Origin: Aquanectria penicillioides
Taxonomy: Eukaryota > Ascomycota > Sordariomycetes > Hypocreales > Nectriaceae
DNA length: 64,000 nucleotides
Direction of reading: 5' to 3'
Assembly (NCBI GenBank): GCA_003415625.1
Contig: PYIU01000003.1
Coordinates: 4,588,001 to 4,652,000 of the forward strand
Of this stretch, positions 1-64,000 are shown piece by piece (position 1 is the first letter of the stretch; each line of letters starts with the position of its first letter). The position numbers and the translations under genes were made by a program. The notes under the pieces were generated by a model that saw only the letters and a program-made list of their open reading frames with translations, did not search any database and had not been told where the DNA came from.

Positions 1-264
1 TTGTAACGTGTAGAAGTGGTTCTGTGTTGAGTTGGGCAAGTTACTGCTTATTGAGCGTTTGGGCTGGCTTGAAGATTTAGCTGAGGTGGGCAGAACAGCT
101 GAATCGATCTGGTTCCCGAGAAGGAGAGGCGAGGTTGTGTGCTTGGTTAAGGAAGAGAGAAAGAAAGAAAGACGGCGGATTGAGGGAGGGAAGCGGCCTC
201 TTTATGCTCCCGGGTTGATGGCGATTTTGCACCCTGTGGTTTCGGGGCGTGCCCATCTCACTCG

Positions 265-304
265 CACATCCACCTTCACATCCACATCCACATCCACATC
301 CACT
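265..304. repeat. CACATC hexanucleotide microsatellite
   Basis: The hexamer CACATC/CATCCA is repeated imperfectly. A second short tract of the same motif lies at 7521-7558. Both are outside any supported gene. Confidence 0.8.
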
Positions 305-3300
305 TCCCACATGATACATGGCCACCCCCGGCGTCCCGGTGCCCGCCCGTAGTGCCGTGTCCCCGCAAAGTCTTGGGGGCCTAGGCCCGGGAGCCTATAG
401 GTACTGTGTACGGAGTAAGCCTATCTATCTCTGGGGGTCCATGCAAGACTGGGTCGCAGATTGACGACACGACACGTCTTGGGCAGCTCCGGACCCTTCG
501 AACAGGCACCCTCTGCGCACTGCCGTGGACGCTCAGCCGTCCCATCCATTCCAGTCGCCGCCAATGCTCGCGCCCGTGCCAGAAGACTCTCGAAGAGTGG
601 GTGGGTGGGTTGCATAGACAAACAAGTCATTCAGTCATTCAGTCATCCTGATTAGCAAGCGAGGGAGGCGGCACATGCTTGGCTGGCGGCCACCAGCGAC
701 CGCAAAAATCAAGCTTGCGACACGCCTCGTCGCTTGACATTCGACGCTCGACGCTCGACGCTCGTGTCATCGCGGCCAGCGCCGCCCACCTCCGCCGCCG
801 GGCTCCCAAACAGAGCGCGCCAGCTTGCCTGTTCTGTCTCGGCCTTCTCAGGCCTGTCTCGCACATCTGGTTGTTTGGCGGCACCGGGTGGGAACCCGGT
901 CGCCTTGGAGCAAGCGCCAATTGGCCCCGATATTGGCCACCAAAAAAAAAAAGCAGCCGTACGCGCACAGCAGGTCGACTTTGTTCGGGCCTTGGCCCAG
1001 AGGCGGTCCCCATTCGCTCGTCCTTCAGATTTGCGCAGGTCGCCGTGGCCTTCCTTGACCTTCCCTTGGCCGCGCACGTGGGGGTCTTGGAGTGCGAGCG
1101 GCCCGGACCTGCACCTTGCGAGCTGCCAGATGCGACGTGACAAACACCACTCATAACCGTGGTTTGCCATGACTGCCGTCGGCTTCCAGATCCAGGGGCA
1201 CACACGGGACCTGCTGACACCCGTCCATTGAGCTCCACTTGAGGCTCAATCATGGTAGCATTGGCAAGACTCGGAGCCAAGGCCCAAAGGCAACGGTCGC
1301 CGCCGACCTAATTGGGTCATTTGACAAGGGAATATCTCGGAAGCGGAGGAGAAGCTTTGGTCTGGGCGTCTTGCAGATTGCGGGGAACCCGCCACCACTC
1401 ACCCTTCGCTCCCGTCCGCCGGTCACTTTGGAGACGGGCTAGGGAACAACGCTTGCAACACAGTCCGCCGCGGTCCTCTCTGTCTGCTCAAACTCCAGCC
1501 AGCCAGTCCAGCCCAGCCAGCAAGCCAGCAAGCCAGCAAGCCAGCAAGCAAGCCATCTTGCTTCATGCATCATGTGCTGCCCAGGGTTACCATTCCCCCG
1601 CCATTGCCACGAGGCCATGCCGCTTGACAGCGCCTTAGACACCGAGGCTAGCCGGGGGATGCCTATTATGTGCTGGGCCGCTTATGTATGGCCCCCTGTC
1701 AGCCAAAATTCTGCTGCCGGCCACCGGCTTTTGTGTGACCGGATTATATCCCGGTGGATGTTGTCTTGCAGTCTCTCGACTTTTTTCATGCCGAGCACCA
1801 GCGGGTATGAAAGGAATCCAGAATCTTGGCAATCTCATGGGAAGCGCAGAGTATGTCACATTGTGGCAAAAACCATGAGAAAAAAAGAAACTCCTCGTGT
1901 CACGGCTAGCATCGTAGCATCTTAAATCATTCAAGTTTTCATCCCCGCTCCTGGAACCCACCCTCCCTATGTAAGAGGACGCGGCGCTCAAGCCATCGGG
2001 GACCTCCATCTGGCCGAGACCGTGACAGACGGGACGAATCTGCAGGTAACAGGGGTTGGGTAAACACTTGGCAATCTTGCATTGTTGGTCGACTATTCGC
2101 TTGGGGGCGGAATCCTTAGGAGGGCTGCGTCTGCATCCCGCTCTTCCTTTGTCTTCCGATGACCCGCTTGTACTACCATAGGTCGCAATCAATATGCGGC
2201 GCTGATAGCCAATTCGGCCCCCTAACATGTGATCAATTGTTGACCGAGCCTAGACCGAGGGCTCACCGAGAGACTCTGCTGGAAGAAGGCTGAGGGACAG
2301 AATCTCACCGATATCTTTTATCTCTCGGCCGAGTTGCCCACATTGGGCACGGAATTGAAGCTATTCGGGCCCGAAAGAATGAATATACATTTCTCGTGCT
2401 TGGTCTTGATCTCGCTGTGAAGACGCCATCTCCCCATCTCCGGGCTCCGCCCTGAGCCTTGCGTCAATTGTTAGCCAGGATATGGACTTATGCCGCCAAG
2501 ATCAAAGAAGCGGAATATCTGGCTCGGAATTCCTGTGCGGGACTTTCCCGGCTCGATTGCCCACATTCATCCGTCTTATTCTGCCACCAAAGACGAGGCA
2601 AGCACCAATATGGAGCATCTTTCGTCACACTTTTCACCAACACGGGGTCTTTTTCGGGTAGTTGGTTACTAGTTTTTGGGGAGTTGAACCATATGCAGCT
2701 TGCATAAGAGGGCCGTGTCCTATACCTCATCGACGGAGTAGGATCTTTTGCGCGATTCTCGAGACCGATAGCAGGGGATATGCAGGGAGCCTGATGCCCG
2801 GCCTGAAAACCCGCGTCTCTCCTCCCTGGCTCTTGTAAACCTCTGTTGGTGACTAAATTGACGAGGTGCAGACGATAATAATCACCCACACCGTAACTCT
2901 TGCGGGACCTCGAAACTCGCCTAGGTGGTTCTTCAACCCTTCTCGCCTCACTGTTCTGAACAGCATGGCCCACCCACTCCTGCACCTCACACTATGGCAC
3001 GTTTTATCCATAGTTTTGCCAATATAATGCATCATCACAGTGGCTGACAGTCTTTCGGACCGAACGGCCCATTTTCTTCAACATGAAAAGTTGGGGGTTC
3101 ATAATCAATGGATGGTGCATACATCTCCGCGTCTACGACTGACGTTAGTACTAGGCTCATGGAACCGCTTTTGGACAGTAAGCCTCCAAGCCTTGCTTGG
3201 GATAGTGGGGTCAAGCGACTGGTCGCTGCAAGGGCGGCGCTTAGGAGCCCCACTGATTGGTCCGCCAGCGCATGCGTCTACTATCACATCCACCAGTCTA

Positions 3301-5896
3301 CACGGCGGTAAACGTCGTGTAAGTGAGGGAGATATAGACGACTTGCGCTCAAAGGCGCAGCAGATGCGATCTGAACCAGAAATCCGCGCTCTCAATCGCA
3401 CCGGATGCCACTAGACAGGGTATTAGAACTGCCAACTGCCTTTCTTGATCTCATCTGCATGAACTAGCGAACAAGGAATGGTCTTCACCGAGTTATCCTC
3501 GAGCATCTTCCAGGGCACTAATCTCTGAGACTTTGACAGATGATCTTACCTTTCTGGGATTAAAAGCTTTCTCCAGATACAACTCCCCCGCCCATTGGGA
3601 TGGTCAAATCATACCATCGTAATTGTCAAGTGTCACCGATGGAGTGTGATTGGAGGCCAGCAGGAAGAATCCCAACGCGAGGTCCTCCAAAAACTGCCCA
3701 TGTCAGGAGAGGGTGGGAAGAGAACAGGAAGAAGAAGAGAGGAAAAAAGGAAACATTAAAAATGAAAATGAAACAGTAGCCTTTCTACGGAACCAGGAAG
3801 ATGTATCCCGATACTTCTTAGAAGACGCTAGTGGTGGAGAATTGTGCTGGCTCACGGCGAACTAGTGCAGGGCTCAAAAGACAGTGCTTGTTGGTGCCAA
3901 CTGCAGTAGATCGTCAGCAGTTGAGGGGAAGGTAAGGAAGGTCTGCCACTTCAGCTTCCTGTCTTGCAAAAATTTCTGCAATCCGACAAAGGGGGACTAG
4001 AGGGTACGACAGATACCCAGCCAGGACTACCCATGCATACAACTTGTTGGTTCTCACATAATATGGCCGCGAGGGGCGTCATTGAGTTATCCCAGACGGG
4101 ATTACACTTCGTATTGCTCTCAGCCGTGATAGTTGGGGGCGGACGCGGCAGCAATCACTTGACATGCACGCTATGTGCCAGGGCTCTCGGATGGGTCTTC
4201 ACGAACCGGTGCATGATGCATGGCAGTGGTTTGATGCGGCCACAGAACCGGCCGCAGGGAAGTTTTGGTGAGTTGTGAGATACATTCCTCCGCAAGCCAG
4301 GGCTGGGATAATTACCTCGTCAGTGCCGGCCGCGGCGAGACTTGGGTCGCATGATGGCCGCGTGAGGCTTTCAACGGGAAGATCCCCAGGCTGCAGGTGA
4401 AGTGGCTACAATTATTAGACTTCTTTGGGTAATGGTCAATGGGGTGTCAGGGTTCTTCGCCAATCCATGTCCATGGTTGCTGCACACTTGTACATCTACT
4501 TCGGTCTCAAGCTCAATAGCTGCGGTGTCATGCACGACACTGGCTGAATATCTTTAGGGGCGTGGGTGTGTTGCAACTTGATCCAGATTCGGTGATGTCT
4601 GTAATGGTTGCGCAAGACCAGACAGCACACAAGCCAAGACCCGAAGAGAGTCTGCAACCAACCCAACATGGAACGGGGAAGCGGCGATGAGCCGCAGAAA
4701 CAGCGGCAGGGAGCAGCGGAGGTGGTGGAGTCGACGAAGAAGAAAAACTGAGGGGACCAACCGAGGCGGACGGCAGCATGTACGGGACGGGTTCCTGACA
4801 TACACCTACGGGAAGAGCTCTAAGATCAGGAGATGCATTAGTTGTTGGTTGATCCAACAACCGTTGGGTGAGACCTCGAAGAGTGCTGTGATGACCGTGC
4901 CATGGCGTTTCAAGGCGAGGCGCGTCGCTTGAAGTGTGAAGAAGATGCAGAATCGTACAGCCGCGCGTGCAATCACTACAAGGTAGCAGACGCCCCACAG
5001 TGAGGCTCCCGTCGCGGTTAAACACTGTGTATGCCCTGCGGTGCGCCTTATCTCCACAGTGGCGACCGCACTGTTGGCCGTTCCTCGCGGCCAAGTCGGG
5101 TCCACTGAGTGGGCCGTGCCTGCCCGCCTCGAAGCTGCCCTGTCTATCGCCCACCTGCCTTTAACGGCAAGAAACTTGGAAGCAGCCATCTGCACTTCGT
5201 ACTTGACTCCATACCGTACTTGCCTTTTTTTTTCCTGTGACTTGTTGGAAGGCACCCGCACTTCTAGGCCTGTTGGCCTTCTGTCATCACAATCAGCGTG
5301 TGGAATGAAGCTCGAACATCGCCCCAAGGGCCAGCCCTAGGCTATGGTCTACGAGCTGCAAACTGCAAGCTACCAGTTCTGCCCATCAAACTATTACCCC
5401 TTGGCCACATCACAATGTGGATATTCACAGCCGGCGTCGGCGAGCAGTGAAGAGAAATCTGGATCACCTGCAAAGAAGTACTTGCTTTTTTTTTCTCGCA
5501 TGTAGCCCTCTTGTTCTCTCAGCTAGGCCAGCCCTTCCGAGCTTACCTCTCATGCGGCGTCCTGTCCGCAGATCCATCTAGTCTTGTCTAATGGACCTTG
5601 GAGCCAACTCGGCCCGGCAAGCCTGTCCATGGCTCACTGATCCATATTCGGGAGAAGGCATGCCGGAAAGCAGGTGTGATGAGGTTGGTTTGGTTGGCAT
5701 CGTAAAGGGCAGCACAGCATAGCACGGCATTTCACAGCAGGAAACGGCACGACATGCGATGCCATAGCCTGATCCAACTTCAGCCATGTGTGACACAAAT
5801 TGGACCACATTGCGTCAAACAACACAGAGACGGAATTGTGCAGCTTGCTGTTCCAAGTTAAAGACCATTCCCACCTGCAAGGTGGAGAGACAGCCG

Positions 5897-5929
5897 ACAC
5901 ACACACACACACATACACACACACACACG
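5897..5929. repeat. CA dinucleotide microsatellite
   Basis: About 16 CA units, interrupted once by a TA step. It lies in non-coding DNA. Confidence 0.9.
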
Positions 5930-7520
5930 CAATTTCTACCGCGGAGAAGGCAAGGCCCAACACCAACGATGCCGCCGGCAGCAGTTTCGCGGCTGCTGGG
6001 GCACTCGTCGCGGGGTGTGATGCACACACTGTCGCTCTCAGGCGCAGCAGACGACTCGCTTGCCCAGACCTAGACCCTAGCACACTGTTGGTTGTTTGGA
6101 GACGGAATTCACGGTGTGCTCTCGGCGCCGACACGCGCATAAGCTGGACCGTGTACCGACATGGATCCTACCACTTCAAGTGAGGCCCTGGTAACAGGAG
6201 CAACAAAAGGTAGCAAAGCCGGGTTCTCATCCGCGCTCATCAGCTAGGGAAAGGTCCGTTTCCTTACGCAGCGGGAATATCCCTACACACACCAAACAGG
6301 GTGAATATTGATTGGCCGGCAAAGATTGGTAAAAAGCCGTTGATAGTTAACCAGCACGGCGAGTTAGCTACCCAGTCGGTCAACCCCTTCCTTTTCCTGT
6401 TGTGTGTGGTGGCAACCGGTTCCTGATTAACTCATCGCCGCTAAGCGGCCTACACCTGGTGGCTATCCCACAAGGGGTTAACGGACTTCGTTCGCGGATC
6501 ATGTGCAACATCCGCAGTCTCCACAGGGCGTCTAACGCCTCTCGCGTCTTGATCGGTGAAGAACCAGGATGTCTGCAAGGCCTGGGAAGTGAGGTCGCGG
6601 AACCTCTCCCCGCCAACGAATCTGCCCATGGAACCCTTTACTCTCTTCAAGATGTGCCGAAGACCGAATCGGAATACAGCATTCAATGACCCGCATCAAT
6701 CCTTGAGGGAGAGCTGTGGCGTCATGACACATGTTGTACAACCGTATTTCATATGCATGCTGGCTTCATTTTTTCAGACGGTCAGGATAATGCGGATGGA
6801 ACGGTGGAAGAAGAGAACTGGAAACTGAGTTGCTCGTGTGGCAGAGAGAACGAATAGGGAGTGATCCGAGGTGGCTTTGATGAAATGCCGACTGTGTCAC
6901 TATCACCCACGCAACGGGCATCACAGTCGCCTGCTTGGCTATCTCGAGGACGGACTTCTACCGAGGGACTCAGATGGGGGGAAGAAGAGGTGTTGGGAGT
7001 CCGTGTCTTGTCATCAGGGCATAATCACAGCAAGTCCTGCAGCAGCCCTCTCGACGACGTTGCCACCATCTCAATTCGTCGAGGTGCGGCCGCGAGAGTA
7101 AATATTTCCCGTTCGAGAAGCTGGTGGAGGGTGATGAGGGAGGTGCGTGGTGCTAGATGAGCAGACAAGAATCCAATGGAGGAGATCAAGGGACACGGGG
7201 CGAGCCATGTCGTCCGCCCCGTGCCGCGCCTCCGATGCCACCTTGCCCAACGGCCGTCATCATTCATGATGATCGGGCGTTGCGAGCCCATGAGACACAC
7301 CCGTCATTCAGACCACCAGTAATCCCTGTGCCATGTGCGCCCCTCAAGCATCGCGGCAACACCACATTCACCATCGCTCAAGGCCCATAGACCGTCGTCC
7401 AAGGCCCGCACGGCGAGCTACTGTACAATCTTGAGACGCATGAGTGTGGCTCCCACCCATCCCCCTCCGATGCAAAAGAAATATGTCGATGCGCAGCGCG
7501 CCCCATCCCCCAAACCCCCA

Positions 7521-7558
7521 TCCGCATCCACATTCACATCCACATCCACGTCCACATC
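7521..7558. repeat. CACATC-type microsatellite, second tract
   Basis: The same CATCCA/CACATC hexamer as at 265-304, with single-base variants. It is non-coding. Confidence 0.75.
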
Positions 7559-8188
7559 GGTTCCCCTCCCCAAAAAAGGCCAAGCCAACCCAGCTAGTTG
7601 ACACCCGTCCACAGACGCACACCGCGTGGACTGCATGGTTGTCAGGCCCCGGTCCAGCCGCGCCTGCAGTTGGTCTCTCCCCACAAGACACCGACACTGA
7701 GTGTGGACTGATGTGTCTTGACGTAAAGCGGCCCCCCGGCGGCGTACTGCCAACATGATGTTGCGGCCTACCTGATCTGGAGCCTGGAGGCTATATCTCC
7801 TCTCGAAGCCTTCACTGCCCCTCGTCCCCCTCCCTCGTCCCCTTTTGCGGCCTTTGCGGGGACAGATGGCCGACAAAGAGGACGCGACTAACAACACACT
7901 CCAGCTTCCAACACACACGCCCCCCTCCCCTAACCAACCCTAACTAACTACCTAACTAACCAACCCTTCCTACGTACCTAACCAACCCAGCTCCTGGCCT
8001 CTCAACAACGGGAAGAGCAAGCAAACACAACCAACACTCCGAAATCCCTTGCTCTGCGGCCCTTTCGGGTGTTATTTCAACTTTCGCCTCGTGGGCTCTC
8101 CTAGGCACCTGTGCTCAAAGTGTCATGGAAGTCAAACATCCTCGTTCATTGACAACTGTTGCCACTCCCTCGGGCCTGTATCACCAAG

Positions 8189-8195
8189 TATATAA
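8189..8195 (+). promoter_or_regulatory. TATA box of the small Cys-rich gene
   Basis: TATATAAGG lies upstream of a long pyrimidine-rich stretch typical of fungal leaders. Transcription would start roughly at 8220-8230. The roughly 510 nt between there and the ATG at 8737 contain no ATG on the plus strand, so the ORF start would be the first AUG met by scanning ribosomes. Confidence 0.6.
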
Positions 8196-8736
8196 GGACC
8201 GAAAGCTTCTACCCTCTTGCCGACAACCACTACTCACTCACAGGAGCCTTCAACGCCTCGTACCAAGCACTGATACAGCTCCGTTTATCAACCTTTCTTG
8301 AACCCGCTCAAAAGCTTCTCTCTTGCTTACAACCATCCGGCTCTTCAAAGCCCTACCTGCCACCCTTGTCCGCCCTGATAATCTCTCCCGTCTCTGCTGG
8401 GTTTGAACCAACACACCGTGGCAAGCTTCTTCTTTCCACCCGAGACACCAGGGACCTTCCGTCGGGACGTGTGCCACCAAGCACATTGCACTTACACAAA
8501 CTCTTCGGCAGCCGGCTGGTAACGACCTGTCAAAGCTGAGACAACTACCGGGCTGTTCAACCTCGCGCGTTCCTCGCACTGCACACAGCCTTCTTCTTTT
8601 TTTTTTTTTCTATTTATCTGCTCCCCAGTCCGACCGAGCAGCCAGCTTGACTCCGCGCCGGCCACACACTCAGCACATCTCATCGATAATTAAAACTGTC
8701 TCAGTATCCTTCACCGAAGGGAAGTTTTCGCCCAAA

Positions 8737-8913
8737 ATGTGCTACTGGAAGACGACTCAGTACTGGTCTCACTGTGGCTGCACTGCGCAGTCCCTTGAGC
8801 CCAAGCCCGGCACCAACTGCAGGTGCCAGGCCGTCATCATTGATCAGGGCGTCCAGAGGTGGGAGGGGTTCTGCCTGCGTCCTCAGTGTCCCAACCCTCC
8901 CCGGGCCTCGTAG
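8737..8913 (+). CDS. small cysteine-rich protein (58 aa), function unknown
   Basis: I do not recognise this protein. It is 58 residues long with 7 cysteines, including close pairs (HCGC and CRC), several tryptophans, and a proline-rich end. There is no signal peptide, so a zinc-binding or otherwise intracellular Cys-rich protein is more likely than a secreted one. The ATG has A at -3 (CCCAAAATG) and is the first ATG after the TATA box at 8189. Most codons end in G or C, as in the confident genes of this window, unlike the surrounding repeats. Two stops in tandem (TAG TAG) end the frame. An alternative model splices a GT near 8909 to an AG near 8987, which has an ACTAAC branch site 5' of it, and would replace the end with a short basic tail. 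The gene stands alone in 16 kb of otherwise gene-free DNA. Coding status is moderately supported; function is open. Confidence 0.55.
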   Translation: MCYWKTTQYWSHCGCTAQSLEPKPGTNCRCQAVIIDQGVQRWEGFCLRPQCPNPPRAS

Positions 8914-9659
8914 TAGGTCGGTCACCGTTTTTCTCAAAATCCCCTTTCAGTGAATGCACATGTAACTAACCCGTCCATCTGGGGCAGTGACCCTCAAAAT
9001 CCTCGGAGAAGAGGCCAAAAACTATAGAAACAGCCAGCCTCGCGGCAGGAACAGCGACCACATCGTTTGGTCCTTCACACGAGTTACAAAATGCCCCGGA
9101 CAGGGCAAATGGTCATTAGCTTTGGGCCTCGCATTCGACCTTGAACCTTTTGTTTCAATCAGTTCGTATCCGCCACTGGTTTGATCCCTAGATGAACCGT
9201 TGTCTCCAGGGCGGTGTCGGCCTTTTTCGTCACACCTCTGAAGCAGCGACTCGCAAGAGAGGACAATATTTCTGTCTTTTTTTTTTCTTTTCTTTGGAGC
9301 CGCACCAATTTCCGTCCACCCAATTATTTCTATCCTTTTTTCCTTTTAACTTTTTTCTTTCCCTTCTTTCTCTCGTTTGTGTCAGTTCGTTGCCTGGTTA
9401 TCGTTTGGAGATGGATGCCACGGGCTCGGATTGGACGGAATTGGTTACGATGACTGGTGTGCGCAGGGGGGAAGCCACGGGGAGCAGGGGAGAGGGGATC
9501 GAGGAATGGAGAGGAGCAGGAGGAGGAGCAGGATCAAGTGGGGACAGACGACGTGTGTGGATGAAGAATGAAGGGGCATGGGCGTTCGGGAGCAGGGCTT
9601 CCGAGCCTTGTGTGAGCTCTTCGGAAATAAATGGATGCTTGGTGGTTTCCTGGAGGGTC

Positions 9660-9727
9660 AGTCTTTTTTGGCCCTCCTATCTTTTTTTCCTTTTTTCTTT
9701 TTTCTCCCTCTCTTTTTCCTTCTTCTG

Positions 9728-9758
<31 letters not shown>

Positions 9759-9790
9759 TTTGTCTCATGTCTCTTATCCCTCATCTTAGC
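9660..9790. repeat. pyrimidine (T-rich) tract
   Basis: Nearly pure T/C sequence on the plus strand. It creates long open frames made only of Phe, Leu and Ser, which are artefacts. Confidence 0.7.
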
Positions 9791-10904
9791 TTTCAAATGA
9801 ACGACTCGAGTTATTTCACCATTTTTGGGGTAACCTTTGACGGTTGCTAGTTCTTGCAGTGAAGTTGCTTTAGCCCTGTAATGGTGGCCCCCACAGCGTG
9901 GCCAATCTGCGACCCGCCCCATGCCTCCGCCCATTTGCCCACGCCACGGCCACGGCCACGGCCATGGCCCATGATCACGACCAACACGACCAACAAAAGG
10001 GATGACGGCAGCCCAAAGATCCGACGTTCCAGAAAATTTTCACAGCCCCTTCCCACACAGGCGCACGCACGCATACGTATACGGGTGCAGAAAGAAGAAG
10101 CCCTATTCCTTCGTGAGGAAATCTGCCTTGCAGGCTTAGGGATTGATTGAGGACGGGTTGAAACTCTGTGGGGAGGAGGGTGTACAAAGAAAAAAGATGA
10201 TCTGCCTGCCGAAACACAGACAGCCGCTCGGCAGATGAGATTGGCGCGTGGGGACGGCGGGCCATGTGGCGGTTGGTATATCAAAGAATATCGAACCGGT
10301 TCAAAGGACGAAAAAGGAAACCAAGTCAGGACGAGGCGAGAGCCACGGGCACGGACACGGACAAGGACATGGAAACGGCCAAAGTTATGAGAACGACACA
10401 TTGTCATCAAGCAAGCACCGAATGAGTTCTACCGAACAAGGACAGGTAGGTGATGGCAATGATGGGATTTTGGCATTTACCCGGCCAGCCCAGCGGTGGC
10501 GCATGGCTACGGTTAGGCTGTGGATGTGTGGTGGATATGGATAGGGATGGGGATAGGGGACGGCACTGCTTCAGCTCCACTGAGCTGTCGACGCCGGCCA
10601 AGGCTCGGCGGCAGATTGTCTTGAAGAACAGGTATCTTGGAGCAGAGGCGGCCCTGTTCGGGGGGCTCATCTGGTGTCTTTGGACCAGGGCTTCAGGGCT
10701 CCATCGGCGAGCTAAAGAAGCAAGCTTTCGGAGGTAGGCGGATAAGCAGCAGCCAGCCAGCTAGCGACCTACCTAAGGTAGTACATGTAGGTCGGTTGAC
10801 AATCTACCGCAAGGTACTACTAAAGCCAACAAGGCCAACAAGGCCAACGGGGCGAGGGGAGGGGAGGGGGGAGAGAGAGAGCAAGAAGCAGGGACCCACG
10901 GCCC

Positions 10905-10995
10905 GGGGAAAGAAGGAAAGAGAGAGGGGGGGAAGAGAGGGAAGAGAGGGAAGAGAGGGAAGAGAAAGAGAGAGAGAAAGAAAGAAAGAGAGAGG
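10905..10995. repeat. uninterrupted 91-nt polypurine tract
   Basis: Only A and G occur on the plus strand. It includes four direct copies of a GGGAAGAGA-type unit followed by GA/GAAA steps. Such tracts can form intramolecular triplex (H-DNA). Confidence 0.85.
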
Positions 10996-12142
10996 TAGAC
11001 AGCGGTGGAGAGAGAAAGAGCGAGCGAGTGAGCACGGGATGGAAACAGGCCAGGAGAAAGACAGAGAAAGAAAGAGACGGCACGAGGTGAGTCGAGGCGA
11101 GACTAACAGAGAGACGGGCCAGTGAGAGCGTTGTTGCACAAGGTTGGTTGGCGCACACGCTTTCTCTCTCGCTCTCCCTCTCCCTTTCACTCGCAAGCAC
11201 ACACGTACACACGCGCACTCAACCTTCTCACACGCACTCAACCTTCTCACACGCACTCATGCAGCACGGCGTAGGCGTAGCGTAGCAAAGGACAAAAGCA
11301 AAGGCGGGCGCGCGCTGGCAGCGCACAGCACACGGCGCACACGGCGCACGGCGAAGCGGGAAGCAAAACGGTCAAACCACCACAGTGCATACATGTACAG
11401 TCGTGCGTGCGTGGCCCTTGGTCGTCTCTGTTTGGCTCCTCTTCGGCCGCCTGGGCCCAGGTTAAGCGCCGGCACCCGCATGGCGGCGCGCCTTTTCTGG
11501 CCTCTGGCCCCCCTCCCCTGTCGCCTCTTGCGGACCCCCCTGTCGCCTTGCTCTCCTCAACCCTTGTTCCTTTGTTTTTTGTGCCCCCCTTCCCCCTGCA
11601 GGCTTCTTGGGCCCCTGTCAGGCGTCGACGATCCCCTTGGCCCCCAACGCAGCTTGGCAGCTCACTCACTAACTGCTTTTTGCCTTTGCAGACGAGCAGC
11701 ACCACCGCCCACCACCACCAGCGGGAAGACGGAGAGAGGCACACACACCTAAATGCCAAAAGGGAACAAAGGCACAGGAAAAAGAAAGGAAAAGCAGCAA
11801 CAGCCAGGGAAACGAGATCCAAGAAGCGGGTCGGGCTTGGCTGTTGACGATATTTGCTTTTCCCATCTTCGTCTACACTCACCATCACACAGCCTTCCGC
11901 ACTCGCTTTTCTTTTCTTTTCTTTTTTTTCTTTTTTTTTTCTTCTTGTCTCTCTTCACCTGCGTCTCTTCTTCGTCTTTCTCTTCTTCCTCTTTCGCTTC
12001 ACTTCTTCCCTTCCCTTCCCTTCCTTTCCCCTTCTCGCTGGAAAAAAAGGAAAAAAAAAGCCTCTTTGTTTCTCTTTCCCTTTCTCTCCTCCCCCACCGC
12101 ACACACCCAAGCACATGCACATGTACATACATGCCTCCATGC

Positions 12143-12222
12143 CTACATACATACATACACACATACATACATACACTCACGCAAATACCCCCCTCCATTC
12201 ATCCATCCATCCATCCATCTAT
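12143..12222. repeat. CATA and CATC tetranucleotide microsatellites
   Basis: A CATA/CACA tract (12143-12175) is followed by a CCAT tract (12194-12222). Confidence 0.85.
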
Positions 12223-13388
12223 CCCTGTCTCTCGCGTAAGTAGGGAGCACTTGCAACAAAGAAAAAGGAAGAGAAAGCACGCTTGGAAAGGGCTTCGTTC
12301 GTAGAACGACGTTGACGTCGTTGGGGCTAGGATCCTACTCTTTTGGGTGACTCTGCCTTTGTCTTCCGACTCTTTTTTTTTTCTCCGCATCGAGCCCTTT
12401 TTTTTTTTTTTAATTACGCCACGCAGGTTTCCACGCATCCATGTCATATCATGTGATGAAAGGAATCCGGGTTGGCCGGTCCGCAAATGGGTTGGGGGGA
12501 GGGAGCGGGTTGGTTCAGGACAAGGGTGGGTGGGCGGTTGTTATGTCTCTCATCGGTCGTTTACGTCTGGCCCGCCGGCCAACTCACATCGTCCCAGCTA
12601 CATGCGTTGTTGGGGGTGGGTGGAGAGAAAGAGATGGGGAGAGGGGCGGTGGAGAGTGTGACAAAACCAACTACTATCCATCCGACGGCGACTCATCCGG
12701 CCCTACGTCTATCCAAGGGGGAAACAAGAAGGAAAGAAAACAACTAAGAAAATCCGATACAACCAACTCGTCGTCTTTTTTTAGCTTGCTCTTTACTGAA
12801 ACTTGCCAGCTGACTGGTGTCCAAGGCACGTGTTGTGAGGACATGGAGGCGCAGCTGGCAACCAACCAACAAGCTGGGCTACGTGGTGCCCTATATTATT
12901 TTATTTTATTTTATTTTCGCTGTGTGTCCCGGATTAGCAGCACAAGCTGGTCCACGTCCCAGATAGTAAGTCGGCAGCCGCCCCCAAATAGGCTGGCACA
13001 TAAGTCGTTCCTGAGGGTCGGTTTATTCCTGGGCTGTGAGTGGCTGCGCGCGAGTTGCTTGTGACTCCCCCGCCAGCCTTTGCAACCAACAGGACGGGAG
13101 AGAATGGCTCTGTGTTCGGAAACATAACAGTGCATAGGGCTAGGCAACCAGCTCCATAACTGCGTCATGGCCTCTTTTCTCTTCGTATTCATCGCGGCTC
13201 ACTTGCTCCTTTGTTTCGATTTCCGGGCTCTGCGCCATTTCATCCTTCGCGTGCGTCGCAGCACAGCTCAGCACGGCTCGGCAAGGGCTCAGCTCAACTC
13301 AGCTGAAAGACGCAGGAGGAGGGTATGCGATGGCGTCGAATGGCACAGCGCGGAGCGACACGGCACAACGCGGTCACGAGTCACTAGT

Positions 13389-13501
13389 CACGGCCACGGC
13401 CACGGCCACGGCCACGGCTACGGCTACGGCCACGGCTACGGCTATGGCTATGGCTATGGCTATGGCCATGGCTATGGCTACGGCTACGGCTACGGCTACG
13501 A
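13389..13501. repeat. GGCYAY hexanucleotide array
   Basis: About 18 units of GGC-YAY (GGCCAC, GGCTAC, GGCTAT). The variants are grouped in blocks, as expected from local expansion. Read in one frame it gives a His-Gly/Tyr-Gly tail; in another it gives Ala-Thr/Ala-Met. Shorter relatives occur near 9937-9965 and 10338-10385. Confidence 0.9.
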
Positions 13502-14220
13502 CACGGCATAGGAAGAGTGAATAGGACTTGAAGTCAACTACCAACAACCAAGTAGCCAGCCAGCCAACCGGCCAACCAAACTAATTGACAAACGAGGAAG
13601 CAAGGAATTATGTATGTAATGGTGCCTGTGACTATTGTGCTATTCCACCCCTCAACTCCATCCTCGCTCTATAGCTACAAGCCATAGCCTCCATTATGTC
13701 AATGTTAGATGTTTGATGTTAGATCATGCTATGTCTATCACTACCCCCTCCCCTCCCCCGTCGCGAATGTCCTCACTTCACTTCGCTTTGCTTTGCTTTG
13801 CCTTGCCTAACATTCATTCCATAGCCCTGTTCTCCTTGGCATTGCCTCGTTTCTTTTTTATCTTGTCCTCTATTGCCTTGTCGTCTCTCCCAGTCAACCT
13901 TGTCCACGCCGACACGGCTCGTCCTTCTGATCCTGTGCCACCACTAAAGGCATAGATAGATAGGGTCGCCACTCCCGGCCGCCACCACCACCGCCTCACC
14001 ATGGTTTGCAGCCACGCCCCCCTCCCCCGTCTTTGTGAAAAGACGGGCTCCTTTCAACGGTCCCGTTGACGCTCCTTTTGGCGGGATGGATGCATCCTTC
14101 CCGAGCAGTTGCACAGCTACACAGGTCCTGTCTCATCTCAAATGATCCTCCCCGCACCACCTCGTGACTGACAGCTGTTCACCCAAGCAAGTGCCGTCCG
14201 TCATGCCTCATGGCTCCATT

Positions 14221-14261
14221 CTCCATGCTCCATGCTCCATGCTCCATGCTCCATGCTCCAT
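14221..14261. repeat. 7-nt direct repeat (CTCCATG)
   Basis: Nearly six consecutive copies of CTCCATG. There are no spacers, so this is a minisatellite and not a CRISPR array. Confidence 0.9.
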
Positions 14262-14478
14262 TTTATCCATCATCGTGCAGTTTGTTAGTTGCCAGTTCCC
14301 TGTCACAGTTCGCTCACGGACCACCACCCCCAAACCGCCAGCCCGGCTTGCCAGCATCACCCACCCATCCATCGCTCGCGCCCATCACCGTGACCATGGC
14401 TCATTCACTAAATTACCACCGCGAAGCAAAGCAACGTCATCCCCCATCATCGTACATTCATCCATCGGAAACCCCTCT

Positions 14479-14494
14479 CCCCCCCCCCCCCCCC
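14479..14494. repeat. poly-C run
   Basis: A homopolymer of about 16 C. Its exact length is likely unreliable in the assembly. Confidence 0.85.
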
Positions 14495-14828
14495 AAGCCC
14501 TCCACGCTCCGCCCTATTCCCACTTTTTTTTTAGAATACTTTTTTTTTTTTAATCTTTCATCATTTATTATTATCATTTATTTTAACTTTACGCCTTGCA
14601 GTTTCATCTGTACAACCTTGTTCTGCCCAAGGCTTTGTGTGCGCGTATCCAAAGTCCCGCACGTACATACATACATGCGTACATGCACCTAACATAGTGT
14701 CCAAATCTACACCAACTCTGTGCGTCCAGGGCGGTCGTTGAAAAAAGCAACTGGGATATAGCCTATCATTGCTCCTGAATTTTTTTTTTCTGGTCCCTAC
14801 GCCCAATAAGGCGTCTGTATACCCCTCA

Positions 14829-14830
<2 letters not shown>

Positions 14831-14878
<48 letters not shown>
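14831..14878. repeat. TC dinucleotide microsatellite
   Basis: An almost pure TC repeat of about 24 units with one G interruption. Confidence 0.9.
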
Positions 14879-15130
14879 CCTGCTGCACTCTCTCCACCAA
14901 CACACCACCCTCCAACGGTTGGTTGCTGCAGAGAACCATTACAACACAACCACAATCTATTTTTTCCTACCTATAATACTACAAAGATGGGATAGGACCG
15001 TAAAGTGAAGATCAGAAAATGAGTACTTTTGAAATGTAAGACATACGAGGTTATAACATGATAATTGCACGTTTGTTGGTGACTCCTCAATCCTCCTTCT
15101 CCTCCTCTACAGTTCAGCTCTTCTCACAAA

Positions 15131-15151
15131 CCCCCCCCCCCCCCCCCCCCC
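15131..15151. repeat. 21-nt poly-C run
   Basis: A homopolymer of 21 C, in non-coding DNA. Confidence 0.9.
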
Positions 15152-15786
15152 GCCCTCCCCAAAATACACCCTCTAGCCGGCCGGTTGAGACGAGGCTTAG
15201 CTGCCTTTGATATGGATATGGTCCTGCATCGCGATAAACGGCCGCTCGCTGGGGGCCCGCCCGCCACAGCCACGATGCCAACAACCCCACCCCCCCCCGT
15301 TGAACCCAAGGCCCAACCAACCCCCCTTGTAGTACAGCATAATTATACAACTCCTAGTACAGTAGGAAAAGCTCACGAGCTCAAGGTTCCCCCGGGCCCC
15401 ATCGCTTCTGTCAGACTCTTTTTCGCCTAGTTTCCAACCCAAATCCACACCAAGTTTCATACTCGTCCTTCATTCCCTACCGTTTCACGATACACTGCCC
15501 CCCCCCTCGAGTCCGTTATTAGCTAAGCCCCAGACACCGGCGGCGTCGTTCGTCGCCGCCCGGGCCCCAGTAATCGAAACCTCAGCTCAGCTCCGCTCCG
15601 CTGTCAGCTCGTCGACTCAGCCCTGCTCTCTTGTTTGATCCTTTTGAAGGCCATGACGGAACTGTTCGCCCGCAACCGCAGATACGGCCGCGCCTGCGAG
15701 CAGGAACCAAGGCTGGCCGAAATTGCCAGCCGTGAGACAATTAGACCAAGGCTCCACCATGCCAATTCAACGCGAAGCTACAAGGT

Positions 15787-15846
15787 GCTAGTTGCTGCTA
15801 GCTGATAGTTATCAACAACTATCAGCCAGTAGCCAATACTACTGGC
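15787..15846. repeat. three consecutive perfect inverted repeats (hairpins)
   Basis: GCTAG/CTAGC arms at 15787-15802, GCTGATAGTT/AACTATCAGC arms at 15801-15826 and GCCAGTAG/CTACTGGC arms at 15825-15846. Each has a 6-nt loop, and neighbours share a 2-nt overlap. It lies 3' of RPB1, about 0.6 kb past the stop codon. Confidence 0.75.
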
Positions 15847-16174
15847 TGGGCTTCACATCCCAAGAGGCACAAATAGTTAGAATCAAACAGTCACCATTGT
15901 GTAGATACGCTCAGTTCAGCAAAATAGGCCAATCCATTCCAAGTTCTGCAAAGCTACTGCTCGTTTCCCATCTCTCTTTTTGCCTGCAGTCTTGATTCCA
16001 ATCTGGATCATCATCCTATATGTCATTGCACTCCTCAATCTCACTGCTCTCTTCACCAACCTCATCGATATTGTACATGTCAGCTATTACAATGCGCCGT
16101 CCCCTTAGAGTCCTCGTTCTGCTTTGCCCTCCAGATCCCTTGGACTTTCTGTAGAATGGCCCAATCTTCTTTCC

Positions 16175-16210
16175 TCTTCTTCTTCTTCTTCTTCTTCTTC
16201 TTCTTCTTTT
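16175..16210. repeat. TTC trinucleotide microsatellite
   Basis: About 11 TTC units followed by T and G runs. It lies in the 3' flank of RPB1. Confidence 0.9.
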
Positions 16211-16457
16211 TGGGGGGGTTTTTTTTGTGCGTTTTGGGCTTTTTCCTTTGTGCCAACCTCTTTTTCGGGTCTATAATGCTCGATTCAACCCCAACCGAAA
16301 GTGAAATAAAAAAAAACATGAAAACGAATGACAACCTGTGTCACATATGCATTATTCAATCAAAATTAATCATTGGCTGGCGAATTAGGAGAACTATTAT
16401 GACGCGTATGTTAGTTGTCGTATTCAGGAGACGCCACCCATTAGTTGATTCTACTCA

Positions 16458-19400
16458 CTATTGGTTTCCAGACGTTCCCGGACCAGGGGTCCGAGGAGAG
16501 AAAGAAGGCGACGTGGGTGAGTAGCTCGGGCTGGTTGGCGAGTGCTGCGCACCAGGGCTCCTCTGGAAGCTTGGGCTAGTGGGAGAATAGGCTTCAGGGG
16601 ACGTTGGAGACCAAGTTGGAGATGCCGGAGAATAGGAAGGCGAGGTAGGTCCGCCTGCGTGGAGGTTCGGCGAGGCAGGGCTGTAGTTGGGGCTCGCTGG
16701 AGAGTAGCTAGGAGACGTGGGCGAGTTGAACTGGGCAGGTGACGTCGGAGAGTAGTGGCGGGGCGACGAAGGCGACGCGGGCGAGTAGCTTGGCGATGTC
16801 GGGCTGTAGTTGGGAGAAGCCGGGCTTGTAGGCCGCAACATCGGCGACGTGGGTGAGAATGACGGAGACGAAGGGCTGAACGAGGGCGACGTGGCATATC
16901 TGCCAATTCCGCCGTCGATGAGAGGCGAAGTAGGAGAGTAGCCAGCGTTGGGCGATGTTGGAGAGTATCCTCCCATGCCAGAGCTGAAGGGAGAAGTGGG
17001 AGAGGTGTTGAATGGGCTCGTCGCACCACGCATCGGGTTGTACGGGCTCATAGAACCAACTCCACCGAAACCTCCGCCACCGTACTCCGTTCCAAATCCA
17101 GCCGGGGTATCAGATCCCGCACCCTGGATGGGTGAGAAGTTACCAGCCGCAGGCGAGCTCATGCTAAGGTAGCCCGAGTCTGCCATGGGTGATCCGGTAT
17201 CGTAGGGAGTAGCAGCGCCTTCACCCTGGGCGTCCTTGACCGGCATGCCAGGCATGAGACCCATGCGGGAGTTGTCAGAGATGACAGTCTCGAGCATCTT
17301 GGGGTCTAGCAGGACATCAAAGTTACCAGTACCCATAGGGGCCATCTGGCCAAGCATGACATTCTCAGAGATACCTCGGCAGTCATCAAGCTCGCCAGTT
17401 GCCGCGGCTTCAAGCAGAATCTCCACCGTTTCCTCGAACGAACAACGCATCAGAGCACCAGTGTCAGCACGGTTGATACCGTGTCGCGTCACAGCCGAAA
17501 TGGTACCACGGTATGTCATTACATCAACGAGCAGCGCGATGTGACGATGGTTGACGTAAGAACCATCAAAGGCCAACACGTTGGTCAACTCCTTCACGAG
17601 GGCGGAACGAGCAGCTTCAATACCAAACACCTCAATGATCTGGTACAAGTCGTTGGTGTAGGTTCGGGTGGTGTCGACGCCATCAACAGCCAAGACCTCA
17701 CGCAGAGCGGAACCGCTAGTATCCAGGTACCACTGTGTGCATCGCGGGTCATCCTTGATGGCAAGTAGGGCGCCGTCGGGGCTTTCAACCAGTCGATTAC
17801 CCTTGGTCAAGAAAGCTCGCTCGACTCCAGGAACACCGCGCAGGGTCAGAGTGTCCAAGAGATGGGCCTCGAGACGCTTCAGCATGACGTCGTCCTCGAT
17901 CTTGCCCTCAGCATCTTCCTCCTTGTCGCCCTTGACAATGGTTCGAACTCGAATTACTTGCTCATCAGCGTTGTTGTCGCTGAAAATGACGGCCAAGTCA
18001 GTAGGATATTCCTCCTTGATGCGTTGAGCAACATCATCAATCTTGATTTCCTTATCAAGCATCTTTTGGCGATCGAGGGTGATACGCAGGAGCCACCTTG
18101 ACTGTCGGCCATCGATGTCTTGGGAATCATCAGGAATCAAGAAGTATGATTCGACCATGTCCACATCCTCAGGGATGGTTGTGCCTTGAATGTCAGGATC
18201 GTAGTAGATCTCGGTGACAGCGGTGACAGACCGCAGGTTGGTGTATTCGACCAAACTACGCAGTTTCTTCGCCTGCTCCTGCTTGGCAAGATGTTCATTC
18301 AGATACACAGCCATGCTAGGGGTCTTGATGTTCTTAGCCAAGTTCAGAATTTCCTTGAGACGAGGCACACCCAATGTGACGTTCTTGGAAGACACACCAG
18401 CAAAGTGGAAGGTGTTCAGCGTCATCTGAGTGGCAGGTTCTCCAATAGACTGGGCTGCCAAGACACCAACCATTTCACCAGGGCTAACGAAAGCACGGTC
18501 CCATCTGTTGAGAAGCTCGCCCACAATGTGATCAAAGGCAAGCTTGTTGAGGCGGTGCTCCTTGACCATCTCCTTGAACGCAAGTCGAGAACGAACGAGA
18601 GCCTTGAAGAGAATCGAGGCGCTCTTATCCGCTTCCAGAGAGATAGGATCAGTACCACGAACAACCCTCATCTTGCTGAGCATGTCCTGAACAGCGACAA
18701 TGACATCGGATGGTCGCAGGTTACTGCGATCGTTGGCCTTGACATTGAAAACACGCTTGGCTGACTCTACGATGCGGCCGATATTCAGAGGCAATTGCAT
18801 CATCTCCTCGTCCATCTTAGCCTTGTTGATCTTTCGAACAGCCACGCGGTCTCGCAGCAAGGCGTCCCATTCAGCGTCGAGGAGAGCCATAGAAGGCTTA
18901 TCTCCGGTCAGTTCATTTCCGTACTCGTAGTCATTCTTGAACCACTCTGGGGGGTTGGCAAGATCCAGTCGGTACTTCTTCTCGAACGCGGCATCCGACA
19001 TGTTGAGAATACCAAGCTTCTGCTTTTCGATGCACATAGCATCAAGACCATCTTCGCCGTAGAGGAACTGAATGACATCACCCAACGAGTTGCGCACCGT
19101 ACCATCATATCGAGCACTCAAATCTTCAAGAGCCTTGACCAGTCGACGCTGGATGTAACCAGTTTCAGCAGTCTTGACAGCTGTATCAATCAGACCCTCT
19201 CGACCAGCCATGGCGTGGAAGAAAAACTCAGATGGAGTGAGACCACGAAGGTAAGAGTTCTCGACGAAACCACGGGCCTCGGGAGAGTAATCATCCTTGG
19301 TAAAGTGGGGGAGCGTGCGGTACTTGAATCCGAAGGGGATACGCTTACCCTCAACAATCTGCTGGCCGACCAGAGCAGTCATCTGCGAGATATTGATGGA

Positions 19401-21764
19401 CGAACCCTTGGAACCGGAAGATGCCATGGTAACAGCGTTGTTGGAATCCTTCAAACTCTTCTGGGTAGTCGTACCGGCCTTGTCACGAGCCTGGTTGAGG
19501 GCCATGGAGACCTTGTTCTCGAAAGTGGCTCGGACGTTCATACCGGGGAGGGCTTCCAGCTCATTCGCAGTGGCCATTGCAGTCAACCTTGCGACCTCCG
19601 CCTTCTCCTCATCGATATGCACCTGAACCTTTTCAATGGTGGCCTTATCGGGAATGGTATCACCGATACCGATACTATGGCCCTCCTGCAAGAGCCAATA
19701 TGTCACGACTTGCTGGACACCATTGAGGAATGCCATGGCTCCTTCGGGTCCGAGCTCATTGTAGCTAACGTGGACAATACCTCCAGCAGCAGCACCGACA
19801 AACTTCTTGGTGAGAAGACCAAACATGAGCTGACCTGCCTGGATCAGCAAACCCTCGTCCTTAAGAGGGTTGGCTTCCTTGCTATCTGGGACGTTATGCA
19901 AGCTAACTTCACTCGGAATGACCATGCTAATGAGTTGCTTGCCAGTCCAACGAGGTCGGGGCTTCAGAATAGCTGGCTGGGGAATGATACCATCCCAGTT
20001 AGGAACCCAGAGCATGAGGTTCATGATCTGTTTCTTGTCGAGGAAGCTATCTCGTCGGCAGAGCTTGTAAACACCAGCCAGAGAGTCCTGTACGATACCC
20101 ATGAGAGGACCGTTCTTCTGGGGCGAGACGATGTTTAAGGGCACGAGGCACAGCTCTTTGACTTCAGCACGAGTCTCCTCGCTCTGAGGCACGTGAAGGT
20201 TCATCTCGTCACCATCGAAATCAGCGTTGTAGGGAGATGTGACCGAGAGGTTAAGACGGAAAGTAGAATATGGCATGACACGGACACGATGACCCATCAT
20301 AGACTCTTTGTGCAGTGAGGGCTGACGGTTGAAAATGATGTAGTCACCATCCATCAGATGACGCTCAACTTTCCATCCATATTCCAGGGAAATCTGGGCA
20401 GCACGGCGATGATGCCGAAGATCGATTCGAGTACCATCAGACCGGATGACATACTTGGCACCCGGGTGCTCGTTTGGTCCATTCTCAACAAGCTGGTGCA
20501 GCTTGCTGATGTTGTATGGCGTCACAGTCTCCGGGTAGGTCAGTGTCCGAGCAATGCTGCGAGGAACACCGACTTCGTGGAGGGAAAGGTTGGCGTCACC
20601 AGTGATGACAGTACGAGCCGAAAAATCGACACGCTTTCCCATCAGGTTACCTCGAAGACGACCTTCTTTACCCTTGAGACGGGCTCGGATAGCCTTGACA
20701 GGACGTCCACTCTTCTGCAGAGCACGCGGCTGACCCGCAATGTCGTTGTCCATGTATGTGGCCACATGGTACTGAAGCAACTCCTCAAAGTCTCTAGCAA
20801 TGTGTGCAGGAGATCCTTCACGGATGGCCTGCTTGACGTTGCCGTTGGCACGGATAATATCACCAAGCTTGTAGGTCAAATCATCTTCATTGCGCATGCC
20901 AGTCCCGGTACCGTCCATGGAAATACTGGGTCGGACTGGGGGTGGCGGCACTGGAAGCACGGTAAGGATCATCCACTCAGGACGAGCGTAGTCAGAGTTA
21001 AGACCCATATTAACCAGGTCTTCCTCGGAAATTCGTCGCAGGATGTTGTGAGCCATCTCGGGAGTGATGGGGGTTGTCTCTCGTCGCTTGGCGCCGTCCT
21101 CCTGGGCGACGTCGAAGGCTGCCTTGAGTTGCAGAGCTGCTTGTCGGACGTTGGGCTGCACGTTACCGCAGCCGCCGTGGTTCTCAACCTGGGCAGGCTT
21201 CATTCCTGGAGCGTACTCCTCTTCCTTCTTGTTCTCGTTCCTGTCCTCGTTCTCGCATCTGCGCTTCTTCTTGCAGACTTCCCAGACGCGGTTGAAACGG
21301 ACTTTGGGATCTCGGGTACCAATGGCAGCTGCGAATTCGGGATCGCTCTGAGAATACGAGGTTAGCATCCAATAGGCCATAGAGCTTCATGGAGTAAGTA
21401 GACCAACTTTATCGGCCAAAACCTTGCTGCAGTTGTGGCAGACGATCTCCAAAATCTTCTTGACCTTCTTGATGAAACCGGGGTGATACACGGGTTTCGC
21501 GAGCTCAATGTGGCCAAAGTGGCCGGGACACTCGCCCATTGCCTGCGTGCATGTCTTGCATCTGAACTGTCGGTCGATCGAGCCTAGAAGGGGGTCGTTG
21601 AGGCCACCATCGCGTGGCTTGGTTTTGTTCTCTTCCATCGTTTCGGGGTAGAGAATGTGGCAGACACTCATGTTCTTGATCTCCTCGGGGGACATCAAGC
21701 CGAACTGAATCTCTTCCACTGTTTTGAGCGGAGCGCTCGAGTGGGTGAAGTAGAGGTTCGCCAT
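16458..21764 (-). CDS. RPB1: DNA-directed RNA polymerase II largest subunit
   Basis: This is the catalytic subunit of nuclear RNA polymerase II, which makes mRNA. Exon 1 is 21408-21764 and exon 2 is 16458-21347; together they encode 1748 residues, the usual fungal size. The N-terminal zinc clamp is visible (CKTC...CPGHFGH and CHNC). The Mg-binding active-site motif NADFDGDEM lies at residues 493-501, and the [10 protein letters not shown] and [16 protein letters not shown] (bridge/trigger region) signatures are intact. From about residue 1560 the C-terminal domain consists of heptads related to YSPTSPS, many degenerate, as in other filamentous ascomycetes. The single 60-nt intron (21348-21407) splits LADK from SDPEF; its donor GTTGGT is weaker than others here, but a GCTAAC branch site and CAG acceptor are present. 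The start ATG at 21764 begins [14 protein letters not shown]. Large antisense ORFs inside it are codon-bias shadows. Confidence 0.98.
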
Positions 21765-22790
21765 GGTGGCGGTTGGTGGTAAATCTGACGTGAAGGTGAA
21801 AAAAGGAGCGAAAAGTGAGTGCGGAGGTCTATACGCGCGCCAACACGCAGCGTAGCGCGAAAAGTCGAAAAAAACGTGACAAAAAAGCGATGAAGCCGAT
21901 TATCTATCGCGAAGAGTCGCTAAACTGATGGCAAATGCCGTCAAACGTGAATGATGGATGGCGCTGAACGGCAACGCCTGTCCTGGCCAACGGCCCAGGA
22001 GAACCTCAGGCTGGTCTCCCCCGTCGCCGCCACCTCGAAAGTCGCGAAAGATCGAAAGTCGCGCGGGACGCTCGTCGTCGGTCGGTCGGGGATGTGCTTC
22101 GAGACGTTGCGCGCGATGCCCGACGCGCGTGGTGATGACTTTGAGCGGAGGGCAAAGTTTTGTCGTGGTTGAGGCGAGAAGGTCGGAGGAAGCCTGAAAG
22201 AATCTGGACTTGAGGCGGCTGGCGGACACGGCGATGGGGCTAAACCCTTTTGGGGTTGCCAGACCTCCCTGGAGCTACAGGAGTGTTGCCTCAGGCAATA
22301 ACAGCTGCAAGTAGTCGTGACTTCTGCGCCACGCTCTCGCGTGCTGACTAAATCTGTTCGCGAGACGGCTCCTGCGCGGAATAGCCGGCGATATCGCGTC
22401 TGTTATTTTGTCTGGTCCCGGTCGTTATCACGTGAGCAGGTACCACTACTTTCTAATCTCCCAGTGGCTGGCAGCCTGAACACGCCGATGAGTCAAATCC
22501 TGACGCCTCCAGGCAATGCCAACCTGGGTGCCAATGGATTTCATGCTCATTTGACCCTTGTGCGGCCATACACGGAGCAACGATTGCGGACGAAACAATT
22601 GCGCTTTGTCGCATCGCATCGCGACTCCTTTTTTCTTTTTCCCATTCATCATGCTCAGAGCGGCCACGTCAGAATACGTGCCTGGCACCTCTGCGACGCT
22701 AACTAGCTAAAATAGCTCCTTTCAGCTTAACCCCCGACGAGCTGCGACGGCCCGTCCTTGTTCGCCGGTTCCATCAATGCGCATCAAGTT
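21765..22790. other. RPB1 promoter region / SWD1 3' flank
   Basis: About 1 kb without a supported gene between the RPB1 start and the SWD1 stop, both on the minus strand. It should hold the RPB1 promoter and the SWD1 terminator. I see no clear TATA box close to the RPB1 ATG. Confidence 0.5.
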
Positions 22791-24240
22791 CTATCGCTTT
22801 CTACTCCTAGTGCCCTTGCCCTTCTTCGCCGCCACCTTTTCGACCACTTCGTCCAAATCGTCCTGGCCTTCTCCAGGACTCCTACGTCGCATGGTTCCAG
22901 TAGACACCGCGATAAACTCGTCCTCGCTATCGCTCTCGCCAAGATTGAACAGGATCGGCATCTGGAAGCCATCCCCGTCATCCATCGCTTTGGATGGCTC
23001 GAGTGTCAGCACATCAACGTCCTCATCTTCCGCGTCGAGTCGCCGCCTGTGAATCTCTTCTTGCGCATAGATATCAAACTCGTCTTCCCGCTCGATGTAC
23101 TCGACGTTCTCCTCGACCTCTGCGAAGTCAGGCGCCAGCGCTGACCATTTCTGGGGGCTGGTCACAGACCATATGTATATTCGGCCTGTTTCCAAACCAC
23201 ACTCTGCCAACAACGTGCGTGTCGGGTGCCAGTCTACAACACCGTGCTCTTCCTTTGGCTCCTTTAGGATGCGGACTAAACTGCCATGTTTACTCTCCCA
23301 GACGTATATCTCGTGATTATTATACGTCGAAGCTGCCACGTACTCCCCGGTTGAGCTGAATGTGACGTGGTTCCAGGACAACTTGTTAACAACGTCCTGG
23401 AATTTGTTCTCCAGTGGTAATTGTAAAGTATCCAAATCGAGATCCTCGGCCGACAAATTTGGTATTCGAAACGACCGAATGATGCGGTCTTGCGAGTTCA
23501 CGAGCAACTCTCGGCCAGATTGTGTAGTTCGCATCGTAGTGATGACTCCCGAGCAAACCTTTTCTGAATAGATGATCTCGTAGGACTTGGCGTCAATGAC
23601 ATTGACACGGCCCTTATTGGTCCCCGCCAGAATGTGATCTCCAGTGATGGCCCAGATGACATAGGTTGTCATTTGCTTAGCATCCTCCTTCGCCTGCTTC
23701 TCTTTCAATGCTGCGTCGACATTCGTATTTGATCGTTTCGGCGCCGAGGGGAGGATATGCTTTACATCAACCGGTTCGGTCATGTCAACGAGGACGGGTT
23801 GCTCCTCGAAGAGCGCAGCGACGAATCGGAAGCTATCATGCATTAGCACTCGCGGTCACGACACCGCCATATCCAACTCACTGGTCCCATGGGTGAAGCT
23901 CAGCCATGTACGCCGGGGCGCGAAACCGCACCTCGCGCAGCCTTTTGCCGTCCTGGAGATCCCAAAGGATGGCCTTCCAGCCCTGGCACGTCGAGAGCAG
24001 GTATTGCCCGCATCTTGACCAGCTCAGAAACGTAATGCTTTTGTTATGACCTCTGAGTTTCCGCGCGACCCCCATCGTCTCCAGATCCCACACCACAACA
24101 GTTCCATCGACTCGGCCGGAGGCGAGGTAATCGCCCTTGCGATTGAATCTCAGCATGGTCGCATGCCCGGATCGGATAGTATTTGTGATGACCTCGGGGT
24201 AGTCCTGAAGCAGGTAATCGTCCGACAGCAAAAGATTCAT
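22791..24240 (-). CDS. SWD1: COMPASS complex WD40 subunit Swd1/RbBP5
   Basis: Swd1 (RbBP5 in animals) is a core subunit of the Set1/COMPASS histone H3 lysine 4 methyltransferase complex in the nucleus. Exon 1 is 23882-24240 and exon 2 is 22791-23832, joined over a 49-nt intron as ...HPWD-H-FRFVAALFEEQPVLVDM; the product is 466 residues. WD40-type blades are visible at the N-terminus (GRVDGTVVVWDLETMG and the block ending in ILWDLQDG) and again around ITGDHILAGTNKGRVNVID and EIYVWESKHGSLVRIL. The stretch MNLLLSDDYLLQDYPEVI and the AFEV-like acidic hinge (DFAEVEENVEYIEREDEFD) are typical of the family. The C-terminus is basic (KKGKGTRSRKR). It is divergently arranged with THG1 over about 360 bp. 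Confidence 0.93.
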
Positions 24241-24599
24241 GATGGCGACTGCGCGACGCTCTGCCGTGATGTCGAAATTTAGCGGTCAGGATTGTCGCGA
24301 TCCATGGAGGATGGAGGGGGATGCGGCAGAACTCCAAAAATGCCGGCCTCAGCCGCGTTGGAGACGGAAGTTTGATCTGCAAGGCTGAGCTTCGCCCAAA
24401 TGGGCGGCTCCGTCAACACGCCCTGGGGTGAAGTTAGGCGCTCGTCTTGGCCCAAGCGCTTGTTCTCATGCTCCGTCGGCCGAGAGCTGCACTAACAATT
24501 CTCACTACTGCCCCTCTACATCTCAAACAGAGTGGCACAACTCTCCCCACGCAAACTCCCATTTTCCACCGCTGGACTACCACGTCCCGAACTGCAAAG
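24241..24599. promoter_or_regulatory. shared SWD1/THG1 divergent promoter
   Basis: 359 bp between two start codons pointing away from each other. No gene lies within it, and no clear TATA box was seen. Confidence 0.55.
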
Positions 24600-25841
24600 A
24601 TGGCAAACTCCAAGTGAGTTTTTTTGTCGCCTGTATCTATTCGCATCTCTCCTTGCTTATATCTAATCCCCTCCAAGATTTGAGTATGTCCGTAACTTCG
24701 AGACTCCCGATCCTCTGCTGCCCAATACTTGGATCGTGGTCCGCGTAGATGGACGGGGCTTCACAAAGTAATACACATCCCTGTCTTCACCTCTCATTTA
24801 AGATTCTGTCATTCTGACAAGTAGAAGGATGTGCGCCAAATATAATTTTGAGAAGCCTAATGACCGGCGGGCCCTGGATCTCATGAACGCCGCAGCTAGG
24901 GCCGTGGTCTCTGAGATACCTGAGATTACCATCGCTTACGGCGTCAGCGACGAATACAGGTTATGGCCCTTTGCCTCTCTACCAAATCCGGTGCTGACAC
25001 ATTTTAAAGCTTTGTTTTCCACAAAGCTTGCGAGCTTTTTGAGAGGAGGTCTAGGTAGGATAATGCGAAATCCATCTGGGTCGGGTTATAACTAACATCT
25101 ACTCCTTAGCAAGCTCGTCAGCACCGTCGTGTCTACATTCACTTCCAACTATATCTATTACTGGTCTACCTATTTCCCTGATACCCCCATTTCGCCGCCG
25201 CTCCCATCATTTGATGGCCGAGCAGTTTGCTATCCGAGCGTCCAAAATCTTCGCGACTACTTGAGCTGGCGACAAGTGGACTGTAAGCCACCAACACATC
25301 TCACTGACCACGTTCATGCTGACAATCAAGGTCACATCAACAACCTGTATAATACCACATTCTGGTCGCTGATCCAACTTGGTGGCCTCGACAACAAGGA
25401 AGCTGAGAAAACCCTTGCGGTGGGCACCCTGGAGAGCTAGCCAAAATATTTCGGCTAACAAGTCTTTTTAGGGCACTTTGGCTGCGGACAAGAACGAAAT
25501 CTTGTTTTCACGATTCTCTATCAACTACAACAATGAGCCGGAGATTTATAAGAAAGGGAGTGTTGTATTCCGAGACGTATGTATCGCTTGTTCGGTGCCT
25601 AGATAAATCTAACCGTCAACAGTACGAGCTCGTCGATCCGGCCAGCCACAACGTTGCGCAGACTATTGATTCATTGGCAGAGCCAGTCAAGCAGTCAAAG
25701 ACTCAAAAGGAGAACGACCGGAAGCGTAGGGCCAAGGCACGAATTCTTGTGGAGCACATGGACATAATCAAAGATGACTTCTGGGACAGGAGGCCCTGGC
25801 TTCTGTCGGGCAAACCTGGCAAGATTCCGAAAGAAACGTGA
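24600..25841 (+). CDS. THG1: tRNA(His) guanylyltransferase
   Basis: Thg1 adds the G(-1) nucleotide to the 5' end of tRNA-His, the identity element for histidyl-tRNA synthetase. The gene has eight exons: 24600-24613, 24678-24767, 24825-24959, 25010-25048, 25110-25282, 25331-25419, 25472-25576 and 25623-25841. They sum to 864 nt, giving 287 residues, the normal size for the family. The start [13 protein letters not shown] is typical. The catalytic carboxylates lie in VVRVDGRGF and GVSDEYS, and later family signatures are [11 protein letters not shown] and [15 protein letters not shown]. The first exon is only 14 nt and the fourth only 39 nt. All introns have GT and AG ends. It converges with the TMA23-like gene, with 120 bp between stop codons. 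Confidence 0.93.
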
Positions 25842-25961
25842 ATATCCGTTTAAACGGGGGTATCATTCAGAAAGCTATGGTCCCAAAACGCCGTGATAAT
25901 GCATTCGCTATGCAAATCCCATTCGCCATCTATTTTCTTCCATTCTTTGTCCTCTTCCCTT

Positions 25962-26618
25962 CTATTGTTTTTCCGACTCTTTTTGTCTTTGCTTTCGCTT
26001 TTCTTCCTTCTTCGCTCGTCTCCGGCGCTTCTCTGCACGTCTTTCTTCGTCCGCGTCGCTTGATTCGGTGGATGATTGTTTCGATTTCTTTAGCTTTTTT
26101 TGCTCGCGGCGGGCAGCTTTCTCGAGGGCTCGCTCTTCTTTTTTCTTTCTCTTTGCGTCTTTTCTTAGTCTCCTCTCTTCTTTGGTCTCTTTCCTGGGTT
26201 TGGATTCGGTAGACTTTGTTCCCGCCTGGTCGGCGCTGTCGTCCTCGGAAGACTCCGAACTTGTCGAGGAATCTTTGATTTGAAGTTTGTGGAGAGTCCC
26301 CTCGAGGAATCCGCCTCGAACGAAGGATTGATACACAGAGTATTTCCCGAGGTTCTTGTCCAGGGAATTCAGCTTGCCCGTAGTAACTGTCTGCACCACT
26401 TTGCCCTTCTTAGAAGTGTCCAGTCCTTTCAACTGCTCGTCGAATGCATTCATCCACCACTGGTCGCTTGTGAAGTGTTGCTTCTGGCCCAACCCATGGG
26501 TATTGTCCTTGCGCGACAACAACAAGGGCTTTGCGAGACCAATCGAGTCGTCGGTCTTGTGAAGTGAGTGGCCGGTTCCCCGCCAACCTTGGGCGGAGAG
26601 TAGGGCGTGGGCATCCAT
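25962..26618 (-). CDS. TMA23: TMA23-like G-patch protein (ribosome biogenesis)
   Basis: A single-exon gene encoding 218 residues. The N-terminus (MDAHALLSAQGWRGTGHSL, then GLAKPLLLSRKDNTHGLG) is the degenerate G-patch of the Tma23 family, nucleolar proteins linked to 40S/60S ribosome assembly in yeast. A WWMNAFDEQLKGLD segment follows, as in Tma23 homologues. The last 80 residues are almost entirely Lys, Arg and Glu (repeated KKEERALEKAARREQKK-type runs), consistent with a nucleolar, RNA-associated protein and probably helical. The family call rests on the N-terminal 110 residues. A PinX1-like protein is the main alternative but would be longer. The neighbour THG1 is also in RNA metabolism, but that is probably coincidence. 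Confidence 0.8.
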   Translation of the reverse strand: MDAHALLSAQGWRGTGHSLHKTDDSIGLAKPLLLSRKDNTHGLGQKQHFTSDQWWMNAFDEQLKGLDTSKKGKVVQTVTTGKLNSLDKNLGKYSVYQSFVRGGFLEGTLHKLQIKDSSTSSESSEDDSADQAGTKSTESKPRKETKEERRLRKDAKRKKKEERALEKAARREQKKLKKSKQSSTESSDADEERRAEKRRRRAKKEEKRKQRQKESEKQ

Positions 26619-27425
26619 TATAATCGGCCGTGATCAATTATTGAGCTAGCGTCGTTTGCTGAAGGAGGGGGCTATTCGATGTATTGTCAAACAAATGAGA
26701 ACCGAGTACTGGGCGCGAAGAAACTTGACAAGTTGAGATGAGGATTTGGAGTGGCAGTATTTTTTTTTGCGGGGCTGGCTGCTTATCGCTTATCGTCAAT
26801 TTGCCTTATCGGTAGGTAGGTTGTTCGCTCCTACATCGGTACCCTACCCGGAAGCTTCGAAATGACGAACATTGAGAGATCAAAGACCACTTTTCCCATT
26901 GCCGTTATTAATGTGAGGATATTTAAGTAAAATGGGGGCTTGGAATGGGCTTTTTTTTTAGACTTCTAAGAGTATTGTAGAATAGTCCCATCAAGTTTGG
27001 TCATCGCGTTGAACTTCGATCCATTGACTAGATCCAACCTCTTAGGAGTACTGAACGATGCCTTGACCTTCCAATTGTAGCAGATCGCTAGAATGAAACA
27101 CATACTTGTGCTAACCAAGTTTTCGTAGTTTCCATATCAATAACCAAGGCACGATTCTTAAATCGACGCCGAGACATCGATTGAATACACTGCAATTATT
27201 GTGTTGGGCTCGAGGCTTGAGGCAGCGATTTTGACCAGTAGAATCCTTGCATCCAGCCTTAAAAACTGCCTAGTCCTCCAGCCGCTAAATTGCCACCAGG
27301 GCCTAGGTTCACCCCCAGATTACTTATCGTGAGGGGTTGTGAGCACTTCGTTCTCTTCATCCTGACCTCCTCTTGGTTCTTGTCAGAGCTTCCTGGGCAT
27401 TCGTCCTACGAGACGAGCCGTTGCC
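26619..27425. other. intergenic region, promoters of TMA23-like gene and next gene
   Basis: About 0.8 kb between the divergent start codons of the TMA23-like gene and the 27426 gene. It is more A/T-rich than its surroundings. No gene is seen. Confidence 0.5.
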
Positions 27426-29733
27426 ATGGAACCCCTCAGCATAATATCCACGGTGCTGGCCATGACCAGTGTCGTCTTCAAATATTCCATGCAGGTGAAG
27501 GATTGCATTGACGGACTAGACGAGGCGCCTCAAACCATATCAGATCTCGCAGAAGAGATCCAGACCATGGAACTGGCGTTGGGCGAAGTCGAGCATGCTA
27601 TCAAAGAAGACACTGCTGCGATAGAGCGACACAACATTCATGAGTTATTTGCCCTTTCTGTGAAAGGATCTCATGCTATCCTTATGTGCGTTAGCAGAGA
27701 GTATGAGCACTTGTTTGGCCGCCAGGACTGGAAAGCCAGGGTTTTAGTCCTCTGGAAGGAAAACGACATGGCAAGACTTCTTGCGCGCTTGAATAGGAAG
27801 AAGGGAACCATTGCACTTCTGATGCAGACGTTGAATCTGTAAGTATAGTGGCTCAACTCTCACTTTACTCAAACGGCCATTGGACTGAGAGAAGCCAAGG
27901 CGATCAACACAAGAAATACGGAAACGCATGGAGAGCCATAAGGAAACTATAGAATCTGAGAAAATTGACTTGGTCAATCTCATACCATCATATCCAGGTT
28001 TTGAAGAAACAATCCTAGAGTCCCTAGATATGCGCACTAATGATAGTATTCTGGGCGATATGTCATCGCTTTCTAACACTACCGAATTCGATTTCGATGG
28101 TGAGCTTCTCGACACTGGGCCCTATAAGCGGAGCAATGCCGGATCTCATGCAAAGTTAAAGAAAGAGAAAGAGAAGAAGAACCGGAGAAAAAAAGCCGTG
28201 TCCCCCTACTGCTCTTCCTCCGAGTCAGAGACCCCAGATTTTGCATTGCCTGGAATAGCCGAAGAAGGCGAGGATTTAATCGACTTTTCAATTGATGCAC
28301 CCGAAGTGCTGTCCTCTTTACCCTCACCAAATAAGCCATATCCAGATTTGCAAGGCTTACACCTCAGCCCCCAGGCACCGGGGCAATCTCAAGGGGAAAT
28401 CCGGCAAGATGCAAATTCCAAGAATGACATGAAAGAACAGTCGGGTTTGTTTCTCCAAGACAAAACAAGTAATGATGAAAGAAAAAAAGGAACAATGGAC
28501 AGAGAAAGACATCGTCGCAGAAGCCAAAGATCCCCTGTAGCTCTGCCAGAGCTCAAAGCCGCACCGTTACAGAGGGTGAATGCTAAACCATTGTCCCATA
28601 TTCTGGAACAAAGCAGAGCAAGTACAGCTACTACTTTGAAACATTCACATGTGAAGTCGCAGACCTCATTATTGATCGAATACTTCGAACAAGGAAGAAC
28701 CTCAGGTTCTAATAATTCGGCGAAAATTCGAATTAAGCCATCAAATAGAGCCAAGAGCGGTCATGCTGCTATTTCTGTGGCGAAAATGAGAAAGGAAAGT
28801 CGTCATAGAGATGCAAAAAGTGACGGCTCAAAGAAAGCTCTGGATATCTCTTCTATCCCAAACTTGGTTGACGTCAAGACATCTAGACGAGTCCGAAGTA
28901 CGTCAAAGAAAAACACAACAACTCTGCCAGACAGACGAGCTCAGAAGTCACGGGCCGATTCAATAGCAAACGAGGTTACTATGAATAATGGCTCAGAAAC
29001 ATTATCTGCTATTGCTTTGGATAAGACGAGGCCCTCCCTGGGGGTTCAGATCAAACCCCCAGGCGACGCAAAAGAATTGGATGACACCGGCAAATCTGAG
29101 ATGGCGATTCGAAAAAGCACCAGCAATCCTACTAATCGGCCTCCGTCACCCCCATCACCAACGGGGGCTGTATCGGGTGAACGAATAGTATCAGATTGGA
29201 TCTATGAACCATGGGTTCCTAAAAAGGTGGAAACAATGGTTGCCGGCATGATGCAAACGATCGATCAGGACGAGCAGCCTACAATTCAGGAACCGATATT
29301 AACCGAGCCCCATGAATATTTCCTTGATGAACATGGGCTTAGAATACCCCAACTCAGACTACAACAAACTCCTACGGGCCCTCCAACTGAAGGCTTGAAC
29401 AACTCGATTAATAACATGCTCAAGGCGAAGGAAGACCCGAGACGAGAAATATTACGGCAACGGCCCCTAAGAGATTTTGCAAATGAATATTCGAAAAGGC
29501 AGCAATCACAACCACGACCCAGTGCGCAACAAGGGGAACGCAGCACTGGTGGTGGGCCTTCCAGGGAGGCCATTGCTGAGTCAATCCGGATTGTCTTGAG
29601 CGAAGTTGATTTTGACACGACTACAAGAAATGAAGTCCAAGAGCTAGTAGAGCAGCGCCTTGGTACACGTTTAACTGGTTTGAGCGGTCATCATTTTCGT
29701 CTTCATCTTAATGACCAATTGATGACGACATAA
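27426..29733 (+). CDS. fungal STAND N-terminal domain-containing protein
   Basis: Exon 1 is 27426-27838 and exon 2 is 27900-29733 (61-nt intron), giving 748 residues. Residues 1-150 (MEPLSIISTVLAMTSVVFKY, then heptad-like helices including IEEIQT/LGEVEHAI-type segments and LLMQTLNL-RSTQEIRKR) match the fungus-specific N-terminal domain found in many NACHT/STAND and ankyrin proteins. No NACHT, NB-ARC or repeat domain follows. Instead there is a long Ser/Lys/Arg-rich, probably disordered region with basic patches, then a Pro-rich block (RPPSPPSPTG) and a conserved-looking segment DWIYEPWVPKKVETMVAG. An LIDF motif occurs in EEGEDLIDFSIDAPE. The domain assignment is from pattern recognition; the role is unknown. 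Codon use is less GC-biased than in the neighbouring housekeeping genes. Confidence 0.72.
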
Positions 29734-30571
29734 ACGAAAGACGAGCGTTCAAATATAGTCCATGGCCACAAAGAGCTAGGAATGGGATGTCATGTGCATT
29801 TCGAAGGAGCCACCAATAATCAAAAGGCTGCACCCGAAAGTTGCGATCATCATTCCTTTCGAGGCTGCTCAAGCAACTAGACCTTGGTTCTTTTATCCAA
29901 TGGAGCATGAGCCCTGTCTGGGGACCCTTGCTCGTCCTAGATTGAGTTTGGGTTCAAGCTTGTCCTGACGCTGGGTCTGGAGAGATATCGCCACCCAAGA
30001 CCCTCGAATTAGGGCGTGATGTTCTTGAAATCAAAAATGGAAGGACCTCGACGCCCAGTTCAAAGTCAGTCCTTGAAGGAGAAAATAAAACCGCAAGGAT
30101 AACGTCGGTAAACTTTCGATCTCGCCTTGCCTACCTATGCTATCATGGTTCTGATTCGGCACGGACCAGAGCTGCCCCAGCACGTGATAGTGGTGCCTGG
30201 AGGTAGCTTCAGGAGGAGCCGACAGGGAGGATGACACAGCCTCAACTTTGAAACGAGACGAACAACATAGCACGACCAAAACCTCTCGAAGACGAAGCTG
30301 TGACGGTTACTTCCTGAAGTTGCGGCCAAGCGATTCCAGCATCAGGTAAAGGCTGAGGTGTTCACGTCTGCCCCGAGCGGTAAGTCAGTCCGACCGTCGC
30401 TGTCCCACAGTGGCGGCATGACGTAGCGCGGCCCACCACCTTAATCATGAGATCTGTCGCTGACATCCATGTTATCTAGCCAATGGTTAAGCCCTCGTTT
30501 TCTCAATCGAGTAAAAAATTGCTGCTGAATCTAGGGTGAATCCGTTCTTGCCGAAGGCGAGTGCTTCAATC
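29734..30571. other. intergenic region
   Basis: No supported gene. It should contain the 3' end of the upstream gene and the promoter of the DUF726 gene. Confidence 0.5.
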
Positions 30572-33023
30572 ATGGCGCCACTATGCTCCGACCCGCGACA
30601 GGTGGTCATCGCCCTGAACCCCGCCCGTCGCAAGGCGCTCTTGAAGCTCGTTGACGAGATCACTGCCTACATGATCTCTCAACTCGAGACACCTGAAGAC
30701 GAACTTGGCGCTGTGGCCCCGGGAACTCCCCAGGATGAAACCCCGAGCTCTAATGCCAATGACGATGAATCTAGGCGGCGTCAGCAGCAGACGCGGGCCA
30801 GGGCCTCCCAGCAGGCCGAGAGAATTCAGAGAGCAGCCAAAAAACATATATCTGACTGGAGGAGGGAGATTATGCCAAAACTAGAAGAGATAGTTCGCGT
30901 ACCGGACGATGCTAAGATCCAAGGTGAGAGGCGAAAACGGCTCGAAATCATGGAGAAGAAGAAGCTGGACACTCCCGAGGAAGGCGAGAACCTGATCAGC
31001 TTCGGTGAGGTAAAGATTGAAAAGCGAGAAGATGTCACCGCTCTCCAGGCGCTGTACCATCCGATCCCCACGAGGTTGACTACAATTCCACAAGAAGATA
31101 GGAAAGAAGCTATTGCTTGTATCCTGCTGTTGCTCCTTTCAACAGGAAAGTATTCTGCCCATTCTAGGGCACTGGCACTATATCTTGCTTCAGCGTTGGA
31201 AGTCTCTCAGTCGTTCGTCAGCCAAGAAGAGGTTGAAATTGCCAAGTCTCTGATCGAGTCGGCTTCTGCAGATGAGTCGCAGAAGCAAGCAATGTCCGCG
31301 GAGGCAGAGACAGCCAAGCGCCGCCAGGAGAACAAGTTCAATCGATTCTGGAAGGTTGGCCTCGCTTCTGTCGCTGGTGCCGCTGTTATCGGTGTCACCG
31401 GCGGCCTAGCGGCGCCCATTGTTGCAGGAGCCATTGGCGGCGTCCTCGGAGGTGTGGGCCTGGGAGGCGTGGCCAGTTTCCTAGGAGTCTTTTGGATGAA
31501 TGGGGCACTGGTCGGTGCTCTTTTTGGTGCCTTCGGAGCCAAGATGACTGTGGGTTGTGATTAAGTTCCACTGATTGAATGTGATGCTGACCAAGGTACC
31601 AGGGTGAGATGATGGATAAGTACGCCAAAGAAGTTGAAGATTTTCGTTTCATCCCGCTCAATGAAGAATGGGGAAAAGACTATCAAACAGAAGCACAACG
31701 AGGGAAACAAGACCACCGTCTCCGAGTTACCATTGGCGTCAATGGTTGGCTGAACTCAGAGGAGGATGTTACAAAGCCATGGCGTGTTCTGAGTGACGAC
31801 TCAGAGGTCTTTGGCTTGCGCTATGAGCTGAAATCACTCTTGGATCTCGGAAGTGCCCTACAAGCTCTGGTTAAGTCCTGGGCTTGGAATGCGGTCAAGC
31901 TTGAAGTTCTCAAGCGCACGGTGCTGGCTACTCTTCTTGCCGCGCTCTGGCCCATTCAAGTGATTGCCGCAGCGTCCAATATCGACAACCCATTCAACCA
32001 CTCCCACAATCGCTCTCGCAAGGCTGGCCAGATCCTCGCTGACGCATTAATCAACAAGGTCCAAGGCGAACGCCCCGTCACTCTCGTCGGTTACTCGCTG
32101 GGCGCCACGGCCATCCACGCTTGCCTGCAGTCCTTGGCTAAGCGACAGGCCTTTGGGCTTATCGATACAGTGGTTATTATTGGTGCACCTGCACCTTCAG
32201 CCCCAGCTCATTGGAGAACGCTGCGAACAGTTGTCTCTGGCAGGATATTTAATGTCTACTCGGAAAATGACATGATTCTCGCATTCTTATATCGCGCACA
32301 TAGCCTGGCCTTTGGTGTTGCTGGGCTGCAGGAGATCAAGAATGTCGAGGGCGTTGAGAACCTGAACCTGAGTGAATCTGTGAGTGGCCACCTGCGATAC
32401 CCTGATCTGACCGGTGAGATTCTGCGCAAGTGTGGTTTCCTGGGGTTAAGGCCGGTTCGGTGATCGAAAAGGATGATCTTATCAAGATGAAAGAGAGTCA
32501 AGGTGAGGGTGACCTGATTGATTTTGGCGAGATCTCGTCGAATGAAACTCAGGAGATCCCACAGTCTCATAGCCAGGAGTTGTTGGCCAAAGACCTTCGC
32601 GACATTACTATCTCCCCCCCTGGCCTAGTTTCCCCAACTGTGCCACCACCGTCCCAACCAGCCCAGCCTGGTGAGGCGAAATCGGAGGTGGAAACTCCCG
32701 CGCTTCCTCGACGGCCGACTAGCGACGTCGCAGAGCCCTCTCCGTCCCTACCTCGACGGCCGACGGAACGCGCACAAGATGAGCAGCCTGCTCTGCCCTG
32801 TCGACCGACCCAACCCGACCAGGAGCAGGAAATACTTGCAGATCCAAGACAACCAGCAGAGACCGTCGTTGCCAAGGCGCCGACGGCTCAGCAACCACGA
32901 GCTCTAACACCAGTCTCCAATGAGTCTGATGATGAAGAGTATGGAGCAATCGTCATGGTAGATTATGAGAGCAGTGATGATGATGATGAGGAGGAGGCTG
33001 AGGAGCAACGCAAAGGGCATTAG
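30572..33023 (+). CDS. DUF726 (TMCO4-like) putative alpha/beta-hydrolase, frame-broken in this assembly
   Basis: Exon 1 is 30572-31549 and exon 2 is 31603-33023 (53-nt intron joining GAKMT to GEMMDKY). The middle is typical of DUF726 proteins: a Gly/Ala-rich hydrophobic hairpin (VGLASVAGAAVIGVTGGLAA, then GGVLGGVGLGGVASFLGVFW) that probably enters the membrane, then a lipase-like fold with the nucleophile elbow GYSLGA and a HS-HNRS-type region. The family is a putative membrane hydrolase of unknown substrate. At about 32439 the frame ends early (CGFLGLRPVR then stop). One extra C in the TTCC run would read CGFPGVKAGSVIEKDD and run on to 33023, giving 799 residues. That C-terminal part carries repeated LPRRPT-type proline motifs and an acidic Asp/Glu end. 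LISFGE and LIDFGE motifs flank the catalytic part. The start ATG at 30572 precedes the conserved NPARRKAL helix. Confidence 0.82.
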
Positions 33024-34019
33024 TCAGATAGCTGCTTGGGATTCGTGGTAGGTGGGTGTTTCTGCCTAGAATGATAGAAAAGCGCCTCTGTTCAACTTGT
33101 GTGTTGAGAGAGGTATTTCATTCGCGTGCTTTGCCTGTCCATTCATATTTCCAGCTATCATAGCAAGACATTATTGGAATATATCCTTGCTAATCTTAGG
33201 CGAAGTTAAACCACTTGAAAACTTGCTGGTTGAAACTGAAAATGACAGTTACTTAGACCAAGCATAATGACCTACACCCTTATTCTGTGGCATGCCACAT
33301 ACTTCATACAGATTGAGCACGTGTTTTCCATCAACCAAGAATGTGGAACCAAGTCAACTGCAGCGGCAAATATCTTTTGTTTTGTTCAAGCAACAGCGCT
33401 TTGGCAACTACCTAAGTAGACATTTCAAATCCTTCGCGTAACGTCGGATAGAGATTGGGGCATAATAGCGGCATGAGTAGTGATACGACGAGTAGCCACT
33501 TTCGCGTGCCTCAGATTGAAGGTAAGGGCGTATAGGCAGAGTACAGCAAGAAAAAAAGAATAATATGACCGGGGAGAATAAAAGCAAGTTCAACAGAAGG
33601 CTAGAATTTGATCCGAAAACATCTCCTCTTTTTCTCGCCCAGGATAAAGAAAAAAAACACATGAGGTATAAACCCTAGAAAAAGGAGTTACCGAGGCTCC
33701 TCGCTTTTTCCCCCCCTTCCCCCTTTTCCCCTTCTCCTGGACTTTCAAAGTGCTCGCGTGACTTTTTCTTCTTCTTTCCTGTTCTAGTGGTATCATGTAT
33801 GTCAAAGGAAGAAAAAAAACGAGACGAAAAAAAACTGAAGCGACAGCTGGTATTAGGTGTGGATGGGCATTGGATGGGTATCGAAGCCCGGTCACATTAA
33901 TGGCGAGTGCAGAAGCGGCGAGTTGCGTGAGAGTATCCGAAAAAAAGAAATCAGAGTTGGCTGAGCTTCTTCAGCAATGAGATTTGGGAATTAGATTTTG
34001 AGCCGCGTTGAGATTGTGC
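33024..34019. other. convergent intergenic region
   Basis: About 1 kb between the stop codons of the DUF726 gene (+) and the MSB1 gene (-). It is A/T-rich and holds no supported ORF, consistent with two 3' UTRs. Confidence 0.5.
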
Positions 34020-37000
34020 TCAACGGCGGGCATTCGCAGCGGCAGCGGCAGCTTGAGGGCCAGCGGTGCCCTCCATGTTGCCGGTTAGCTCGGCCACGCG
34101 GGCTTTGATACGAGCGACACGGGATTCAATGGCTGTATAAAGGTTAGCGGGACAATAATCAAGGGCGGTGGATTGAAGAAAACCTACTCTCTTCTCCACT
34201 GGTATCATCCTCTCCATCGGGCTTGTTGGTTGGAGTTCGGACGAGGTCGTCGTGCTGACGGGTGGCAGCTCGCTCGGCAGCATTCTTACGGATCTGAGCC
34301 CAGCGGTCTTGAACACCCGGGCCAGCGCTCTGGCTCAGCTTCTCCTCAGGCTGATCCGCAGCAGGGTTGGGAGACTGGCGGGGTTTGCGAGCGATGGGGG
34401 GAGGGACAGCGTCATCCTCCTCGTTGTCGGTATCAGGGACAAACGCGGGCTGGTCCTCCAGAGGCCCCTGACTGAACTGCGAAACCTCCTTGGGCTTGAC
34501 CTCGTCGGCGGTGCCAGTGGCCTCAAGCTTCGACTCGTCGGCAGTGGCTGCGGCGTCGTCGGCCTGGGCAGTTGCGGGCTCAGTAGCCTCGGCAGGAGTA
34601 GGAGCTTGCTGAACTGGAGGCTCAGGTGTGGGCTGGTCTCGTGCCAGCATTCCGTTCAGGTCGGTGGCAGCATTCTCGGGGAGTTTAGAGCTTCGGTTCT
34701 TGCGGAACAGCTTGCGGAAACCTCGGTTCTCCTTGGCTTCTTTCTGGAGCTTCTTCTTCTTACCCTCTGGGCTCGTGGGTTCCGGAGACGCCATGTTCTG
34801 TCGAGCAGCCGCCTGCTCAAAGACATCGTCCTTGGGGGGAGGAGCAGGGCTGGGCGGAACCTCGGGCTGCTCCTGAGGTTGAACTTCGACAACGGGCTCG
34901 GGCGTGGGCGGGGGAACAGGCTTTCTCGTCGTCTCCTTGGGCGGCTCGGGAGACACAGGAGACACAGGCATAGGCTGAATGGGAGTGACGGGTTCCTTGG
35001 CAGGCACCTCGGGAGCCTGCTCGTGTCCGTTCACTCCACCGTTCATCGAGGCATCATCTTCCATTCGCTCCGAGGGGACCGGCGACATAGCCAAGCCACG
35101 ACCTGCGTGTGTGTTGGCCATGTAGGCCTCCTTAATAGAGCCCTTGTCGTACTTCTTGACCCATTTGAGAGCTGAGGAAGCCTCTCCAATAATAGCGGGC
35201 TGCAAAGTGAGAACACTGTTAGTCTTCTCCGAAAGAAGTTCTGCATCAGTGCGGCCTCGGCGCTGGGCCTGAAGCTGTTGTTGCTGCGCAGCCATTTTCT
35301 TCTCCTGGAGCTCCTGGGCACGTAGTTGAGCGGCCTTGGCCTGGATCCTGGCGTGGGTGTCAGGACCGATGCTAGCCTTGCTGCCACCACCATTTTGGTT
35401 CAGTTTGAGATGAGATTTCCCAACAGACTTTCTTCGGCCTAGACCCTTTCCACGCCTCGTCCAGGAGAAGAAGCCCTTCTTCTCAGCAATATATGCGCCC
35501 TCAGCTGGCTCTGGAGCAGCACCGGCAATCATCTCCTCCATGACTAGCCATCGACCACTTGGGATCTTGGTCTCGACTATGGTGCATCGACCAAAAGCCG
35601 ACTTGCGCTCAGCAGTCTCCTCAGGGGCAAGACTGGTCATCCAGACCCACCAGAAAGAATCATCAAGGGCAAACGAGGCGATACTTGCGAGCTCACCAGG
35701 GTCGAGGGTTCGGTCTGATTCCAGTCTCGGTCGGTGAGACTGGGAGCTGCGTTGTCGTGGCTGCATCTCGATTGGTGGGAGAATTTTGTCTGGGGGGAGG
35801 AGAAGGTTGGGCCGTGAGACCGAGCCTTCGTCCACGAATCCAGAGGAAAGAAAATCAGCCCAAGATGGTGTCGTAGGCCTGTCAAGGTTGTTTCCGGACG
35901 CAGCAGTCCTCCTTAGGCCAGGGGGCTGCTTCTGAGCAAAAGCGCTGTCATCATCGTCATCCTCCTCTTCCAGAGTGCTGGTGAAACCAATGTCCTCGAA
36001 GCGGGACCAAGAAGCGTCTCGCAAGCTCGTAGAATGCTTAGAACTCGAAACTTGGGACTGGTTGGCGGCAGAAATGGCCTTGAGGACTCGGCGGCACTCG
36101 TCGGTCAGGGCTTGTACGGGGTCCTGGTACTCGGAAAACTCCTGGAGGGCTCGGTCCTCGTCTCGGTACTGGAAGTGGTTGGCCCGGCGCAACAGGGCGA
36201 ACGGAGTCGGGGAGACAGTGTCGACAATCATGACGACCTTGTTCGTTTTCGACATCATCAATTCGGGTCGCTGGGGAGGATACTCGGTCTCCTGAAGGAG
36301 CTTCTGAAGAGACATGGGCAGCATGGAAATTCCACCGACGTTCTGCTCGGGAGATAGAGACCGGAGGTAGGCAAAGAACATATGGCTTGTGGCATCGGCA
36401 GCACTGGGGTTGTGCAATTAGCATCGAGGGGATGGAAGGGGGTGTCTGAGACAGGAAACTCACCTTAGCCAGCCGTTGTAACCGCCTTCGAAGCCCTTCT
36501 TGGTGTCCTTGTGTTCAAAGGCCCACCAAGAAGCCATTCGGGACAGTTTGCGACCACCAAGACCGTTGGACTTGCCATGGGCAGCAATTGCGGCCAAAAG
36601 TCCAAAGAAGTCGAAGATGATGCGTTGGCGGGCACCATTCTCAACACTAATGGGGATGAATGTCTTGAAAGAGTCTCGGGCCATGTTTGAGTCTACAAAT
36701 GGGGTTAGGCACATTGCCGGGTCGAAGAAACGATCGGCTTCGGATTTCACGTACCAATTTCGCCCACCTTGAACAATTCGTAGGCATCCCAGCCGACGAT
36801 GCCACCTTGAAGGCGGCTCCAGCACCATTTTGCAACACCAGAAACGACCTAGAGGGAACAATTCAGCACCGCGCTCAACAGCTCCGTGTGAATACAAATC
36901 AACATACCATGGGCTCGGTCATGCGAAGCTCTTGGAGCAGCTGCTCACCACGGAGGTTTTGGTGAGACTGGAAGAAGTGACGGATGAAGGTGCGCACGGC

Positions 37001-37318
37001 GCTAGGATCGGAGGTAGGTCGGAATGGCAGGAGGAGAAAGGAAGGTCAAGAGCTAGTTTAAGACATGGAGAATTAGCACGTTGGGGAAAGTGATGTGGGA
37101 GGGACATTGTGCGGGACACAAACTGGGGATGACATACCTCGTGCTTTGAGCTCCTCAGTACAACATCGGATCAGCTCGTGAACCTCCTCAGGTTCGACAG
37201 AGGTTCGCGCCCAAGCGTCAGTCCATGTGGGCTTTGGGGGTTGCGAATCTGCGCTGTCCTGGCCCTTCTTCTTGGACTTGGAGTCCTTGCCCTTGAGGCG
37301 GGAGAAGAGGCCGGCCAT
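34020..37318 (-). CDS. MSB1: Msb1/Mug8-domain morphogenesis protein, one frameshift in this assembly
   Basis: The family includes budding-yeast Msb1, a cell-polarity protein acting with Cdc42/Rho1 at growth sites, and fission-yeast Mug8. Six exons: 37138-37318, 36908-37052, 36755-36848, 36464-36692, 34188-36403 and 34020-34132. The Msb1/Mug8 domain fills the first 450 residues (TWTDAWARTSVEPEEVHELI, TFIRHFFQSHQNLRGEQLL, VVSGVAKWCWSRLQGG, DSNMARDSFKTFIPISVENG). The rest is Pro/Gln/Glu-rich with basic stretches (KKLQKEAKENRGFRKLFRK), ending in a short helix (TIESRVARIKARVAELTGN) and an Ala tail. In exon 2, near 37035, the frame breaks: the coding strand reads TTTCTCC where the family requires PFLLLPFRP. 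One added C makes the total 2979 nt and the protein 992 residues. The start (MAGLFSRLKGKDSK) is typical. Confidence 0.85.
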
Positions 37319-37839
37319 GATGGGCGGCGGCGAAGATTGTCGTGACGGAGGCGATTCAGACGCGGCAAAGTCGACGAGGAAGCAATGGCAGGAGGGAAGT
37401 AGGCGGCGTCGAGGTTGACCTCACAAAGGGGGGTGATGTGGATGTTATTTGCAGGTCGGCCGCACGCGCAAGATGCAAGTCAGAAAGCTGAAGGAAAAGC
37501 AAGGTTCCCGTTGCGCGGAAGCGATCAGGGATTTTTTGTGGTCGCGGGGCCGTGCCGGGACAGACGGACTGCGACGTGGTCGAGAAGGATGGCGCCAAGC
37601 GACGTGTAAGTCGTGGTGGGCGTGTGCCGTGAGAGGGAGGGATCGGGCGCGGACGTGGGCGGCGTTGGCGTCGTGGGCTTGTGGTTACTACTGCGTGGGC
37701 GTGGGCGAGAAAGCGTGAGCTTGATGAACGTGACGCTGCTGGCTGAGACACGACACGGCAGGTAGGATGCGCGAGTCGAGACTCGGGTATCGAAGAAAAC
37801 AGAAAACGTAGGGGGTGTACAAGAATCGAGGAATAGGAG

Positions 37840-37888
37840 CAGGATCAGGAACAGGAACAGGAACAGGAACAGGAACAGGAACAGGAGG
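37840..37888. repeat. CAGGAA hexanucleotide microsatellite
   Basis: About eight copies of CAGGAA, in the presumed MSB1 upstream region. Confidence 0.9.
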
Positions 37889-38674
37889 AGAGAGAGAGGC
37901 TGAGTGGCAACCAGAAAACGAGCTGAGCTGCCAATAAAACCACAATAGGCAATAATAAAAGACAAAAAAGTATTGTCTCGAGGCGATGAAATGAGAGTAG
38001 GAAAAGAAGAAAGAATAGAACAAGGGCACACCCAATGGAAGGACGTGAGAGGGAGAGGAAGGAGAGGAAAGAAGGGTGATTGATGATGGATGGACGAGGG
38101 ACACACACTCGGATTAGGGATCAGGACGACTGGGGGTGAGGAGAGGACCAGAGGAGGACATGGGACATGGGACATTGGATATGGGGACACGGGATGGCGG
38201 ACTGGGACGAGCAGCGCAGAGCGGCTTTCTCTCAGGGGCGACGGGGATGCGCGACTGCGCGACCAGGCCTTGGACGGTACGTACAGCGCTAAGATTGGGC
38301 GCCGTGCTGGGATTACAGGCATGGGGCATGGGGCATGGGGGGCATCATCTGGTGGTGTGTGGGCATGGGCCATTTTCTTTTGGGGGGGGGGGAGTGTCAA
38401 CGACAGAGGTTGCTGCACTCCGTACGGATACAGGACAGTGCCGTACCCGTCCATCTGCTACTAGCTCTGGGTACTGTCTATTCCTGCCTATAGGCCATGG
38501 CCTTCTAGGTGTGAGGGTGAGGGGTGGTGTGTAAAGAACTACGGATACCTACCTACGTAGCGAAAATTGGAAGAGCCCCGTCCATTATCCTCGACCAACT
38601 CTCTCCAGGTCTGTGTTAGGAGACAAACCTAGGACCAAAAATAAATAAAATAAATCTAGAGCATCATGGCAAGG

Positions 38675-38715
38675 CTGTGCCTGTGCCTGTGCCTGTGCCT
38701 GTCTGTGCCTGTGCC
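38675..38715. repeat. TGTGCC hexanucleotide microsatellite
   Basis: About six copies of TGTGCC with one 2-nt disturbance. Confidence 0.9.
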
Positions 38716-39755
38716 GCGCTTGGGCACATCTGCTCCGTTTTGTTTCTTTTCGCAAACAAGTTATTGCTCTTGTGCAGAAGCTGTGCAGCTGGCTTTTCGC
38801 TAAAGGCACGTTGTTTTGAGACGAGACTTTCTTCTCCTGAGTGGGCTGTCTCTAATTACCAGCCCTCGGGCATATAATTTGGCTACGTACTCCATTTGCC
38901 GTTTGCGACATCGCGAACCTTAACTACCTAGGGCGCGGGAAGCTATGCCATGATGAAAACGTGCAGCGCCAGTGCATGCTGCTTGTTAGTTGCCGTAAAC
39001 GGACGGTCAACAGCCTCAACACGAGACGGGCATCTGTGTGTTTCTTCTGGAATTAGGCATGAGGCTGAATGGAAAGCAGATGCGGCGTAGCACCATCACA
39101 CAAAAACTAACACCATCTCCCATCATCTGCCATACGCCAGGGTATGGAGGGGGGACGAGGAAGGAAAGGAAAGAAAAAAAAAAAAGCGTCGGCGCGGGCC
39201 ACCCCCCACAAGCCCACATAAGCTTGGCTTCCAGGGCTCAAAAGAGGCATAGCGTCCCAGGCACAGGTGGAGTGTGGGCGAGATATAGATTTCGTGGGTT
39301 TCGCGTGCTGGGCTACTGAGGCTCGGCGGCTTTGGCTCAAGGTCTCAGAGTGCGCTGATGGCGGAGGACCATGATGGCAAAAGGGGACTTGAGGGGACCC
39401 AATGATGATGATGGCGGCGGCACATTCGGGTGGGCCACCAGTTAGTGGAGGGGCACCAACCATAATGGAGGTAGGATGAGTGCACTACGTCTAGTCCCTG
39501 ACGTCCTGAAATTTAATTGCGTGGGCGGTGCGCGGGCGCCGTCGTGTAATTTGATGTCAGGGTCCTCCTCTTGTCCTCTCCCCTCGCTGAATTGATTGAT
39601 TGATGGCGCCTTGCTCCTGGCTCCTGTCTCTTGGGTCATGCGGGGACTGGGATTCGCCCTGTACCTGAGGGCATGGCAAACCCAGGCGAGGCAAGGTCCC
39701 GACGGCGATCTCTGCTGACATGGACTGGTGTTTTAGTCAACCAGAAAGCTGTCCC

Positions 39756-39782
39756 TTTTTTTTTTTTTTTTTTTTTTTTTTT
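39756..39782. repeat. 27-nt poly-T run
   Basis: A homopolymer of about 27 T, in non-coding DNA. Confidence 0.9.
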
Positions 39783-42782
39783 CATTCAACTTCCCCCTCC
39801 TCCTCCCCCCTCCTCTCCAACTACCCCCCCCAACTCCCGGAGTCGAGCAAATCGATTGACCAGCTGCATTCGGAGCGAGTGATGGACAGGGGCTCCGTGG
39901 ACCGACGACTCGGGCAGGGGACCAAGCAAGCACAGCCGGCATCGGGATCCGCGACCACGGTCCCGAAAAAGGTGTCACCTTGGCACCATGGTTGGACGCC
40001 GTCACCTCACTAGACGTTAGGGAGGTACCATACCCTCGGCCGCATCGAGAGGAACCACCGCCGTCGCCAAAGAGGAACCGCTTCCACCAACGGCACTCGC
40101 CAACACCAACACCTCAGCTCACCGGCCCAGCCCAGTCCCTGCGCTTCCTCTACCTGGTTCCTGTTTCCATGCTGCTGCCCTGTCCTATGGTATGCCATCA
40201 TGACCCACTAGTCCGGACGTAGTACATACATAGATCTCTCCGTCCCTTTCGTCTCCCTCAGTCTGACCGCGAGAGAGTTGACAGACAGCGTTAGCACAGC
40301 AGCCAAAAAGCATGGATATCATAGAGACGCGTGCTGGCTCGTCCGGTCACAATCAACTGCCCACTCCGTTCCGTCTTCTCCATTGTCAATGGCTCGACCG
40401 CCCTGACGCCATCAATGTTTCGCAACGTGCCGAGTAGACAAGCGTCGTGCCCGTGCCAGAAATGGCCCTATCCGTCCATTCCTCCAGCGCACCCAAGGTT
40501 GGCATCCTGCTGTGTGTGCGCTCCTCGCCTATCCTTCACCGTGCCATTGCAGCCACTTCAGCGACTCGTGCGCCTCCAAAGGCCTCTCGTCACGGCGCCA
40601 CAGGCCCAATTGGCTGCCATTGACCCCCTGCTAATATCTGCTCTGGTTAACACCTCCTCCCATCACATTTTCGCTGCCACCGTGACGTGGGACGACAAAG
40701 ATGGCGGAGAGTTGAAGATTGTTGTAGCACAAGGTTTGAAGGCACATCATCATTGTGGAGGGTCTCTTTTTTTTCGAAAGTAGATGATATCCCCACACCC
40801 CCGGGAGAGGCCATGAACTGAGTGCGCCCTGTTTCCCGCCTCGGGAGATTTCCCCGGGCTGAATTTACGTAGTTACAGTACCGATGTTAGCCCTTCACGT
40901 CGGACGGTTTTACGACTGGACAAAATAGACACGAATGCTTGCGTTCTCGTCTGGGATACCCTGCTAATCCTGCGTCCTAGGATGAACTTGCTGCGCTCTT
41001 CCTCTACTTTTTTTCTGGGTTGTGGGGATGGAGAGAGGGGGCCAAGTCTGTCGCGCGCCGATGACAAGCATGGATGGGACTAAATCATGCCTCTCGAACA
41101 CCGCTATTTTTGCCAATTGACACCCAAGTATAGAGCCTCTTCACCCATTGGGGGGTTTTCTTGCGACTGTTCCGTCGTGGCCTGCCCAATAACCTAATCA
41201 GCTTTCCGGTCCGGAGCTCGTGGGGTGAGAAAACAAAACAAAAAAAAATATTATTATAAGCCCGCTTGCTGCATGAGCTGGCATGGCCAACGCATCCCCC
41301 TCCCATCCAAGCCGGGAGCCTAGCAACTCGACCTGCATCGTGAGTGGCTGCCACGCGCAGGATGGGATTTTGCGAGGCCTTCTGTTAACTAGTGATCGAC
41401 GTGGTGAGCTGGCAACCAGCTGCGGTCCTCCTCTCGCCGCCAACCTCAGCCCGGGGATCTCGTTCGTATCTCGCTGCCCTGTGCCATGTGCCAGCAAATA
41501 GGCAGTCTGGCAGCAATTACGAAATCACTGTCCATTGCGTATGCCGGCTGTTGGCGTCATCTGTCGGAGGATCGAGATGCAAGTCATGCAGAGCAAGTGG
41601 AAGATGGACCCAGTGTGAGGGAAACCAAGGCCGTTCCAGCGGACTGTTCAAGCTACTTATCCCTGGTTTCTACTGTACCTATGTAGGTAGGTACTTGGCT
41701 TCTTTGCTGCTCTTCCCTGCTGCGTGACTGGCTACAGTGGCAGCACCATTCTTCCGCTTGGCATGGTCCTCTCCTCCGCACCCAACGTCGTCGTCCAAAC
41801 ATGTCCGTGTGCCAATGTTGGCTTCGTCCCATCAGCACGCCGCCTCCGCCGCCCAGACCGGCTCGACCCATGATCCTGGTTGGGCTGGGAGAAAATGGAA
41901 CTGAGCCGCGAGCTCCAGTGCTCCACCACCTTCATGCTTCATGCATCTGGCCCGGGGCTGCATGCAGTTTCTTTGCAACTCTGTCCCACGTTTACGAACG
42001 TTCGCTGGTCGTGTCAGGACTTGAAACGCCCTGTTCCATGGCTCAATGTTGGTTCCTGTTGGTCCACGTTGTTAATGCTTAACCTTGCCCTGGGGTGCGT
42101 GTTCCCCCCCGTGACTGTGTGACTGCTACATCGAGAAGGGTATGGCGATTCCACCGCTGCCCTTTCACTTGGAGTGGGGGGTTGAAAAACGGAACAAATC
42201 GCTTGATGAATCTTGTAACAATCAAAAAAGCAACCTTTTGTTCCCATGCCATGGCCCGATCTCTGGAGCTGAAAGGAGGGGGAGGGGTTAAACTCAGCAA
42301 CAAGAATGGGAGTGCACGCGCGTGTGACTGAGCGGGCTTTTAGGTGGGCGCGTGCGGGATTCAGCACTTTCAAACCCTCATCTTAGATCTTTCATGCGCT
42401 CCGCGCTGGTGAGGCTGAAGCAATCATGCCATGCGCTAGGGAAAGTTGGAACCCAATCCTTCGGAACCACCTTCGAGAAGCAATTCTAGGCTGGATCCCA
42501 TCGCGCCAACGACGACGAGTGGTGGGGGATGACCTGCGAATCACCTCAACACGGACACAAACTCGACCCCAGCTTGCCGCCATTCATCATGGGCATTAAT
42601 GACGGCCTGGTATAGCCTGTTCCTGCCGTCTCTCTCACCGGCCACTGATCTCCGAGGCGCCGCCATACTCCATATTTTGTTTCCTATGGACGACGCGACC
42701 CACATGTGGCCAAGCATGACATCAATCATGATGACTAGTGAATGGTTCGTGGTTCGGGTTGGTGCTTCGGGTTGGCACTTCG

Positions 42783-42831
42783 GGTTCACGGTTCACGGTT
42801 CACGGTTCACGAGCACGAGCACGAGCACACG
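42783..42831. repeat. GGTTCAC and GAGCAC short tandem repeats
   Basis: Four copies of the 7-mer GGTTCAC run directly into copies of the 6-mer GAGCAC. They lie in the 3' flank of UNG1. Confidence 0.85.
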
Positions 42832-43054
42832 AGACCTGATTTCATCTCATTCCCGTCCTATGGCCTTGTAGCCCATGTGTACACAGACTCCCGAATTGAC
42901 CTTGTCATGATCCCTAGTCAACCATGCAAGCGCCCGGGACCTGTTCAAGTGCGTTTTGTCCAATACATACAAAAAGTATACAGCGCCACCATACGAAACG
43001 AATATCTAAGAAAAACATGCTGACTCCTTCAACTTGTGACCTTGTGCCTCAACC

Positions 43055-44193
43055 TTATTTCTTGGTCGATTGCTCTTCTGCAAGTTTCAATGCCTCCTCT
43101 AGTGCTTCTTCGTCTTCTTCAAAGTCACTCTCCTCCTCATCGGCCTTTTCAGATTTCCCCTTCTTTGGCTCGACTTTGGCGTCTTCCTTGTCATCCTCGG
43201 CATCCTCCGCGGCTTCGGGCTCTTCAATCACGGCCTTGGTAGAATTTCCGGGAATCAGTGACCAGTCAATCTCGCCACCGGCGCCGTATCGGTTGATCAA
43301 CCACTCGTTGGCCTTGAAGAAGTGGCCACAGTCGAAGAAGCCTCTAGATGCGCTCAGAGGACTTGGGTGTACGCTCTGCAGAACCAAGTGTCTATGGCGA
43401 TCGATCTTCTGCACTCGCTTTCCTGCAGGTGTGCCCCATGCCATGTACACGACACCTCGTGTGCGCTTCTGTGCCACAAGGTCAATGACCTTTTGGGTAA
43501 ATCGCTCCCAGCCTCGATTAGAATGCGAGTTCGCCTCGTGAGCGCGGACAGTGAGGCAGGTGTTCAACATGAGAACGCCCTCCTTGGCCCAGGGAGTAAG
43601 GAGACCCGCCTTGTTGGGGGGGACCTGAAATGATGGGTAATCCTTCTTCAAGGCGATGTACATGTTCTTCAGCGAAGGCGGCGCTGGAGTCGGGGGTCGC
43701 ACGGAAAAGGCTAAACCATGGGCCTGGTTCACATTGTGATAAGGATCTTGGCCTACGATGACAACCTTGACGTTGTGGAAAGGGGTGTGGCGGGACCTGG
43801 CATCCAGTGGGTTAGAATAAGCACGGCTCACGGCGTTTGCATAGGGCTGTCCTACCATGAGTAGACGTCCTCCTTGGGGGGGAACCACTTCTTGCCAGCT
43901 GCCGTCTCTCGGTCCAAGAATCGCTTCAGATCCAGAAACTCCTTGGTGGTGATGTCATCTTTGAGGTGGGCCAGCCAGCTCTCATCCAGTGTATCAATCT
44001 CGAGCTTCAGGAGAGCCTTCTGTTCTTGCGTGAGACTGGACACCCACTTGGCCTTGTCGAACCTAGTAGCAGGAGCAGCATTGGCAGCCTTGGGGGCAGC
44101 TCCGAAGAATGAAGCGATGCTGCCGTTGGCCTTAGGCTTCTTCGCATCGGAACCGTTCGGCGTAGTGTTGGCTTTGCGCTTGAGGGTCGACAT
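43055..44193 (-). CDS. UNG1: uracil-DNA glycosylase (family 1)
   Basis: Removes uracil from DNA, starting base excision repair in nucleus and mitochondria. Exon 1 is 43856-44193 and exon 2 is 43055-43796 (59-nt intron, junction DVYSW-SRHTPFHN), giving 359 residues. The water-activating loop GQDPYH (residues 128-133), the PPSLKNM loop and the catalytic-His loop HPSPLSA (from 256) are intact. Near the N-terminus, NGSIASFF resembles the PCNA-binding box of human nuclear UNG2 but with Asn in place of Gln. The last 60 residues form an unusually long acidic Glu/Asp/Lys tail. The annotated ATG at 44193 is the only ATG, but the frame stays open for 51 more codons upstream (to 44346) with a basic, acid-free sequence that could be a mitochondrial presequence started at a non-AUG codon. 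Confidence 0.95.
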
Positions 44194-45755
44194 GGCGAGA
44201 AGCTGTGTGTGGAGACTGTTGATGGGCAGTGGTCGATGCGTGAGGAGACCTCGAAATAGATGAGGAACTCTCGTAGGTTGAACTCGGAGTGGATGAATTG
44301 TGAAGAAATTGATGTGATTGGGATAGACCTGCTGTTGGGGAGACAAATGGTGCTAGGCGAGGAGGTGGAGGCTGGAAAAGGCTGGGATGGGTTTTTAACG
44401 ATGTGCCCTGAAATTTCGACAAGGCCCCCAAGTACGACGTCGGGGATTGAGGTGTGATAGAGGCTGAGTCGACCAAGACGCGTTTGGCGACGCGGTCAAC
44501 CGGTAGCTATTAACGCGGTGCCCGTGACTTTCGTGTTCACGGTGGTATGCCATGGCGCTAGGTGACAAAGTTCAGGGTACAGGCATTAGTGGCTAGGAGC
44601 GCTGAGGCGGCCTGGAGACCTAGGTAGCATTTGTGGCTCTGTCACTCCCAGCCAGAGCCTCGTAGCGAGGTGGTTTAGGGCCTCTTAGTGCGCTCGTAGT
44701 GCCTTTGGTGAGCGGGGTTGGGACGGGACTTTGGTCTCGAATCATTCTGCAGCAGAAGGGTTGATTGTGCCAAACCTACCTATCTTGAGCTTAACGGATA
44801 TGCACGCTTTGAATTATGCCTAGGCAGCAGGCAGGTATGTCCAAGTGCATCTCAGCATGAGCAGTCCCTTTCACAAATCCGGAGCTCTCCCGTTTATCCA
44901 TCTCCATGAGCACAGAATGCGGGCGTGTGTCAGTCTACAATTGAGCACGACAAGCTGGTGACATACTTCTCACCCCATCCAGTCCCATTAGCATACATCA
45001 GCTGGCGTGTCGTGCTTATTCCATAGCAAAGTAAAACTGGACCTGGCAAAAGTCATAGATCTTGCCCGTCTTAATTTTAGCCACTGTCTTGAATATGCGC
45101 TTCGTTTGAGTTAGCGTCGCCTCTTCCCCCAAGGACGAAGAGCTTTGCTAAGATCTTCCACAAACCCAGATGGCCTTCAATTTTGGATAATAGTAGAGTA
45201 GGCTGAGTGCAATATTAGGCCTTCATTTTTTAATGTCATTTACACCATACACCCCAGAAGCAAAGTGCAGCCGCCCAAGAAGGGATAAGTGCCACTTGGT
45301 TACGTCCAGTAAATATCAGAGAACTCGAGATAACAACAAGAAAATAGATATTCGCATTTGTTTTCGTCCGAATATAATGATATTACATTATTCCAAGTCT
45401 ATTTTCAACATAGCCATGTGATGGAGAGATACATACTCATTTGCCCAAAACTATCTAACTTGGCACCTGCGTTCAAACGTAGTTCCGCATCGGGTACCTA
45501 CCTAGGTAGCTTCCTAGCTTGCCTTAGTCAGCTGCTGGCGGGATGGTAACTGGCGCTTTGCCCTTTCTGGAGGAAGCGGTGCCGGACACATTACCTCATG
45601 TACGTAGGACGCCTCAACTGGACAGCTTGTACTGTAGATTGCAGCTCAATCCACACCCCACGAAATCAACACCAGACCGGCGGCGTCCTTAACTCGGGAA
45701 ACCCGCCATGCCCAGTGCCTTTACTGACTCCTTAGGCACATAGTACTTGCCCATC
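44194..45755. other. divergent promoter region UNG1/HRD3
   Basis: About 1.5 kb between two divergent start codons. The first 150 bp contain the in-frame upstream extension of UNG1. A palindromic ACCTACCTAGGTAG sequence occurs near 45498. No other gene is seen. Confidence 0.5.
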
Positions 45756-48400
45756 ATGCGGCAATCGCTCGTCTGGCTGCTCCGTACGTTGATTCCCCGC
45801 TCAGATGGACACGCGACAGCTAATGACAGGAACCAGTGCTCTGGCAGGCCAGCTTCGGACTCAGCACGAACGCAAAGTATTACCAAGAAACATACCAGGA
45901 GAGCGATCCGATGCACCGAGGTGGCCAAAATCAACATGTTGCATCTCCAAAGACTGATGTTGTGGCGGAACAGACCCATCACAGCAGCCCTCAACCCGGT
46001 ATGACGACGACATGGGGGGAGCCAGAGTCGCAAATAAGCTGACTATTTCTAGGAGCGGAACTCGTCGACGCGGCCATGGTCGAGCTCGGAAAGACACCGC
46101 AGTCGTCGCACCAGCGCAAACGACGGCCATCAGGCCTGGTCGGAACGATTATGCGATACATTGTAAAGGCGATTCCCAGCGGTCCGGCAACGGCCCCATC
46201 ACAGAGCCATGACGCCAGCATCACCGGCCCCCTCTTGAACGCTGTCCAGCTTCTCGAGGAGGCAGCGCGACAGAACAACTCAGATGCCCTATACATTCTT
46301 GCCCAGATGAACTTCTTTGGCAACTACAGTCACCCAAAGAACCTCGATGTTGCCTTCAACCACTACCAACAGCTTGCTACCGTCCACGGAAACACAACGG
46401 CGCAATACATGATGGGTGTTTATTACTCTACCGGACTTGGGGAGGTAGTGCCACGTGATCAAGCCAAGGCGCTCCTTTACTACACGTTTGCAGCTGTCCA
46501 AGGAGATATCCGGGCTGAGATGGCTACTGGTTATCGACACCACAGCGGAATCGGTACCACTAAGAATTGTGAGTCCGCTGTCAAATTCTACAAGAGCGTG
46601 GCAGACAAAGTCGTTGCATGGTACCGGGCTGGCCCCCCGGGAGGCAGATCTTGGGTTCATCAGGGATGGCGCATCTCAGACGACGACGGTGGAATCTACG
46701 GCGAGGGAGCCAGCGCTTCCAGCGCCGGTATGAATGCATACAAGAGCAACCCAGCCTCCGATGCAAACGCCGCAATTGACGACGTCATCGAGTACTTGGA
46801 TTTGATGTCACAGAAAGGAGATTCCAAAGCGTCATACAATCTGGGAAGAATATTCTACGAGGGACAGCGAGGCCTCGATCGAAACATCGGCTTCGCCCGT
46901 AAATACTTCTTCCTCGTGGCCTCGCGATATTGGAAGAAAGACGGCCGCGTGCTAGAAAGCTACAAGCAGGGCATCGAGACGATTGCTTCAAAGGCCGCTG
47001 GCTATCTTGGTCGCATGTACTTACGAGGTGATGGTGTCGCCCAAAACTTCGAACGGGCCAAGTTTTGGTTTGAACGTGGCATCTCTCACGGAGACGCTCA
47101 GTCTCAGCATGGCCTGGGCCTCATGATGCTCAATGGTTACGGCCAGACGGAGAACGTCAAATTTGCGATGGAGCTGTTCAAGAAGTCAGCCGATCAAGAC
47201 TACGCCCCGGCGCTGGTTCAGATGGGCCAGCTGTATCTGGATCAAGGTGGCCAGGAGGACGTTAGGGTCGCAAATAACTATTTCGAACTAGCGGGCCGGC
47301 ATGGTAACATCGAAGCTCACTATTACATTGCCGAAATGATCTACCACGGAGTCGGACGGGAGAAGCTCTGTGGCGGAGCGCTGACCTACTATAAGAGTGT
47401 TGTCGAAAAGGCAGAGCCCCTGGTGTCGGCTTGGGGCGATGCCAACGACGCTTATGAAACTGGGGATTATGAGCTCGCTTTCCTGGAGTATCTCTTGGCT
47501 GCCGAGCAAGGATACGAAAAGGCCCAGACCAATGTCGCATACATGTTGGACTCGGTCCAGTCAAAGTTGCCCCTATCTTCCTGGCTTCGCAAACCAAGTG
47601 AGAAGAAAAGCCTTCTCGAAAACCCCACTCTTGCTCTCATTTACTGGACACGATCATCCAGACAATCTAATGTCGATTCGCTCGTCAAGATGGGCGATTA
47701 TTACTTCTATGGCGTTGGAACCAAGCTCGACATTTCCAAAGCAGTCCAGTGCTACACTGGAGCCTCCGACTATTCTCAGTCTGCTCAAGCCCTGTTCAAC
47801 CTTGGGTGGATGCATGAAAACGGCATCGGTCTTGTGCAGGACTTCCATCTCGCCAAGAGATACTATGACCACGCCTTGGAGGTGAACGAGGAGGCATATC
47901 TTCCAGTGACTTTGAGTCTTCTAAAACTGCGAATGCGAAGCGCGTGGAACACCTTGACGCATGGGCCCATCCATTCCATTCAAGACGAGCCGAGTAAGCA
48001 ATTCATCCTCTTATTGCCGCGTCGTGGCGTTTTACTGACAGGACTAGAACCGAAAAAAGACCGATCACTATCCGAGTGGATCGCCAACTTCCTCCAAGAC
48101 GATGTGCTTGATTATGGAGATGATTACTATGGCAGCGATGCTCTGTACGATGACCAGCTTGGCAACGAGGATGTGTACAATGAAGATGACGGCGTCTTGG
48201 AGAGCATTTTGATAATCGGAGTTACCTTTGCCCTTGGGTTCCTCCTCTGGTGGCGACAGCGTTTGCAGCAGAGACATGTGCAGCAGGAGGATGCCAGGAG
48301 ACAGGAGCAGGGACTCCCGCCGAACCCTCCTCGCGAAAACGCTCGTGAAGGAGCAGAAGGCTTCGCAGAGTGGGCCGCGGGAGGTGCAGGGCTGTTGTGA
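45756..48400 (+). CDS. HRD3: ERAD Sel1-repeat protein Hrd3/SEL1L
   Basis: Hrd3 is the lumenal substrate receptor and stabiliser of the Hrd1 ubiquitin ligase, acting in ER-associated degradation. Exons 45756-45783, 45837-45998, 46053-47993 and 48048-48400 give 827 residues. The first 22 form a signal peptide (MRQSLVWLLLLWQASFGLS). Many Sel1-like repeats follow, for example DALYILAQMNFFGNYSHPKN, AQYMMGVYYSTGLGEVVPRD, AAGYLGRMYLRGDGVAQNFE and SQHGLGLMMLNGYGQTEN. One transmembrane helix (ILIIGVTFALGFLLWW) lies near the C-terminus, with a short Pro/Arg-rich cytosolic tail, as in type I Hrd3. The first exon is only 28 nt, so the start depends on the splice that completes the signal peptide. The third intron (47994-48047, 54 nt) has no in-frame stop, so retention would insert 18 residues. 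Confidence 0.93.
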
Positions 48401-49800
48401 GACGGATGGATGGTGGAACATCGAATGGAATGGGCGTTTTCATTTTGTTAATTTGGAGGGATGGCATTAAAGCGATGGCGTCTTTGGGTTTTGTTTATAA
48501 AGAGAAAATTAAAAACCTCCAGCACGTAGAATATTCCATCCAATCTCGAACTGAGCATTCATTGCAGCGGGCATATTCGGTGAGGTATCAAAGGCGGTGA
48601 TGGAGCAGCGCCCCCCCCCCCGTTGGATAGCGGTCCTGTTACATAGAGTCAAGCTCGACGAGCATGTAGGCATGTGAGGTGGCAGATACTGGTACGAAGA
48701 ATTAGGCAATTGACATCTCGAGGATTCTGGAGACCAATGGATGCAGAAAGGGAGGCCTTGTCGGGATTGGCGACATCCGGACGGTGGCTTTGAGACAATT
48801 TGGGCATCAGATTGAAGAGCGGCGCGGGAGACAGGGATCTCGATCTCCGGGATGTCTGTCATGGGCCAAGCCCGCGAGTTACAGGGCCTGGATCGCAAGA
48901 TTGGAGCTGTGGGATGTTAAAACAGCCAACCCGGACATATGGACGTTTGGAGCATTGGATATATTGACGTGATTTAGCAGAGGCAACGCGCATCTCTCGG
49001 CTTTCGCTGCCAACAATGCCGGGCATTCTCGAAGAGGAAACTAAAAGTGTACGCACGTACATGCGCATGCACTGTACGGACTATGTACTATGGATAATTA
49101 TAGCCAGGTCGAGTCGAGCTAGTCCTTGGCATGACGATGCATTGTGTCCTCTGGCCCTCTCACCTCTGTCTGATACCCGCCGTGGCCGCGACTGGTCTCG
49201 ATTGATCCACGACCCAACGGGCCCCAGGCGGTGGTTGGATTGGCCGCCGACCTGTCAGTGTGCTAGCCGCCCCCGGAAGAGGCCCACATTCCCACATTCC
49301 CCCGGACGCCGGGCAGCCTGTGAAACCAGGGCCCAAAGGCTTGAGGCGTAAGTCGCAACATAACCTGCCGCAGAACAGCCACGCTCGCCACGCCACCGGG
49401 CGGCCTTTGGTGGTGCTGCCGTTTGAGCAGAGACCTCCCTGGGGAGAGAACAAGCTGGTTCACATTGTTGCCGTCGTTTTATAATTGGCATATGCTTGCC
49501 TATTTTTATTTTATTTTTTTCTTCCCTCTTCTCGTGTGTGATGCAGCATCCCCCTACGCTCTCTCCCAGGATCTTTTTTCAAACACAGATTGGTGACTTC
49601 GTTGTTACTTGCGTCCCCCGCGAGCGCTGACGACGCTCTCGATTTGACTTTCTTGGCAACACCACTACCGAAAACTTGGCTCCCTCCTTTAGAGCAACCC
49701 ACTCCGAGCGCTGTTCAATCACCTGGCCGACGACCTCGGCGAACCGTCCTCTCCCCCAATCTCTCCAACATCACCACATACACAAACACATCACACGACC
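48401..49800. other. intergenic region HRD3 3' / RCR promoter
   Basis: 1.4 kb without a supported gene. The last 300 bp before 49801 are pyrimidine-rich, like a fungal leader. Confidence 0.5.
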
Positions 49801-50440
49801 ATGGCGTCTTTTGCCAGTTTAGAAATTCTGCACCGTCGGGCAAACGAAAGCGATGGCTACCACTGGGACGACGATGGTGTTTACTGGTGGTACAGCGATG
49901 TAAGTCGCCATCCCAAACCCGGAGCAGATAAGGCCGCCCGGGACGGACCCCCAAGTGCAAGTGCTGATACCATTCGATAGACTGGCGTCATCGTCAAGTG
50001 GACGGTCTTCATCACCATCTCAGCGCTCTTCCTCCTCTGGCTGATCGGCGGATACTTCCATGCCAAGTCCAGGCTCAAGAAGGGCCAGGAGCCCATGGCA
50101 TACCACCGAGTAAGTTTGCCCGGACAACCAACCCATTCACTTCCTCTGCGCGCGCCACCAACTAACACCACCGCGATAGTGCCTCGTGAGTAGACGGATG
50201 CGCATGCAATTCGACCCCAACTATCAGTACCAACGGCCAGGTTACGGCATGTACCCGCCGCCTCCCAACGGCTACCCGATGTACAACATGCCCCCTCCCG
50301 TCTACGATCCGAGCCGACCCCCAATGTATGAGCCGCCCATTGGAGGCACCAAGGTCGATCCGATGCAGCCCAGACGGGACCCTCAGGAGGCCGAGTATCA
50401 ACCGCCACCTGGACCCCCGCCTGCATCGACGTTTCGATAA
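49801..50440 (+). CDS. RCR-family membrane protein (Congo red resistance, PPxY adaptor)
   Basis: Rcr proteins of yeast are single-pass membrane proteins of the ER/endosome that bind the ubiquitin ligase Rsp5 and influence chitin deposition and transporter sorting. Exons 49801-49899, 49981-50109 and 50180-50440 encode 162 residues. An extracytoplasmic acidic/aromatic start (DGYHWDDDGVYWWYSD) leads into one transmembrane helix (VKWTVFITISALFLLWLIGG, about residues 39-58), then the family signature GGYFHAKSRLKKG. The tail is rich in Pro and Tyr and carries two PPxY motifs (PPVY and PPMY), the ligands of Rsp5 WW domains. The start ATG follows a CACGACC context, and both introns are standard GT-AG. 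It converges with the unknown gene at 50776-51676. Confidence 0.82.
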
Positions 50441-50775
50441 GCAAGGATAATGATGAACTTAATAAAAGGCAAGAGCGAGACTGTGGATATGGGAACGAGG
50501 GTCCGTGTACGATTGAATCGCTGGCAGGCACCGGATCGATGGCTTCACAAGCGATAGATGGATAAGTGTGAGGGGAGAAATTTGAATAGCATTTAGTTTG
50601 GATGAACAGAACATCCATCCATACACATAGTATGTAGATAAACGAATAACACGAACTTAAGAAACATGTCTACGCAAAAACCACTTGTCGCCAAGGGGCC
50701 CCCCTTCAATGTGTTGTTGTACCTAAACCGTAACTCCCACTTGCGCCTGGGTATATCTATTAATCAGATGGTGTC
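50441..50775. other. convergent intergenic region
   Basis: 335 bp between two stop codons. It includes an AATAAA sequence near 50460 that could serve as a 3'-end signal for the RCR gene. Confidence 0.5.
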
Positions 50776-51676
50776 TTAGTCCATGTCCATTGCATCCGGG
50801 TCATCATCTTCAGAGGTCATCATGCTCGCCGCGTTGAACGAAGAGTCATTCGTTGTAGAATCAGCAACGACAGCCTTACCCTCGCGTTCCAGGCGCTGCT
50901 GTTCCCTCGTGCGGCGACGGGACTCGATAATGGCCTTGCGGACGCTGTCCTTGTCCTCGGGCACTGACAATGATTTGGGGTCGCTGTAGAGGACAACTTG
51001 CATGCCCGCAATCTCGCCGTCCTTGTTGGCCAAGATTGAAGGGGGGATGCGATTCAAGCGAAGGTGTTTCTCGATATCTGGTAGAAAGACGAGCTTTCCA
51101 TCGTCGGATTCGCTGTCGGAAGAGAGCTCGTCGTCGATGTTGTAGATGTAGACCTTGTGCTTAGAGTCGTCAAGCTGCATCGAGTCATCAGGAACGGGGG
51201 CATTGCGAGTAGCAGGAGCGGAACCGGAACCGGGAGCAGAGGTGGATGTGGCTGCGTGCAGAGTGGAGGACGAGGGCGTCTCGACCGGGACGTAGAGCTT
51301 GTTTCCGCCTTGTTCTGCACCAAGGGTGCTGTTAGTCCGGTCACACTACAGATAACGAGATACAAGCGACTGCGGAGGGAATAACGCCAGCGCCAGCGCC
51401 AGCGCCTACGCCAACGGGGGGAAGGAGGGGAAACAAGGGTGAGGAAAGGAAAAGAAGAGAAAAGGAGAAAGCAAGCATACCAAGGTTGAGCAGGCTCAGA
51501 CGCTTGGAGAGACGCTCATTGTCCTGGGCCTCGGCCTTCCGCTTGGATCGTCGCAGCCTCGTCGGCTGGGCGAGGCCCTCCGCAGTAGTAGCAGTAGCAC
51601 CAGCAGCTGCGTGGGCGGCGACAGCGGGAGTGGCCGGCGAGACGGCGGAGGGAGATTGCGCTCCGTGCAGCATCAT
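50776..51676 (-). CDS. conserved-looking fungal protein of unknown function
   Basis: Exon 1 is 51481-51676 and exon 2 is 50776-51314, separated by a 166-nt intron, the longest in this part of the window after the first intron of TFIIS; the product is 244 residues. I do not recognise the family. The N-terminus is Ala-rich, then basic (RLRRSKRKAEAQDNERLSKRL), which could be a nuclear localisation signal. The middle, KVYIYNIDDELSSDSESDDG followed by KLVFLPDIEKHLRLNRIPPS and GEIAGMQVVLYSDPKSLSVP, looks folded and conserved. A charged helix (RKAIIESRRRTREQQRLERE) and an acidic Met/Asp end (DDDPDAMDMD) follow. It shares a 603-bp divergent promoter with the alanyl-tRNA synthetase gene. The coding status is strong (clean splice, length divisible by three); the function is open. 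Confidence 0.8.
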
Positions 51677-52279
51677 CTGGGCCGATGGATTTCCCCCGCC
51701 ACGAAAAAAAACGTAACTCTAACCCCTTTCACATCCAAAAAAGAAACGACGACGGACGGGCGGGCAGCGCACGCGCAAGTGAGTGAGTGAGTGAGTGAGT
51801 GAGCGAGCGAGCGAGCGAGCGAGCGAATCGATTGAGCGGATTGAGACGGATGGGATCGCTGCAGCCTCCGGTCAAGAGTTGAAGGAGACGACGCGCTTTT
51901 TGCCCTGGGGATGTGGACGTGCAGCAGTCGCAGCTCGGCCGGGCGCGGCTTGTCACGCTGCCGCAGCGCTGGCGGCGGCGGTAGCGGACCTTATGTATTC
52001 TTGACTCATTCTTGTAGAACTTTCCACACTCTGCCGCCACCGCGACCGCAGCAACGACGCCAACTCCTCCACTACAACTTCAACCGCAACAACCCCTCCT
52101 CCAGTTGCTCTTCCACCACCACCACCTCCACCACCACCACCGCCTCCTCCTCCTCCTCCTCCCCCTCCCCCTCCCCCGCAGCTGCGATCCTGCGACCGGT
52201 CGCGCCCCGCGCTTTCTCGCTTTTTTTCTTCCTTCAACGTCGGGCGTATTCGAGTTCCAGTTCCAGTTACAGAGCGACA
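51677..52279. promoter_or_regulatory. divergent promoter and upstream in-frame leader of ALA1
   Basis: 603 bp between divergent start codons. A GTGA/GCGA microsatellite lies at 51779-51827. From 51911 to 52279 the frame is open and continuous with ALA1 (see findings). Its last 30 codons read as a mitochondrial presequence. Confidence 0.55.
51779..51827. repeat. GTGA/GCGA tetranucleotide microsatellite
   Basis: Six copies of GTGA followed by six copies of GCGA, within the divergent promoter. Confidence 0.9.
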
Positions 52280-55200
52280 ATGGCTGAGCTCCAGTGGCCC
52301 GCTGCGCGCGTGCGCAAGACCTTTTTTGACTTCTTTGAGCAGAGGAGTCACACCATAGGTATGAAGCTCTCAACTTCACCAGTGCGGGCACACCACCCCA
52401 CCACCTCGTACGGCCTCACAGATGTCATCGAGCTCTTCTACAGCGTCTCTTTTCCCTATCTCCATTTTTTTCATCCCAATTTTATGCTGACGTCTCATCT
52501 TTCCAGTCCCCTCCGGCTCAGTCGTCCCTCACAATGACCCCACCTTGCTCTTCACCAACGCGGGCATGAACCAGTTCAAGCCCATCTTCCTTGGCACCAT
52601 TGGCAAGACCGATCCCATGGCCAGCCTCAAGGCCGCTGCCGACTCCCAGAAGTGTATCCGAGCTGGTGGCAAGCACAACGATCTCGACGATGTCGGCAAG
52701 GATAGCTATCACCACACCTTCTTCGAGATGTTGGGCAACTGGTCCTTTGGCGACTACTTCAAGAAGGAGGCCATCGAAATGGCCTGGGAGCTCCTCACCA
52801 AGGTCTACGGCCTTGACCCCGAACGCCTTTACGTCACATACTTCGAGGGCAACGCCGATCTGAACCTCGAGCCCGATTTGGAGGCCAAGGAGCTCTGGAA
52901 GTCTGTTGGTGTTTCCGAGGACCACATCCTGCCTGGCAACATGAAGGACAACTTCTGGGAGATGGGTGACCAGGGTCCCTGCGGTCCTTGCAGTGAGGTT
53001 CACTACGACAAGATTGGTGGTCGTAACGCGTCTAGCCTTGTAAACATGGATGACCCCATGGTTGTCGAGATCTGGAACATCGTTTTCATGCAATACGATC
53101 GCCAAAAGGACAAGAGCCTCAAGAGCTTGCCTGCCAAGCACATTGATACCGGTATGGGTTTTGAACGATTGGTCTCTGCCCTCCAGGACACCGTCTCCAA
53201 CTACGCTACCGACTGCTTCACTCCCCTATTCCAGCAGATTGAGCACGTCACTGGTGCCCGCCCCTATACCGATAAGTACGGCAAGGACGATGTCGATGGA
53301 CTTGACACTGCTTACCGAGTCGTCGCCGATCACATCCGAACTCTTTCCTTCTCCATCGCCGACGGTGCCGTCCCTAACAACGACGGCCGCGGTTACGTTA
53401 TCCGACGAGTCTTGCGACGTGGTGTCCGATATGCCAGGAAATACTTCAACGCCGATATTGGTTCATTCTTCTCCAAGATCCTCCCCCCTCTGGTTGACCA
53501 GCTGGGTGGTCAATTCCCTGAGCTTGTTAAGAAGCAGCAGGAAATCAAGGAGATCCTTGACGAGGAGGAGGTTGCCTTCGCTCGCACCCTAGATCGTGGT
53601 GAGGCCCAGTTCGAGAAGTATGCTGCTGAGACTCTGAAGAACAACTCGAAGAAGCTGGAAGGTGATGTTGTGTGGCGATTGTACGATACCTTTGGATTCC
53701 CTGTCGACCTCACCCGATTGATGGCCGAGGAGCGAAACTTGGAGATTAACGACGAGGAGGTCGAGGCCGCCAGGATCAAGGCCCGTGAGGCCAGCAAGGC
53801 CGTCAAGGAGTCAGTCCAGACCTTCTCTAAGCTGAACGTCCACCAGATTGCCGAACTGGAGCAGCAGCTCCAGGTCGCCCGAACCAATGACGACGCCAAG
53901 TTCGTCAAGGGTGACAGCAAGGGCAAAGTGCAGCTGGTCTACGACGGCAAGGGCTTCCACAAGTCTACCACGGATTTCCCGAGAAGACCGCCATCGGAGT
54001 TCTGTTGGACAGCACCAACTTCTACGCTGAGTCTGGTGGCCAAGTTGCAGACAGCGGCCGACTCATCATCGACGGTTCTGCCTCGTTCCAGGTTCTGGAT
54101 GTCCAGAACTTTGGTGGCTACATCCTTCACAGCGGTTACATCGTTGAAGGCTCATTGTCCACCGGTGATGAGGTCATCTGCGAGTACGATGAGCTCCGCC
54201 GAGCGCCTATTCGCAACAACCACACCGGAACTCACATTCTCAATCACTCATTGCGAGAGGTTCTTGGTGACGAGATTCACCAGAAGGGTTCCCTCGTGGA
54301 TGACGACAAGCTCCGATTCGACTTCTCTCACAAGACTGGCGTGAAACTCGACGAGCTCAAGAAGATCGAGGACCTTTCCAACCAGTACATCCGAGACAAC
54401 TCCAAGATCTATGCCAAGGAGGTCGACCTGGATCTCGCCCGCCAGATTGAGGGTTGCCGTGCCGTCTTCGGCGAGACCTACCCTAACCCTGTCCGCGTTG
54501 TCTCTATTGGCAAGGATATCGACACTATGCTCGCCGAGCCCAAGAATATTGAGTGGCGCAAGTACAGCGTTGAGTTCTGTGGCGGTACCCACGTTGAGCA
54601 GACTGGCTTGATCAAAGACCTCATCATTGTTGAGGAGAGCGGTATCGCCAAGGGCATCCGCCGTATCATCGCTTATACAGGCGAGGCGGCACACCGCGTT
54701 CAGCAGGAGGCCGAGGAGTTCTCCAAGAAGCTTGATGCTCTCGAGAAGCTTTCGTTCGGCCCCGAGAAGGAAGCCCAGCTCAAGGCAGTGTCTCAGGACC
54801 TTAGCCAGCTTGTCATCTCCACCTTGACCAAGGAGGATTTCAACAAGCGTTTCCAGAAAATCTCCTCTTCAGTTGTTGCGGAGCAGAAGAAGCGACAGAA
54901 GGCTGAGGCCAAGACTGCCCTTGACGCTGTCCTCAAGCACTTTGAGCAGAACAAGGAGTCCAAGTGGTTTGTCGGTCGCCTTCCCGTTAGCGCCAACCCC
55001 AAGGCTCTGACCGAGGTGGTGAAGCACTTCCAGAGCAAGGACAAGGAGAAGACTGTCTACCTGTTTGGCGGCAGCAAGGAGGAGGGTGCCGTCGTCCACG
55101 GTGTCTTTGTCGGAACTGTAAGTCCTCAATCATCTTCATACATACACGAACTCTATACTGACTTATTCTCCATAGCACCTCTCTTCTCAGGGCGTCACCG

Positions 55201-55352
55201 CCGAGCACTGGGCCGCATCCGTATCTGAGGTCATCGGTGGCAAGTCTGGTGGCAAGGAGCCTTCGCGACAGGGCCAGGGTACCAAGCCTGAGAACATCGA
55301 TGAGGGTGTGGAGACGGCGACGAAGTGGCTCAGCGAGAAGCTGAAACTGTAG
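52280..55352 (+). CDS. ALA1: alanyl-tRNA synthetase, one frameshift in this assembly
   Basis: Charges tRNA-Ala with alanine in the cytosol and probably mitochondria. Exons are 52280-52358, 52507-55117 and 55176-55352. Class II catalytic motifs fill the first 400 residues ([43 protein letters not shown], then [18 protein letters not shown]). The editing-domain zinc ligands are HTGTH (near residue 599) and CGGTH (near 718), and the C-Ala domain closes the protein ([14 protein letters not shown]). At about 53979 the frame breaks: TTCCCGAGAAG reads FPRR, whereas adding one C to the run gives [23 protein letters not shown] and restores a 955-residue protein. A single gene with an open upstream presequence-like frame suggests dual targeting, as known for yeast ALA1. 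Confidence 0.95.
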
Positions 55353-55648
55353 AATTGGTACTCAAAAGGAAAATGTTTAAATGCGTTGTTGCTCTCTTCT
55401 CATGTTCAGGGGGGATTAAGGTTCTGTAGCGGGGACAATGAATGGCCACGGATACGGTCAGACATATGAATGACAAAATATATAGATTTTTTTTAGTGAA
55501 ATGCGAATGTGTGTGTGTATGAGAGTCTTGAGTGGTTGTATAGGTACCAGTCGTTGCTGGTATTTCCATAGCGGGGTATATTCTTAATCTTTTTTTGACC
55601 AACATGTCCAGGTCCCGGTCCCTTTTCAATCCTTCTTCTATTCTATTT
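55353..55648. other. convergent intergenic region
   Basis: 296 bp between the ALA1 stop and the stop of the methyltransferase gene. It contains A/T-rich 3'-UTR-like sequence and no gene. Confidence 0.5.
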
Positions 55649-57347
55649 TTACACGGTTACTAGAACACTGGCGTTGCGGTAATGCGAGATTAGGGGGTTC
55701 TCGCCGCTACGTGTCTCGGTATCCTCCACATAGGCCCACTTGCGCATAAAGTCACCGTGGGACATGACCCGCGTCAACTTGCCCGTGATGGCGCGGTAGA
55801 TGGCCTCGGTGATGCGGAAGTCGGTGGGGAAGAGGATGTCAAAGTAGCCCTGGTGAACCTGAAGTGCACGCGTCAGTCGAAATGCGTAGCCAAGAGGGGA
55901 TGTTGCGCCATGCGGTTTACTTACCAGGGGAGTTGTCACCGGTACCATGCGCCGCTTGTATCTCGTTTGCACGACAGGGGCATTCAGGCCCTTGACAGCT
56001 TGCGGGAGCCAGTCGAAGTCGGAAGTGACAAGACGGTGGGCGGGGAAGTACTTCTCCAGGACGTCGAAGAACTGCATGAGGCGGGTAGGAATGAACTCTG
56101 GGTCCGAGAGGTTGGCCGCAAAGGCATCTTTGTAGAGAGGTAGCGTAGGGCGGCGTTGGTGGGATAGGGCTTAGGATAGTTGCCGCCGGTAGCAGCGTGG
56201 CGGACGCGGAAGAAGCGAGCAGCGATGGGATCGAGCTCGCGGACATAGAACTCGTACAAGTCGCCATCGCCGTCGATCAGGACATGGCCCTGGAGGGGCT
56301 CCTCGGTAGTGACATCGTAGCGAATACCGTCGTGGGAGAAATTGTCAAAGACCTCCATGGCTAGGAAAAAGCAGGGCGAGGGGACGTATTGGTCCCAGTC
56401 AAAGATGGAGCGGTTGATGATCTCAACCTTGTCGGCGTGGCCACGGGACTCGGCGGAGGAGAGCAGGTGGTGGTTCTGCAGAGCAGCGAGAGAGGAGGAG
56501 ATTTCAATGATGTTGTACTTGGTCCGGGCGTAGACCTGGGGGTCAACCTCGCGAATGTAGTCGAGGATATTGAGCATAAGGGTGCCGCGGCCGGCGCCCA
56601 TCTCGTAGAGTAGCAGGTCGTGGTAGGGATACGTGGTGAGGCGGTAATTGGAGACGAGGTAGCGGGCAATGGCCTCGCCGTAGTATGGACGGAACATCTC
56701 GGTGGGGGTGTGCCAAAGCTGGCGCGTCGGGTTCTCGCCGTCTCGATCGTCGAGGAGATCCTCAAACTCGGTGTAGCGATCGCCTAGGATGGACTGGAAC
56801 TCGATCTCATCGCGCATCGTAGTGAAGTCGAAGGGCTCGCCGGGACTGAAGATGACGGCCTGCTTGGAGAAGTAGCCATAGTTGGGGTTGTATAGACTGT
56901 CTGTATTTTGGGAATGGGAGGGTTAGCAAGTATTCGCAGGCCCTGTATTTGGGCCGGGGGCGGATTGGGGTACGTGCCGTCAATGAAGTCGCGGAGCAGC
57001 ATCTTGACCTTGCGAGGCCGCTCAGTGCGTTGCTTGAGCTCGGCCAAGGTGATGTACGGGTACTCTGCGAACTCGGAGGTGCGATCCTCGGGGAGGATGT
57101 TTGTGCGCTGCTGCCAGCGAGACTCATTGGTCTTCATGCCACGATCGCGCGAGGGCCGGGCGACATAGGAGCGAGATTGGTGGCCATTGGCATTGGCATT
57201 GGCAGTGCCATAGCCATAGCCGCGATGGGCGACGGCGATCTCACCCTTGCGCAAGCCATTGCTCAGGCGTGGGAGCTGGCCCTGACACCCGCGTGGCCGG
57301 TGGTGGAAGAGCTGGCGGAAGAGCTGGGCCACAATGGGAGAATCCAT
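55649..57347 (-). CDS. NDUFAF7/MidA-type SAM-dependent methyltransferase, one frameshift in this assembly
   Basis: The family includes NDUFAF7, a mitochondrial arginine methyltransferase that acts on a complex I subunit during assembly. Exons are 56974-57347, 55925-56896 and 55649-55858. The N-terminus is basic and rich in Arg, Gln and Ser, compatible with mitochondrial import. LYNPNYGYFSKQAVIFSPG and TPTEMFRPYYGEAIA are family signatures, and the SAM-binding loop is EMGAGRGTL (GAGRG at 225-229), followed by NIIEISSSLAALQ and AMEVFDNFSHD. At about 56131-56141 the frame breaks: the coding strand has TACCTCTCTACAAAG where LYKDAFAANLSDPEF is expected. Either one base is missing or a CT step is duplicated. 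With one added base the protein is 518 residues. The region after the break (MQFFDVLEKYFPAHRLVTSDF) is well conserved in type, so I treat this as one gene. Confidence 0.85.
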
Positions 57348-58501
57348 GCTACCTTGTTGCTGGCGATGAGGCTCTCGGCTCCAGCAGCGGCATCGTGGGG
57401 ACTTTATTTCAGGTGGTGTTGACTGACATTGCCGTCTGTCAATGGTGGGCCCGAGCTTTGGCGGCGGTCGGGTGTACCTCGGGTGAAGGCGGTTTTACTA
57501 AACGGGCACCCATCTATCGCTGAAAAGCCCAGGCGCTAATCATACGAGGTATTGCCTATTCGGGTAGCTTCGGGGACGTGGGACATCCCGCTCTATCTTG
57601 CTCAATAAACATCAAACCGAGCCACAAGATCATCGAACAAGTAATCGTGTTCTTTACCTTTGATCAAGTCGTTTTTAAGCGCCGGCATTGTGAAATCAAC
57701 TCAGGAGTGCATATATATAGTTCGAGTTTATTGGGTTTACGGCTGTCGTAAACGATGGACCTCCTGCAGTGCTACCTAGAGACCTTGTGTGGGCAGATGC
57801 TTGCCGAGTTGCTAAGGTAGTAGCTCTGAAAAATCAATCTAGTCTCAGGGGGGTCATTGCTTCTGGTCACGCCATTTACCCATATATGTCCTCGATTAAA
57901 CGTAGCCTTGTATAACAACAATGTAATATTTTGATCCATTCAGACTGATGGTTGAGCTGGCCTGTCAACCCTGTTGTAACATTTGGCAACTCCTTGAAGG
58001 CGCATTAGAAGAGTCAAATCCACATGTCATGAATTTCTAGACAACAAGGTCCCCTTGTCGAAAAAAAAGTACTGTGCATCTCTGTTCCACTTTTCGCGTT
58101 ACTGTATTATCTCTTACATAGGACCTACCGGTTACGCTCTCTGCTCAAGGCCAATTCAAGGATCCTAGATTTACGACGACGATCATCTTTGGATATCTAC
58201 AAAAATTAAAAAGATGATGAAAAAAAAGGGAGGGGTTCACGTAAGATGAACATCTCAGAACATTCAACCTTGGTGTTGTAACTTTACAGGTTACCTTTTC
58301 GCATTGTTAGTACCAGGGCTCCACAGTATAAACATGACGACATCACCGTGCACGGCCTAGTTTTCGCTGATACTTTCAGACCTTGCCGCACACGAATATC
58401 ATCATGAGCGAGGATGGGTAGTCTTTAAATCGGCAGCGCATAAAAAGAAAACTGGAAAGCAACGCTCGTTCCGGACCTCCCCTTGGAAGGGGGCTCACTC
58501 G
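57348..58501. other. divergent promoter region
   Basis: 1.15 kb between the divergent starts of the methyltransferase and the cysteine synthase-like gene. It is A/T-rich after 57640. I see no gene or RNA in it. Confidence 0.5.
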
Positions 58502-59836
58502 ATGGCCTTGAGCGACCATCCCAAGGCTTACGGCACAGCCGCCGTCGCTGTCGCCTTCACAGCCGGCATCCTAATAACGCTTGGCTTCAAGGACTTTTAT
58601 CCCGACCTCGAACGCCGCTACCAGCGCAAGCGACGCTCGCAAGGCACGGCGGGCGAATCGCATCGCGGAAGCATCTTCTGGAGCACACCTGTCAAGCTTG
58701 AGGACCATGAATCGGTGTCCTCTTCCTCCCCTACCTCCCGTGGTGCCGGTGTCGGCGAGGGCATCGAGGCCTGCATCGGCAACACGCCGCTGATCAAGAT
58801 CCAGTCCCTCTCCGAAGCCACGGGCCGCACCATCCTGGCCAAGGCCGAGTTCCTCAATGGCGCCGGCAACAGTCCCAAGGACCGCGTCGCCCTCAACATG
58901 ATCCGCGAGGCCGAGGCCAAGGGCCTGTTGGTACCCCATCGCGGCGACACCATCTACGAGGGGACCGTGGGCAGCACCGGCATCTCACTCGCCACCCTTG
59001 CTCGCGCAAAGGGCTACCGTGCTCACATCTGCATGCCCAACGATCAGGCCTTTGAGAAGTCGGATCTGCTCCTCCAGCTCGGCGCCACCGTCGAGCGCGT
59101 CACAGTTGCACCCATCACCAGCCCTGATCACTTCGTCAACCTTGCCCGGCGCCATGCCCTCGAGCACGCCGAGAAGCACAAGGATGGCAGCCAGGGTTTC
59201 TTTGCCAACCAATTTGAGTCCGAGGCCAACTGGCAAGCGCACTTCCGCAGCACAGGCCCTGAAATCTGGAAGCAGACCGGAGGTGGTGGTCTAGACGCAT
59301 TCGTGGCTGGCGCAGGGACCGGCGGCACCATGTCCGGCGTGGCCAAGTATCTCAAGGAGGAGCAAAAGCTCTCTACGGTCAAGGTGGTGCTCGCAGACCC
59401 TCAAGGTAGCGGCTTATACAACAAGATTCGCCATGGCGTCATGTACTCGTCAACAGAGCGTGAGGGCACTCGACGCCGCCAACAGGTCGACACAATGGTC
59501 GAAGGCATTGGCATCACTCGTCTGACGCAGAACTTTGAGGCAGGACGTGAACTCATCGACGACGCAATCAGGGTGACTGACGAGCAAGCATGCAAGATGG
59601 CACGGTGGCTAGTAGAACACGACGGCATCTTCGTCGGCAGTAGCAGCTCCGTCAACACCGTTGCCGCTATCGTCACGGCTATGACACTTCCCCCTGGAAG
59701 CACAGTGGTTACGATTCTCTGTGATTCGGGAGCGCGACATCTCAGCAAGTTCTGGAAGCACATTAAAGAGATGGGTCGAGAGGGCGATGACGAGGCGTCC
59801 GACTTGTTTGCTGAGCTAGGGATACCCAAGAACTAA
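58502..59836 (+). CDS. membrane-anchored cysteine synthase-like PLP enzyme
   Basis: A single-exon gene of 444 residues in the PLP fold-type II family (cysteine synthase / O-acetylserine sulfhydrylase), closest in type to the fungal cysteine synthase 2 group and yeast Mcy1 of the mitochondrial outer membrane. Residues about 11-29 (GTAAVAVAFTAGILITLGF) form a hydrophobic anchor, followed by a basic stretch (RRYQRKRR), as in outer-membrane signal anchors. The PLP lysine is K126 in NGAGNSPKDRVALNMI. The substrate-binding loop is GTVGSTGISLA, and the phosphate-binding loop is GAGTGGTMSG. The C-terminal region has GIFVGSSSSVNTVAA. A standard OAS sulfhydrylase lacks the long N-terminal segment. The catalytic residues are intact, so it is probably an active PLP enzyme, but the true substrate in this subgroup is uncertain. 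Confidence 0.87.
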   Translation: MALSDHPKAYGTAAVAVAFTAGILITLGFKDFYPDLERRYQRKRRSQGTAGESHRGSIFWSTPVKLEDHESVSSSSPTSRGAGVGEGIEACIGNTPLIKIQSLSEATGRTILAKAEFLNGAGNSPKDRVALNMIREAEAKGLLVPHRGDTIYEGTVGSTGISLATLARAKGYRAHICMPNDQAFEKSDLLLQLGATVERVTVAPITSPDHFVNLARRHALEHAEKHKDGSQGFFANQFESEANWQAHFRSTGPEIWKQTGGGGLDAFVAGAGTGGTMSGVAKYLKEEQKLSTVKVVLADPQGSGLYNKIRHGVMYSSTEREGTRRRQQVDTMVEGIGITRLTQNFEAGRELIDDAIRVTDEQACKMARWLVEHDGIFVGSSSSVNTVAAIVTAMTLPPGSTVVTILCDSGARHLSKFWKHIKEMGREGDDEASDLFAELGIPKN

Positions 59837-60257
59837 AACGAGAATAAAAGAAAAGAAAAAAAGACAAGAAAGTGTATAATAATAAGAGAAAGACAAAGGA
59901 AAGGAATGAGAAAAGAAGAAGAAAAAAATTGTATACAAGAAAGCAAAGGATGCGGATACCAGTGATACGTCTCCCAGAGAAGGCTTCGTTGAAGTCTATC
60001 CTCCGGTCCATCTCTACTGCAATCACTCAGGGAACCCAGGATCTTTCTTGAATTTTTTTGGGTGAGCCGATTGAAAATGATCTCGACATGACAATAAGAG
60101 AGAAAGGTATCGCGCGCCCGTAGTTTTCGTTCTTTGGTACAGCAAGTCAAGTCGCCACTCCGTTCCCCGAGAACTCCAGAATTCCCCTATAAGATTGCAC
60201 CGCAGTCCCATGCAAACCCTGCCGTGCGCAATGAAACGCCGCCGCCAAACATCCCGC
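59837..60257. other. convergent intergenic region
   Basis: About 420 bp between the stop codons of the cysteine synthase-like gene and TFIIS. It is purine-rich on the plus strand for the first 100 bp. No gene is seen. Confidence 0.5.
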
Positions 60258-61484
60258 TTACGAGAACTATAAAAAGGTGTCAGCTCTGATCTCTGATCTC
60301 TTATCGGAGGATTGCGCAAGGGAGGGTGTTATCTCATACCTTCCATCGGTTTCCACAATTCATACACTCGCAAAACGTGGTCATAGGTTCATCAGCACTT
60401 CGTGTCTGAGCCTGTGTGTAGCTGACCTTCTTTTGCTTGCAGCGACTGCACTCCAAGCTGTCACTGATACTCTTCTGGGCCATGGGAACTTGCGCCTTTT
60501 TCATGTTCTCCTTCTCCAGCTCGATCTCCTTTTTGCGCTGATCCTCGCTCTTCAGGTCGTCATCCGTCATAGTCACAAACTTATCTGTTGAGACCTCTCC
60601 CGACATGACTCGGCGTCCCAGCTCCCGGTTGGACTTGTTCTTGAGGTTGGAAAACAGCGATCGGATCTTCTTCTTGTACTCGACACCCTCTCCCTTGTAG
60701 TGGGAGAAAGCAGCATGCTCAACAGCAACAGCCCTGGCGATGACGTCGGACTCGGGAGCGGTCGATCGGTATGCAAGACCATTGTAGATAAGTCCAATAC
60801 ATTGATTGCGGACGTTCGAGTCGGTGCGCTTGATATCGACGCCGTCGCTATCGAACTTGCGCTTTTCGGGATCGCCCTTGAAGGCCTTCTTGGAACCACC
60901 GGACGATGAAGGAGGGGCGGGAGATGATGTCGGGGCTGGCGCCGGTGAGCCCTTCTTGGCCTTTTGGAGTTTCGAGTTCTTTTCCTGCTCAACAAGCTTC
61001 TTCCACTTGATAACGAGCTCAGAGGCAGCTCGGGCGATTTCCTTGTTGGGGTTTGATCGAAGCTTTCCAACAAAGACACCAGCACGTGTAGCCTAAGGTA
61101 TCAATGAGCCAATGTCAGCAATGCGCTTAAGGAGATTAGTGAATAGAAGAAAAAACAGTGCAAGGGGCCGGAAGGGCTGCGACTAGAGGTTCCCATGTGT
61201 ATGCGCTGCCCACCATGGTGAACATATCGAGACATGCGCGCGCACGCGAGCCCTGTGCGGACACAGCCAGCACAGCATTAAAAAAAAGTTCCTCAAGCTC
61301 ATCCAGTCGCAACCCATTCAAACGCAATTCTTCCAGGGCCTCAACATACCCTCAGCATCTCCTCGGTGGGGGAAGCATCCTTCTTGAGGGAATCGAGCAG
61401 TTTGATGGCGTTCTCGGGGGGCTCATTAGCAGCAACGCACTTGGTGAGCGCCTTGACGCGCGCCTCGAGCTCGCGTTGATCCAT
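60258..61484 (-). CDS. DST1: transcription elongation factor TFIIS
   Basis: TFIIS rescues backtracked RNA polymerase II by stimulating transcript cleavage. Exons: 61350-61484, 60340-61092 and a 9-nt last exon 60258-60266 (Phe-Ser-stop); the total is 298 residues. The N-terminal LW/TFIIS-N domain covers residues 1-80 (VKALTKCVAANEPPENAIKL, ATRAGVFVGKLRSNPNKEIA). A Lys/Pro/Ser linker follows. The central domain II includes RNQCIGLIYNGLAYRS and SLFSNLKNKSNRELGRRV. The C-terminal zinc ribbon has CSRC and CMNC pairs and the acidic hairpin RSADEPMTT, whose Asp-Glu act in the polymerase active site. Without the last intron (60267-60339) the protein would end WKV; splicing gives WKFS. The first intron is long (61093-61349, 257 nt). 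Confidence 0.94.
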
Positions 61485-61889
61485 GGGGAACGAGATGTGG
61501 GGGAAATCGATGGGTAACGGATCAGAGGAGCGTTTAGAAAGAGAGGAATTTCCGCAGCAAGAAGAAACAAGGGAAGAAAATGGCAAGTCTATTTGGTCGT
61601 CAAGGCACACCACTTGTTCGGGGGGTTTGCGAAGCAACCGAGCCTCCATGGGCCAAAAGGCTGGCACGTGAGCTAGTTCTACCGGCGTTTAGCCCCAGCG
61701 CGTCTCTGTGGTTCTCCAGGCTTCCCCAGGAGGAGTGAACTTCTGAAGAGAAGAAGGTGGGGTGTGGTCCGTGACTTGCAACCGTTATGACGCGCGCCGA
61801 ACGCCGAGTTATTCCCTGCAAGGGCTAGGGGTGACCCAGATGCCAGCTGTGCATATATACTACTTAAAAGGACGCCACCGTCACCAATA
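61485..61889. other. TFIIS promoter / 5' flank of the first tRNA gene
   Basis: About 400 bp without an ORF of note. A TATATA-like sequence near 61850-61860 lies about 35 bp upstream of the tRNA and may help position TFIIIB. Confidence 0.45.
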
Positions 61890-62034
61890 GACACTTTGGC
61901 CGAGTGGTTAAGGCGATGCCCTGCGTACGTTCCCTCAAACAACTCCACTTCTTCCGCACCAACTAACATTCCACAGTATCATGCATATCAAGGCATTGTG
62001 TTCGCACGCGTAGGTTCGAATCCTGCAGGTGTCG
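61890..62034 (+). tRNA. tRNA-Ser(GCT), copy 1, with GT-AG intron splitting the anticodon plus a 37/38 intron
   Basis: The acceptor stem closes exactly (GACACTT with AGGTGTC, discriminator G). The A box (TGGCCGAGTGG) and B box (GGTTCGAATCC) are perfect. A long variable arm (GTG-TTCG-CAC) marks a type II tRNA, and with G73 this indicates serine. The anticodon stem is ATGCC/GGCAT. The loop starts C32 T33 G34 C35 and is then cut by 61925-61976 (52 nt), beginning GTACGT, containing ACTAAC and ending CACAG. Next come T36 A37, a second insert at 61979-61990 (12 nt) in the normal tRNA intron position, and A38. Removing both gives the loop CTGCTAA, anticodon GCT. A T5 run downstream (about 62041-62045) is the Pol III terminator. 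What is seen is the gene structure; splicing by the spliceosome is inferred. Confidence 0.9.
61925..61976 (+). other. spliceosomal-type intron inside tRNA-Ser copy 1
   Basis: 52 nt: donor GTACGT, branch-like CTAAC 15 nt before the end, acceptor CACAG. It lies between anticodon positions 35 and 36 and contains no TTTT run. Confidence 0.75.
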
Positions 62035-62417
62035 CTCTCCTTTTTGCTGGAGCTTTATTTTTTAGCACATATTCTTTTGCGCTCTTCGCGTACAAGATGA
62101 ATTCCACAGCAAATGGTTCTAAGTAGGTCATAATATGCAGGACAGCCACGGCAGGCAGATCTTAGTAGTTAACTAAAGGTGCCCGTACCTACTACCCACC
62201 TTCGTGTCAATTCATAGCGGGACGTCTGTAATAAGGTGTGCCTGCCAGGATATGTGGTACCAACGGCAAACGGGAGGGGCGCGGGCTTCCTGAATGAAGG
62301 TTGTCGGTCCCCCTCATACCATGGCGGAAAACACAGCGACTAGGATGATTAACTACTATTGATGATAACGATAAGTGGCAAAAAAATATATTGTCCGAAG
62401 AAGGGGCAAAAAGATGA
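62035..62417. other. spacer between tRNA copies 1 and 2
   Basis: Holds the Pol III terminator of copy 1 at its left end and, at its right end, that of copy 2 (TTTTT on the minus strand near 62408-62412). No ORF of note. Confidence 0.5.
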
Positions 62418-62569
62418 CGACACCTGCAGGATTCGAACCTACGCGTGCGAACACAATGCCTGGAGCGCTATGGATAATACTGAATGGGGTGTTAGTTGGA
62501 GTTGATGACACGTTGACTACGTAGATGAACTTACGCAGGGCATCGCCTTAACCACTCGGCCAAAGTGTC
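62418..62569 (-). tRNA. tRNA-Ser(GCT), copy 2, with GT-AG intron splitting the anticodon plus a 37/38 intron
   Basis: All mature-tRNA positions are identical to copy 1. The GT-AG insert is 62480-62534 (55 nt: GTAAGT donor, CTAAC branch, TTCAG acceptor), again between G34-C35 and T36. The second insert at 62462-62477 (16 nt) contains TAGC, the exact complement of the restored anticodon plus A37 (GCTA). This is the anticodon-intron pairing expected of a tRNA endonuclease substrate. Downstream on the minus strand lies a TTTTTGCC terminator. Removing both inserts gives anticodon GCT. Opposite orientation to copy 1. Confidence 0.9.
62480..62534 (-). other. spliceosomal-type intron inside tRNA-Ser copy 2
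   Basis: 55 nt with a GTAAGT donor, AACTAAC branch and TTCAG acceptor. There is no TTTT run. The sequence differs from copies 1 and 3 except at the splice signals. Confidence 0.75.
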
Positions 62570-62730
62570 TTCTTCGGTGGCAAACTTGACTGTTAGCCAT
62601 GTATATATTGCTGCAGCCATATTCCTTCGCCAAATAATTGCTTCATGGGCCAAACCTGACCCATCAAATACCGCAAAGATCTTGCGAAGTGGTAGTAGGT
62701 AAAAATATAAGAGGCAAAAAGATACTGTAA
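62570..62730. other. spacer between tRNA copies 2 and 3
   Basis: 161 bp. It contains the 5' flank of copy 2, with an ATATATACA element on the minus strand, and the TTTTTGCC terminator of copy 3. No gene. Confidence 0.5.
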
Positions 62731-62880
62731 CGACACCTGCAGGATTCGAACCTACGCGTGCGAACACAATGCCTATCGGCTATTTATAATACTAGGGGTT
62801 GTTAGCGGAAAACTCCTGAGACATTGAATCATCATGGGAACTCACGCAGGGCATCGCCTTAACCACTCGGCCAAAGTGTC
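62731..62880 (-). tRNA. tRNA-Ser(GCT), copy 3, with GT-AG intron splitting the anticodon plus a 37/38 intron
   Basis: The mature parts are identical to copies 1 and 2. The GT-AG insert is 62792-62845 (54 nt: GTGAGT donor, GCTAAC branch, CCTAG acceptor). The 37/38 insert is 62775-62789 (15 nt) and again contains TAGC, complementary to GCTA. The 5' flank CGTCACCAATA is shared with copy 1, pointing to a recent duplication. The insert has a TTTT run, a weak potential Pol III stop, while the gene's own terminator is TTTTT. Removing both inserts gives anticodon GCT. Confidence 0.9.
62792..62845 (-). other. spliceosomal-type intron inside tRNA-Ser copy 3
   Basis: 54 nt with a GTGAGT donor, CGCTAAC branch and CCTAG acceptor. 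It contains one TTTT run. Confidence 0.75.
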
Positions 62881-63509
62881 TATTGGTGACGAGCGGTGTA
62901 ATTTTGTGTGATCATAACCTCCTGGCAGATTTCCCAACCTTGCAGCGCCTCCGGATTTGTCCATCCTCCCCATGTTATGGGGTTGAGCACCCAGCAGTGG
63001 TTTGTTTTTGCCTTGAATAACACAATGATACCTGTCTTCACCGCTACGACCATCACTACCCTACACCAGTATTCACCATCTCGAGATTTACTAGATAGTT
63101 GGTCCCATATACAAAGGTCGGCTCCCAGTATTCCGACCCTCTTTAATCCACAATGTTGTATGATATCAGATGGAGTGAGCATCCTTTAAGGGATACCCTA
63201 TATGCTGAATGTTTTCGTTCTCAGTGGAAAACATCTCATCCTTGACGATAAAAAAAATAAAAAAATTACAACATCGAATTGCTACCAGATATTGTTCAAA
63301 CAATACTGTCCATGTTGAATTTTAGATAGCTTAAACCTCCAACCCAGGCATCTCCACCAATGTAAGTGCTAACTCATTATCTGCCCTTAGTTTCGCCATT
63401 CCTTCTATATAAGGTTCGTATTAGCATGTGAAACGAACCATGCTGTACCGCAAGTAGGTGTAGGCCGTCTCCTAATAAAAAATCATATCTTACAGTCCAC
63501 CGAAAGCCC
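62881..63509. other. intergenic region, A/T-rich
   Basis: About 630 bp between tRNA copy 3 and the stop codon of the partial minus-strand gene. I see nothing coding in it. Confidence 0.5.
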
Positions 63510-64000
63510 TCACATACTCCCTTCCTCAGGCTCATCACCTTCCCGAAACTTGACTGGCAATCGTCGGTTCCTCATTCCCCTTTCAAGAGAATTTTCATTC
63601 ATGGAGTCACCATATTCCTCATTCTCATAAGAGTCTCCTATCAGACGCTGCATGGCATCATCCCTCGCATCTTCGCTGTCTTCGATTTCCTCTAAGATGC
63701 GCCGCGAGGGTGGAGGTTGCTGGAACGCGAGGCCATCTGCGGCTCCCAACTCAGGGCTAGCGAGTCTGGGACCTCCGAGGACTGCAATACTTGGTTGCAC
63801 GGGGGCAGCAGCATGAACAACAGGAGCCACGGCAACATCGGGAGTGACGGGGATGGCAGTGGTAGTGGCAATGACAGTGGCAGTATTCGCAGCAGCCTTA
63901 GGACCTCTTCGCCGATACTTCTTAGGTCGACCACTGCCAGGTCTAGCCCCCCCTCTTTTGCCACGGGTCTTTGGCTCGCCACGAGCATTGACTGCTTGCT
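63510..64000 (-). CDS. 3' part of an AT-hook protein (5' end outside window)
   Basis: The frame is open from the window edge to a stop at 63510, encoding the last 162 or so residues of a larger protein. The first visible residues include GGARPGSGRPKKYRRRGPK, an AT-hook type DNA-binding motif (core GRPKK) with flanking basic residues. An Ala/Thr/Val/Pro-rich linker follows, then an acidic segment (EEIEDSEDARDDAMQRLIGD) and an end with RNRRLPVKFREGDEPEEG. No other domain is visible, so I can only say it is probably a nuclear, chromatin-associated protein. Codons favour G/C at third positions. No start or intron can be placed from the visible part. Confidence 0.65.
   Translation of the reverse strand, partial: QAVNARGEPKTRGKRGGARPGSGRPKKYRRRGPKAAANTATVIATTTAIPVTPDVAVAPVVHAAAPVQPSIAVLGGPRLASPELGAADGLAFQQPPPSRRILEEIEDSEDARDDAMQRLIGDSYENEEYGDSMNENSLERGMRNRRLPVKFREGDEPEEGSM

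Follow-up and report, generated by a model that had tools for sequence, protein, structure and literature searches.

At least 23 short GT-AG inserts interrupt tRNA genes of this fungal genome, and they are very probably U2-type spliceosomal introns residing in RNA polymerase III (Pol III) genes, an arrangement that would make translation initiation dependent on the spliceosome. It is also likely, judging from sequence, that the spliceosome serves here as an obligatory tRNA-processing enzyme, that introns were gained at no fewer than six sites in five tRNA families and also in U6, that some tRNAs are matured by both the spliceosome and the tRNA splicing endonuclease, and that a B-box function may retain some of the introns. 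The tRNA as a host of spliceosomal introns, with its consequence for the making of tRNAs, appears to be new. The analysis was centered on the window, i.e. the whole stretch of 64,000 nt under study (G000:C7:4588001-4652000), and was extended to the 53.76-Mb assembly of 13 contigs to which it belongs.

Split tRNA-Ser(GCT) genes

Three tRNA-Ser(GCT) genes occur in the window, at exactly the positions given by the initial annotation: S1 (145 nt, 61890..62034, plus strand), S2 (152 nt, 62418..62569, minus strand) and S3 (150 nt, 62731..62880, minus strand). They match the Rfam tRNA model RF00005 with 42.8, 42.2 and 42.4 bits, respectively, all above its gathering cut-off of 29 bits. Parsing of the genes agreed with the inserts of 52, 55 and 54 nt that had been described between tRNA positions 35 and 36, and with the splice signals attributed to them. 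The insert of S1 (52 nt, 61925..61976, plus strand) reads GTACGT...ACTAAC...CAG, that of S2 (55 nt, 62480..62534, minus strand) GTAAGT...ACTAAC...CAG and that of S3 (54 nt, 62792..62845, minus strand) GTGAGT...GCTAAC...TAG, the penultimate base of CTAAC being located 10-12 nt upstream of the insert end. Also, each gene harbors a second insert, overlooked earlier, at the canonical 37/38 position of the tRNA endonuclease, with 12 nt in S1 (61979..61990, plus strand), 16 nt in S2 (62462..62477, minus strand) and 15 nt in S3 (62775..62789, minus strand). Terminator-like TTTTT runs follow the three genes at +7 (62041..62045, plus strand), +6 (62408..62412, minus strand) and +11 (62716..62720, minus strand), respectively. 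A fourth split copy is located about 12 kb outside the window (G000:C7:4663695-4663841).

All four copies share the same layout, consisting of a 35-nt 5' exon, the GT-AG insert, the dinucleotide TA, the 37/38 insert and a 44-nt 3' exon starting with A38. The identity of all mature tRNA positions, noted initially for the three genes of the window, holds for the 35-nt and 44-nt exons of the four copies, unlike their flanks, which have diverged. The genes possess the long variable arm, the G73 and the A and B boxes of a tRNA-Ser gene, with 116-123 nt between the starts of the A box and the B box, and T-run terminators starting at +6 to +11 complete the Pol III gene anatomy in 4/4 copies. Removal of the GT-AG insert had been described as the only way to obtain the anticodon GCT; it is insufficient for the mature loop CTGCTAA, which is obtained only when both the GT-AG and the 37/38 inserts are taken out. 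The presence of a 37/38 insert beside the GT-AG insert in every split Ser gene suggests that each of these genes needs both splicing systems.

Structures were predicted with RNAfold. Once the GT-AG insert is removed, the acceptor, T and anticodon stems form in 4/4 Ser copies, with the 37/38 insert lengthening the anticodon arm in all of them. The D stem is absent from the best structure of both these intermediates and the mature Ser sequence. The unspliced RNA, in turn, has a best fold that is not tRNA-like in three of the four copies. This bears on the alternative in which the GT-AG step is bypassed and the Ser genes yield either a tRNA of the Ser type whose anticodon is GCG or decoy transcripts. 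An endonuclease cut at 37/38 of the unspliced RNA does give GCG, and ARAGORN reads S3 in this manner. However, besides the folding of the unspliced RNA, such a tRNA would introduce serine at the Arg codons CGC and CGU and would require a pyrimidine at position 37, which is very rare in tRNAs, and the T-stem, D-stem and initiator inserts described below would be left unexplained. We find this alternative barely credible.

No unsplit version of this Ser sequence was found in the genome, where its eight matches are all halves of the four split genes. Three further Ser(GCT) genes (L051, L054 and L056) have a different exon sequence, lack a GT-AG insert and carry a 37/38 intron alone (29, 55 and 27 nt, respectively). 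Given these three conventional genes, the idea that the split genes are the sole source of Ser(GCT) was rejected. The resulting count, four split genes and three without a GT-AG insert, weakens the argument for splicing in its strongest form: with L051, L054 and L056 present, AGC and AGU can be read without the split genes, so that the Ser genes alone do not force the use of the spliceosome.

Interrupted genes in other tRNA families and in U6

Splice signals like those of the Ser genes were found in four other tRNA families and at five other tRNA positions, which supports the spliceosomal-type reading originally put forward for the Ser inserts. The GT-AG inserts number 4 in Ser(GCT) (between positions 35/36), 3 in Arg(TCG) (52/53), 1 in Arg(ACG) (19/20), 3 in Cys(GCA) (24/25) and 12 in initiator Met (26/27 and 46/47), positions being numbered by hand from the cloverleaf. 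The resulting 23 tRNA inserts are a lower bound for the single genome surveyed. Copies within a family are paralogs, and the independent units are therefore the insertion sites, at least six of them (seven with U6), and not 23 separate gains.

In this survey, 63 of 2343 first-look candidates were scored with the Rfam tRNA model and 47 of 2978 with the U6 model. A B-box pattern matched 199 places, and reading covered part of the approximately 100 matches listed. Gapped patterns for long A-box-to-B-box distances were run with A boxes starting TGGC and TAGC, patterns that introns within an A or B box escape, and the 51 resulting rows were sorted by eye into tRNA genes or not.

Three Arg(TCG) genes (L063, L101 and L102) have a T-stem insert at 52/53 of 53, 60 and 56 nt, respectively, with GTTAGT at the start, a CTAAC motif and the ends AAG, AAG and TAG, while the same site is empty in L068, L096 and L103. 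All six genes also carry 37/38 inserts, and once introns are removed all of them (6/6) correspond to one identical 73-nt sequence. The Arg(ACG) gene L141 is interrupted in the D loop (19/20) by a 55-nt insert, and its spliced form is identical, along all 71 nt, to the Arg(ACG) paralogs L027 and L030, which are uninterrupted. Three Cys(GCA) genes have a D-stem insert (24/25) of 54, 55 and 56 nt, removal of which rebuilds the D stem GCTC/GAGC and leaves the same sequence in 3/3; the Cys paralog L021 has no such insert, and a few of its exon bases are different.

The U6 search gave four matches, two of them above the Rfam cut-off. U6 gene L134 is uninterrupted and L135 contains a 54-nt intron (GTAAGT...CTAAC...CAG) immediately upstream of ACAGAGA; since the Rfam alignment of L135 extends into this intron, the 5' exon of L135 was delimited by visual comparison with L134. 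Exact empty sites are thus found in paralogs of Arg(TCG), Arg(ACG) and U6, and the uninserted Ser and Cys paralogs differ in their exons.

Initiator tRNA genes

Six initiator-Met (iMet) genes were found in the genome, every one of them with two GT-AG inserts, intron 1 after G26 (52-55 nt) and intron 2 after G46 (53-60 nt). Removal of both inserts yields the same 72-nt mature sequence in 6/6 genes, with the predicted exon-exon junctions GCGCG-CCGGG and CCCGGAGG-TCGCACG. The best RNAfold structure of this mature sequence is 0.2 kcal/mol more stable than its cloverleaf. T runs that could act as Pol III terminators are located about 30 nt or less downstream of all six genes.

The initiator anticodon arm has six exact places in the genome, which are the six iMet genes, and no further initiator-Met gene was recovered from the other six of the 12 anticodon-arm places, near-matches that were all read and contain no tRNA. 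Also, the core GGGCTCATAACCC, which we take to be common to fungal initiator tRNAs, occurs six times in the genome, always within the six iMet genes. Rfam at E 0.01 gave no tRNA match for the iMet loci L139 and L140, nor for the Arg(ACG) gene L141, and these three loci were identified from their spliced products and from visual inspection of their exons. Since all six iMet genes found carry two introns, translation initiation would depend on the spliceosome.

Intron 2 of the iMet genes and the U6 intron contain B-box-like sequences (e.g. AGTTCAACTCC, CCTTCGACTCC and AGTTCGAATTC), a likeness that was not seen in the Ser introns. Single shuffle tests of this likeness in iMet intron 2 ranged from 0.000 to 0.328, and the count is biased, as it was the B-box motif itself that led to L138-L140, half of the six iMet genes. 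As a lead only, these introns may have been kept because they provide a B-box-like promoter element to Pol III.

Splice signals and intron interiors

All 23 tRNA inserts start with GT and end with AG, and their length is 52-60 nt, with a median of 54. The 5' end conforms to GTNNGY in 23/23 and to GTNNGT in 18/23, the motif CTRAC occurs near the 3' end in 20/23 (CTAAC in 19/23), and the insert ends in YAG in 21/23. The three inserts without CTRAC are intron 2 of L138 (ACTTAC), intron 2 of L140 (GTTAAC) and the Cys insert of L175 (ACTCAC). GTNNGY, CTRAC and AG are present together in 20/23 inserts vs 1 of 115,000 shuffles of these same inserts. In the window, the same triple signal was found in 19 of 1,150,992 segments of 52-60 nt from both strands, the three Ser introns being among the 19. 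On the basis of the shuffles and the window segments, a chance origin of the signals was rejected. A loose intron pattern matched the window 18 times, including the three Ser introns, vs about 15 expected. Self-splicing introns of group I or II were likewise rejected, since Rfam run on the whole window at gathering thresholds reports the three tRNAs only and the inserts have just 52-60 nt; eight other loci scanned with Rfam at E 0.01 gave matches to tRNA and U6 only.

The inserts are built like an mRNA intron of the window that a protein alignment confirms, a single yardstick (n=1) of 58 nt in the alanyl-tRNA synthetase gene (55118..55175, plus strand; GTAAGT...ACTGAC...TAG), where the tblastn alignment of the Mariannaea protein P0121 breaks at 55117/55176. 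The proteins encoded in the window are closest to Nectriaceae (Hypocreales), with 90% to Mariannaea for this alanyl-tRNA synthetase and 88% to Thelonectria olida for a cysteine synthase.

The possibility that the GT-AG inserts are introns of the tRNA endonuclease, either canonical or ectopic and processed through a BHB motif, with GT-AG and CTAAC present by chance or by inheritance, was also considered. In red algae and archaea, ectopic endonuclease introns interrupt tRNAs at several positions, and the Ser genes themselves hold an ordinary-looking 37/38 insert. Disrupted, BHB-processed tRNA genes are described for C. merolae in the available portion of PMC3978253. By position, the second Ser inserts (12-16 nt) and the 37/38 inserts of Arg(TCG) do match the canonical introns removed by TSEN. 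In contrast, the GT-AG inserts lie off 37/38, at six other sites, and bear the same splice signals in five tRNA families. A complete 4-bp central BHB helix was found in 0/20 inserts tested, those of Ser, Arg(TCG), Arg(ACG) and iMet; three of the four central pairs are present in 11/20, and none adds the outer and inner helices. Moreover, a 37/38 cut made before GT-AG removal would leave the Ser tRNA with anticodon GCG and T37. An endonuclease origin of the GT-AG inserts is, hence, very unlikely.

Between the signals, most of the interiors measured are about as different as expected by chance. The mean aligned identity of the interiors is 0.64 in Ser, where the initial annotation had already noted that the inserts otherwise differ, 0.60 in Arg(TCG) and 0.58 in iMet intron 1, vs 0.58-0.59 (sd 0.09) in a shuffled-pair control for the families compared (Ser, Arg(TCG) and iMet). 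The interiors of iMet intron 2 are more alike than chance (0.71 vs 0.58). The exons, on the other hand, are identical within each interrupted family (Ser 4/4, Arg(TCG) 6/6, Cys 3/3, iMet 6/6). Constant exons combined with interiors that are mostly at chance level are what purifying selection on exons and splice signals predicts.

These patterns also bear on the idea that inserts have accumulated in copies that are no longer functional, either as dead pseudogenes or as repeats derived from tRNAs. In its favor, the Ser, Arg(TCG), Arg(ACG) and Cys families all have paralogs that lack a GT-AG insert, and tRNA-like repeats do occur in this genome. Dead copies would, however, drift in their exons, and these have stayed constant while the Ser flanks and most intron interiors diverged; nor was an alternative initiator-Met gene found that could replace the interrupted ones. 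Decay of the interrupted copies is thus a most improbable explanation.

Predicted maturation pathway

Under the spliceosomal reading, Pol III would transcribe the interrupted tRNA gene and the spliceosome would remove the GT-AG intron or introns of 52-60 nt from the precursor in the nucleus. The spliced RNA would then fold as a normal pre-tRNA, from which the tRNA splicing endonuclease would afterwards excise the 37/38 intron where one is present, as in Ser and Arg(TCG). The tRNA endonuclease measures its cut from the folded tRNA body. Action of the spliceosome ahead of this enzyme is suggested because, in the reverse order, the cut in the Ser genes would fall within the GT-AG intron. Gene anatomy, splice signals, exon constancy and empty-site paralogs are the observations behind this pathway, in which transcription, splicing, the order of the steps and the dependence on the spliceosome are predicted. 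If the introns are used, the spliceosome would be essential for the production of initiator tRNA, and translation initiation would, if this is true, be coupled directly to splicing capacity.

Relation to known introns of structured RNAs

The initial annotation had concluded that Pol III transcripts enter the spliceosome. This reading is supported, but its novelty is not, since U6 introns are known in fungi and show that a Pol III RNA can do so (PMC5832005 and PMC10484740, in the portions available); what seems to be new is the tRNA as host. Mutants defective in pre-mRNA splicing also splice the U6 precursor poorly, according to the title of a work cited in PMC5832005, and the U6 intron of S. 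pombe is thought to derive from reverse splicing near catalytic bases (PMC10484740, accessible text). Among small structured RNAs, frequent interruption by an intron is known for U3 and U6 only, as stated in the accessible part of PMC5832005. Fungal U3 snoRNA genes resemble the tRNA genes in that canonical GT-AG introns interrupt a structured RNA and that intron-containing and intron-free paralogs occur in one genome; they differ in that only a single gene family is involved, with insertions mainly in one region (PMC5832005, same part). The fungal U6 introns, e.g. that of S. pombe, are likewise GT-AG introns of a small structured Pol III RNA. However, U6 is itself a component of the spliceosome, and tRNAs are not. 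Ribosomal DNA, for its part, gives rise to a Pol I transcript. The spliceosomal introns of ascomycete rDNA, known here from the title of a work cited in PMC2586383, are also located in a structural RNA, the host not being a tRNA.

According to the accessible part of a 2026 review (PMC13149111), the spliceosome plays no role in tRNA splicing. If the introns described here are used, this independence would fail in at least one fungal lineage. Among the titles and abstract openings found in searches of mostly open-access literature, none reports spliceosomal introns in tRNA genes, a result that falls short of proving their absence. The co-occurrence of intron-containing and intron-free paralogs in Pol III genes offers a natural set in which intron gain by reverse splicing could be tested away from capping and polyadenylation.

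Such tRNA genes are overlooked or misnamed by gene finders. At default settings, ARAGORN recovered 0/3 split Ser genes of the window; with introns allowed, it called the three as Asp, Glu and Arg, and it also misses or mis-types the interrupted Arg(TCG) genes.

Possible internal promoter elements in intron-containing genes

In all six initiator-Met genes (L138-L140 and L143-L145), intron 2 contains a B-box-like element with 1-3 mismatches to GGTTCRANYCC, a count that is biased because three of the six copies were located through this motif itself. The internal Pol III promoter of these genes may be supplied by their introns. Two U6 snRNA genes score above the Rfam cut-off, one uninterrupted (L134, C7:1730381-1730484) and the other (L135, in the region of G000:C1:3831993) carrying a 54-nt GT-AG intron, within which the B-box-like AGTTCGAATTC is found.

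Other tRNA and tRNA-like loci

A conventional tRNA-Ser(GCT) gene, contained in loci L034, L054 and L072, lies on the minus strand at G000:C7:4663389-4663524, and its intron at position 37/38 is long (55 nt). Its distance to split copy number four is approximately 170 bp. A strong tRNA match of 53.5 bits occurs at L142 (G000:C7:4865466-4865615, plus strand), where the anticodon arm holds a long insert (84 letters omitted from the alignment); GT-AG signals are not evident in this insert, nor is U33 clear. Locus L168 (G000:C6:6200270-6200510) is a tRNA-like stretch with acceptor-like ends, GGTTCGATTCC, and an unusual middle, at which ARAGORN made no tRNA call.

Repeated tRNA-like sequences of two kinds were also observed, one at L117, L155 and L156 and the other at L114, L159, L171 and L172, with further examples among the matches to the gapped A-box/B-box pattern. 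Both occur at several places and carry A-box-like and B-box motifs, as in GAGTGGTTACYGCCT...GGGTTCGAATCC and GAGTGGGCATGCCACCC...GGGTTCGAATCC, and both look like tRNA-derived short interspersed elements.

Within the window, the alanyl-tRNA synthetase reading frame (plus strand) shifts without an intron at 53975-53987, where two tblastn pieces in different frames overlap, possibly reflecting a small assembly error.
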